From Candidatus Sulfotelmatobacter sp. (lineage in GTDB: Bacteria; Acidobacteriota; Terriglobia; Terriglobales; Acidobacteriaceae): a DNA stretch of 37,546 nucleotides. The position numbers and the translations under genes are program-made. The DNA is taken from contig JASHNX010000152.1 of the NCBI GenBank assembly GCA_030041415.1, forward strand, positions 1 to 37,546. The letters are read 5' to 3'. This document shows positions 1 to 37,546 of this stretch, one piece after another; position 1 is the stretch's first letter; each line of letters starts with the position of its first letter. Below the pieces are notes generated by a model. It searched no databases. It saw only the letters and a list, made by a program, of their open reading frames with translations, and was not told where the DNA came from.

Positions 1-520
1 CGGCTTGTCCGCGCTCTTCCGCGTGAATACCCGGGTATGCCCCGTCGGTATCGACAAAGGTGAGAATAGGCCGGCGAAATTTTTCCGCAAACTGCATAAT
101 ACGGATTGCCTTGCGATAGCCCTCGGGATGCGGCGTGCCAAAGTTGCGGTGAACGCGCTGCTTCATATCGCGTCCCTTTTGGGTTCCAACGACAAGAATC
201 TCGTCTCCGTGGAAGCGCGCCATGCCGCAGATGATGGCAGGATCGTCTCCGAAGCCGCGGTCGCCGTGAATTTCACTGAACTCGGTAAACAGGCGCTCGA
301 TGTAATCGAGAGTTTGCGGGCGCTGGGGATGGCGCGCCAGTTCAGTCTTCTGCCAAGCAGTGTTCGCGGCTTTGATCTCCTCGCGCAGGGTATGGATGCG
401 CTCGTGCAACCGGGCCAACTCGCGATGAGTCTGCTCGTTCTGGCCGGCAGAAGCTTCCATCGAAGCCACCTGGCGTTCGATCGATTCTAATTCCTGCTGG
501 GTTTTGTGCGAAGCCGCCAT
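1..520 (-). CDS. accA: Acetyl-CoA carboxylase carboxyltransferase subunit alpha, 3' end outside window
   Basis: Only the N-terminal 173 codons are present; the gene runs off the window start. The translated minus strand begins [20 protein letters not shown], a coiled N-terminal helix typical of AccA. It continues into the carboxyltransferase core with an [20 protein letters not shown] stretch and a later [20 protein letters not shown] stretch, both hallmarks of the alpha subunit. With AccD it forms the carboxyltransferase that moves carboxyl from carboxybiotin-AccB to acetyl-CoA, giving malonyl-CoA for fatty acid synthesis in the cytoplasm. The ATG at 520-518 follows an AGG about 4 bases upstream. 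It begins only 20 bases after the dnaE stop on the same strand, so dnaE-accA is probably one transcription unit, an arrangement known from other bacteria. Confidence 0.95.
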
Positions 521-540
521 TTACCTGAGTAATCGCATTT

Positions 541-3500
541 TCAGTTTATGACACGTACACTCCCGCGCCCGCATAATTCTTCAACCCGCGCGATAAAGTT
601 GCGATCTGGCAGCACATTATAACCCTCGGCTTCCATTACCACCATGAAATCGCCGTCGCGTTCCACGTCGAATAACACGCGCGCCTCCCCTTTGCGCTCG
701 GTAAACAGCGTGTGCAGGTTATCAACTGTGGCTTCGCCCGAGGATTCGAGCGGAATCCGAATACGCAGGGCGCGGGGCAGCGGAATCCTGGCGTCGTCGA
801 GGGCCATGATTTCGGCCGCCGTGATCTTAGGATTCGCGCCTTCCTCGATGCGAACTCCAGCGCGAATTAACACCGGCACCTCGAGCTTCACCTTGTCGCC
901 AAGACGCTTATAGGCCTCGGGAAAAACAATCATGTCAATCGAACCGGACATGTCTTCGAGCGTAGCTTGTGCGTAAAATTCGCCGCGCTTCGATTTGAGC
1001 ACGCGGACATTCGCGATGATGCCGGCGGTGGCGATGGTCTCGTCTTTGCCCGTGGAACGGGTCATTGCGGAGATCTCTTCGATGCTCAGCGCCTGCAGAT
1101 CGAGAAGCTTGTCTTTGTACTTCTCGAGGGGATGGCCGGAGATGAAGAACCCAAGAATTTCTTTTTCCGCAGCCAAACGGGTTTGCTCATCCCACTCGGG
1201 AACATCGGGCAACTTGTCATTATGAGCTTCGTTTTCTTCCTGTTGGAAAACTCCGAACAAGCCGTGCTGGCCGGATTCGGCATCGCGCTGGGCTTTTTGG
1301 GCGCGCTCCATAGCACGATCAAGGACGGCCATGAGTTGCGCACGGTGGCCGAGGGAATCCATCGCGCCTGACTTAATAAGCGATTCGAGCACGCGCCGGT
1401 TGAGCAGTCGGAGATCGACATTCTCGCAAAATTCGTAGATCGACCGGAAGCGCCCGAGTTTTTTGCGAGCAGCGAGAATGGATTCAATAGCGTTGCCGCC
1501 GACGTTCTTTACGGCTGCAAGACCGAAACGAATAGCCGGACCGTGCGGAGTGAAATTCGCGTCGGAGACATTGATATCCGGCGCTTCGACGGCGATACCC
1601 ATCTCACGGCATTCGTTGATGTATTTGACGACATCGTCGGTGCTGCCGGTGACGGAAGTCAGCAGCGCCGACATGAACTCGACCGGATAGTGGGTTTTCA
1701 AATATGCGGTGTGATAAGCCAGCAGTGCGTAAGCCGCAGAGTGGGATTTGTTGAAGCCGTATCCGGCAAACTGCGCCATAAGATCGAAGATTTTCTCGAT
1801 TTTCTTCGAGGGGAATTTGCGTTGCGTCGCGCCCTCGACGAAGCGCTCCCGCTGCTGTGCCATTTCTTCCGGCTTCTTCTTTCCCATCGCGCGGCGCAGC
1901 AAATCGGCCTCACCGAGCGAGTAGCCGGCAAGACGGTTCGCGATCTGCATCACCTGTTCCTGGTAAACGATTACGCCGAGCGTTTCTTCGAGAATCTCTT
2001 TCAACTCCGGCAATTCGTATTCGACTTTCTTACGACCGTGTTTGCGATCGATGAAGTCATCGATCATCCCGCCCTGGATTGGTCCGGGACGATACAAGGC
2101 ATTGAGCGCGGTCAAGTCTTCGATGGAATCCGGACGATACTTGCGCAAAACATCTCTCATGCCGTGAGATTCAAACTGGAAGACGCCGGAGGTGAGTCCG
2201 GTATAGAAAACTTTCTGGTAAGTTTCAGCGTCTTCGAGCGGTATATCGTCAAGCGTAAAACGCTTGCCTCGGGTCTGCTCGATGAGTTTTAGGGCGTCGG
2301 TCAGAATGGTAAGAGTGGTCAGGCCCAGAAAATCCATCTTCAGCAGGCCCATCTTTTCGATGGCGACCATGTCGAATGCAGTAACGATTTCGTCGTTTTT
2401 GGTTTTGTGCAGCGGGACAAGTTCGGTGAGAGGCTTCGGTGAGATCACGACCCCCGCAGCGTGAACGCCGGCATTACGGACCATGCCTTCGAGCTTCTTC
2501 GCGGTTTGCATCAGCTCGCGAATCTGGCCATCTTTCTCCATCGCTTCGCGAAGCTGCGGCGAATCTTCAATGGCCTGGTCGAGCGTGATATTAAGTTGCG
2601 TGGGAACCATTTTGGCGATCCGGTCAACATCGCTGTAAGGAATATCCATGGCGCGGCCAACATCTTTGATCGCGGCCTTCGCGGCCATGGTGCCAAAAGT
2701 GATGATCTGCGCGACATTGTCCCGGCCATATTTTTGCGTGACGTAATCGATCACTTCGGCGCGGCGGTTCATGCAGAAATCGATGTCGATATCGGGCATC
2801 GAGACGCGCTCGGGATTGAGGAAACGCTCGAAGAGTAGTTCATGTTGCAAAGGGTCGAGATCGGTGATGCCGAGAGCGTAGGAAACGAGCGAACCGGCGG
2901 CCGAACCGCGGCCCGGGCCGACGGGGATGTCGCGCTCTTTCGCGTAGCGAATGAAATCCCAAACGATGAGGAAGTAACCGGGAAACTTCATCTGCTGGAT
3001 GATCGTGAGCTCGCGTTCGAGGCGCTGTTCGTAATCAGTGATCGGATGCTTGAGCTTGCCTTGCTCGCTCAGAGGACGCAGGGCTTCGAGACGGCGCGCA
3101 AAACCTTCGCGGGTGACGTGCACAAAATAGCTGTCGATGGTGTAGCCGGGCGGGACTTCAAACTGAGGAAAGGGTGTGGCTACTTTTTCCAGACGCAAGC
3201 TGCAGCGCTCGGCGATGTCGAGCGTGCGGGTTAAGACCTCTGGCGAATCCTTGAACACGCGATACATCTCATCACGGTTCTTGACAAAGAACTGATTTCC
3301 ATCGAACTTCATCCTCTGCGCATCGTGGATGGATTTGCCGGTCTGGATGCAGAGCATGACGTCCTGCGCATGCGCGTCGTCTTCACACAGATAGTGGCTG
3401 TCATTGGTGGCGACGAGCGGCAGACCGAGATCTTTTTCTAACTGAAACAGGCCCGGATGAATCTCGTGTTCTTTGGTTAATCCCTGATCTTGAATCTCCA

Positions 3501-4023
3501 GGAAGAAATTTTCCCTGCCGAAGATGTCCGTGAACGTCGCCGCGGCGGTGCGGGCAGCAGTGTAGTTCCCTTCCATCAGCCGCTCGGCAACTTCGCCCTT
3601 CAAGCAGCCAGAAAGGCCAATCAAGCCGCGGGCGTGTTCAGCGAGAAATTTCTTGCTGACTCGCGGCTTGTAATAGAAGCCATGCAACGACGCTTCGGAT
3701 GTGATCTTGACCAGATTGCGGTAGCCTTCTTCGTTTTCGGCGAGCACGAGCAAGTGGTTGTAAGTATCGCCTTCGGGCGGTGTGCGCTCGATGTTGTGAT
3801 CTTCTTTTTTGCAGATATAGAGTTCGCAGCCGATGATGGGCTTAACGCCATGCTTCTGCGCGGCGTTCACAAAATGTACGGCCCCGAAAATGTTGCCGTG
3901 ATCGGTCATGGCCACGGCGGGCATGCCAAGCTTCTGCACGTGCTCGCAGAGTTTTTCTACGTCACAGGCGCCGTCGAGCAAAGAATAATCAGTGTGCAGG
4001 TGCAGGTGGACGAATTGAGACAT
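541..4023 (-). CDS. dnaE: DNA polymerase III subunit alpha
   Basis: Replicative DNA polymerase, 1160 residues, the normal length for a DnaE1-type alpha subunit. The N-terminal PHP domain is clear (HLHLHTDYSLLDG near residue 5, then TDHGNIFGAVHF). The palm carries GPGRGSAAGSLVSYALGITD and, at residues 409-417, MPDIDIDFC with the catalytic aspartates. The helix-hairpin-helix region follows, and an OB-fold sits near the C-terminus (TAGIIANVRVLKSKRGEFYA). The open frame extends upstream to 4080, but I place the start at ATG 4023: it gives the family N-terminus and has an AAAGGGG Shine-Dalgarno 4-5 bases before it. The preceding 19 codons look non-coding. A DnaA-box-like pair lies 66-86 bases upstream. 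accA follows 20 bases downstream. Confidence 0.97.
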   Translation of the reverse strand: MSQFVHLHLHTDYSLLDGACDVEKLCEHVQKLGMPAVAMTDHGNIFGAVHFVNAAQKHGVKPIIGCELYICKKEDHNIERTPPEGDTYNHLLVLAENEEGYRNLVKITSEASLHGFYYKPRVSKKFLAEHARGLIGLSGCLKGEVAERLMEGNYTAARTAAATFTDIFGRENFFLEIQDQGLTKEHEIHPGLFQLEKDLGLPLVATNDSHYLCEDDAHAQDVMLCIQTGKSIHDAQRMKFDGNQFFVKNRDEMYRVFKDSPEVLTRTLDIAERCSLRLEKVATPFPQFEVPPGYTIDSYFVHVTREGFARRLEALRPLSEQGKLKHPITDYEQRLERELTIIQQMKFPGYFLIVWDFIRYAKERDIPVGPGRGSAAGSLVSYALGITDLDPLQHELLFERFLNPERVSMPDIDIDFCMNRRAEVIDYVTQKYGRDNVAQIITFGTMAAKAAIKDVGRAMDIPYSDVDRIAKMVPTQLNITLDQAIEDSPQLREAMEKDGQIRELMQTAKKLEGMVRNAGVHAAGVVISPKPLTELVPLHKTKNDEIVTAFDMVAIEKMGLLKMDFLGLTTLTILTDALKLIEQTRGKRFTLDDIPLEDAETYQKVFYTGLTSGVFQFESHGMRDVLRKYRPDSIEDLTALNALYRPGPIQGGMIDDFIDRKHGRKKVEYELPELKEILEETLGVIVYQEQVMQIANRLAGYSLGEADLLRRAMGKKKPEEMAQQRERFVEGATQRKFPSKKIEKIFDLMAQFAGYGFNKSHSAAYALLAYHTAYLKTHYPVEFMSALLTSVTGSTDDVVKYINECREMGIAVEAPDINVSDANFTPHGPAIRFGLAAVKNVGGNAIESILAARKKLGRFRSIYEFCENVDLRLLNRRVLESLIKSGAMDSLGHRAQLMAVLDRAMERAQKAQRDAESGQHGLFGVFQQEENEAHNDKLPDVPEWDEQTRLAAEKEILGFFISGHPLEKYKDKLLDLQALSIEEISAMTRSTGKDETIATAGIIANVRVLKSKRGEFYAQATLEDMSGSIDMIVFPEAYKRLGDKVKLEVPVLIRAGVRIEEGANPKITAAEIMALDDARIPLPRALRIRIPLESSGEATVDNLHTLFTERKGEARVLFDVERDGDFMVVMEAEGYNVLPDRNFIARVEELCGRGSVRVIN

Positions 4024-4088
4024 GGGCCCCTTTAATTTTACGGGATTGAGGCATTCTAGCGGGAAGTTTGGGCAAGACACCGAGAGAG

Positions 4089-4109
4089 TTATTCACAGGA
4101 TGTGGACAA
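4089..4109. promoter_or_regulatory. Pair of DnaA-box-like sites upstream of dnaE
   Basis: TTATTCACA at 4089-4097 fits the DnaA consensus TTATNCACA exactly. Three bases later, at 4101-4109, TGTGGACAA is the reverse complement of TTGTCCACA, one change from TTATCCACA. The two are inverted with respect to each other. They lie in the divergent space between dnaE and the PilZ gene, 66-86 bases before the dnaE start. DnaA could regulate dnaE here, but with only two sites this is a suggestion, not an origin. Confidence 0.4.
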
Positions 4110-4247
4110 GTTCGCATATTCTTTCCCGGCTATCTGCGAGGTACTTGGCAAGATACCGCGGTAATCAAGGATTCCCTGATTCTCCGCCGCAAGTGCCATG
4201 CACGTCAGTTACTACATGTCCGATTAAGTGTCTTTTAATATGGCAGG

Positions 4248-4946
4248 ATGGGTCTGGAGTGCCTAATTTTGACTTCCGATCCCGCGCTTTTGGGCGATAT
4301 GCGGGCGACGCTCGGAGCGCGTGGGCTTTCCCTGCAGTTCCGCCAGGACTCGGAGAGTGCGGTTGAGCTTGCATCTCGCCGGCATCTGGATGGGATCGTC
4401 GTTGATTGCGATGTCTCCAACGGCACAACAACGCTCGACCTGCTGCGCAACAGCGCAGCCAACAAGCAAACCCTCATTCTTGCCGTGGTCAACGGCTCCG
4501 TTGGAGAGCGCGACGCCATCGAACTCGGCGCGGACTTCGCGCTGGGAAAACCCTTGCAGCACAGCCGGCTGAATAACATCCTGGAGCTCGCGATTCCTAA
4601 GATGGAGCGGGAGCATCGCCGGTACTTCCGCTATCAGGTCGACTTGCCGGTGCGCTTCCGCGACTCGGCCGGTGAACCATTTGTCGCCGGCTCGATCCAG
4701 AACATCAGCGAAGGAGGCTTGGCGATCAAGCTCGCCGCTCCGATCAAGATGAAGGGCGTCACCATCGTGGAGTTTGATCTTCCCAGCGTCGAGCCCCAGC
4801 TTTTTCATGGAAAAGCCGAGATCGTGTGGAGCGATTCGTTCATGATGGGGCTGAGGTTCTTGTATATCGAGAAACAGGCTGCGGTTTGCTTTCAATCGTG
4901 GCTGAACTCGCTCGAAGCGCGAATCCGCTTTCACGAATCCGCATAA
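4248..4946 (+). CDS. Receiver-like and PilZ domain protein
   Basis: A 232-residue two-domain cytoplasmic protein. Residues 1-115 resemble a response-regulator receiver: hydrophobic strand ECLILTSD with D11, a candidate phospho-acceptor D53 in GIVVDCD, and K101 in the GKP turn. The conserved Ser/Thr after strand 4 is not obvious (LAVVNGS), so phosphorylation is uncertain. Residues 120-225 form a PilZ domain with the RxxxR motif at R124-R128 (HRRYFRYQ) and NISEGG matching [DN]xSxxG, the two elements that bind cyclic di-GMP. It therefore probably links c-di-GMP to an output; the target cannot be read from the sequence. The start is ATG 4248, with GGCAGG only just upstream. It is transcribed away from dnaE and converges on the glycine-rich gene. 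Confidence 0.8.
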   Translation: MGLECLILTSDPALLGDMRATLGARGLSLQFRQDSESAVELASRRHLDGIVVDCDVSNGTTTLDLLRNSAANKQTLILAVVNGSVGERDAIELGADFALGKPLQHSRLNNILELAIPKMEREHRRYFRYQVDLPVRFRDSAGEPFVAGSIQNISEGGLAIKLAAPIKMKGVTIVEFDLPSVEPQLFHGKAEIVWSDSFMMGLRFLYIEKQAAVCFQSWLNSLEARIRFHESA

Positions 4947-4993
4947 GAAATCCAAGGCAGACCTTTACTGATCAAGAGATTCGCGCAACGGCC

Positions 4994-5794
4994 CTACTGG
5001 CCCTCGCTCGAAGAAGGCAAGCGGAATTCGACTCCCTGTGCGTCGTTTGCTTTTTGCGTCGCGGGAAGGTCGAGGTCGGATAGAGGAATTTTCTGCGTGT
5101 GGCCAGAGGTGAAATTCCAGAGCGTCTGGCCGACGATGGCATAATTCTGAACCTGCTCCTGGTGCTGATCCCGGAAAACCAGAACGGTTGCCGGGGACAG
5201 CTGCGTTTGTTCCTGTCGCTGCACAGAAGCCGGGGACGCAGATCGTGAGTAATAACCCTGACCACCGGCGTCTGGAGCGGGACGCATCGGAATTCCTTGC
5301 TGCTCCATCTGGTTGGCTAAACCGTCGTCATAACCGTAGGGTGCAGCCGCGTCGGCGCTCGAATCGGCAGTGTCCCCGTTATTCCACCACCAGTACGGGT
5401 CGACTCCGCCGCCTAAATACGGATAGCCGTAATAGCCTCCATAACCGCAGTATCCGCCCCAGCAGTTATATCCGTAGTAGGGATAGGAACGAATGCGAAC
5501 ACCCACGCCACCACGATTGCGGCCGAACCTGCCGAATGCAGAATTCCGTCCGTAATAGCGAGGCGCAATCGAGCGGCCTGCGAACCCACCGGAGCGCGCA
5601 CCGCTGAAGGCATGAGCGCCTCCGGTGTGGCCGGCAAAACCCCCGCCACCCGAGCTGCCATGGCCAGCAAAACCACCGCCGCCGAAATGGCCGCCGCCTC
5701 CGGCGTGTGCACCACCATGTTGAGCTGAAAGGGGAACTGCAACAACCAGAAGGGCGAACGCCGCGATGAGAAGCGGACGATTCATGCAGCCCAT
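4994..5794 (-). CDS. Glycine-rich exported protein, function unknown
   Basis: About 266 residues. A signal peptide is plain (basic start, then LLIAAFALLVVAVPLSAQ). The mature N-terminal half is low-complexity, made of GGGGFAGH-type repeats, then a Tyr/Gly-rich stretch (YCGYGGYYGYPYLGGG). The last 60 residues look folded: a TVLVFRDQHQEQVQNYAIVG segment followed by LWNFTSG and KIPLSDLDLPAT. From memory a similar C-terminal segment occurs in other acidobacterial proteins, but I know no function. The start is ambiguous: ATG 5794 has a GGGA upstream and is preferred, while ATG 5785 gives a more compact signal peptide. It probably acts in the periplasm or at the outer surface. It is followed by the convergent PilZ gene. 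Confidence 0.7.
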   Translation of the reverse strand: MGCMNRPLLIAAFALLVVAVPLSAQHGGAHAGGGGHFGGGGFAGHGSSGGGGFAGHTGGAHAFSGARSGGFAGRSIAPRYYGRNSAFGRFGRNRGGVGVRIRSYPYYGYNCWGGYCGYGGYYGYPYLGGGVDPYWWWNNGDTADSSADAAAPYGYDDGLANQMEQQGIPMRPAPDAGGQGYYSRSASPASVQRQEQTQLSPATVLVFRDQHQEQVQNYAIVGQTLWNFTSGHTQKIPLSDLDLPATQKANDAQGVEFRLPSSSEGQ

Positions 5795-5846
5795 TATATT
5801 CCCGTTTCGAGGTGTCGAAACCCGCAAAATTTCGATAAGGGAAAGA

Positions 5847-7469
5847 TCAGCGTTTTCTGGAATTTGCCTTCTTTTTAGTGGCTTTCTTTGACGGTTTTCC
5901 TACTGGCTTGGACTTTGAGGCCGATTTGTGCGGAGGCGCGGGTTTTGACCTGGGCTTTGCCGCCTTAGCCACTGTCTTCGCCTTCGGTTCAGGGTTCGCT
6001 GCTGCCGGTTTAGCTTTGGTCCCGGGTGACGCAGGGGCTTGTGCTGTTGCGGGCGGGGCTGCTGGAACCTCAGATTTGCCTTTGTTGCCTCTCTTGCCCT
6101 TAGCAGTCGACTCGGCAACTCCTCCCGGCTGCAAACCGGCAGCGGCTGCTTTGGCCGCACGTCCACGCCGCGGCGGTGGCGGGGGCGGCGGAGGTGGTGG
6201 GGCGAAGGGCTTAAGAAATTTCAGGGTCTCGGTGCGCGAGCGCAGTTTGCCATCGAGCAACAGCATAAAGACGTCGTGAGCAACCTTCGGGTAGACCGGC
6301 AATTGCGGAGTAATCAGCAGTTCCGTCATCTCCGGCAACGGGATGCGCTGCTGTATCTGGCGCCACTTCGTAAGGAAGTTCTTGATCTTTTGCGCTACCG
6401 CCTGCTGACGCGCAGTAACGGCCAGGAACAAGATCATCTCGGGCCGCGCCGAGGAAAGCAGGTTCCACGTGCGCGACGGGGTGGCCGCTTCTTTGCCGGT
6501 AAGGCGCTTGGCTAAATCTTTGGCGTGGTCTTCAATATCCCGCCAAGCTTCGACCAGGTCCTTGCGGGGAATCTGGCGGCGAAGATCGGAAATATCTTTG
6601 TCGGAGAGCCGCGCTGTCAGGAAATGCATGACCGCGGCTGAAGGATCGACGGTGTAGCCGAGATCAACCATCTGCTGGCGCGTTTTCATGAGCAGCGCCA
6701 AACCATTGGCATCCACCTTGGCAGAAGACCAGTGGGGATGCAGCACTTTCAGCCAATCTTCCCGTTCGAGAGCGCGAACGACATTGAGAGGATCATCTTC
6801 GTGCGCGAGCTGCGCGATCTCGTGGCCGATGGCGCCGCGAGCAATGTGCTCGATGTAGTTATTCTCTTTGGCGGAGTTGTACCGCTGCTGGGTGCGCTCC
6901 TCGAGCGGCCAATGAAAGCGCGCAGCGAAGCGTGTGGCCCGAATCAATCGCGAGGGATCTTCGGCGAACGAGTAATTGTGGAGAATCCGGATCAGTTTAG
7001 CTTCGATGTCGGCGACGCCGTTGAATGGATCGAGAAGCAGCCCACGGGATCCTTCGTTCAGCGAGAGCGCCATGGCGTTGATGGTAAAGTCACGGCGGCG
7101 CAGGTCTTCCTGAATGCTGGCGGGCGCGATGAGCGGCGGCCTGCCGACTTTCTCGTAAGTTTCCGTGCGGGCCATACTGATTTCGGCGCGCACATTTCCA
7201 GGAAGAACCAGGAACAGAGCTCGCGCATCCTCGTCGCGTCCGGCGATTTGCGCTCCCGCACGCTCGAACTCTTTTTGCAGCTTGAGTGGATTACCCTGAA
7301 CCGTGAAATCGAGATCGCGGATGGTAAAGCCGCTGATGATGTCGCGAATGGCGCCGCCGGTGAGATATAGGGTGACTTCCGCGGTGCGGGCTATCTCCTG
7401 CACCAAATTGACGCCTTTCATCTGATCCGGCGTCAACCGGATTTCCATGGTGTAGATGTAATCAGCCAT
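5847..7469 (-). CDS. CCA tRNA nucleotidyltransferase / poly(A) polymerase family protein with long Pro/Ala/Lys tail
   Basis: 540 residues. The class II nucleotidyltransferase head is clear: [10 protein letters not shown] at residues 34-43, catalytic aspartates D52 and D54 in RDLDFTV, and [10 protein letters not shown] near residues 124-133, followed by [15 protein letters not shown] and the ATRFAARF helix. These proteins add CCA (or A) to tRNA 3' ends, or polyadenylate RNA; CCA addition is likelier but not provable here. After the helical body comes an abnormal tail from about residue 421: ten consecutive prolines, then about 105 residues rich in Ala, Lys, Pro and Arg, probably disordered and RNA-binding. 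The ten proline codons are mixed (CCA, CCT, CCG, CCC), so this is not a simple trinucleotide slip. The start is ATG 7469; an internal ATG seven codons later is possible. Confidence 0.85.
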
Positions 7470-7863
7470 TCGTCGTCAAGCGAGCTACGTCAAACAGCGT
7501 GTGCCCCAAGGAGGGCAACTCAGAGAGAGCCGACACCGGGCTTTTCAACAGCTTTTCCACAAGGCATACCAGGCCAGAAACGGCCATTGCATTCGGAATG
7601 CGATACAAGCCGTTCAATTCAAAACACTTATACAGTTCGGAGTGGCGTGAAAGCAACTAAAAGAAATAACACAACGTTGACAATTTGGCTACAGCTAACC
7701 TGGATTCCACCGCTTGGATGAGATTTAGTGCGAAAATCGTTGCGTTAGTGCAGGTACGGGAAACGAAGGCTGGACCCCTTCCAGGCTATGCCGCCCTTAA
7801 AAACCTGGAATCCGGCCTGTGAAACGTACCTGCAAGCCGGATAGTCGTGTGCCCCTGGAACCT
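7470..7863. other. Divergent intergenic region between the nucleotidyltransferase and the small hypothetical gene
   Basis: About 390 bases without a convincing gene; the minus-strand open frame at 7462-7656 has no recognisable content. It must hold promoters for both neighbours. Visible elements are TTTTCCACA at 7553-7561 (one change from a DnaA box), a lone TTGACA at 7677-7682 without a good -10 partner, and nested inverted repeats at 7749-7834, listed separately. No tRNA-like fold was seen. Confidence 0.5.
7749..7834 (+). repeat. Nested inverted repeats, possible structured leader
   Basis: TGCAGGTACG at 7749-7758 is a perfect 10-base inverse of CGTACCTGCA at 7825-7834. Inside it, TTCCAGG at 7779-7785 pairs with CCTGGAA at 7804-7810. 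A competing short stem CCGGC (7812-7816)/GCCGG (7836-7840) overlaps the outer arm. The right arm ends 29 bases before the preferred ATG of the downstream gene, so an RNA fold could affect its translation. No known riboswitch class is recognised. Confidence 0.4.
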
Positions 7864-8343
7864 ATGCCCTCAACTCATAAAAAAGTCATCGTGCGAAAAA
7901 TGGATCGGGATTCCATTTCAGGGTACGTTTCGCCGGCGCAGTTTGTGAACGAGGGCAAGCTGGAATTGTTGAATACGGCGGGAAATGTCGTCTCGATCGA
8001 TTTGCAGGACATCAAGGGCGTTTATTTTGTGCGTGAGTTTGGCGATTCGGAATCTTTGACCCGCAAGACCTTCACTTCGCGTCCGCGATCGGAAGGCTTG
8101 TGGGTAAGGTTGAGATTTAAAGACAACGAAATTCTTGAAGGGTTAATGCCCTCCGACCTCACCCAGAACCTCGCGGAGGGCTATCTGGTGAATCCGCCGG
8201 ATCAGCGGTCAAACACCCAGCGGATTTTCGTCCCGCGGACTGCGCTGGAATCTCTTACTGTGCTTGCGGTGATCGGAGCGGGCCGGCGCCAGCGACGCGG
8301 TGTCGCGGGAGATCAGCGCCAGGTGCCAATGTTTGAGGAGTAA
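7864..8343 (+). CDS. Conserved small protein of unknown function
   Basis: 159 residues from ATG 7864. An in-frame GTG at 7819 would add 15 residues, but those lie in the inverted-repeat leader and look unstructured. The protein starts with HKKVIVRKMDRDSISGYVS, then strand-rich segments: LELLNTAGNVVSIDLQDIKG, VYFVREFGD, and LWVRLRFKDNEILEGLMPSD, ending in FVPRTALESLTVLAVIG and a basic tail. It looks like a small beta-barrel fold without signal peptide or membrane segment. From memory similar proteins are common in Acidobacteriota, but I know no function. It lies about 100 bases before lpxD on the same strand; whether the two are co-transcribed is unclear. Confidence 0.75.
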   Translation: MPSTHKKVIVRKMDRDSISGYVSPAQFVNEGKLELLNTAGNVVSIDLQDIKGVYFVREFGDSESLTRKTFTSRPRSEGLWVRLRFKDNEILEGLMPSDLTQNLAEGYLVNPPDQRSNTQRIFVPRTALESLTVLAVIGAGRRQRRGVAGDQRQVPMFEE

Positions 8344-8442
8344 ATCGCTTCGCCTTTTGGTGCGCCGGTCCCGCCTTAGCCGAGCTTCGAAACTCTCGCA
8401 CCTGGTGTACGATCTATTCGTTTCCTCTTTTCGCGATCGATT

Positions 8443-9447
8443 ATGAAACTTTCAGCTATTGTCTCGGCGCTCGATGCGCGTTTGGAGAATGGTCCTGCCG
8501 AAACAGAGATCACCGGCTTGAACGGGATCGAACAAGCTGGGCCGCACGAACTGACGTTTGTCGCCAATCCAAAATATGCGGCTGCAGCGCGACGCACGCG
8601 GGCCGCAGCCGTCATCGTGGCAAAAGACTTCCCTGCGATTTCGGCACCCACGTTACGCGTAGAAGATCCTTATCTGAGTTTTGCCGAGGCACTGAAGCTC
8701 TTTCATAAACCGCTTCGTTATGCGCCGGGAGTGCACGCAACTGCTGTGGTTCATGAAACGGCGAAAATCGGGCGCGGCGCTCACATCGGCCCCTATGTCG
8801 TGATCGACGAAAAAGTCGAAATTGGACGGAATGCCGTGCTGCTGGCGCATGTGGTGATTTATCGCGGAGTCACAATCGGCGACGACTTTTTCGCACATTC
8901 CCATGTCGTGGTCCGGGAAAACTGCCGCATCGGTAACCATGCGCTGTTGCACAACGGAGTTGTCATCGGTTCCGACGGCTTCGGCTTTGCGAAAACAAGC
9001 AAAGGCAGCTGGCATAAGATTCCGCAGCCTGCGCCTGTCGTGATTGAAGACGACGTCGAGATTCAAGCTAACACCTGCATCGACCGCGCCAGCGTGGGCG
9101 AAACCAGAATCGGGCGCGGGACCAAAATCGACAACCTGGTACAGGTGGGGCACGGATCGCGCGTGGGCGAAGACGCTCTGCTTTGCTCGCAGGTTGGATT
9201 GGCGGGTTCAACGGAGATCGGCAACCGAGCGATTTTAACCGGGCAGGTGGGTGTAGTCGGGCACTGCAAAGTGGGTGAAGCGGCAATTGTCACGCCGCAA
9301 AGCGGAGTTGCGAATGACGTTCCTGCCGGGTCGCTGGTGAGCGGCGCACCTGCGGTGGATCACAAATTGTGGCTGAAGTACTCCGCGTTGCTGCCGAGGT
9401 TGCCGGACATGGCGCGGGCACTGCGCGCCAAAATAAAGAAAGCATAA
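8443..9447 (+). CDS. lpxD: UDP-3-O-acylglucosamine N-acyltransferase
   Basis: 334 residues, normal LpxD length. It transfers a 3-hydroxyacyl chain from acyl-ACP to the 2-amino group of UDP-3-O-acyl-glucosamine, the third step of lipid A synthesis. The N-terminal uridine-binding domain is visible ([20 protein letters not shown]). A left-handed beta helix of hexapeptide repeats then runs from about residue 100 to 285 (for example [15 protein letters not shown] and [12 protein letters not shown]). The general-base histidine is H237 in [10 protein letters not shown], aligned with H239 of the E. coli enzyme. The C-terminal helix follows ([20 protein letters not shown]). It stands apart from other lpx genes here. 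It converges with the acyltransferase gene, 19 bases away. Confidence 0.95.
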
Positions 9448-9466
9448 ACGCGGCGCAGTCCAACCC

Positions 9467-10207
9467 TCAAATGCGTTGAGCATTCAACGACGGCGCAGGG
9501 CTCGCCTGATACTCGACCGGCAATCCGCTATCGATAATCTGGCGGACTTTTTCCATTAGGCATTCGCGGCTACCGAAATCCTTCGGCTCGACGGCCGGAT
9601 GAAAAATTACCTTGACTAATCCCGGCTTGATCGCAAAACGCGCCTTCGGCATCACGTAGTGTGTTCCGGTGATCGTAATGGGCACGACCGGAACTCCGCA
9701 CTCCACCGCTAAATAAAATGGACCTTTCTTGAACGGCAGCAGTTTGCCATCGAACGAACGTTTGCCCTCAACATAGATGGTCATATTCAAACCCTGCTGC
9801 ACAACCTGCTTTGCAGCATTTACTGCTTCAATGCCCGCTTCGCGATTGCCGCGATCGACCGGCACCAGCGAACCCATGCACATCGCCCGTCCCAGAATCG
9901 GGAACTTGAACAGTTCCCGCTTTACCATGACCGACGTGCGGCGAGGAATAAGCGGAATGGTAATAGGGGGATCAAGATTCGAAACGTGATTCGACATGAA
10001 AATGTAGTTGCGCGCAGGATCGAGATTCTCGAGACCAACGGTTTCAACGCGCACTCCAGCAAGCCGCACTCCGCTCCATGCGCCGATCATGAACATGCGG
10101 TAGAGCAGGCGAATATCGCCGCTGATAAAGGTCCAGGGAAATCCGATCAACGCGGCAACCGGCGCGGCGAGCGTCCAGAAAGTGAGCATGATAACGGTAC
10201 GTATCAT
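9467..10207 (-). CDS. PlsC-type 1-acylglycerol-3-phosphate O-acyltransferase
   Basis: 246 residues from ATG 10207; the frame is open to 10294, but the extra residues precede the usual membrane N-terminus. An N-terminal hydrophobic segment (TVIMLTFWTLAAPVAALIGF) anchors it to the inner membrane. The acyltransferase motifs are present: NHVSNLD (HxxxxD catalytic dyad), then GSLVPVDRGNREAG, then YVEGKRS in place of the usual EGTRS, and VPVVPITITG. The family acylates lysophosphatidic acid to phosphatidic acid. Substrate cannot be fixed by sequence, and related enzymes acylate other lipids. The EGKRS variant keeps the glutamate, glycine and arginine/serine frame of motif III, so activity is likely. 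Confidence 0.88.
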   Translation of the reverse strand: MIRTVIMLTFWTLAAPVAALIGFPWTFISGDIRLLYRMFMIGAWSGVRLAGVRVETVGLENLDPARNYIFMSNHVSNLDPPITIPLIPRRTSVMVKRELFKFPILGRAMCMGSLVPVDRGNREAGIEAVNAAKQVVQQGLNMTIYVEGKRSFDGKLLPFKKGPFYLAVECGVPVVPITITGTHYVMPKARFAIKPGLVKVIFHPAVEPKDFGSRECLMEKVRQIIDSGLPVEYQASPAPSLNAQRI

Positions 10208-10294
10208 GGTTGGAAACTGGGCTCCGAATTGCTTATTGAATTGATCTTGTCTGCCATGGGCGGGATCGATAAGGCGCATTAGAGCATAGCGCAT

Positions 10295-12163
10295 CTACGG
10301 CGCGGAGGGATTTTGCGCTTCGCCTTTCAGCCAGGCGGCGCGCTCGGCACGCTGGGTGCGAGTAATGTTCTCGAGATCCTTAAGATCGTAGGAAATTTCT
10401 TCACGGCTTCCGATTTTCCACTTCAAGTCCCGCTGACCATCGCGACGGCTTAGAACCTTCACGGTGATGGTATCGCCCGGACTGAGAGCCGAAACCGATT
10501 CCGCAGACTCCTGTCCGGGAGGGCCTCCGTTGATTTCAAGAATTGTGTCGCCGACCTGCAGGCCGGCAAGTTCAGCCGACCCGCCTGGATTAACCATGCT
10601 CACGATCATGGGCGCGTCGAAATTACGTGAAGCGCCGAACCCGGCATCGGGCACGGTATTGGTAGTCTCGACAAGGTGCAATCCGACCACGCGAAAAAAC
10701 TTATCCCACGGAATCTCGTCGGTTCCCGCGACATAATTCTGAAAAAACGATCGCAAATCCGCGTGGCTCACGCCTTCGGCAGCCTCGCGCACGCCATCGG
10801 AATCGGGGAAGAATCTGCCTTTTTTCGCATAATTCAGGTTCATCCATTGGAAGACCTCACGCAACGAAGCCTTGCCCCGGCTGGCTTCTCGGATATCGAG
10901 ATCGAGCAGAATCCCGAGCAATTCACCCTTGTTGTAATAGGAGATGCTGCGTTCGCCACGCCGGTAATACGGGTAGCCTTCAAGCCACGCATCAAGACTC
11001 GACTGCTCCGCTGATTGTGTGAGATGCGCGGGACGCCGCTGAAGTTCGGCAATATCTGCCGCCAATTCCTGTTCGAAGCGGCGCTCGTCGATCAAGCCCG
11101 CGCGAAGCTGGATGAAGTCAGCGGCCGTGCTGGTGCATCCCTCGCTGAACCACAAAGCGCGAGTGAAATTTTCTTTTGTGTAGTCAACCGGTTCGAGGCT
11201 TTGCGGGCGAATCCGCTTGACATTCCAGAGATGAAAGAATTCGTGCGCTGTAACCGAAGCGAGAATTTCCGGGTCGCGGGCGAGAGCGTCAGCGTTCAGA
11301 GAGATCGCCGTCGAGTAGGCGTGCTCCATGCCGCCGCCGGCAGGACCATGGGGAAAGTGGTAGATAAACATGTAATTAGTGAATGGACGGTCGTTCATCC
11401 ATGCGGTAGCGGCCGTGACAATCTTGTGAAGCATTGACGTGATCGCCTCTGCGTCATAGTCGCCCGGTTCGGAGTCGATGATCACACGATAATGCGCTCC
11501 GGATTCGTCGAAATCCAACTCCTGAAAATTGCTGATCTCAACCGGCGAATCAACCAGGCGATCGTAGTTCTCGGCGGTGTAGCGGCCATCGGCATCAGGG
11601 GTCAGCGGTGTAGCGATGTGCCACGACTGAGGAACCTGATCAAACCGCACACTCGTCGGCTGGTTGCGGCCGTCGAGGGGGTAGATGAGAATTTGGGCAA
11701 GATTGAAAAAAGCGTGATGTGAATTCAGTTGTGCTCCGAACGGACCGGGTGAATCGGCAAACATCTCGTATTCGACTATAGCTCCCTGTTGTGCGCCAGC
11801 GATTTGCCAGCGGCTGTCATTGATAGAACGCACCACAAGCGGGCGCCCGGCGCGATCTCTCGCGTGGATCCAATTCAAATACTGGGAGAAATCGCGAATT
11901 TGGTACAAAGCGTTCCATGTGGGGATTTGCATTTCGCGTTCTGGCGGTCCCTCGGGAAGAGTCATCTGAACCCGCACTAAGTGCTGCTCGGGATCGGCGA
12001 GGGTCACGTTGTAATTGGTGACTCCATAGCCGCGCGACGAAAAAACTACCCAGAAAATAAGGCAAAGCAAAAGATGATGTGCGGAGGGGCGACTCATGGA
12101 GCGCCAACGCGCCGAGCAAATAGCGCGACGTTCTGCGAAAGCGCTTGCGGAGGATGGTTTCAT
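10295..12163 (-). CDS. M61 family (glycyl aminopeptidase-like) metallopeptidase with PDZ domain
   Basis: 622 residues. A hydrophobic export segment (LLLCLIFWVVFSS) follows about 30 residues of basic leader, so it is exported or anchored. An N-terminal beta domain is followed by the gluzincin catalytic domain: GGGMEHAYST, then HEFFH at residues 307-311 with the glutamate of WFSEG as probable third zinc ligand. A PDZ domain lies near residues 510-590 (GGSAELAGLQVGDTILEING). This order is typical of M61 peptidases, which trim peptides in the periplasm. The start at 12163 overlaps the mpl stop by ATGA and I keep it for that reason; ATG 12097 gives a more standard signal peptide and may be the real one. 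Confidence 0.88.
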   Translation of the reverse strand: MKPSSASAFAERRAICSARWRSMSRPSAHHLLLCLIFWVVFSSRGYGVTNYNVTLADPEQHLVRVQMTLPEGPPEREMQIPTWNALYQIRDFSQYLNWIHARDRAGRPLVVRSINDSRWQIAGAQQGAIVEYEMFADSPGPFGAQLNSHHAFFNLAQILIYPLDGRNQPTSVRFDQVPQSWHIATPLTPDADGRYTAENYDRLVDSPVEISNFQELDFDESGAHYRVIIDSEPGDYDAEAITSMLHKIVTAATAWMNDRPFTNYMFIYHFPHGPAGGGMEHAYSTAISLNADALARDPEILASVTAHEFFHLWNVKRIRPQSLEPVDYTKENFTRALWFSEGCTSTAADFIQLRAGLIDERRFEQELAADIAELQRRPAHLTQSAEQSSLDAWLEGYPYYRRGERSISYYNKGELLGILLDLDIREASRGKASLREVFQWMNLNYAKKGRFFPDSDGVREAAEGVSHADLRSFFQNYVAGTDEIPWDKFFRVVGLHLVETTNTVPDAGFGASRNFDAPMIVSMVNPGGSAELAGLQVGDTILEINGGPPGQESAESVSALSPGDTITVKVLSRRDGQRDLKWKIGSREEISYDLKDLENITRTQRAERAAWLKGEAQNPSAP

Positions 12164-13629
12164 TTCGCCGCCGCGCTCGCCGAATTCAGATTTGCGTTCC
12201 CTGCCCTCGCTCTCAGTCGCGCCGGCAATTTTTCGTAGATTCCACCGAACCCTCCGTTGGAAAGGATTGCGACTATATCGCCGGAGCGCAGTTCTGGAAC
12301 AATCAAATCGACGATTGCGTCGGCGTCGGTGGCCAGGCGGGCGCGTCGGCCATGCTTCTGAACGTCAACAGCCAACTCCGCCAGATCGAGCCGCTCGTTT
12401 TCCGGCACGGCTTCAGAACGGAACACGCCGGCGACGACGATTTCATCCGCGAGGGCAAGGCTGCGCGCCAGGTCCGCTTGCAGCACGCGCCGCCGCAGCG
12501 TGTTCGAGCGCGGCTCGAGGATCGCCCACAACCGAGCGCCGGCATATCGCTCGCGTAACGCCTTCAACGTGCCCGCAATCGCTGTAGGATGATGGGCAAA
12601 ATCATCGATGATCGTAATGCCGTTCACTTGTGCCTTTACTTCGAGGCGGCGTTTGACACTTCGGAACGTCTTGAGTGCTTCTGCGATTTGTTCTGTTGAG
12701 ATGCCGCAAGCAAATGCCAAAGCGGCCGCCGCTGTCGCGTTCCAAACGTTGTATTCGCCCGCGAGAGAAAATTCAAAATCCATCCAGGGCTTCCCTTGAC
12801 GTACAACCGACCAAAACGTGCGATCAGGCTCGAACCTGAGATTAGCTATCCGCCAATTCGACCGCGGACCGGCGCCGTAGCGCTCGACTGGAGAAAATGA
12901 TTTTTTGAGGCAGCGTTCGAGGCTTGGACTCTCGGTAACATCTCCTGCGGCTCCATCGAACGCGATGATGCGTCCCCGCCGCGGCACGAGGTTTACCAGC
13001 CGTTTGAAGGCAGTTTCCACGGCATCGAGATCTTTGTAAATGTCGGCGTGGTCGAACTCAACCGAAGTGAGAATTACCGCATCGGGAAAGTAATGCAGAA
13101 ATTTCGGTCCCTTATCGAAAAACGCAGTATCGTATTCATCTCCTTCGATGATGAAATGCTTGCCCTCGCCAAGCTGAAAGCTGGAACCGAAATTCTCGGC
13201 GATGCCTCCGATCAGAAATGAAGGCTTCATTCCTGCGCTCTGAAAGATCCACGACAGCATGGAGGTGGTGGTGGTTTTTCCATGTGTCCCTGCTACAACC
13301 AGAACTTCTTTGCCGTGGAGGAATTCCTCATGCAACAACTGCGGCAGAGAACAGAATTCAATGCGCCGGTCGAGCACTTCCTCAAGTTCCGGATTGCCTC
13401 GAGAAATCGCATTGCCGATTACTACGAGGTCGGGGCGCGGATCAAGATTTTTCTGATCGAAAGGTTGCGCAACGGATATGCCCAGCCCTGCGAGAAAGTC
13501 GGACATCGGCGGGTACGCTGCCGCATCGGAACCGCTCACCTGAAAACCGCGCTCCTTCAGCATTCCCGCGAGAGAAGCCATGGCCGTTCCGCAGATGCCG
13601 ATCAAGTGAATGTGCTTCCTCGCGTGCAT
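12160..13629 (-). CDS. mpl: UDP-N-acetylmuramate:L-alanyl-gamma-D-glutamyl-meso-diaminopimelate ligase
   Basis: 489 residues, a Mur ligase. It begins KHIHLIGICGTAMASLAGML, the Mpl/MurC-type nucleotide start, and has the ATP P-loop GTHGKTTTT near residues 114-122. It then carries IIEGDEYDTAFFDKGPKFLH, a segment typical of Mpl rather than MurC, and the central domain motif SVEFDHADIY. The third domain holds IIDDFAHHPTAI and ILEPRSNTLRR. Mpl joins recycled murein tripeptide to UDP-MurNAc, saving new synthesis. Nearby are an S66 LD-carboxypeptidase, which makes tripeptide from tetrapeptide in the same recycling route, and a dapF homologue, so a murein recycling block is likely. The stop overlaps the M61 start. 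Confidence 0.93.
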   Translation of the reverse strand: MHARKHIHLIGICGTAMASLAGMLKERGFQVSGSDAAAYPPMSDFLAGLGISVAQPFDQKNLDPRPDLVVIGNAISRGNPELEEVLDRRIEFCSLPQLLHEEFLHGKEVLVVAGTHGKTTTTSMLSWIFQSAGMKPSFLIGGIAENFGSSFQLGEGKHFIIEGDEYDTAFFDKGPKFLHYFPDAVILTSVEFDHADIYKDLDAVETAFKRLVNLVPRRGRIIAFDGAAGDVTESPSLERCLKKSFSPVERYGAGPRSNWRIANLRFEPDRTFWSVVRQGKPWMDFEFSLAGEYNVWNATAAAALAFACGISTEQIAEALKTFRSVKRRLEVKAQVNGITIIDDFAHHPTAIAGTLKALRERYAGARLWAILEPRSNTLRRRVLQADLARSLALADEIVVAGVFRSEAVPENERLDLAELAVDVQKHGRRARLATDADAIVDLIVPELRSGDIVAILSNGGFGGIYEKLPARLRARAGNANLNSASAAAK

Positions 13630-13705
13630 GCTTTCTCCGTAATCAGAAATCAGTTTAAGTTTGCTCGAGTGTGAAATGACTTGCCGATTGACAATCAGAC
13701 TTGAC

Positions 13706-14662
13706 CTAGGTGGAACGTGCAGTCACCGCCGATTCGAGAATTGTCAGACTCACCTGCGACCCGTGAACTCGCAATTCTGCAGCAACACCCATGGGCAAGG
13801 TGATGTTTCCGGCGGTCACGTGACCGGAGTGGAGGCCGTAAGCTACCGGAATGCCCAGGTCACCGACGATACGCACAACTACTTCTTCCAGCGTGTATCC
13901 CTGAGCCGCGGTCTGCACGCAATCTCGCATCTCGCCGAAGACAATCCCTTTTACATCGGTCAATTTTCCTGCCAGCTTCAACTGCATCAGCATGCGATCG
14001 ATCTGAAACGGCTTGGTAGCAACGTCTTCCAGGAAAAGTATCGTGCCTCGCGTGTCGATCTCATAACGGGTGCCAAGCGATGCCACCAGAATTGAAAGAC
14101 ACCCCCCATAGAGGATACCTTCGCCCCGGCCCTCAACCAAACCTTTCGCTCCGGAGTTCTCGCCAAGTTCCCAGCGCGCCGTGTCCCTCAGCGCGGCTTG
14201 CCATGAAACCATGTCGACGCCATCTTGATGCGCCCAGTCCTTAGCCACCATCGGACCATGGAAAGTGACGAGGCCGATCTTATCGGCGAAAGAGGTGAGC
14301 AGCGCAGTGAGGTCGCTGTAGCCGATGAAAATCTTGGGATGGGCCTTGATCTTCTCGAAATCCAGCCGATCGAGCAAGTAGTTAGAGCCGTACCCGCCGC
14401 GCGCACAAATGATTGCACGTACCTCGTCCCTCAAAAACATGTCTTCGAGTTCTTTCGCGCGCCGCTCGACCGATCCCGCGAAGTAAAGATCCTGCTCGAA
14501 AATGGAATCGAAATAGAAGGGATAATAGCCGGCGCGGCGCAGCGCTTCGCATCCGGCATCGAGTTCGGCACGTTTGACGTTGCTGGCCGGAGCGACGATG
14601 CCCACCGTGTCGCCAGCCTGAAGCGCAGACGGTTTGATGCGGGGACCTTTTAAGGAAGACAT
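13706..14662 (-). CDS. S66 family muramoyltetrapeptide LD-carboxypeptidase
   Basis: 318 residues, normal for LdcA. It opens with KPSALQAGDTVGIVAPAS, the family start. It shows RGGYGS at residues 88-93 and the nucleophile S116 in FIGYSDLTALL, equivalent to Ser115 of the Pseudomonas enzyme, then FHGPM. The catalytic glutamate is probably in ILFLEDVATKPFQIDRML, and the histidine in GLHSGHVTAGN near the C-terminus. The enzyme removes the terminal D-alanine of murein tetrapeptides in the cytoplasm, giving the tripeptide that Mpl ligates; mpl lies 76 bases downstream on the same strand. Related S66 proteins (MccF) cleave microcin C-type compounds, but the context favours recycling. No signal peptide. 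Confidence 0.9.
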   Translation of the reverse strand: MSSLKGPRIKPSALQAGDTVGIVAPASNVKRAELDAGCEALRRAGYYPFYFDSIFEQDLYFAGSVERRAKELEDMFLRDEVRAIICARGGYGSNYLLDRLDFEKIKAHPKIFIGYSDLTALLTSFADKIGLVTFHGPMVAKDWAHQDGVDMVSWQAALRDTARWELGENSGAKGLVEGRGEGILYGGCLSILVASLGTRYEIDTRGTILFLEDVATKPFQIDRMLMQLKLAGKLTDVKGIVFGEMRDCVQTAAQGYTLEEVVVRIVGDLGIPVAYGLHSGHVTAGNITLPMGVAAELRVHGSQVSLTILESAVTARST

Positions 14663-14744
14663 GCAGTCAAAGACCCGTTATTAGAATGAACCCTTTTCAA
14701 GCTTTCTAACAACGACCCCGCAAGATACGCCGATCGCGGCAGTT

Positions 14745-15575
14745 CTAGGTTAGAAAGAACTCTCCTGAACAAACCAACCGCGCTGAACCGCGAAGAAAAA
14801 TGCAATTCCCTTCTGTCCGCACGATCTGAATCCCGCCCGGAGTATGTACGCGCACCGGCGATTCGGCTCGCCTTGTCGTGATCGCAGCAACCGCCGACGC
14901 GCATGAACCCGTCCCCGAGGATTGCGTTTCTCCCACGCCTCGCTCGAAAAACCGCACGTCGATATCGTGCTTCCCATCAGCAATAACCATTTCCACGTTT
15001 ACGCCGTGGGGAAAATGCGAGTTGCGCTGAATGTTGGCCGCCTGCTCACGCCAGTTCGAAGCGAACTCCGGCACAAAAACAACATAGTGAGGATTCCCCA
15101 TCGAAACTGGAAGACCGCGCACTTCCTTTTTCTCCCGATTCCCTCCTTCGACAGTCAAACTGAGTTCCGGTGAAATCACCGCCTCACCCATCTCCGCCTC
15201 GAACTCATAGCCAGAATCATTTCTGGCCATCAGCCTACAGATTTTCAGTCCAGCTCCGGTCTGAATCGAGACCATTTCTTTTTTTCGTTCGGCGCATAGA
15301 TACGCTGCGACGCAGCGCGTGCCGTTGCCGGAGATTTCGGCCTCGGAGCCGTCGTTATTAATCAACCGAATCTCAACATCAGCAGTCGAGTGCGGGTAAA
15401 TCCACTCCACGCCATCGGCGCCGACGCCGTTGTGGCGATCGCAAATTTGAACGGTCAATTCTGACAAGTCTTTGGGAGACGGTTTTCCATGGATCGCCGC
15501 CCCCTCAATCAGAAGGAAATCGTTTCCGCAGGCGCAGGCCTTGACGAACGGGATGGAGACCACAGAAGAGATCAC
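14745..15575 (-). CDS. dapF: Diaminopimelate epimerase homologue with both catalytic cysteines replaced by serine
   Basis: 276 residues, standard DapF length and architecture: N-terminal IPFVKACACGNDF, RHNGVGADGVEW, the substrate loop NNDGSEAEISGNGTRC, MGNPHYVVFV, HGVNVEMV, and FFERGVGETQSSGTGSC. In known DapF enzymes two cysteines (73 and 217) act as acid and base, in CGNG and ACGTG. Here they are S82 (TCC, 15330-15332) and S220 (TCG, 14916-14918). Every other motif is intact, so this is not decay. It may be a serine-type subfamily, or an enzyme of altered substrate or low activity. The start is GTG 15575, overlapping the stop of the 60-codon gene (GTGA); GTG 15563 is the alternative. Expected role: LL- to meso-diaminopimelate for murein and lysine. 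Confidence 0.85.
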   Translation of the reverse strand: MISSVVSIPFVKACACGNDFLLIEGAAIHGKPSPKDLSELTVQICDRHNGVGADGVEWIYPHSTADVEIRLINNDGSEAEISGNGTRCVAAYLCAERKKEMVSIQTGAGLKICRLMARNDSGYEFEAEMGEAVISPELSLTVEGGNREKKEVRGLPVSMGNPHYVVFVPEFASNWREQAANIQRNSHFPHGVNVEMVIADGKHDIDVRFFERGVGETQSSGTGSCASAVAAITTRRAESPVRVHTPGGIQIVRTEGNCIFLRGSARLVCSGEFFLT

Positions 15576-15754
15576 TCGAGTTCCACCGGTCCCAGGGAAG
15601 TTACGCCGGCGAGACGCATCGAGGATTTGAGTGCGTGGAACAATTCCTTCTGCTCGCGATTGCGGCCCGAGACATCGAACTGCATTCGCACGTGCTGACC
15701 GGATTTTATCATTCGCAGAATGGCGCCTGGATAACCTCGTGCGTTAACCGGCAT
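15572..15754 (-). CDS. Small 60-residue protein coupled to dapF, unknown function
   Basis: A 60-codon gene that fills exactly the space between the glycosyltransferase and dapF. Its ATG at 15754-15752 comes two bases after the glycosyltransferase stop (TAATCATG), and its TGA overlaps the dapF GTG start. The protein begins MPVNARGYPGAILRMIKSGQ, is basic at the start, contains FDVSGRNREQKELFHALK, and ends GVTSLGPVELE. It has no signal peptide, membrane segment or cysteine. Codon choice is GC-ending and coding-like. I do not recognise a family. The tight coupling on both sides argues it is translated and may act with DapF or just carry ribosomes into dapF. Confidence 0.6.
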   Translation of the reverse strand: MPVNARGYPGAILRMIKSGQHVRMQFDVSGRNREQKELFHALKSSMRLAGVTSLGPVELE

Positions 15755-15756
15755 GA

Positions 15757-17499
15757 TTACCGCGATTGCGTGTCTCGACGTCGGTCGTTCTGCTGTTTTG
15801 CGCCTTGAAATATTGCTGCTGCCGGCTGGCCCGAAGTATGAATTTCGACCAGAGCCGTGAGATGGCCAGCTTTTGCCGCGGCCCAGACTGGATCGCCTTC
15901 GAATCCGACTGCGTAGTTGGCGTAGGCTGCGGGATCCGCCAGGGCGCGCTCCCACAATCCCTGGGCATCGTAGGGCTCTTTCCACACACGGTGATTGCCC
16001 TCATTGATCACGCGGCGTAAAGGGATGCCCGCCTCTTCGAACGCGCCCGAGTGCTCGCCCAGATACATGAGAAACGTGCAGTCCGGAGGGAAGGACATGA
16101 ACCATTTCGCCAACTGATCTTCCAGCGCAATGCGGCCGCGATTGTTGATGAAGGCTTCTCGATAGCAGATTGGCTGATCGCGCCAGATGAGAGCATAATT
16201 TGTTGCTCCAAGAGCGAGAACGATTACAAAAGCTGCCAAGCCCTGCCATGGCTGCCGGGAAAATTTCAGGCGTGGAATCCTGGCGGCCGATCGCACCAAA
16301 AGAGAAACGGCGACCGGCACGAAGACGGCAAATACCGGAAGCAGTTCCAAACCATAGCGAACGTTGTATCGGGAAAACGGCCACCAGGTCGGAACAAAAA
16401 TAGGGATGCTCCCGTAAGCCACGCATAACGCGTAAAACGGCAGAGGAATCCAAAGCAGCAGCAAGATGCGGGCGCCGGCAAACACCGCTACGAAGCTGCC
16501 AATTACAGCAAGAAGCAACCAAAGTCTTCCCTGCCAGTCTGCGTCACCGACATTCAGTTCAGCAGCTTTCAGGAAATACGAGGCCGCCGCATAAAGATTT
16601 GCCTTCGCAGGATTTATTGTTGAGGTTTTTTGCTCGATCGACTTGGCGGAATATGGCCCGTTGGCGAATTCCAGAGGATTGCGATAGATGGCAGCATTGT
16701 AGGCGAGCCACACAAGCGGAGCTGCGGAAGCAATAAGAATAAACTTGATGAGGGCAGTTCGAGGGAACGCCGATGACTTCTGGTGCGACTCGCCATCGAA
16801 CTTCTGTCGTCTGAAAAACATTACGACCGCCACGACGATCAGCACGGCCGCGAGAAACCATCCGTCATAGCGAGTCAGGCAGGCTGCAGCCACGCAGAAA
16901 CCGGATTTTGTGAGCAAGCTCGCGTTTTTCCCAGCGCTCGTGTTCCCAGCACTGGTATTCTCGGCGTCCGCATTCCGTGCGCCAACAAACTCGGCAAAAT
17001 ACACGAGCGCCCAAATGAAGAAGGCGAGATACTGCGCTTCGCCCATCGCCGTGGCCTGCAGGTAAATCAGATTGGGATTTGCGCAATACAGAATGGCTGC
17101 AGCCCAGGCGATGACCTTCGACGAGGCAGCGCTCTCACCATCCCCAACCAGCGCGGTTCGCACAAGGCGAAAAATTCCCAGCACACTCAGAATGTAGGCT
17201 GCCATTGATGGAATCGATCCGCCCGTTCCGCTCTGCCAGAGCCTCATGGGAACGATAAACGGCAGCATCAGCAAGTGCGGCAACGGAAGCCAAACGGTTC
17301 CCAGTTGCAACAGGCCGGGGGTTTGCGAATCAAAGATTCGGCGCGCGATGTTGATGTGGGCGACAGCATCGCCGTAGAGCAGGATATCGCCGTGGCGCTC
17401 GTAGTAGAGAAACGAAAAAACCGAAACAAACGCAGCTAGCCAGACCAGCCGCACGGCTTCAATTTCGGAATATCTTTGCGGCTGGCTTCGAGACTTCAT
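15757..17499 (-). CDS. Polytopic membrane glycosyltransferase (GT-C / GT39-like)
   Basis: 580 residues with about ten hydrophobic segments over the first 430 residues (for example LVWLAAFVSVFSFLYY, AAVLIVVAVVMFF, ILLLLWIPLPFYALCVAYG) and a soluble C-terminal part of about 140 residues. The first periplasmic loop has DILLYGDAVAHINIARRI, with acidic residues where GT-C enzymes keep their catalytic Asp/Glu. The family moves sugars from polyprenyl-phosphate donors on the periplasmic face; acceptor and donor here are unknown. Loop residues near 177-192 hold an NTSAGNTSAGKN tandem, a recent 15-base duplication by the look of the DNA. The ATG start overlaps the PfkB stop (ATGA), and the stop lies 2 bases before the 60-codon gene. 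Confidence 0.75.
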   Translation of the reverse strand: MKSRSQPQRYSEIEAVRLVWLAAFVSVFSFLYYERHGDILLYGDAVAHINIARRIFDSQTPGLLQLGTVWLPLPHLLMLPFIVPMRLWQSGTGGSIPSMAAYILSVLGIFRLVRTALVGDGESAASSKVIAWAAAILYCANPNLIYLQATAMGEAQYLAFFIWALVYFAEFVGARNADAENTSAGNTSAGKNASLLTKSGFCVAAACLTRYDGWFLAAVLIVVAVVMFFRRQKFDGESHQKSSAFPRTALIKFILIASAAPLVWLAYNAAIYRNPLEFANGPYSAKSIEQKTSTINPAKANLYAAASYFLKAAELNVGDADWQGRLWLLLAVIGSFVAVFAGARILLLLWIPLPFYALCVAYGSIPIFVPTWWPFSRYNVRYGLELLPVFAVFVPVAVSLLVRSAARIPRLKFSRQPWQGLAAFVIVLALGATNYALIWRDQPICYREAFINNRGRIALEDQLAKWFMSFPPDCTFLMYLGEHSGAFEEAGIPLRRVINEGNHRVWKEPYDAQGLWERALADPAAYANYAVGFEGDPVWAAAKAGHLTALVEIHTSGQPAAAIFQGAKQQNDRRRDTQSR

Positions 17500-18419
17500 T
17501 CGAGGTGCGTCAGTTCACGGAAAATCTGGAAGCGGGCATCGATTTCTTCGCGGGTCAGCGACTGCAATCGCTCAGTCCCAAAACTTTCCACGGCGAAAGA
17601 GCCCATGACTCCACCATAGAAGAGAGCACGCTTGAGCACTTCGCGATTCAAATCCTGCTGCGAGGCGACGTAGCCCATGAACCCTCCGGCAAATGAATCG
17701 CCCGCGCCGGTAGGGTCTTTTACTTCATCGAGCGGCAACGTGGGAGCACGGAAGGGGTGACGCCCGATGCCGAACGCGCCTTCGCGAAAGAAGATAGTCG
17801 CCCCGTATTCTCCATGCTTGATGACAAGCGCCTGCGGCCCCATCGCCAGAACTTTCTGGGCGGCACGCGGCAGTTTGCTTTCCTTGGCCAGCATTTTTGT
17901 CTCGGTGTCGTTGATGAGAAGAACATCGACCAATTTTAGAGTTTCGGCAAGTTCGGCGCGCGCGCCGTTGATCCAATAGTTCATCGTATCGCAGCCCGTA
18001 AGCCGCACGCCGTTCATGTGCCTGCGCACATCGGCTTGCAAAGTGGGTTGGATGTTGGCCAGGAAAAGATATTCGCTGTCTTCGTATTCCTTCGGAATGC
18101 GGGGCTGAAATTTTTCGAACACATTCAGATCGGTAAAGTTGGTCTTGGCCTCGTTGAGATTATCGGAATAGGTTCCACCCCAGCGAAACGTTTTGCCGGC
18201 TGCGCGCTCGATGCCCCGCGTGTCGATTCCGCGTTTTTTGAACACATTTTCTTGTTCCGTTGCAAAATCCTCGCCGACCACGGCAACGACGCGCACCTGA
18301 GTGAAATAGCTTGCGGCCAGAGCAAAATATGTTGCCGCACCGCCCAGGATACCTCTCATGCTGCCTGAAGGCGATGTCACATCATCGAACGCGACCGAAC
18401 CAACCACAACAATGCTCAT
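17496..18419 (-). CDS. PfkB family sugar/nucleoside kinase
   Basis: 307 residues from ATG 18419 (MSIVVVGSVAFDDVTSPSG); the open frame extends to 18563, but that part overlaps the 3' end of mtnP and looks non-coding. The family signatures are clear: N-terminal GGAATYFALAASYF, then NDTETKMLAK, and the C-terminal DPTGAGDSFAGGFMGY with the catalytic aspartate of the anion hole. PfkB kinases phosphorylate a sugar or nucleoside hydroxyl with ATP. The substrate is unknown. The position directly after mtnP, 29 bases apart, suggests a pentose or nucleoside product of 5'-deoxynucleoside salvage; that is an inference. Coupled to the glycosyltransferase by ATGA. Confidence 0.87.
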   Translation of the reverse strand: MSIVVVGSVAFDDVTSPSGSMRGILGGAATYFALAASYFTQVRVVAVVGEDFATEQENVFKKRGIDTRGIERAAGKTFRWGGTYSDNLNEAKTNFTDLNVFEKFQPRIPKEYEDSEYLFLANIQPTLQADVRRHMNGVRLTGCDTMNYWINGARAELAETLKLVDVLLINDTETKMLAKESKLPRAAQKVLAMGPQALVIKHGEYGATIFFREGAFGIGRHPFRAPTLPLDEVKDPTGAGDSFAGGFMGYVASQQDLNREVLKRALFYGGVMGSFAVESFGTERLQSLTREEIDARFQIFRELTHLE

Positions 18420-18448
18420 GCGATTTCCAGTCCACCCTTGTCTGGTTT

Positions 18449-19318
18449 TTAAGCTGATTTCAGGTACTTGCCGATGATCAGTTTCAATCTTTTCTTGGCT
18501 GCCGGCGGGATTTTCTTTCGTTCCGTCAAAATAGCATGGGCTAGCGCCGAGCCACATCTGCAACTGCGCCCACGCGGCATTTGTGCGACCGTCTCGCGCA
18601 CAACCTTGCAGGCATTCTCGGCATTTTTCAAAAGCACGGCGACGATCTGATCAACGGTTACCGAGTCGTGATGCGGATGCCAGCAATCGTAATCGGTGAC
18701 CATGGCGACGGTGACATAGCAAATCTCCGCTTCCCGCGCGAGCTTTGCCTCCTGCAGATTCGTCATGCCGATCACGTCCATACCCAACCCGCGATAAACG
18801 TTGGATTCAGCTTTGGTGGAAAACTGCGGGCCTTCCATGCAAATGTACGTGCCGCCACGTTTGCCGGTCACGCCGGCACGTTTACAAGCGTTTTCGACGA
18901 TGCCTGCGAGTTCTCCGCAAACAGGATCGGCAAAGGCGACGTGCGCGACCACACCCCCGCCAAAAAATGTGTCGATGCGATGGCGAGTGCGGTCGAAAAA
19001 CTGGTCAGGGATGACGAAATCGAGCGGCTTATGCTCTTCCTTTAGCGAGCCCACGGCTGAAACCGAAACGATGCGGTCTACCCCGAGCTGCTTAAAGCCG
19101 TGAATGTTGGCGCGAAAGTTGAGCTCGCTCGGCGAAATGCGGTGCCCGCGTCCGTGCCGGGCCAGAAAAGCAACTTTGCGGCCTTCCAGCGTGCCACAAA
19201 CGTATGCGTCAGAAGGTGCGCCGAATGGGGTTCTGACGCGCACCTCTTTGGTTTTGCTTAGGCCCGGCATGGCATACAAACCGCTGCCGCCGATGATTCC
19301 AATCTCCGCTTGTGGCAA
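18449..19318 (-). CDS. mtnP: S-methyl-5'-thioadenosine phosphorylase
   Basis: 289 residues. It cleaves methylthioadenosine with phosphate to adenine and methylthioribose 1-phosphate. Family features: IGIIGGSGLYAMPGL, the phosphate site RHGRGHRISPSELNFRANI, VSVSAVGSLKEEHKPLDFV, TYICMEGPQFSTKAE, GMTNLQEAKLAREAEICY and MVTDYDCWHPHH, typical of MTAP rather than purine nucleoside phosphorylase. The frame begins with a TTG at 19318-19316, preceded by a strong GGAGGG 4-5 bases upstream, and no better ATG exists before the conserved N-terminus, so a TTG start is accepted. The family also accepts 5'-deoxyadenosine, the by-product of radical SAM enzymes such as HpnJ. First gene of a run reaching dapF. 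Confidence 0.94.
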   Translation of the reverse strand: MPQAEIGIIGGSGLYAMPGLSKTKEVRVRTPFGAPSDAYVCGTLEGRKVAFLARHGRGHRISPSELNFRANIHGFKQLGVDRIVSVSAVGSLKEEHKPLDFVIPDQFFDRTRHRIDTFFGGGVVAHVAFADPVCGELAGIVENACKRAGVTGKRGGTYICMEGPQFSTKAESNVYRGLGMDVIGMTNLQEAKLAREAEICYVTVAMVTDYDCWHPHHDSVTVDQIVAVLLKNAENACKVVRETVAQMPRGRSCRCGSALAHAILTERKKIPPAAKKRLKLIIGKYLKSA

Positions 19319-19456
19319 TAACCCTCCGGAAAATGCGCGAAGTCAAACCCGTGATTATACAGAACGAGGCGTGGGCTGATCGTGTTACCTGAGCGACTAC
19401 CCCACTCTGAGAAATTTCAAATTGAGCCACTACCGAACCACACAAACGCTGACCGA

Positions 19457-21013
19457 TCAATTCCCAAGCACTTCGTGTTCGAGGGTTTGCGTCGTTGCCG
19501 GATCGAGGCTTTCGCTGACCAGAACTGTGTCGCCCTTCTGCTCAATTACCACTACGCCTTCATCTGTCTTCCATTCATGTCGGCCATGAAGAAGCCCTTG
19601 GTTGGATGGCGATAACTGGGCCGGCTGCGGATCGGGCGAAGTCAATTCCTGTACCTGCTTGTAACGTTGCTGCAGCGAATGTGCATATATCTCCGCAAAT
19701 TCCGATGCCTTTTCCGCGGTCGACCATCGCGATGCGTAGAACAAACCCAAAGGCCCCGCAGGATTGTTCTTCGGTTTTGCCGCGTAGTAATAGCCGCCGC
19801 GCCACTCCGGAGCAAACTCATCGGCCACTTTCTTGCCGGCATATTGCTCGATCAGCACCTGGACATCAAACTCGCCCATAGCGCCAATATCGAACTTCGA
19901 GTAATCCCTGAAATCCTGCCTGAAAGCGGCCACCGGCATCGGCGGAATTTTTTCTCCTGCGAGATAGGTTTCCGGCTGCATGATCTGTCTCGTACTGTGA
20001 GGAGGATCCGCCAAAACTCGCGCAAAAGCCTGCTCCTTGCCGCCTTTCTGCATGAGCTTGACGATGAAATTCAGGCCGTAGCTGTAGGGAAACGTAAGCG
20101 ACTCGCGCAGAAAAATCGGAGCGTCTTTGAACACGGTCGAATCGTCGGTGCCGTCTGACATTTGCGCTTCCATGGTCTCCACGAGCTCCGGCGAGTCGAC
20201 GATTGATTTGCCGACCGGCGCCAGTTCGTATTCGAGCATCATGGCTTCCGCCTGGCCTTCGACGACGGCTTCGCGTGAATCGTCGATTTCGTCGTCTTCA
20301 ATATCCTGCGGCGTCGGATCCTTTTTGATTTCGCCAAGATCTTTATCGCCCTTTTTCATCCACCGGTTGAGATTGATGGTCTGATCCTGCAGAGCATGGG
20401 TTAATTCATGCGCCATTACCGGTTCCTGCTGGTCCACTGGCACCCAGTCCAACAGATTCACGGTTTTGGTTTTCGGATCGTAGTATCCGGCGATCTGTTC
20501 GCGCAAAAGGGAAACCATCAGCTTTTCCAGATCGAAATCGTGGGGTAACAGACCGAATTTTTTCAGCACCAGTTCGGAGCGCTGCAGGCGCTTCACATCC
20601 TCATCCTTCATGTGCTTGGTGAGATAGGCGACCACTTCGTCGCGGCTCGTAAGACGCTTCTTGACTTCTTTCTTCACCGGAAGACCGGAGTGTTTGCTGT
20701 CGAACAGCAAGATCTCATCGACTGAATGAAACAGTTCTTGCGCTTCTTGCGGAGTGATTTTGACTTCATCTTTCTCCTGGGCCGACGGCGAAGCCTTGGA
20801 GGGCGGCTGCGCGGGTGGAGTGCTCTGCTGGCCTTGCGTCTGATTCTGTCCTTCGGCCGCGCCTTGAGCCGAGCGATCCTGCGCCCTTCCTGCAGATCCA
20901 AAGGTGACGAAAACGCACAGAACGACTGCCAGCAACATGCTTCGAATTTCATTCGTCAAAAACCCGGTTGGGTTTAATCGAATCGCCCTTGACTTAATCT
21001 TTGACTTACTCAT
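19457..21013 (-). CDS. Exported putative zinc metallopeptidase (HExxH)
   Basis: 518 residues from ATG 21013 (MSKSKIKSRAIRLNP); ATG 20938 is an alternative giving a short signal peptide. A hydrophobic export segment (MLLAVVLCVFVTFGSAGRAQ) is followed by a Gln/Pro/Ser-rich linker of about 45 residues, then a folded domain. HELTH at residues 202-206 in MAHELTHALQDQ, with an EGQAEAMMLEYE segment downstream that could supply the third ligand, matches a zincin-like active site. The preceding GYYDPKTKTVNLLD strand pair is typical of such folds. I cannot place it in a named peptidase family with certainty, and no substrate is evident. Probably periplasmic. Divergent from the M20 gene. Confidence 0.72.
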   Translation of the reverse strand: MSKSKIKSRAIRLNPTGFLTNEIRSMLLAVVLCVFVTFGSAGRAQDRSAQGAAEGQNQTQGQQSTPPAQPPSKASPSAQEKDEVKITPQEAQELFHSVDEILLFDSKHSGLPVKKEVKKRLTSRDEVVAYLTKHMKDEDVKRLQRSELVLKKFGLLPHDFDLEKLMVSLLREQIAGYYDPKTKTVNLLDWVPVDQQEPVMAHELTHALQDQTINLNRWMKKGDKDLGEIKKDPTPQDIEDDEIDDSREAVVEGQAEAMMLEYELAPVGKSIVDSPELVETMEAQMSDGTDDSTVFKDAPIFLRESLTFPYSYGLNFIVKLMQKGGKEQAFARVLADPPHSTRQIMQPETYLAGEKIPPMPVAAFRQDFRDYSKFDIGAMGEFDVQVLIEQYAGKKVADEFAPEWRGGYYYAAKPKNNPAGPLGLFYASRWSTAEKASEFAEIYAHSLQQRYKQVQELTSPDPQPAQLSPSNQGLLHGRHEWKTDEGVVVIEQKGDTVLVSESLDPATTQTLEHEVLGN

Positions 21014-21096
21014 AGCTATCAAGAAAGAGTCTATCTTGTTTCTCTGGCCAGCAGAACGCCCCGGTTTCCCGAGTGGCGTTTGATATTCTCTCTGCC

Positions 21097-22143
21097 ATGG
21101 ATGCCATTGCGCTGACGCGGCAACTGGTTGATATCGAATCGATCACCGGCAACGAAGCCGAAGTGAGTGAATTTCTTTTCCATGAACTCAGTCGGCTTGG
21201 CTATCGGTGCGAGAAGATGGCCGTCGAAAACAATCGATCCAATGTGTATGCCGTTTCTCCAGAGGAGCCGAGACCGAACGTGGTCTTCTCGACGCACATG
21301 GATACGGTGCCTCCCTTCATCCCGTCCTCTGAAGATGAGACGCGAATCCATGGCCGGGGATCGTGCGATGCAAAAGGGATCATCGCCGCTCAGATCGCCG
21401 CCGCGGAACATCTGCGGGGGGAAGAAATCTACGTCGGCCTACTTTTCGTCGTGGGGGAGGAACGCGACAGCCTGGGCGCGAAAATCGCGAACGATTACGC
21501 GGCGAGGGAATTTTCTGGCAATCATGAACCGGACAATCGGAAATCTTCGCGCTCGCGGAGATATCTTGTAAACGGCGAGCCGACAGAAAATCGCATCGCG
21601 CTGGCCTCCAAAGGATCTTTGCGAGCGGAAGTGACGGCTTCCGGGCGCATGGCGCATTCGGCGTACCCCGAACTGGGAGAGTCCGCAATCGATAAACTGA
21701 TTCCTGCACTGGCTAGGTTGCGCGAGATGCCGCTGCCGAGCGACCCTGAAATTGGCCCGTGCACCTTGAATATCGGATTGATCGAGGGCGGGCGGGCTCC
21801 CAACGTGATTCCCGACTACGCTCACGCAGATCTGGTTTACCGGCTGATTGGACCCACGGCAAAGCTTCGCGAGGAAATTGTGAAAACAGCGGGAGAAGAC
21901 GTAAAGGTAGAATTCCCATTGGAGCTGCCGTTTATGCGGCTAGGCAAGGTTGATGGGCTTCCCACCATGATCGCCGCATTCACCACGGATATTCCAAGGC
22001 TTACGAACTGGGGCGAGCCGCTTCTTATTGGGCCGGGATCCATCCATGTGGCTCACACAGAGAGCGAATTCATCGAGAAAGCGCAACTGGCCGAAGCGAT
22101 TGCTTTGTACTCCAGGATCGCGAAGCGGCTGGTTCAGGCTTGA
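21097..22143 (+). CDS. M20 family metallopeptidase (ArgE/DapE/CPG2-like)
   Basis: 348 residues from ATG 21097; an in-frame GTG at 21073 is less likely. All zinc-site motifs are present: FSTHMDTVPP, GRGSCDAKG, VVGEERDSLGA (catalytic Glu pair), LVNGEPTENR, and HVAHTESEFIE near the C-terminus. The lid domain follows LRAEVTASGRMAHSAYPELG. Members hydrolyse acyl-amino acids or small peptides; ArgE-, DapE- and dipeptidase-like members look alike, so the substrate is open. Odd point: between ANDY and RYLVNGEP there are about 15 extra basic/polar residues (AREFSGNHEPDNRKSS) compared with what I expect, perhaps a surface-loop insertion. The cytoplasmic location fits the lack of a signal peptide. Confidence 0.85.
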   Translation: MDAIALTRQLVDIESITGNEAEVSEFLFHELSRLGYRCEKMAVENNRSNVYAVSPEEPRPNVVFSTHMDTVPPFIPSSEDETRIHGRGSCDAKGIIAAQIAAAEHLRGEEIYVGLLFVVGEERDSLGAKIANDYAAREFSGNHEPDNRKSSRSRRYLVNGEPTENRIALASKGSLRAEVTASGRMAHSAYPELGESAIDKLIPALARLREMPLPSDPEIGPCTLNIGLIEGGRAPNVIPDYAHADLVYRLIGPTAKLREEIVKTAGEDVKVEFPLELPFMRLGKVDGLPTMIAAFTTDIPRLTNWGEPLLIGPGSIHVAHTESEFIEKAQLAEAIALYSRIAKRLVQA

Positions 22144-22320
22144 CATCTCCACGAATCTGAAGCGCAATCCGCTGACAGCATCGCCTGGCAAGTTCTGCAG
22201 CCAAAATGCGCCCCTCGTAATCGCTACATCATGCTGGCGATGTGTGACCTGACTCACCGTGATCATTTTCTCTCTCTCCCAATTCTCCGTAAAATCTTTC
22301 GAGATACACGAAGGAGCATC

Positions 22321-23637
22321 ATGAAAATCCGATTGTCCAGTGCAACGCGCATTTATCGACTCGTGCTGCCGCTGGTCTTATTCTTGTCCGATTCTTTACC
22401 GGCGCAGACCGTTAGTCTGCGGCATGCCGTCGAACTCGCTTTGGAACATGCGACGGGCATCACCATCGCGACTGCCGATGAGACCCACGCGGCTGCCAGC
22501 TACCGCGAATTGAGAAACAGTTACATCCCTCAACTGAATGTGGGAGCGGGTATAGGATACACCGATGGTTTTCCTCTTAGCCTGGAGGGCGGTGCGCCAT
22601 CGCTCGTGAATGTGACGGTGCAGTCAGCGCTCTTCAATCTCGCATTGAGCGATTTCATTCGGGCCGCGCGCGACGAGATAAAGGTTGATGCGCTCACTAC
22701 CAAAGACCAGCGCAACAAAGTTATTCAAGATACGGTGCTCAGCTATGCAGAATTGGCAAAATGGGAGCGTCGCTTGAGCGGGTTGCAAGAAGCGCAGGGC
22801 GAAGAACAAAAAATGCAGGCGGCAGTCGAAGAGCGAGTAAAAGCTGGTGTGGATAGCACAATGGATCTGAGTAAAGCGAAGCTGTCAGTGGCGCGGGTGA
22901 AACTTCGCCTGGCGGAAGCGAATGGTGCTGCTGATGTTCTTCGAGAGCATCTCGCGAAGATTACAGGAATTCCTCCGGCCTCGTTCGTGATCGATCCCGA
23001 TTCGATCCCTGCCTTCCCTGCAGCAAAACAGGATGACGGGTCTGCAGAAAAAACGGCAGACGATAATCCTGGAGTGAAGGCAGCAATGGAAGAAGCGCAT
23101 GCACAATACCTGCGCGTGCAGGGCGAAAAAAAAGCTCTCTGGCCAACCATGGATTTCGCGGCCCAGTATGCGAATTTGACCACGATCAACGACTACCAGC
23201 GGTTTTACCGGCCTGGTAGTTTTCAACCGAACAATATAACTATCGGGGCGGCGGTGCGATTTCCGTTTTTTAATCTCGCCCAGCACGCGCGCATTCAAGA
23301 AGCCGAGGCAGATGCGCTGAAAGCGAAAAAACAAGCGGAAGCGACGCGCAATTCAGCATCGGAAGAAACCTTGCGCTTGCAACGGTCGGTGGTCCAGATG
23401 CAGGACGCGCGCGACGTTGCGCAGTTGGAGTATGAGATCGCGCAACAGAATGTTCAAGCTGTCAGAACCCGAATGGAATCCTCGACTGCAAACCTGCACG
23501 ATCTCGACAGTGCGGAAACTCAGGCCAACGAACGCTTCATCACCTTGCAGGATTTGACCTTCGAAGTGGAGCGCAGTCAGATCGGGTTGATGCGCGCCAC
23601 TGGCGGCTTGGAGCGCTGGGCACTCGGGATGAACTAG
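22321..23637 (+). CDS. TolC-like outer membrane efflux protein
   Basis: 438 residues from ATG 22321, chosen for its AAGGAG Shine-Dalgarno 5 bases upstream and the signal peptide that follows (LVLPLVLFLSDSLPAQ). It has the duplicated outer membrane factor fold: a first repeat with SLRHAVELALEHATGITIA and the beta-segment YIPQLNVGAGIGYTDGFP, long coiled helices rich in Ala/Glu/Lys, then a second repeat with LWPTMDFAAQYANLTTIN and FPFFNLAQHARIQEAEADAL. Such proteins form the trimeric outer membrane channel of efflux pumps or type I secretion. No periplasmic adaptor or pump gene is adjacent, so its partner is elsewhere. The beta segments look shorter than in TolC. Confidence 0.85.
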   Translation: MKIRLSSATRIYRLVLPLVLFLSDSLPAQTVSLRHAVELALEHATGITIATADETHAAASYRELRNSYIPQLNVGAGIGYTDGFPLSLEGGAPSLVNVTVQSALFNLALSDFIRAARDEIKVDALTTKDQRNKVIQDTVLSYAELAKWERRLSGLQEAQGEEQKMQAAVEERVKAGVDSTMDLSKAKLSVARVKLRLAEANGAADVLREHLAKITGIPPASFVIDPDSIPAFPAAKQDDGSAEKTADDNPGVKAAMEEAHAQYLRVQGEKKALWPTMDFAAQYANLTTINDYQRFYRPGSFQPNNITIGAAVRFPFFNLAQHARIQEAEADALKAKKQAEATRNSASEETLRLQRSVVQMQDARDVAQLEYEIAQQNVQAVRTRMESSTANLHDLDSAETQANERFITLQDLTFEVERSQIGLMRATGGLERWALGMN

Positions 23638-23925
23638 CCGTGCTCTTGCCGCCGCGATTTACGGGGCGCTTTGTCGACCGTCCATTTCGCAGAAAACCAA
23701 TGACCGCCGATGCGGCTGAAGTTGGATTTTCGCCTTTCAACGCCCTCGGGTCTCGATTCGACGCAAAGAGGTTTCAACGTTTCGCCGGATGAATACAATA
23801 ACTGCAACGCATTCTGTGAGTTGGGAAAAGAACTCAACGCGGTTCCTGGGCAGGCTTGAACCTCGCCGGGCACTGTGTGCAGAACTCCGCGCACCGATGA
23901 ATGTTAGAATAAACGGATAGCAAAT

Positions 23926-25398
23926 ATGCCTCTTAAAACACTGTTTTTGAACCCACCTTCCTTCGACAATTTTGACGGCGGGGCCGGATCCCGTTGGCCC
24001 GCCACACGCGAAATCGAATCCTACTGGTACCCGGTGTGGCTGGCTTATCCCGCGGGAATGCTGGAGGGTGCACGCCTGCTGGATGCGCCCCCGCATCACA
24101 TTTCAGCCGCGGAAACCATCGAGATTGCGAAGAGCTATGAATTTCTTGTGCTCTTCACCAGCACCCCCGGCTTTCCGGGCGACATTGGGCTGGCTAAAGC
24201 GATCAAAGCGGCCAATCCCCGGATCAAGATCGCATTTGTCGGGCCGCACGTAACCGTGCTGCCCGAAAAATCTTTGCGCGATTGCCCAGCCATCGATTTT
24301 GTGGTCCGCAGGGAGTTTGATTATGCGGTTGTAGACTACGCGAAGGGCAAACCTTTGGAAGAAATCGCTGGGGTTTCATTCTTGAAGGACGACAAAATCG
24401 TTCACAACCCCGATGCCCCGCAGCTTCAGGATCTGGATTCACTTCCTCACGTAACCGAGGTGTACAAGCGCGATCTCGACGTCACACGCTACAACGTGCC
24501 GTTCCTGCTGCATCCCTACGTTTCGCTTTATACGACTCGCGGTTGTCCGGCGCAGTGTACTTTCTGCTTGTGGCCGCAGACGTTGAGCGGGCATCCCTGG
24601 CGGAAACGCTCGACGGACGACGTGGCTGCGGAAATGTCGCGAGTGAAAGCATACTGGCCCGATGTGAAGGAGTTCTTTTTCGATGATGACACCTTCAACA
24701 TTCAAAAGGCGCGGACCATTGAACTTTGCGCGAAGTTGAAGCCACTCGGCTTGACTTGGTCGTGCACCTCTCGCGTCACGACCGATTACGAGACGCTGAA
24801 AGCCATGAAAGAAGCTGGCTGCCGCCTGCTGATCGTGGGCTACGAATCCGGCGATCCCCAAATCCTGAAGAACATCAAGAAGGGCGCGACTGTCGAGCGG
24901 GCCAGACAGTTTACGAAGGATTGCCACAAGCTTGGGTTGGTCATCCATGGCGATTTCATCATGGGATTGCCCGGCGAGACACATCAAACTATCAACAATA
25001 CAATCAATTTTGCGAAAGAGCTGGATGTTGAGACCATCCAGGTTTCGGTCGCGCATGCATATCCCGGCACTGAGTTGTACGACTACGCAGTGAAGAACGG
25101 ATTCATGGCTGCCGACAACAAGATGGTCGATGAGGGTGGGCATCAACTGGCCCATATTCAGTATCCAGGCTTGCCGGCCGATGAGATTTTGGGCGCCGTA
25201 CACCGTTTCTACGACGAGTATTACTTCCGGCCGAAAGCGGTGTTCCGCATCCTTAAAAAAGCCGCGTTTGATAGCAACGATCGAAAACGGCTTTATTATG
25301 AGGCGAAGACATTTCTGAAGCTGCGTGCTCAGCGCAACCGGATGGTCAAGAAGCACGGGACTCAGTCCGCAGCTGCGGCGGAGCCGGTGAAGGTTTAG
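23926..25398 (+). CDS. hpnJ: Hopanoid biosynthesis radical SAM protein HpnJ
   Basis: 490 residues. The N-terminal half is a B12-binding-like domain (LFLNPPSFDNFDGG, then VGPHVTVLPE). The radical SAM domain has the cluster motif CPAQCTFCLWPQ near residues 207-218 (CxxxCxxC), FFFDDDTFNI, a glycine-rich VGYESGDPQILKNIKKG, and HGDFIMGLPGET. The overall sequence matches HpnJ, which from published work acts in making the bacteriohopanetetrol cyclitol ether from the glucosamine-linked hopanoid. The location close to hpnC, hpnD, hpnE, hpnG and hpnA supports this. It lies on the opposite strand to those genes and is followed by a good terminator. HpnI and HpnK, which make its substrate, are not in the window. 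Confidence 0.9.
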   Translation: MPLKTLFLNPPSFDNFDGGAGSRWPATREIESYWYPVWLAYPAGMLEGARLLDAPPHHISAAETIEIAKSYEFLVLFTSTPGFPGDIGLAKAIKAANPRIKIAFVGPHVTVLPEKSLRDCPAIDFVVRREFDYAVVDYAKGKPLEEIAGVSFLKDDKIVHNPDAPQLQDLDSLPHVTEVYKRDLDVTRYNVPFLLHPYVSLYTTRGCPAQCTFCLWPQTLSGHPWRKRSTDDVAAEMSRVKAYWPDVKEFFFDDDTFNIQKARTIELCAKLKPLGLTWSCTSRVTTDYETLKAMKEAGCRLLIVGYESGDPQILKNIKKGATVERARQFTKDCHKLGLVIHGDFIMGLPGETHQTINNTINFAKELDVETIQVSVAHAYPGTELYDYAVKNGFMAADNKMVDEGGHQLAHIQYPGLPADEILGAVHRFYDEYYFRPKAVFRILKKAAFDSNDRKRLYYEAKTFLKLRAQRNRMVKKHGTQSAAAAEPVKV

Positions 25399-25427
25399 AC
25401 TTTTTCCTTATTTCTTGTTTTTGTTTC

Positions 25428-25453
25428 GCCGGGGCAGACGCCCCGGCTTTATT
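25428..25453 (+). terminator. Rho-independent terminator after hpnJ
   Basis: GCCGGGGC (25428-25435), a 4-base loop AGAC, then GCCCCGGC (25440-25447) form a perfect 8-bp GC stem followed by TTTATT. It lies 30 bases after the hpnJ stop and before the half-transporter pair, so the pair probably has its own promoter or depends on read-through. Confidence 0.8.
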
Positions 25454-25578
25454 GTCTGCGATCTCTGTGAATGGCAAGTCGAGAAGCCACAAACAGATTC
25501 TGCGATGAATACCTGATGTTTCCGAAACCGCACCATGTGTCACAATAAGCACAGAGTCAGGCTGGAGCACGCGCTCCA

Positions 25579-26052
25579 ATGACCGTCGATAAGTATCTTG
25601 TGTTGGGCGGAGTCACCGTATTCGCCGCCAGCGGCGATTCCCTGCTCTCGCATGGAATGCAAGAAACCGGCGGCATTTCTTTGCATCACCTCACGCTCGT
25701 CATCGCCGCTTTGCTGAATCCCTGGGTGGCGATCGGCATTCTTCTTCTGCTGGGCTTTTTCGCCACATACATGATTGCCTTGTCATGGGCCGACCTCACG
25801 TACGTGATGCCGGCGACTTCGATGGGATATGTTTTGCTCGCGCTGATCGCGCGCTTTGTGCTGCATGAGCATGTCAGCTTGTTGCGTTGGCTCGGAATCG
25901 CATTGATTACGGGAGGCGTGGGATTTGTGGCTGGCGGTCCCGAACTCACCACCAACCGCGCCGCAGCAGCTAATCGCGAGCGCCCTTCCGCGGATGACTC
26001 GGTGGAATCTGAGCGCGAAGCTGACGAAACCCGCCGCGGAGTTCGGCCATGA
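25579..26052 (+). CDS. EamA/SMR-like four-TM half-transporter, subunit 1
   Basis: 157 residues. Four hydrophobic segments fill the first 115 residues: VLGGVTVFAASGDSLLSHGM, then ALLNPWVAIGILLLLGFF, then WADLTYVMPATSMGYVLLAL, then LLRWLGIALITGGVGFVAGG. A hydrophilic tail of about 37 residues rich in Glu, Arg and Asp follows. The fold is that of half an EamA (drug/metabolite) transporter, like SMR and the ArnE/ArnF proteins, which work as dimers in the inner membrane. Its stop overlaps the start of the next, related protein (ATGA), so a heterodimer is likely. Lying 180 bases after hpnJ, it may move a hopanoid head group or glycoside across the membrane; this is an inference. Confidence 0.82.
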   Translation: MTVDKYLVLGGVTVFAASGDSLLSHGMQETGGISLHHLTLVIAALLNPWVAIGILLLLGFFATYMIALSWADLTYVMPATSMGYVLLALIARFVLHEHVSLLRWLGIALITGGVGFVAGGPELTTNRAAAANRERPSADDSVESEREADETRRGVRP

Positions 26053-26429
26053 GAACGCTTTACACGTGGGGTGCGATTCTTGCGATTGTGCTGGCGTCAG
26101 TGGTCGGCGACATTCTTCTCTCCCGCGCCATGAAGCAAGTGGGGGACGTGGGAGAGTTATGGAAGCGCAGCGGATTGATTCCTGTATTGAGAGCCACGTT
26201 GGGGAATCCCAATTTTCTGTTCGGGCTAGTTGCTACTGCGATGGCGTTTTTCAGCATGTTGTTTGGGCTTTCCTGGGGAGACGTAAGCCTGGTAGCGCCC
26301 GCTGCCGCTTCCCTCACCTTCATCGGCAATGCTGTTGCCGCGAAGATTTTTCTCCGTGAGAGAGTCGACCAGCGACGATGGATTGCAGTGTCGCTTGTTG
26401 CAGCAGGAGTGGCATTGCTGGCGGGCTAA
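26049..26429 (+). CDS. EamA/SMR-like four-TM half-transporter, subunit 2
   Basis: 126 residues with four hydrophobic segments: WGAILAIVLASVVGDILLSR, then FLFGLVATAMAFFSMLFGLS, then VSLVAPAAASLTFIGNAVAA, then WIAVSLVAAGVALLAG. GDILLSRAM matches GDSLLSHGM in subunit 1, showing a common ancestor, but the rest has diverged and it lacks the charged tail, so the two are not a recent duplication. The conserved acidic residue of the first helix (D in VGDILL) could be the proton or substrate-coupling site. The overlapping start (ATGA) implies equal expression with subunit 1. Substrate not identifiable by sequence alone. Confidence 0.82.
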   Translation: MRTLYTWGAILAIVLASVVGDILLSRAMKQVGDVGELWKRSGLIPVLRATLGNPNFLFGLVATAMAFFSMLFGLSWGDVSLVAPAAASLTFIGNAVAAKIFLRERVDQRRWIAVSLVAAGVALLAG

Positions 26430-26646
26430 CCACATTATTGGTTACCGGAACCTAAATGCCCGAATCTAAATGAAACACCTTACCTACAACGACAGAAGTT
26501 TCTTCACATCACCTGCCCTTTGAAATCGGCTCCGCCCCAGAATAGGCCTGAATCGAACAACGGCGATCCATTTGCTGTCAACCAACTTAGTAGCGAGCCC
26601 AAACTGCACTCGCTCAAATGGCCGTCCTCGGGCACATCACATGGTT

Positions 26647-28560
26647 TCAATGCGCCGAACCGGGCGCTGCTCCGGCGTAATACCCCTTCCGTGCGTAGAC
26701 CCGCAGCTTGTGATTGTCCTTTTCGGCCTCGATTTCAATGGCCCGATAATGTCCGTCGCGAGTGAACATATCCGGCTTGTATGAAACCATATAGCGGCTG
26801 CGAATGAGTTCTTGCAAGTCATTGAGACTGCCTTTGAGCCGGTGCACCGAACCGGGCGAGAAGGGTGCTCCACCGGTCAGATCAGCTAATGTGTTCAGGG
26901 CGCGCTCCCCCACCATCGAGCTGGCCGTTTCGTCAAGAAGCTCTCTTGTACTGACCGTATACACGCTAACCCCACCGCGTAGTGCGCTGTCGATCGCCTG
27001 TTTGGCTGTGACACTGCTGGAATTATCTTCCCCATCGCTGATCACCACCAAAACCTTGGCGACAGGCTTGGGCTCTACTCGCGCAGCAAGCTTGCCGGCG
27101 GCAAAATCAACGGCATCCCACAGTGCGGTTCCACCAGCGGGCACAAGCTCGCCGACCGCGTGCGAAACCCGCTTGCGATCTCCGGTGAAGTCCTGCACCA
27201 GGAGAATCGAATTGGAGAAACCAATAACGAACGCGAGATCGTCCTTGCCGGTAACTACATTTTCCACAAAATCAGCAGCCACGCGTTGTTCGAACTTGAA
27301 GCGAACCGAGATCGAGTCGCTGGTATCAATGAGCAGGCCCAGGCGAAGCGGCAAGTCGGTCTCATTCCTGAGGGAGGTAATCGCAGCCGGAGGACGCCTG
27401 TCGTCCAGAATGTGCAGATCTTGCTCCCTCAGGTCCGTTACAGGCTTGCCGTGATCTGTGGCTGCGAAGAGAACCGCGACTTCGTCGGTCGATGCATGAA
27501 AGAGCACGCTTCCATTTTCGAGAGCGGCCGGCGATCGGAGGAGTGCTTCGTTCGTCGCCGTATCTGGCGGCATAACGGAGGGCTCGGCCGCTGTGCACCC
27601 TAAGCAGGAAGGCTGAGCTTCGGCTTCCTCGGCTTCCGCCAATTGAGAGTTTTCCTTGGCTTGCTGCATCAGCTGGCGGAAGTTTTCCGGTAGCTGCACC
27701 GGACCGGCGGGTTCTGCCGCGTCAACCGTAATGATCGGAGCTTTCAGGCCGCCGTCACGCAAAGGCAAAGGCGGAGGGAGCTGCGCTTCCTGTTTGAGCT
27801 GATCCATCATCAGTTGAGCTTGAGCCGCTGCCGGCGATTTCGGATCCTCTTTCAGCAATATATCGAGCTGTTTCCGTGCTTCTGGGAATTTTTGCTCGGC
27901 TTCCAGCGCTGCAGCTGCATAAAAGTGGACGAGAGCTGCCCCGTCGTGCTTGCGCCCGTGAACTTTGTCCGCTGTGTCCACGACGCCAACAAAATCCTGG
28001 TTCATGTACTCGCCATAGGCAAGAGCTGTCAGCACTGTAAGGTCGAGCGGCGCAAGCGCGGAGGCTTTCTGAAAGGACTGTTCGGCGGCCGAATATTGGT
28101 TCAGGGCAAGGTGCGCACAACCAAGATTAAACAGGGGGGTTGGCAGATGGTCGTCGAGTTCCGCGGCGCGAGCGAATTCGTCTCGCGCCTCTTCATCTTG
28201 ATGCAATCCCAAATAAGCGGAGCCCAATGAATTGTGCGCCGCCACATAACTCGGGTAAATCGATGTGGCGAGTGCTAAATGCCCTACCGCGCCCGGAAAA
28301 TCCTTCTTCAGCAGGAGCTGATAGCCCCTTTCGTACTCCCGGCGGGCTTTGCCCGGCGCCTTGAGATCGAGTTTGGAGAGCGATCCATTTGAGCTTTCCA
28401 GAGGACTGCGGTTGGCGCCGTTGATCAACCACAGGCTCTGATCCTCCGCATGGGTCGCGTTCAGGCCAAGAAACCCGTTTGTCATGTTCAGGACTTGCGC
28501 AGAGCCAGCGCAAATCAGCACGGGGAGGAGTGACACAGCCGATGAAATCCGCCAGAACAT
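26647..28560 (-). CDS. TPR and VWFA-domain secreted protein (acidobacterial type)
   Basis: 637 residues from ATG 28560 (MFWRISSAVSLLPVLICAGS), a signal peptide start; the open frame to 28662 adds unlikely residues. The N-terminal third carries TPR-like helical repeats (ARREYERGYQLLLKKDFPGA, AAHNSLGSAYLGLHQDEEAR, PLFNLGCAHLALNQYSAAEQ). A Pro/Glu/Ala linker follows. The C-terminal third is a von Willebrand A-type domain with the metal site DTSDS in GLLIDTSDSIS and VISDGEDNSSS, ending SYKPDMFTRDGHYRAIEIE. This VWFA-related type is abundant in Acidobacteriota, and its role is unknown beyond likely protein binding outside the cytoplasm. It lies 143 bases after hpnE on the same strand. Confidence 0.85.
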   Translation of the reverse strand: MFWRISSAVSLLPVLICAGSAQVLNMTNGFLGLNATHAEDQSLWLINGANRSPLESSNGSLSKLDLKAPGKARREYERGYQLLLKKDFPGAVGHLALATSIYPSYVAAHNSLGSAYLGLHQDEEARDEFARAAELDDHLPTPLFNLGCAHLALNQYSAAEQSFQKASALAPLDLTVLTALAYGEYMNQDFVGVVDTADKVHGRKHDGAALVHFYAAAALEAEQKFPEARKQLDILLKEDPKSPAAAQAQLMMDQLKQEAQLPPPLPLRDGGLKAPIITVDAAEPAGPVQLPENFRQLMQQAKENSQLAEAEEAEAQPSCLGCTAAEPSVMPPDTATNEALLRSPAALENGSVLFHASTDEVAVLFAATDHGKPVTDLREQDLHILDDRRPPAAITSLRNETDLPLRLGLLIDTSDSISVRFKFEQRVAADFVENVVTGKDDLAFVIGFSNSILLVQDFTGDRKRVSHAVGELVPAGGTALWDAVDFAAGKLAARVEPKPVAKVLVVISDGEDNSSSVTAKQAIDSALRGGVSVYTVSTRELLDETASSMVGERALNTLADLTGGAPFSPGSVHRLKGSLNDLQELIRSRYMVSYKPDMFTRDGHYRAIEIEAEKDNHKLRVYARKGYYAGAAPGSAH

Positions 28561-28703
28561 AAATAGCCCCAAGCCGGAGGAGACATGGCCAAGTTCGGCA
28601 AACGGACAGAGTCTAGTCGCATTTCGCAGTTCAGGCAATACCGTTCTACGCTTAAAACGCACTCATAATAGCCTTGCCCAGCCTGCGGCGACTAACGCTG
28701 TGT

Positions 28704-30107
28704 TCAGAAAAGGCGCATGAGGCCAGTGGCAGGAAGGTCAGGGAGCAGAAAGTTAGCCGTGTTGCCACCGGAAGCGCGCACAAGCGCTTCGGCTGCCAGG
28801 TATCCGCTGCGAACCGCCCCCTCCATGGTGGCCGGCCAGCCAGTAGCCGTCCAATCGCCGGCGAGAAACACGCGCGGCCAGACAGTGGTTTGCTGGGGGC
28901 GATAGGCGTCAATGCCGGGGCGTGGCGAGTAGGTCGCGCGAACTTCCTTGATCACCGTGGCCTTCACAATATCTGCGCTTCGAGCCAGCGGAAAGAATTC
29001 ACGGACCTCACTGAGAGCAAGATCGACAATCTCAGAACGCGATTTATCGAGAAGAGATTTCGACGCGCTGACCACGAGTTCAATGTAGCTTCCGTTTTCC
29101 TGAGCACCCGCGCGCGTCGAGAGCAGCCGGGACTTGTGAAACATCCACTGAATGGTCCGATCAAGCAGCACGGCATGGTCAAGATCGGTAATCTGGCGGT
29201 CAAACCAGAGATGAATGCCGGTGATAGGAGCGGACTCGAAGTGGCTGAGTTTCTCGCGCAGCGGCGTCGCTTCGGGAGTTTGCGGCAGCACGCGCTCGAC
29301 GCTCTCGAAGGGCAGCGCGACAACGAGGTAGTCGAACCGCTCTTCCGGTTGCTGGTTGGTGCTGATGCGCACCCCAGAAGGTTCTGGAACAAAACTCTCC
29401 ATGGAGGTGCGAGTGTGGATCTCGCCTCCGCGCTGTCGAATGTATTCACCTGCCCGGTTGTATAGCTCAGTGAGCGGGATGGTAGGAACGCCCATGTGGC
29501 GAGCTTCCCGGCTTTTCATCGACTCGCGGACAACCTGCGCGGCATACGAGATCGAAATCAGTTCGAGATCTTCGCTCAGGGCGCTGACGAGGATCGGCTT
29601 CCAGAAACGCTGGATAGCATTTTCGGTTTGCCCGTAACTCCGGCACCAGTCGAGAAACGATTTGCCGGTATCGGGCTGCTGGGTAAGCGTGAGCGCAGCG
29701 ATGGCGCGCGCAATTGCAATCTTGTCTGTACCGCTCAGAAACGGAAAACGCAGAAACGACGGCGCGGTATGCAGCGGCGCAGGCAGCGGCGACGCGCGCA
29801 TCACGGTCGAGCGTCCTCCGGGCTCGATGAATGTCATTTCATCGAACCAGCGAATTTTGTCTTCGACCCCGATGCGACGATAAAACTCAACCAGGTTCGT
29901 GCATACCCGAAATAAAACGTGCTGGCAGTTATCGACAACCTCGTTTGTGCCGGGATGCTCATAAGAAGAAGCGCGCCCTCCGAGATAAGGACGGCGCTCG
30001 AAGAGCGTTACGCGGAAACCGGAATCAGAAAGTGCACAGGCTGCGGCTAGGCCGGCGAGGCCGCCGCCGGCGATGGCGACTGATGGTTGACTGGAATTCC
30101 GATTCAT
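28704..30107 (-). CDS. hpnE: Hydroxysqualene dehydroxylase HpnE
   Basis: 467 residues, an FAD-dependent amine-oxidase-type flavoprotein. The Rossmann start is VAIAGGGLAGLAAACALSD followed by FERRPYLGGRASSY. The C-terminal FAD motif is VFLAGDWTATGWPATMEGAV, which is characteristic of HpnE. The enzyme reduces hydroxysqualene to squalene, the last of three steps from farnesyl diphosphate. The upstream hpnD and hpnC genes encode the first and second steps. There is a 112-base space between hpnD and hpnE, the longest inside the run, in which I see no terminator. The start at ATG 30107 puts the Rossmann motif at residue 9, as expected. Confidence 0.93.
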   Translation of the reverse strand: MNRNSSQPSVAIAGGGLAGLAAACALSDSGFRVTLFERRPYLGGRASSYEHPGTNEVVDNCQHVLFRVCTNLVEFYRRIGVEDKIRWFDEMTFIEPGGRSTVMRASPLPAPLHTAPSFLRFPFLSGTDKIAIARAIAALTLTQQPDTGKSFLDWCRSYGQTENAIQRFWKPILVSALSEDLELISISYAAQVVRESMKSREARHMGVPTIPLTELYNRAGEYIRQRGGEIHTRTSMESFVPEPSGVRISTNQQPEERFDYLVVALPFESVERVLPQTPEATPLREKLSHFESAPITGIHLWFDRQITDLDHAVLLDRTIQWMFHKSRLLSTRAGAQENGSYIELVVSASKSLLDKSRSEIVDLALSEVREFFPLARSADIVKATVIKEVRATYSPRPGIDAYRPQQTTVWPRVFLAGDWTATGWPATMEGAVRSGYLAAEALVRASGGNTANFLLPDLPATGLMRLF

Positions 30108-30219
30108 TCAGAGAGGACTGATGCCTTTGATTGTTGACTGACGATCTGATGACTGCAAACGAACGGCTCGAACCACCTGCTGGTCTTAATCAACAATCGA
30201 AGATCAGTAACCAAATTTA

Positions 30220-31194
30220 TCAGGTAAGCCGCTGCAGAAAACCTTTGGCCAAGATGCGCAGCTTTTCCGTCACGGTAAGGCTCACCTTGGTAGTGAAGAC
30301 GTCATACTGTCGGGCGGCGATTTTTTCGAGCAACGCGCGGTAGATATTGATCAGCACCCAGAGCGCAGGCTGGCTGTCCTCAGAAATGTAGGAACCCAGC
30401 TGATCGCCGGCCTGGTAAAACTCGCGGGCGCGATCTGCCTCAAAAGCGAGCAGAGGGCGAAAGCGGGCAGGATCGGGAGTTGAGAGCAACTCCTCGGCGG
30501 ACAACCTAAACCGCGCCAGATCTTCTTGCGGCAGATAGACGCGGCCCATCGCCGCATCTTCCTTTACGTCTCGAATGATGTTGGTGAGCTGGAAGGCAAG
30601 GCCGCACTGCTCAGCCAGCGGCTCGGCATCAGGGTCGCGGTATCCGAAGATGTGAATGCATACGAGGCCGACAACTGACGCCACGCGATAGCAATATTGC
30701 CGGAGGTCCTCGAAAGTTTGGTACTGGATGTTAAGCCCCGGAATCGGGGGCGAGGCGAACCCGGGTTCATCCTCACCCATCCTCTGCCAGGCGATCTGAG
30801 CATCGACCACATCCATGGCCGTGCCGTGAGCCAATTCGTCGAGCAGGCCAGCCGGGATGGTGTAGCGGCGCTGGGCGTCGGTGAGCGCAAGCAGAATGGG
30901 ATCGTCGCTGGGCTCGCCTTGCTGGGCGCGGTGCAATGCATCGAGCCACGCATCGAGTTTGCAGCGGCGTTCGTCCAGGCTTAACGTCGAGTCATCGGCA
31001 ATGTCGTCACAGCGCCGCATAAAGGCATAAACGGCGCAGAGCGATTCGCGCTTGCGTTTCGGCAAAACGAGAAATGCATAGTAGAAATTTTTTGCATTGG
31101 CGCGAGTGATCCCCCGGCAAACCGAGTACGCCATGATGAGCTGGGCCGGTGCTGGAGCCCAGGTGTTCGGCATCGGTTCTGCGCCGGCGCTCAT
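30220..31194 (-). CDS. hpnD: Presqualene diphosphate synthase HpnD
   Basis: 324 residues of the squalene/phytoene synthase fold. The first aspartate-rich motif is AFMRRCDDIADD and the second is NIIRDVKEDAAMGRVYLP, both typical of the active enzyme; the helix SVCRGITRANAKNFYYAFLV opens the domain. HpnD condenses two farnesyl diphosphates to presqualene diphosphate. The assignment as HpnD rather than HpnC rests on the DDIADD and NIIRDVKED forms and on gene order (hpnC-hpnD-hpnE). The ATG overlaps the hpnC stop (ATGA); an internal ATG seven codons on is possible. Confidence 0.93.
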   Translation of the reverse strand: MSAGAEPMPNTWAPAPAQLIMAYSVCRGITRANAKNFYYAFLVLPKRKRESLCAVYAFMRRCDDIADDSTLSLDERRCKLDAWLDALHRAQQGEPSDDPILLALTDAQRRYTIPAGLLDELAHGTAMDVVDAQIAWQRMGEDEPGFASPPIPGLNIQYQTFEDLRQYCYRVASVVGLVCIHIFGYRDPDAEPLAEQCGLAFQLTNIIRDVKEDAAMGRVYLPQEDLARFRLSAEELLSTPDPARFRPLLAFEADRAREFYQAGDQLGSYISEDSQPALWVLINIYRALLEKIAARQYDVFTTKVSLTVTEKLRILAKGFLQRLT

Positions 31195-32129
31195 AACAAC
31201 TTCCCCAGCGCAGCCCGAGCAATCAGCCTGAGCTTCCGGCGTTTCGAGATTGCCGGACGCCGCCCGAGCACGGCAAAGTTCTGCCCCTCGATAGCCTTCA
31301 GGATTTCCTGCCCGCCCCGGCTGAAGAGTTCAATATCGACGGCTAATTCTCGAGCAACTTGCTTCACCAGCGGCAGGCCACGATCGAACCATTCACGGGC
31401 GCGGCCGGTTTCGAATTTCATCATTTCGCAAAACGCCTGTGTATTGCGGCTCTGCGCAATGTCTTCTTCGCTTACCGAAAATCGGCGTAGGTCCTCAAGG
31501 GGCAGGTAAATCCGGCCTTTCGCGTAATCGACGGAGACATCCTGCCAGAAATTCGCCAGTTGTAGTGCGGTGCAAGTGTAGTCGGAAAGCCGCTGGCGCT
31601 CGGAATCTTTATAACCGCACAGGTACAGGACGAGATGGCCGACAGGATTGGCGGAATAATGGCAATACGCAAGCACATCCTTGAACGTTTCGAAACGCGT
31701 AACGGTCTGATCCTGGCGGAAGGCAACCAGGAGATCAGAAAATTCATAGCGGGGAATTGCAAACTTGTGAATGGTTTCCTTTAGTGCAACGAATACCGGA
31801 TGGCGCGGACTACCCAAGTAACATGTGTCAAGCTCGGCTTGCCACTGATCGAGCAGAGCGAGCGACGCGGCAGCGTCGCCCACTTCATCGCCGAGATCGT
31901 CGGAGATGCGGCAATAGGCATAGACGTTGAAAAAATCCTGGCGCAGATTTCTGGGAAGAAACCATGTAGCAACAGAGAAATTTTCGTAATGCGTGCGGGC
32001 AAGACGCGCGCAGTATTGCTGGGCCTCTGCGAGGGATGCAGGCTTTTCGGGTATCGCGTACGCAGGGGAAAGACGCGACCAACCGAGAGATCCGGCGTCC
32101 GATACGTTTTGGGCAGCCGCGTCAGTCAC
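31191..32129 (-). CDS. hpnC: Hydroxysqualene synthase HpnC
   Basis: 312 residues, the sister of HpnD. It has SVATWFLPRNLRQDFFNVYA, the first metal motif RISDDLGDE and the second NFWQDVSVDYAKGRIYLP, which are HpnC-like. It converts presqualene diphosphate to hydroxysqualene by hydrolytic rearrangement. The start is GTG 32129, only 3 bases after the stop of the upstream dehydrogenase, so the dehydrogenase is part of the hopanoid operon. The N-terminal 25 residues (rich in Ala and Ser) are not conserved in the family and may be shorter in reality. Confidence 0.93.
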   Translation of the reverse strand: MTDAAAQNVSDAGSLGWSRLSPAYAIPEKPASLAEAQQYCARLARTHYENFSVATWFLPRNLRQDFFNVYAYCRISDDLGDEVGDAAASLALLDQWQAELDTCYLGSPRHPVFVALKETIHKFAIPRYEFSDLLVAFRQDQTVTRFETFKDVLAYCHYSANPVGHLVLYLCGYKDSERQRLSDYTCTALQLANFWQDVSVDYAKGRIYLPLEDLRRFSVSEEDIAQSRNTQAFCEMMKFETGRAREWFDRGLPLVKQVARELAVDIELFSRGGQEILKAIEGQNFAVLGRRPAISKRRKLRLIARAALGKLL

Positions 32130-32132
32130 AGA

Positions 32133-33170
32133 TTAGTGGCCGGGAATGATCGCCGTTTTAATCGCACCCCCGCGATTCAGCATGGCGCGGAGCACCTTTT
32201 GCAAACTCGACAGCGGAGCTTCGCCGGTAATGTAGTCGGTGGGGCGGATTTTTTTGGCAGCGATCAAGCCGAAAGCACGGCGGACGGTTTCTGGCGTGTG
32301 ATGAAACGTGGCCTTTAGCGTGATTTCCGAATAGTGCAGGCGGTTTGTATCGAGCTGCACCTTGCTGCCGCTGGCGCATCCGCCAAAGAAATTAACCGTT
32401 CCGCCTTTGCGAACCATGTCGATGGCCCACTCCCAAGCTTCGGGGCGGCCGACGGCCTCGATCACAACGTCGCACCCACGCTTTTGCGGAGTAAGCGCTC
32501 GGACAGCCTCGACCACGTTTTGCTGCTTCGTCGTCTGCACGATTTCGTGCGCGCCCATATGTTTGGCAGCGGCAACCTGTTCGTCGCGCTTCACCACGGC
32601 AATCACGTTGCATCCAATGGCTCGCGCCACTTGAATGAACATTAAGCCAATCGGCCCCCCGCCAATAATCGTGACGGTGTCTCCGATCTCCACTCCCGTT
32701 TCATGCAAACCGCGCAGAACACAAGCCAAAGGCTCGGTCATGGCAGCGTCTTCGAAGCTGACGTTGGGTGGAATCACCAGCATGTTGGCTTCGACGATGC
32801 GCCGTGGCACGCGAATATATTCCGCGTAGGCTCCGTTGTTGAACAGGAGATCTTCGCAGAGATTCTCCTGATGCTTCGAGCAGTAAAAACACATCTGGCA
32901 GGGGGCCGAATTGAGCGCCACGACTCGCTGGCCCTTCTTGAAGCTGACAACACCCTCGCCAACTTCCTCCACCACGCCCGCGAGTTCATGGCCGAAAAGC
33001 GCCGGAGGCACAATCATGCGGGCATGATAGCCGCGCTGGAAGACCTTCAGATCGGTGCCGCAGGTGAGCGCGACCTGTACTTTCACCAGCACCTCGCCTT
33101 TCTCCACGCGAGGGATCGGAACTTTTTCGATCTTGAGATCTTCTTTGCCGTAGAGAACGGCAGCTGTCAT
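32133..33170 (-). CDS. Zinc-dependent medium-chain alcohol dehydrogenase in hopanoid operon (copy 1)
   Basis: 345 residues from ATG 33170; the frame is open ten codons further. It has both zinc sites: catalytic CGTDLKVFQRG and FGHELAGVVEEVG, and the structural four-cysteine loop CQMCFYCSKHQENLC. The nucleotide site is VTIIGGGPIGLMFIQVARAI. The family oxidises alcohols or polyols, or reduces aldehydes, with NAD(P). Sorbitol/threonine-dehydrogenase-like length and motifs suggest a polyol or sugar-like substrate. Three bases separate it from hpnC and 39 from copy 2. In a hopanoid operon beside hpnG, a role in reducing the ribosylhopane aldehyde to bacteriohopanetetrol is a reasonable inference, but not shown. 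Confidence 0.88.
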   Translation of the reverse strand: MTAAVLYGKEDLKIEKVPIPRVEKGEVLVKVQVALTCGTDLKVFQRGYHARMIVPPALFGHELAGVVEEVGEGVVSFKKGQRVVALNSAPCQMCFYCSKHQENLCEDLLFNNGAYAEYIRVPRRIVEANMLVIPPNVSFEDAAMTEPLACVLRGLHETGVEIGDTVTIIGGGPIGLMFIQVARAIGCNVIAVVKRDEQVAAAKHMGAHEIVQTTKQQNVVEAVRALTPQKRGCDVVIEAVGRPEAWEWAIDMVRKGGTVNFFGGCASGSKVQLDTNRLHYSEITLKATFHHTPETVRRAFGLIAAKKIRPTDYITGEAPLSSLQKVLRAMLNRGGAIKTAIIPGH

Positions 33171-33209
33171 TTTTCCGTTCACTGCTGACTTCCTTCCCAA
33201 TTGCGCGGA

Positions 33210-34322
33210 CTAACCCAGGCGCCTGCCGGGCTGAATCACAATCTTCATCGACGTCGGCTGTGGGCGCGCGGCAAGTTCCAGCGCCTGAGCCGCCTGCTGC
33301 AGCGGAAATCGGTGACTGATGAGTTTTTCCAGATCCATCTCCCGGTTCATCACAAACCGAACCGACTCGTCCTGCAAATCCACCGAAGCGCTATAGGAGC
33401 CAACCAGCGCTTTCTCGTCTACGCAAACCGCAGCGGGATCGATCAACGCTTCTCCGCGCTGAGTCTGCGCAAACAGCAACACACGTCCACCGGGACGAGC
33501 GGAATCCATCGCGGGGCGAATTAAGCCATTGCTTCCGACTGCCAAAATCACTGCGTCGGCGCCACGGCCTTCGGTTCGCTCCCGCACTGAAGCGATCATG
33601 TCCTGCTGCGACGCTTCGATCGTATATTCAAATCCCAGGCTTTTAGATATTTTAAGCCTCTCCGGGTACAAATCGGAAGTAATAACGATTGCGCCCGCGC
33701 GCCGTGCCAGCACGCTCAGTATGATCCCGATGGGGCCCTGCCCGATGGTCAATACCATTTCGCCTTCCCTCAGGCGAAGCGCTTCGATTCCCTTAATGCA
33801 AGTATTGACTGGTTCGACGAAACAAGCTTGTTCGAACGACACTCCCTCAGGAATTCGAACAGTTCCCTGCTCGACAATCCAGTCCATCACGCGAACATAT
33901 TCCGCAAAACCACCCCCTGAGGGTTCGAAGCCGGCAGTGCATCCGACTTTCTTGTAGGTCGCACACTGCGCGAAGGTTTTATGGCGGCAGTAATAGCAAG
34001 TGCGGCACGGGATGTGGTGAAACACGACCACTCGGTCGCCAGGTCGGAATTTGCTCACGTTGTCGCCGACGGCAGCAACCGTGCCCGAAGTTTCGTGTCC
34101 AAAAATGCGTGGCGCGGCGTGCGAGCCGGTAGCTATCTTTTTCAGGTCAGTGCCGCAGACACCACAGGTATGGACGCGAACTAGTATTTCGCCGGCACCG
34201 ATCTTGGGTACCGGAACCGTCTCGAGGCGAACATCGTTGATGCCGCGATAGACTGCGGCCAGCATGGTTGCGGGAACGGAATGGCTTGCGTTCTCCAGCT
34301 CGATTTGTCCCACAATGCTCAT
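33210..34322 (-). CDS. Zinc-dependent medium-chain alcohol dehydrogenase in hopanoid operon (copy 2)
   Basis: 370 residues, with about 19 residues before the usual start (MLAAVYRGINDVRLETVPVP); ATG 34265 is therefore an alternative. Catalytic motif CGVCGTDLKKIATGSH, GHETSGTVAAVGDNV, structural zinc loop CRTCYYCRHKTFAQC, and nucleotide site VLTIGQGPIGIILSVLARRA, with Q in place of the middle glycine of GxGxxG. It is clearly related to copy 1 but diverged, so the pair is old. It lies 19 bases after hpnG and 39 before copy 1 in one continuous run. A two-step oxidation/reduction of a head-group intermediate, or two different substrates, would explain keeping both. Confidence 0.87.
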   Translation of the reverse strand: MSIVGQIELENASHSVPATMLAAVYRGINDVRLETVPVPKIGAGEILVRVHTCGVCGTDLKKIATGSHAAPRIFGHETSGTVAAVGDNVSKFRPGDRVVVFHHIPCRTCYYCRHKTFAQCATYKKVGCTAGFEPSGGGFAEYVRVMDWIVEQGTVRIPEGVSFEQACFVEPVNTCIKGIEALRLREGEMVLTIGQGPIGIILSVLARRAGAIVITSDLYPERLKISKSLGFEYTIEASQQDMIASVRERTEGRGADAVILAVGSNGLIRPAMDSARPGGRVLLFAQTQRGEALIDPAAVCVDEKALVGSYSASVDLQDESVRFVMNREMDLEKLISHRFPLQQAAQALELAARPQPTSMKIVIQPGRRLG

Positions 34323-34341
34323 GAAGAGGCTTGAATAAAGT

Positions 34342-35043
34342 TTATATCGTTTTTGCTTCGATTGGGTTATTCGCCAGATGTGGCGGATGGTTCAAATAGT
34401 CGCCTAAGACTCTTGCCGCCTTACGGCTATTGCGAGCCAGCTCAGCCACGCGCGGCCACAGCCACGGCCTAAGCGCTGCATAGAACGCGAAGCGGGCGTT
34501 GCGAAAGCGGCCTTGAGCATCGATGAAGCGGGTAAGATCGGGCATATCAAATTCAAACCCGTCGGAAATAACCTTTGTTGCGCGGAAGGGGATGCCGTGC
34601 GCGGCGGCAGCGACCGCGACCGCAGCGGCCTCCATATCAATGGCTTGGGCGCCATACGCCTGGGCAAGTTTGGTTTTCTGCTGCGCGCCGGCAACGTCGG
34701 TGTATGTGATAAGCATTCCGTTCCCGCCAGGAATGCTTACGCGACTGCCGTCGCGTGAGTCGATAACCAGCGACGGCCTGAAAATGTCGCCGACGCGCAT
34801 ATCCGGCCGCAAAGCACCCGCGAACCCGACGGAGTGCAAGAGATCAGGATGATAAATTGCGATGGCAGCTTCCGCAGCCCGCCGCGCAGCCTCGAGCCCG
34901 ATGCCGCCCGCAATGAGGATGTTGTCATCGAGTTCGTAAAATGTAAATCGTCGTCCCAAATGATTCTGCTCGACGTGGCTTGATCGGCGAATCAGTCCGC
35001 CGATTTCGCGTTCGAGTGCGGCAATCACGGCAACCCTAGGCAT
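34342..35043 (-). CDS. hpnG: Hopanoid-associated phosphorylase HpnG (adenosylhopane nucleosidase)
   Basis: 233 residues from ATG 35043 (MPRVAVIAALEREIGGLIRR); the open frame upstream to 35250 overlaps hpnA and is not coding. It has the nucleoside phosphorylase fold: ILIAGGIGLEAARRAAEAAI, LLHSVGFAGALRPDMRVGDI, and the purine/ribose pocket AQAIDMEAAAVAVAAAAHGI followed by VISDGFEFDMPDL. HpnG removes adenine from adenosylhopane, giving ribosylhopane. HpnH, which makes adenosylhopane, is not in the window. The start overlaps the hpnA stop by 8 bases. Confidence 0.92.
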   Translation of the reverse strand: MPRVAVIAALEREIGGLIRRSSHVEQNHLGRRFTFYELDDNILIAGGIGLEAARRAAEAAIAIYHPDLLHSVGFAGALRPDMRVGDIFRPSLVIDSRDGSRVSIPGGNGMLITYTDVAGAQQKTKLAQAYGAQAIDMEAAAVAVAAAAHGIPFRATKVISDGFEFDMPDLTRFIDAQGRFRNARFAFYAALRPWLWPRVAELARNSRKAARVLGDYLNHPPHLANNPIEAKTI

Positions 35044-36022
35044 AGCCGTTCGCCCGGTACCACTCAACCGCTCGGCGCAAAGCGGCGTCGGCGGGAATAA
35101 TTTTCCATCCGAGTTCGCGCTCCGCTTTATCGGAACTGGCCCACATTTTTTTCTTGCCCATGCGAACGCTCTCGATCGTAGCGCGGGGCTCTTTGCCGAG
35201 GATTCGCCCGCTAACAGTCTCATCGACCGCACCCGCAAGATACGCGACAAAATAGGGCAACTTTACGGCAGGTGAAGGAAGGCCGGATATTGCAGCGAGC
35301 CGGTCGAGAATTTGCTTAAGCGTAAGATTCTCTCCGCCAAGAATATACCGCTCACCCGATCTTCCTTTTTCCATCGCCGCGACGTGGCCGCGCGCGCATT
35401 CACACACGTCGACGAGATTCAACCCGGTTTCGACATACGCGGGAAATTTTCGTTTCAGAAAATCGACAACGATTCGGCCGGTAGGAGTGGGCTTGATATC
35501 CTGCTCTCCTACAGGCGTTGTCGGATTGACCGTGATCACACGCATTCCGCTGCGTCCCGCCTCGAGCGCAATTTGCTCGGCCATGAACTTCGAACGCTTG
35601 TAGTGGCCAATCATGTCGGCAAGCGATACAGGGGAATCTTCGTCGGCGGGCCGGCCGTTGCGCGTGAAGCCAATCGTAGCCACGCTCGAAGTGTAGATGA
35701 CGTTCTTGACGCCATTTTTGCCCGCAGCTTCGAGGATCGTGCGCGTGCCTTCCACGTTCGAGCGGTACATTTCATTGGGGTCCGTTACCCAGAGGCGATA
35801 ATCGGCGGCAACATGAAATACCGCCTCGCATCCAGACATCGCTTTTTCGAGCGAGGGGCGATCGCGCAGGTCGCCGGTAACGGTTTCGGCCTTGATTCCT
35901 TCAAGATTTTTCAAGTTGCTGGTGGGGCGCACGAGCAAGCGCAGGCTCGCGCCCTGCTCGGCAAGCACACGAGCCACGTGCGAGCCGAGAAAGCCGGTAG
36001 CGCCTGTGAGGAAGACATTCAA
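35036..36022 (-). CDS. hpnA: Hopanoid-associated sugar epimerase HpnA
   Basis: 328 residues, a short-chain NAD-dependent epimerase/dehydratase. Rossmann motif VFLTGATGFLGSHVARVLAE; catalytic-type YTSSVATIGF and the YxxxK motif in YKRSKFMAEQ; then VNPTTPVGEQDIKPTPTG, typical of HpnA. The frame is open to 36163, but TTG 36022 is the better start: GGAG lies about 7 bases before it, and it gives the family N-terminus directly. No ATG is near. It is the first gene of the run hpnA-hpnG-dehydrogenases-hpnC-hpnD-hpnE; its own reaction is not established in the literature as far as I know. Confidence 0.9.
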   Translation of the reverse strand: MNVFLTGATGFLGSHVARVLAEQGASLRLLVRPTSNLKNLEGIKAETVTGDLRDRPSLEKAMSGCEAVFHVAADYRLWVTDPNEMYRSNVEGTRTILEAAGKNGVKNVIYTSSVATIGFTRNGRPADEDSPVSLADMIGHYKRSKFMAEQIALEAGRSGMRVITVNPTTPVGEQDIKPTPTGRIVVDFLKRKFPAYVETGLNLVDVCECARGHVAAMEKGRSGERYILGGENLTLKQILDRLAAISGLPSPAVKLPYFVAYLAGAVDETVSGRILGKEPRATIESVRMGKKKMWASSDKAERELGWKIIPADAALRRAVEWYRANGYA

Positions 36023-36164
36023 ACCGGTTCTCCGTTGGGCCTTACTGCTTGGGAACTTGCACCCTTCCAAACTGGCAATGAGTTGTCCGCTGCGGCCGAA
36101 GCCACGTGTGCCCCACGTCTCGGCTCCCTTGCGAGACGTAGAGAGCTGCCTGGGTAATCCCACC

Positions 36165-36192
36165 TACCGCAAAAGAAGCGAGAAGTGCGGTA
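36165..36192. repeat. Inverted repeat upstream of hpnA
   Basis: TACCGCA (36165-36171) and TGCGGTA (36186-36192) are perfect 7-base inverted arms 14 bases apart. They lie about 145 bases before the hpnA start, between it and the broken antitoxin gene. It could be an operator for the hopanoid operon; no T-run follows on the minus strand, so a terminator is unlikely. Confidence 0.3.
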
Positions 36193-36207
36193 CCCAGGGC
36201 GAGGAGT

Positions 36208-36462
36208 TCAGTTTTTTGTCGACACCCTTTGGCGTTTAGATTCTCTGCTCTCCAGAGCGCGATCGGTAAGGCCTCCCCTACGGCGCACGGCGCGGGTCGT
36301 GCTCAGGATGCCGCGCAGGGCCTCGCTCACTGCACTTTCGGTAGGAAACGCTTTCGCGACATCCGGCTCGAGCAGAACCACATTTGTTCCCTTTCGATAA
36401 CGCTAGTAGTACTTTCCACGAACGCCGTTCTTCATCGTGCTGAAATCGTATTCCGCCTTCAT
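36208..36462 (-). pseudogene. Broken antitoxin gene (YDFS...GTNVVLLEPDVAKAFP family)
   Basis: The minus strand reads MKAEYDFSTMKNGVRGKYY, then a TAG at 36407-36405, then in the same frame RYRKGTNVVLLEPDVAKAFP and SAVSEALRGIL, ending in a basic tail and TGA at 36208-36210. I know this layout (MKxEYDFSxxxRGKYYxRYRxGTNVVxLxPDVAxAFP) from small antitoxins next to BrnT-like toxins; the usual residue at the stop is glutamate or similar (GAG to TAG is one change). The start overlaps the remnant toxin stop by ATGA, as in a working pair. The N-terminal piece of 19 residues is too short to work, so the gene is probably dead, unless the stop is suppressed or a sequencing error. Confidence 0.7.
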
Positions 36463-36524
36463 GTCGCCGTTATTCCGATGCCTTGCTTCGCTGCATCCTT
36501 GCGCGGATCCCATTCGAAATCCAT
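36459..36524 (-). pseudogene. Remnant of a BrnT-like toxin gene
   Basis: A 21-codon frame reading MDFEWDPRKDAAKQGIGITA, ending TGA. FEWDPxKAxxN is the N-terminal signature of BrnT ribonuclease toxins (normally about 90 residues). The catalytic core and C-terminus are missing, and the stop sits precisely where it overlaps the antitoxin ATG, which suggests an internal deletion that kept the junction. GGAG lies directly before the ATG and a TATACT -10-like hexamer (36533-36538 on the plus strand) a few bases further up. Confidence 0.65.
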
Positions 36525-36750
36525 CTCCGTTCAGTATAAACACGTTGGCAATTGAGGACGCTTCATAAGTCCACATCTCAGCGAAAGACCTTGCTTTTGC
36601 TTTCCGATTTCTCGCGCGCGAGGCCTTTTACGCAGCCTGTGCGAACCTGGCGGTGATCGAACTCGGCGGCGAATTTTCCACGCTGGATGCCGGCGAGGCC
36701 GGCTCAGGGCTGCTAACGAAGATTCACGCTGTGATGAACGCGAAGAGCGC
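36525..36750. other. Intergenic stretch between toxin remnant and GloVer gene
   Basis: About 225 bases. A plus-strand frame of 65 codons is open from 36569 to 36766 and runs into the end of the GloVer gene. It has no ATG near its start, no Shine-Dalgarno and no family I recognise. Nothing else clear; it may contain debris from the same decay event as the toxin-antitoxin pair. Confidence 0.4.
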
Positions 36751-37546
36751 CTACGGTAAAACCTGAAACGCCACGTTGCTCAACAGCATGCCATTGGGGG
36801 TGGTCACTTGAATCGTCCCCGCGGTGGCGCCATCGGGCACGGTCGCTTTGATCAGCGTGTCCGTCTCCACCATGAAGGCTGCGCTGATCCCGTTGAATGT
36901 CACGCTCGTCGTCCCCGTCAACCCATTGCCCAAAATCGCAATCGGCCGCCCGGTCTTGCTGAAGTTCGGATTCGCCTCCACGAACGGCGGCAGTCCCGAT
37001 GCAAAACTGTAGATTGTCCCAAAGGTGTTAGCCCCGCCGGACTGCGTAGTTCCGTAGAAAATTCCGTCGGTGCCTAGCGTCAAAGCATCCGCGGCAGCCC
37101 CGTCAGGACAATCGGAAGCTGTGCAGAAGTTGTACAGCGTGGTGAGGACACCGGCCGGCGTCATCTCGAAAATCGTGCCGCACGCGTAGCCGAAACATGC
37201 AGCGATTCCCTTCCCTCCGTAGACGGTCGTTCCGTAGAAGTTTCCGTCTGTGGCCTGCAATAGCCCGATCGGCCCCATGCCGTCGGGGCATCCCTCCTCC
37301 CGGCAGAAGCTGTAAAGAGTGCTGAAGACACCTGTCGTGCTGATTCTGAAAATCGAGCCATCTCCGTAGTCGCCGCCAAAGTCGGTAAACCCGTAGAGGC
37401 TTCCATCCGTCGCCTGCACCAGCCCGAGCGGCCCGGCGGTAAACGTCGCTCCCGGTGTATTGACAATGCTGTACAGCGTGATGAGCTTGCCCGCCTTGGT
37501 GTACTCGAACACCGTGCCAGCATTGTGAGTCCCGCCCCAATATGTC
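36751..37546 (-). CDS. GloVer-repeat secreted protein with C-terminal IPT/TIG-like domain, 5' end outside window
   Basis: At least 265 residues; the frame is still open at the window edge, where it reads TYWGGTHNAGTVFEYTKAGK. The protein is a series of repeats of about 60 residues, each with GLVQATDGSLYGFTDFGG, GLLQATDGNFYGTTVYGG or LGTDGIFYGTTQSGG, followed by G(S/T)IFxxxxxGxxxTLYxF. These are GloVer-type repeats, likely beta-propeller blades. The last 75 residues look like an immunoglobulin-type IPT/TIG domain (GRPIAILGNGLTGTTSVTFN, then TTPNGMLLSNVAFQVLP). The protein is probably surface or secreted; function unknown. The cysteine pairs (CREEGCPDG, CTASDCPDG) suggest disulphides. Confidence 0.85.
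   Translation of the reverse strand, partial: TYWGGTHNAGTVFEYTKAGKLITLYSIVNTPGATFTAGPLGLVQATDGSLYGFTDFGGDYGDGSIFRISTTGVFSTLYSFCREEGCPDGMGPIGLLQATDGNFYGTTVYGGKGIAACFGYACGTIFEMTPAGVLTTLYNFCTASDCPDGAAADALTLGTDGIFYGTTQSGGANTFGTIYSFASGLPPFVEANPNFSKTGRPIAILGNGLTGTTSVTFNGISAAFMVETDTLIKATVPDGATAGTIQVTTPNGMLLSNVAFQVLP

Follow-up and report, generated by a model that had tools for sequence, protein, structure and literature searches.

A DapF homologue with serine at both catalytic cysteine positions, conserved in Terriglobia and in many families of the Acidobacteriota

The dapF locus and its neighbours

DapF is a two-cysteine epimerase that serves cell wall and lysine synthesis, and it is a drug target. 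The homologue described here lies on a Candidatus Sulfotelmatobacter contig (JASHNX010000152.1), and by the window we mean the whole stretch of 37,546 nucleotides that was analysed. The features that matter for the argument are all on the minus strand.

12160..13629, minus strand: mpl, UDP-MurNAc:L-Ala-gamma-D-Glu-meso-DAP ligase (TIGR01081, 463.8 bits against a cut-off of 388.7)
13706..14662, minus strand: LD-carboxypeptidase (Peptidase_S66, LdcA type), next downstream of dapF (domain match)
14745..15575, minus strand: dapF homologue of Ser/Ser type, 276 aa, putative GTG start (translation and profile matches)
14916..14918, minus strand: codon TCG, Ser220, at the position of E. coli Cys217 (alignment to E. 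coli K-12 DapF)
15330..15332, minus strand: codon TCC, Ser82, at the position of E. coli Cys73 (alignment to E. coli K-12 DapF)
15572..15985, minus strand: ORF of 137 aa, left over from an MgtC-family gene (longer gene in close relatives)

The original prediction had placed the gene and read the two codons exactly as translation and the E. coli K-12 alignment give them. The gene is a single open frame whose product carries ISGNGTRC and ETQSSGTGSC, scores 201.6 bits against the NCBIfam equivalog TIGR00652 (cut-off 114.65) and 150.4 bits against Pfam PF01678 (cut-off 34.7), and in place of the catalytic Cys/Cys pair has Ser82 and Ser220. It had also been claimed that length and all other DapF motifs are intact. 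The length is full and the motif residues are kept, N18, N73, G83, N84 and R87 aligning with E. coli N11, N64, G74, N75 and R78, and N161, N193, E211, R212, T217 and G221 with N157, N190, E208, R209, T214 and G218; the exception is E. coli Gln44, which is Gly55 here and glycine also in 16/16 non-Ser/Ser rows from the phylum. The PROSITE DapF signature is quoted in the accessible text of PMC8225329 as N-x-(DN)-(GS)-(SENGFT)-x(4)-C-(GI)-N-(GA)-x-R. Compared by eye, residues 73-87 fit it everywhere but at its cysteine, which is Ser82, and so the protein falls outside the signature.

In a Pfam scan of the window protein at E <= 0.01, DAP_epimerase was the sole family and the proline racemase family did not appear. 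The predicted model has the two-domain DapF fold across the full length, with Ser82 immediately N-terminal of helix 83-97 and Ser220 immediately N-terminal of helix 221-233. Solved proline racemase and hydroxyproline epimerase structures match this model with lower Z scores, 24.0 to 28.3 among the 50 matches listed.

LdcA and Mpl act on DAP-containing muropeptides in peptidoglycan recycling. Their homologues lie on the dapF strand in 19/19 f1-type loci checked (L003-L006, L016-L029 and L033; scored by presence and strand), while most loci of other families lack ldcA and mpl inside flanks of ~1.5 kb; mpl is over cut-off in 26/41 Ser/Ser genomes tested. Upstream, the gene had been described as translationally coupled. 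The overlap exists, the stop of the MgtC-family ORF sharing 4 bases (GTGA) with the dapF start, and it recurs in L003 with a longer MgtC-family gene; the partner in the window, however, is a remnant. That remnant sits between a membrane-protein gene and dapF. At its place L003 encodes an MgtC-domain ORF of 252 aa, and L004 has similar DNA; the window gene is short of about 600 bases, through a real deletion or through assembly.

The Ser/Ser pair in class and phylum

Every gene of the same class that was read has the Ser/Ser pair: 149/149, the window gene counted in (Terriglobia, Acidobacteriota), a set made up of the best-scoring places (the window gene, L016-L044, L075-L094 and L222-L320, with G144 left out at a contig edge) and therefore leaving out lower matches and the 79 genomes with no match. 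Placement in class and phylum rests on the nearest named relatives, four Candidatus Sulfotelmatobacter loci, the closest two of which are 84 and 82% identical. A match to the window protein was found in 220/299 class genomes (E <= 1e-10), and a DapF-family match of either kind in 386/395 phylum genomes (threshold 1e-5). The phylum alignment of 124 rows holds 107 Ser/Ser, 16 Cys/Cys and 1 Cys/Ser; its rows are best-scoring places, about one per family, chosen by score and family, so that these numbers are not a frequency. Three genomes (G085, G246, G266) have one stop each within the matched stretch, and the aligned parts keep Ser/Ser.

Outside the phylum we found no Ser/Ser pair in E. coli and in eight of 109 matching plasmid records (Bacillota, Bacteroidota and Actinomycetota), 9/9 being Cys/Cys. 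Six matches in a viral collection were 4 Cys/Cys and 2 near-identical Cys/Ser. Mixed homologues, in which the second catalytic cysteine is replaced and the first kept, are seen in L107 (G304) and in L216/L217 (viral collection). A second, very divergent Ser/Ser group, L196, L174/L201 and L172 (G491, G027 and G458; L172 partial), reads SGNGLTIFSQ and SSGSSATA and lacks the Arg that normally follows the first motif. Searches of one open-access library listed no title or abstract opening that describes a serine-type DapF.

Tree, codons and selection

A tree of 119 rows was computed without the two trait columns; it left out 15 named rows (fragments and duplicates), every row shorter than 225 aa, and near-copies, for which the limit was 60% identity among Ser/Ser rows and 80% among the others. 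In it, 75 Ser/Ser rows, drawn from many of the phylum's families, group in a single branch (SH-aLRT 99), separate from the DapFs of E. coli, Bacillota, Bacteroidota and Actinomycetota and also from the Cys/Cys lineage of other families in the phylum. Four Ser/Ser rows (L196, L103, L105 and L072) fall outside the branch; the test did not reject a single clade of all 79 (p-AU 0.959), and with that constraint the tree scored above the free quick tree. At the level of sequence, then, the serine-type subfamily that had been offered as one explanation is real and well supported, by all 149 class rows together with one main branch. Whether the pair is clade-wide among Acidobacteriota DapFs had been put forward as a check; it extends to all class genes read and to many families of the phylum, and the observation accordingly holds for a large group and not for one genome.

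No single base change leads from a TCN to an AGY serine codon. Among 227 Ser/Ser rows, a few of them duplicate fetches, Ser82 is encoded by TCN in 191 rows and by AGY in 36, and for Ser220 the counts are 214 TCN and 13 AGY; on the tree, at least 5 switches of codon family are needed at Ser82 and at least 3 at Ser220. That serine was kept through such switches points to constraint. With dN/dS (Nei-Gojobori) of about 0.11 and 0.15 when the window gene is compared with the two relatives nearest to it, selection as estimated from the sequences is purifying and maintains the serines.

These data also bear on the explanation that the serines are an artefact of sequencing, assembly or mutation, or that the gene is a decaying pseudogene. 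The genome is a 350-contig assembly and the adjacent MgtC-family gene is mostly absent, which would suit such a reading; the class-wide conservation of the pair, the low dN/dS and the intact frame leave it with virtually no chance, and we rejected it. The claim that both cysteines were replaced without decay is borne out by the same three observations.

Other routes to meso-DAP

LysA requires meso-DAP, and Ddh, the meso-DAP dehydrogenase, is an alternative way to make it, unrelated to the window DapF. The original prediction had set its reading against a second, Cys/Cys DapF elsewhere in the same genome; a PF01678 search of the window's genome finds no second gene of the family, only the window dapF. 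Among 56 Ser/Ser genomes, 54 have one DapF-family match and two (G351 and G584) have two, on thresholds of 1e-10 (class) and 1e-5 (phylum) under which very divergent copies could be missed. None of the 56 Ser/Ser genomes, that of the window among them, had a Ddh match (TIGR01921) at E <= 1e-5; a control search was positive in Corynebacterium glutamicum, and Ddh was over cut-off in 2/80 genomes, both Cys/Cys carriers. For DapL, a possible source of LL-DAP, nothing was over cut-off with TIGR03542 in the window's genome or with TIGR03540 in 58 genomes.

LysA is over cut-off in 41/56 Ser/Ser genomes and in 22/23 of those from the class, the sole class exception being the window's own assembly, which is 95.56% complete. 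The 15 Ser/Ser genomes with no LysA over cut-off divide into 5 with a long match below it and 10 with none or a weak one. A single DapF-family gene, no Ddh and a LysA together make the Ser/Ser protein the only recognised candidate for meso-DAP synthesis in most Ser/Ser genomes. Our preferred reading, which we consider probable, is that the window gene encodes the LL-DAP/meso-DAP epimerase of its host and belongs to a Ser/Ser DapF subfamily that is old in the phylum.

Genomes without DapF and genomes with two copies

That 79/299 class genomes (52 of the 240 good ones) gave nothing in the search with the window protein at E <= 1e-10 complicates this reading. Twenty such genomes could be named: 14 f7, 3 f4, 2 f5 and 1 f1. 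The 14 f7 genomes gave no match to the Ser/Ser alignment at E <= 1 and none to PF01678 at its cut-off, the best being 22.4 bits against 34.7 (G081). Six f7 genomes were tested further (G005, G014, G022, G030, G058 and G064): LysA is over cut-off in 6/6, Ddh in 0/6 and mpl in 5/6. LysA without DapF or Ddh means that some other meso-DAP route exists in f7. It might also be present in the Ser/Ser genomes, and together with the 79 match-free genomes it counts against the Ser/Ser protein as the epimerase. Ten lysA loci, taken from DapF-free genomes and in one case, for comparison, from the Ser/Ser genome G054, held nothing suggestive; the genes around lysA were scanned in two f7 loci and in G054. 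For the suggestion of another epimerisation route the Ser/Ser genomes offer no candidate, with Ddh at 0/56 and no second PF01678 gene in the window's genome, but it keeps some likelihood because some class members have LysA with neither DapF nor Ddh.

Alternatively, the Ser/Ser protein could have no part in DAP epimerisation, a non-homologous, unrecognised enzyme supplying meso-DAP class-wide and the protein itself serving in regulation, in binding or in some slow side reaction. The f7 genomes and the 79/299 match-free class genomes speak for this, as do laboratory Cys-to-Ser mutants of relatives, which are nearly inactive (PMC8225329 and PMC11602996, both in partial text). We nevertheless think it unlikely, as both serines and all tested DAP contacts are invariant under purifying selection, no candidate second enzyme was found in the genomes checked, and nearly all phylum genomes (the 386 counted above) retain a DapF-family gene of one kind or the other.

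Genomes with two copies are a separate complication. In eight f35 genomes a divergent Ser/Ser copy accompanies another DapF-family gene, which is Cys/Cys in both genomes where it was read (G479 and G504); in four f35 genomes with no Ser/Ser match (G322, G332, G376 and G446) the DapF-family gene read is Cys/Cys, and G429 and G562 have one Ser/Ser and one Cys/Cys copy each. The Ser/Ser copy in f35, G429 and G562 may have a different role, and the divergent f35 copies are possibly paralogues with another substrate. These pairs, along with the 15/56 Ser/Ser genomes that have no LysA over cut-off and the searches for DapL that gave nothing over cut-off, count against the epimerase reading. Several of the divergent f35 copies (L103, L153-L159 and L161) have SGDG or GSSS motifs; the Cys/Cys partners read, also divergent, are L197 and L198.

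Substrate contacts

H. influenzae DapF contacts the distal end of DAP through Asn64, Asn157, Asn190, Glu208, Arg209 and Gln44 (PMC8225329, partial text). The window protein retains these contacts, Gln44 (Gly55) excepted: Asn73, Asn161, Asn193, Glu211 and Arg212 are invariant in 97/97 rows and in 99/99 rows of a second alignment. According to the same partial text, PddB, a relative of DapF that acts on a new substrate, has other residues at the positions that match these Asn and Arg. A changed substrate, another of the explanations first proposed, thus looks less likely from the residues, since the Ser/Ser proteins keep what PddB has replaced.

The form of that proposal we weighed is a racemase or dehydratase that works with its two serines, but on another diamino acid or on a form of DAP recycled from peptidoglycan turnover, rather than on free LL-DAP. 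Its recycling-gene neighbours in f1, ldcA and mpl, would fit, as would the coexistence of Ser/Ser and Cys/Cys copies in G479, G504, G429 and G562, and a Fusobacterium protein annotated as DapF did turn out to be a histidine racemase (PMC11602996, available part). Against this stand the distal-carboxylate contacts, lost in PddB (PMC8225329, again in part) and retained here, and the 54/56 Ser/Ser genomes with no further DapF-family match; we regard it as improbable.

Proposed function and mechanism

Our preferred reading, DAP epimerisation by the Ser/Ser protein, is built on the pair and its conservation, the DAP contacts, the predicted fold, the recycling neighbours, and a second DapF and Ddh both looked for and not found. 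From these we infer the activity, the use of the serines as acid and base, and their activation. One serine would remove the alpha-proton and the other would return one from the opposite face, and in a pocket that is closed and dry the helix end and the backbone amides would bring down the pKa of the proton-taking serine. The thiols of DapF are thought to be tuned by helix ends, backbone amides and domain closure (PMC12039745, in part), and the predicted window model retains helix ends at both serines. A comparison of rows found no extra acid or base near the serines that stood out as specific to the Ser/Ser group, except Ser219. This position is serine in 191/206 main-group rows, counted after dropping 25 named divergent, partial or duplicate rows, and alanine in 9/10 outside Cys/Cys rows; our guess is that Ser219 might polarise its neighbour Ser220.

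Cysteine is said to be favoured over serine for its lower pKa and easier desolvation (review PMC8142540, partial text). Single Cys-to-Ser changes almost abolish the activity of PddB (PMC8225329) and greatly reduce that of HisR (PMC11602996), each source available in part. These losses and the preference for cysteine count against a working Ser/Ser epimerase. Whether this is a natural, cofactor-free two-serine epimerase that does without a catalytic cysteine, became fixed early in Acidobacteriota history and is the normal DapF there, so that thiol chemistry is dispensable, seems to us evenly balanced. On the composition of Acidobacteriota cell walls, the literature searched, including the part of PMC6403190 available, offered nothing usable.

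Relation to known systems and significance

Classical DapF (TIGR00652; E. coli, H. influenzae, Anabaena 9mro and Arabidopsis 3ejx) resembles the window protein in fold, length, DAP contacts, the placing of the catalytic positions at helix N-termini and the DAP-handling gene neighbours, and differs in having two catalytic cysteines where the window protein has serines and lacks the signature cysteine. The proline racemase superfamily has a similar fold and natural serines replacing a catalytic cysteine, in another family and on other substrates; its Ser/Cys 4-hydroxyproline 2-epimerase and its Ser/Thr trans-3-hydroxyproline dehydratase, whose serine is taken to be catalytic, are natural precedents, and the accessible portion of PMC4113996, our source for all of this, yielded no natural Ser/Ser pair. 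The engineered H. influenzae DapFs C73S (2q9h) and C217S (2q9j) have serine at one of the same positions and are laboratory single mutants. So are HisR C67S and C209S and PddB C101S and C233S, which according to the partial texts cited above keep little or almost no activity, whereas the window serines are both natural and conserved.

If serines do run the reaction in much of the phylum, the usual explanation for cysteine is incomplete, DapF inhibitors directed at thiols should fail to hit Ser/Ser bacteria, and family models that label the Ser/Ser protein plain DapF mask the difference. Aziridino-DAP inhibitors, for example, attach covalently to the DapF cysteines (PMC12039745, in part). If the Ser/Ser protein is inactive instead, another meso-DAP route must exist in a major soil phylum.

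One further gene of the window deserves mention. On the plus strand, 21073-22143 encodes an M20-type hydrolase whose nearest models are DapE-like, with scores far under the cut-offs (best 128.7 of 304.2 bits); it is a possible candidate for DapE.
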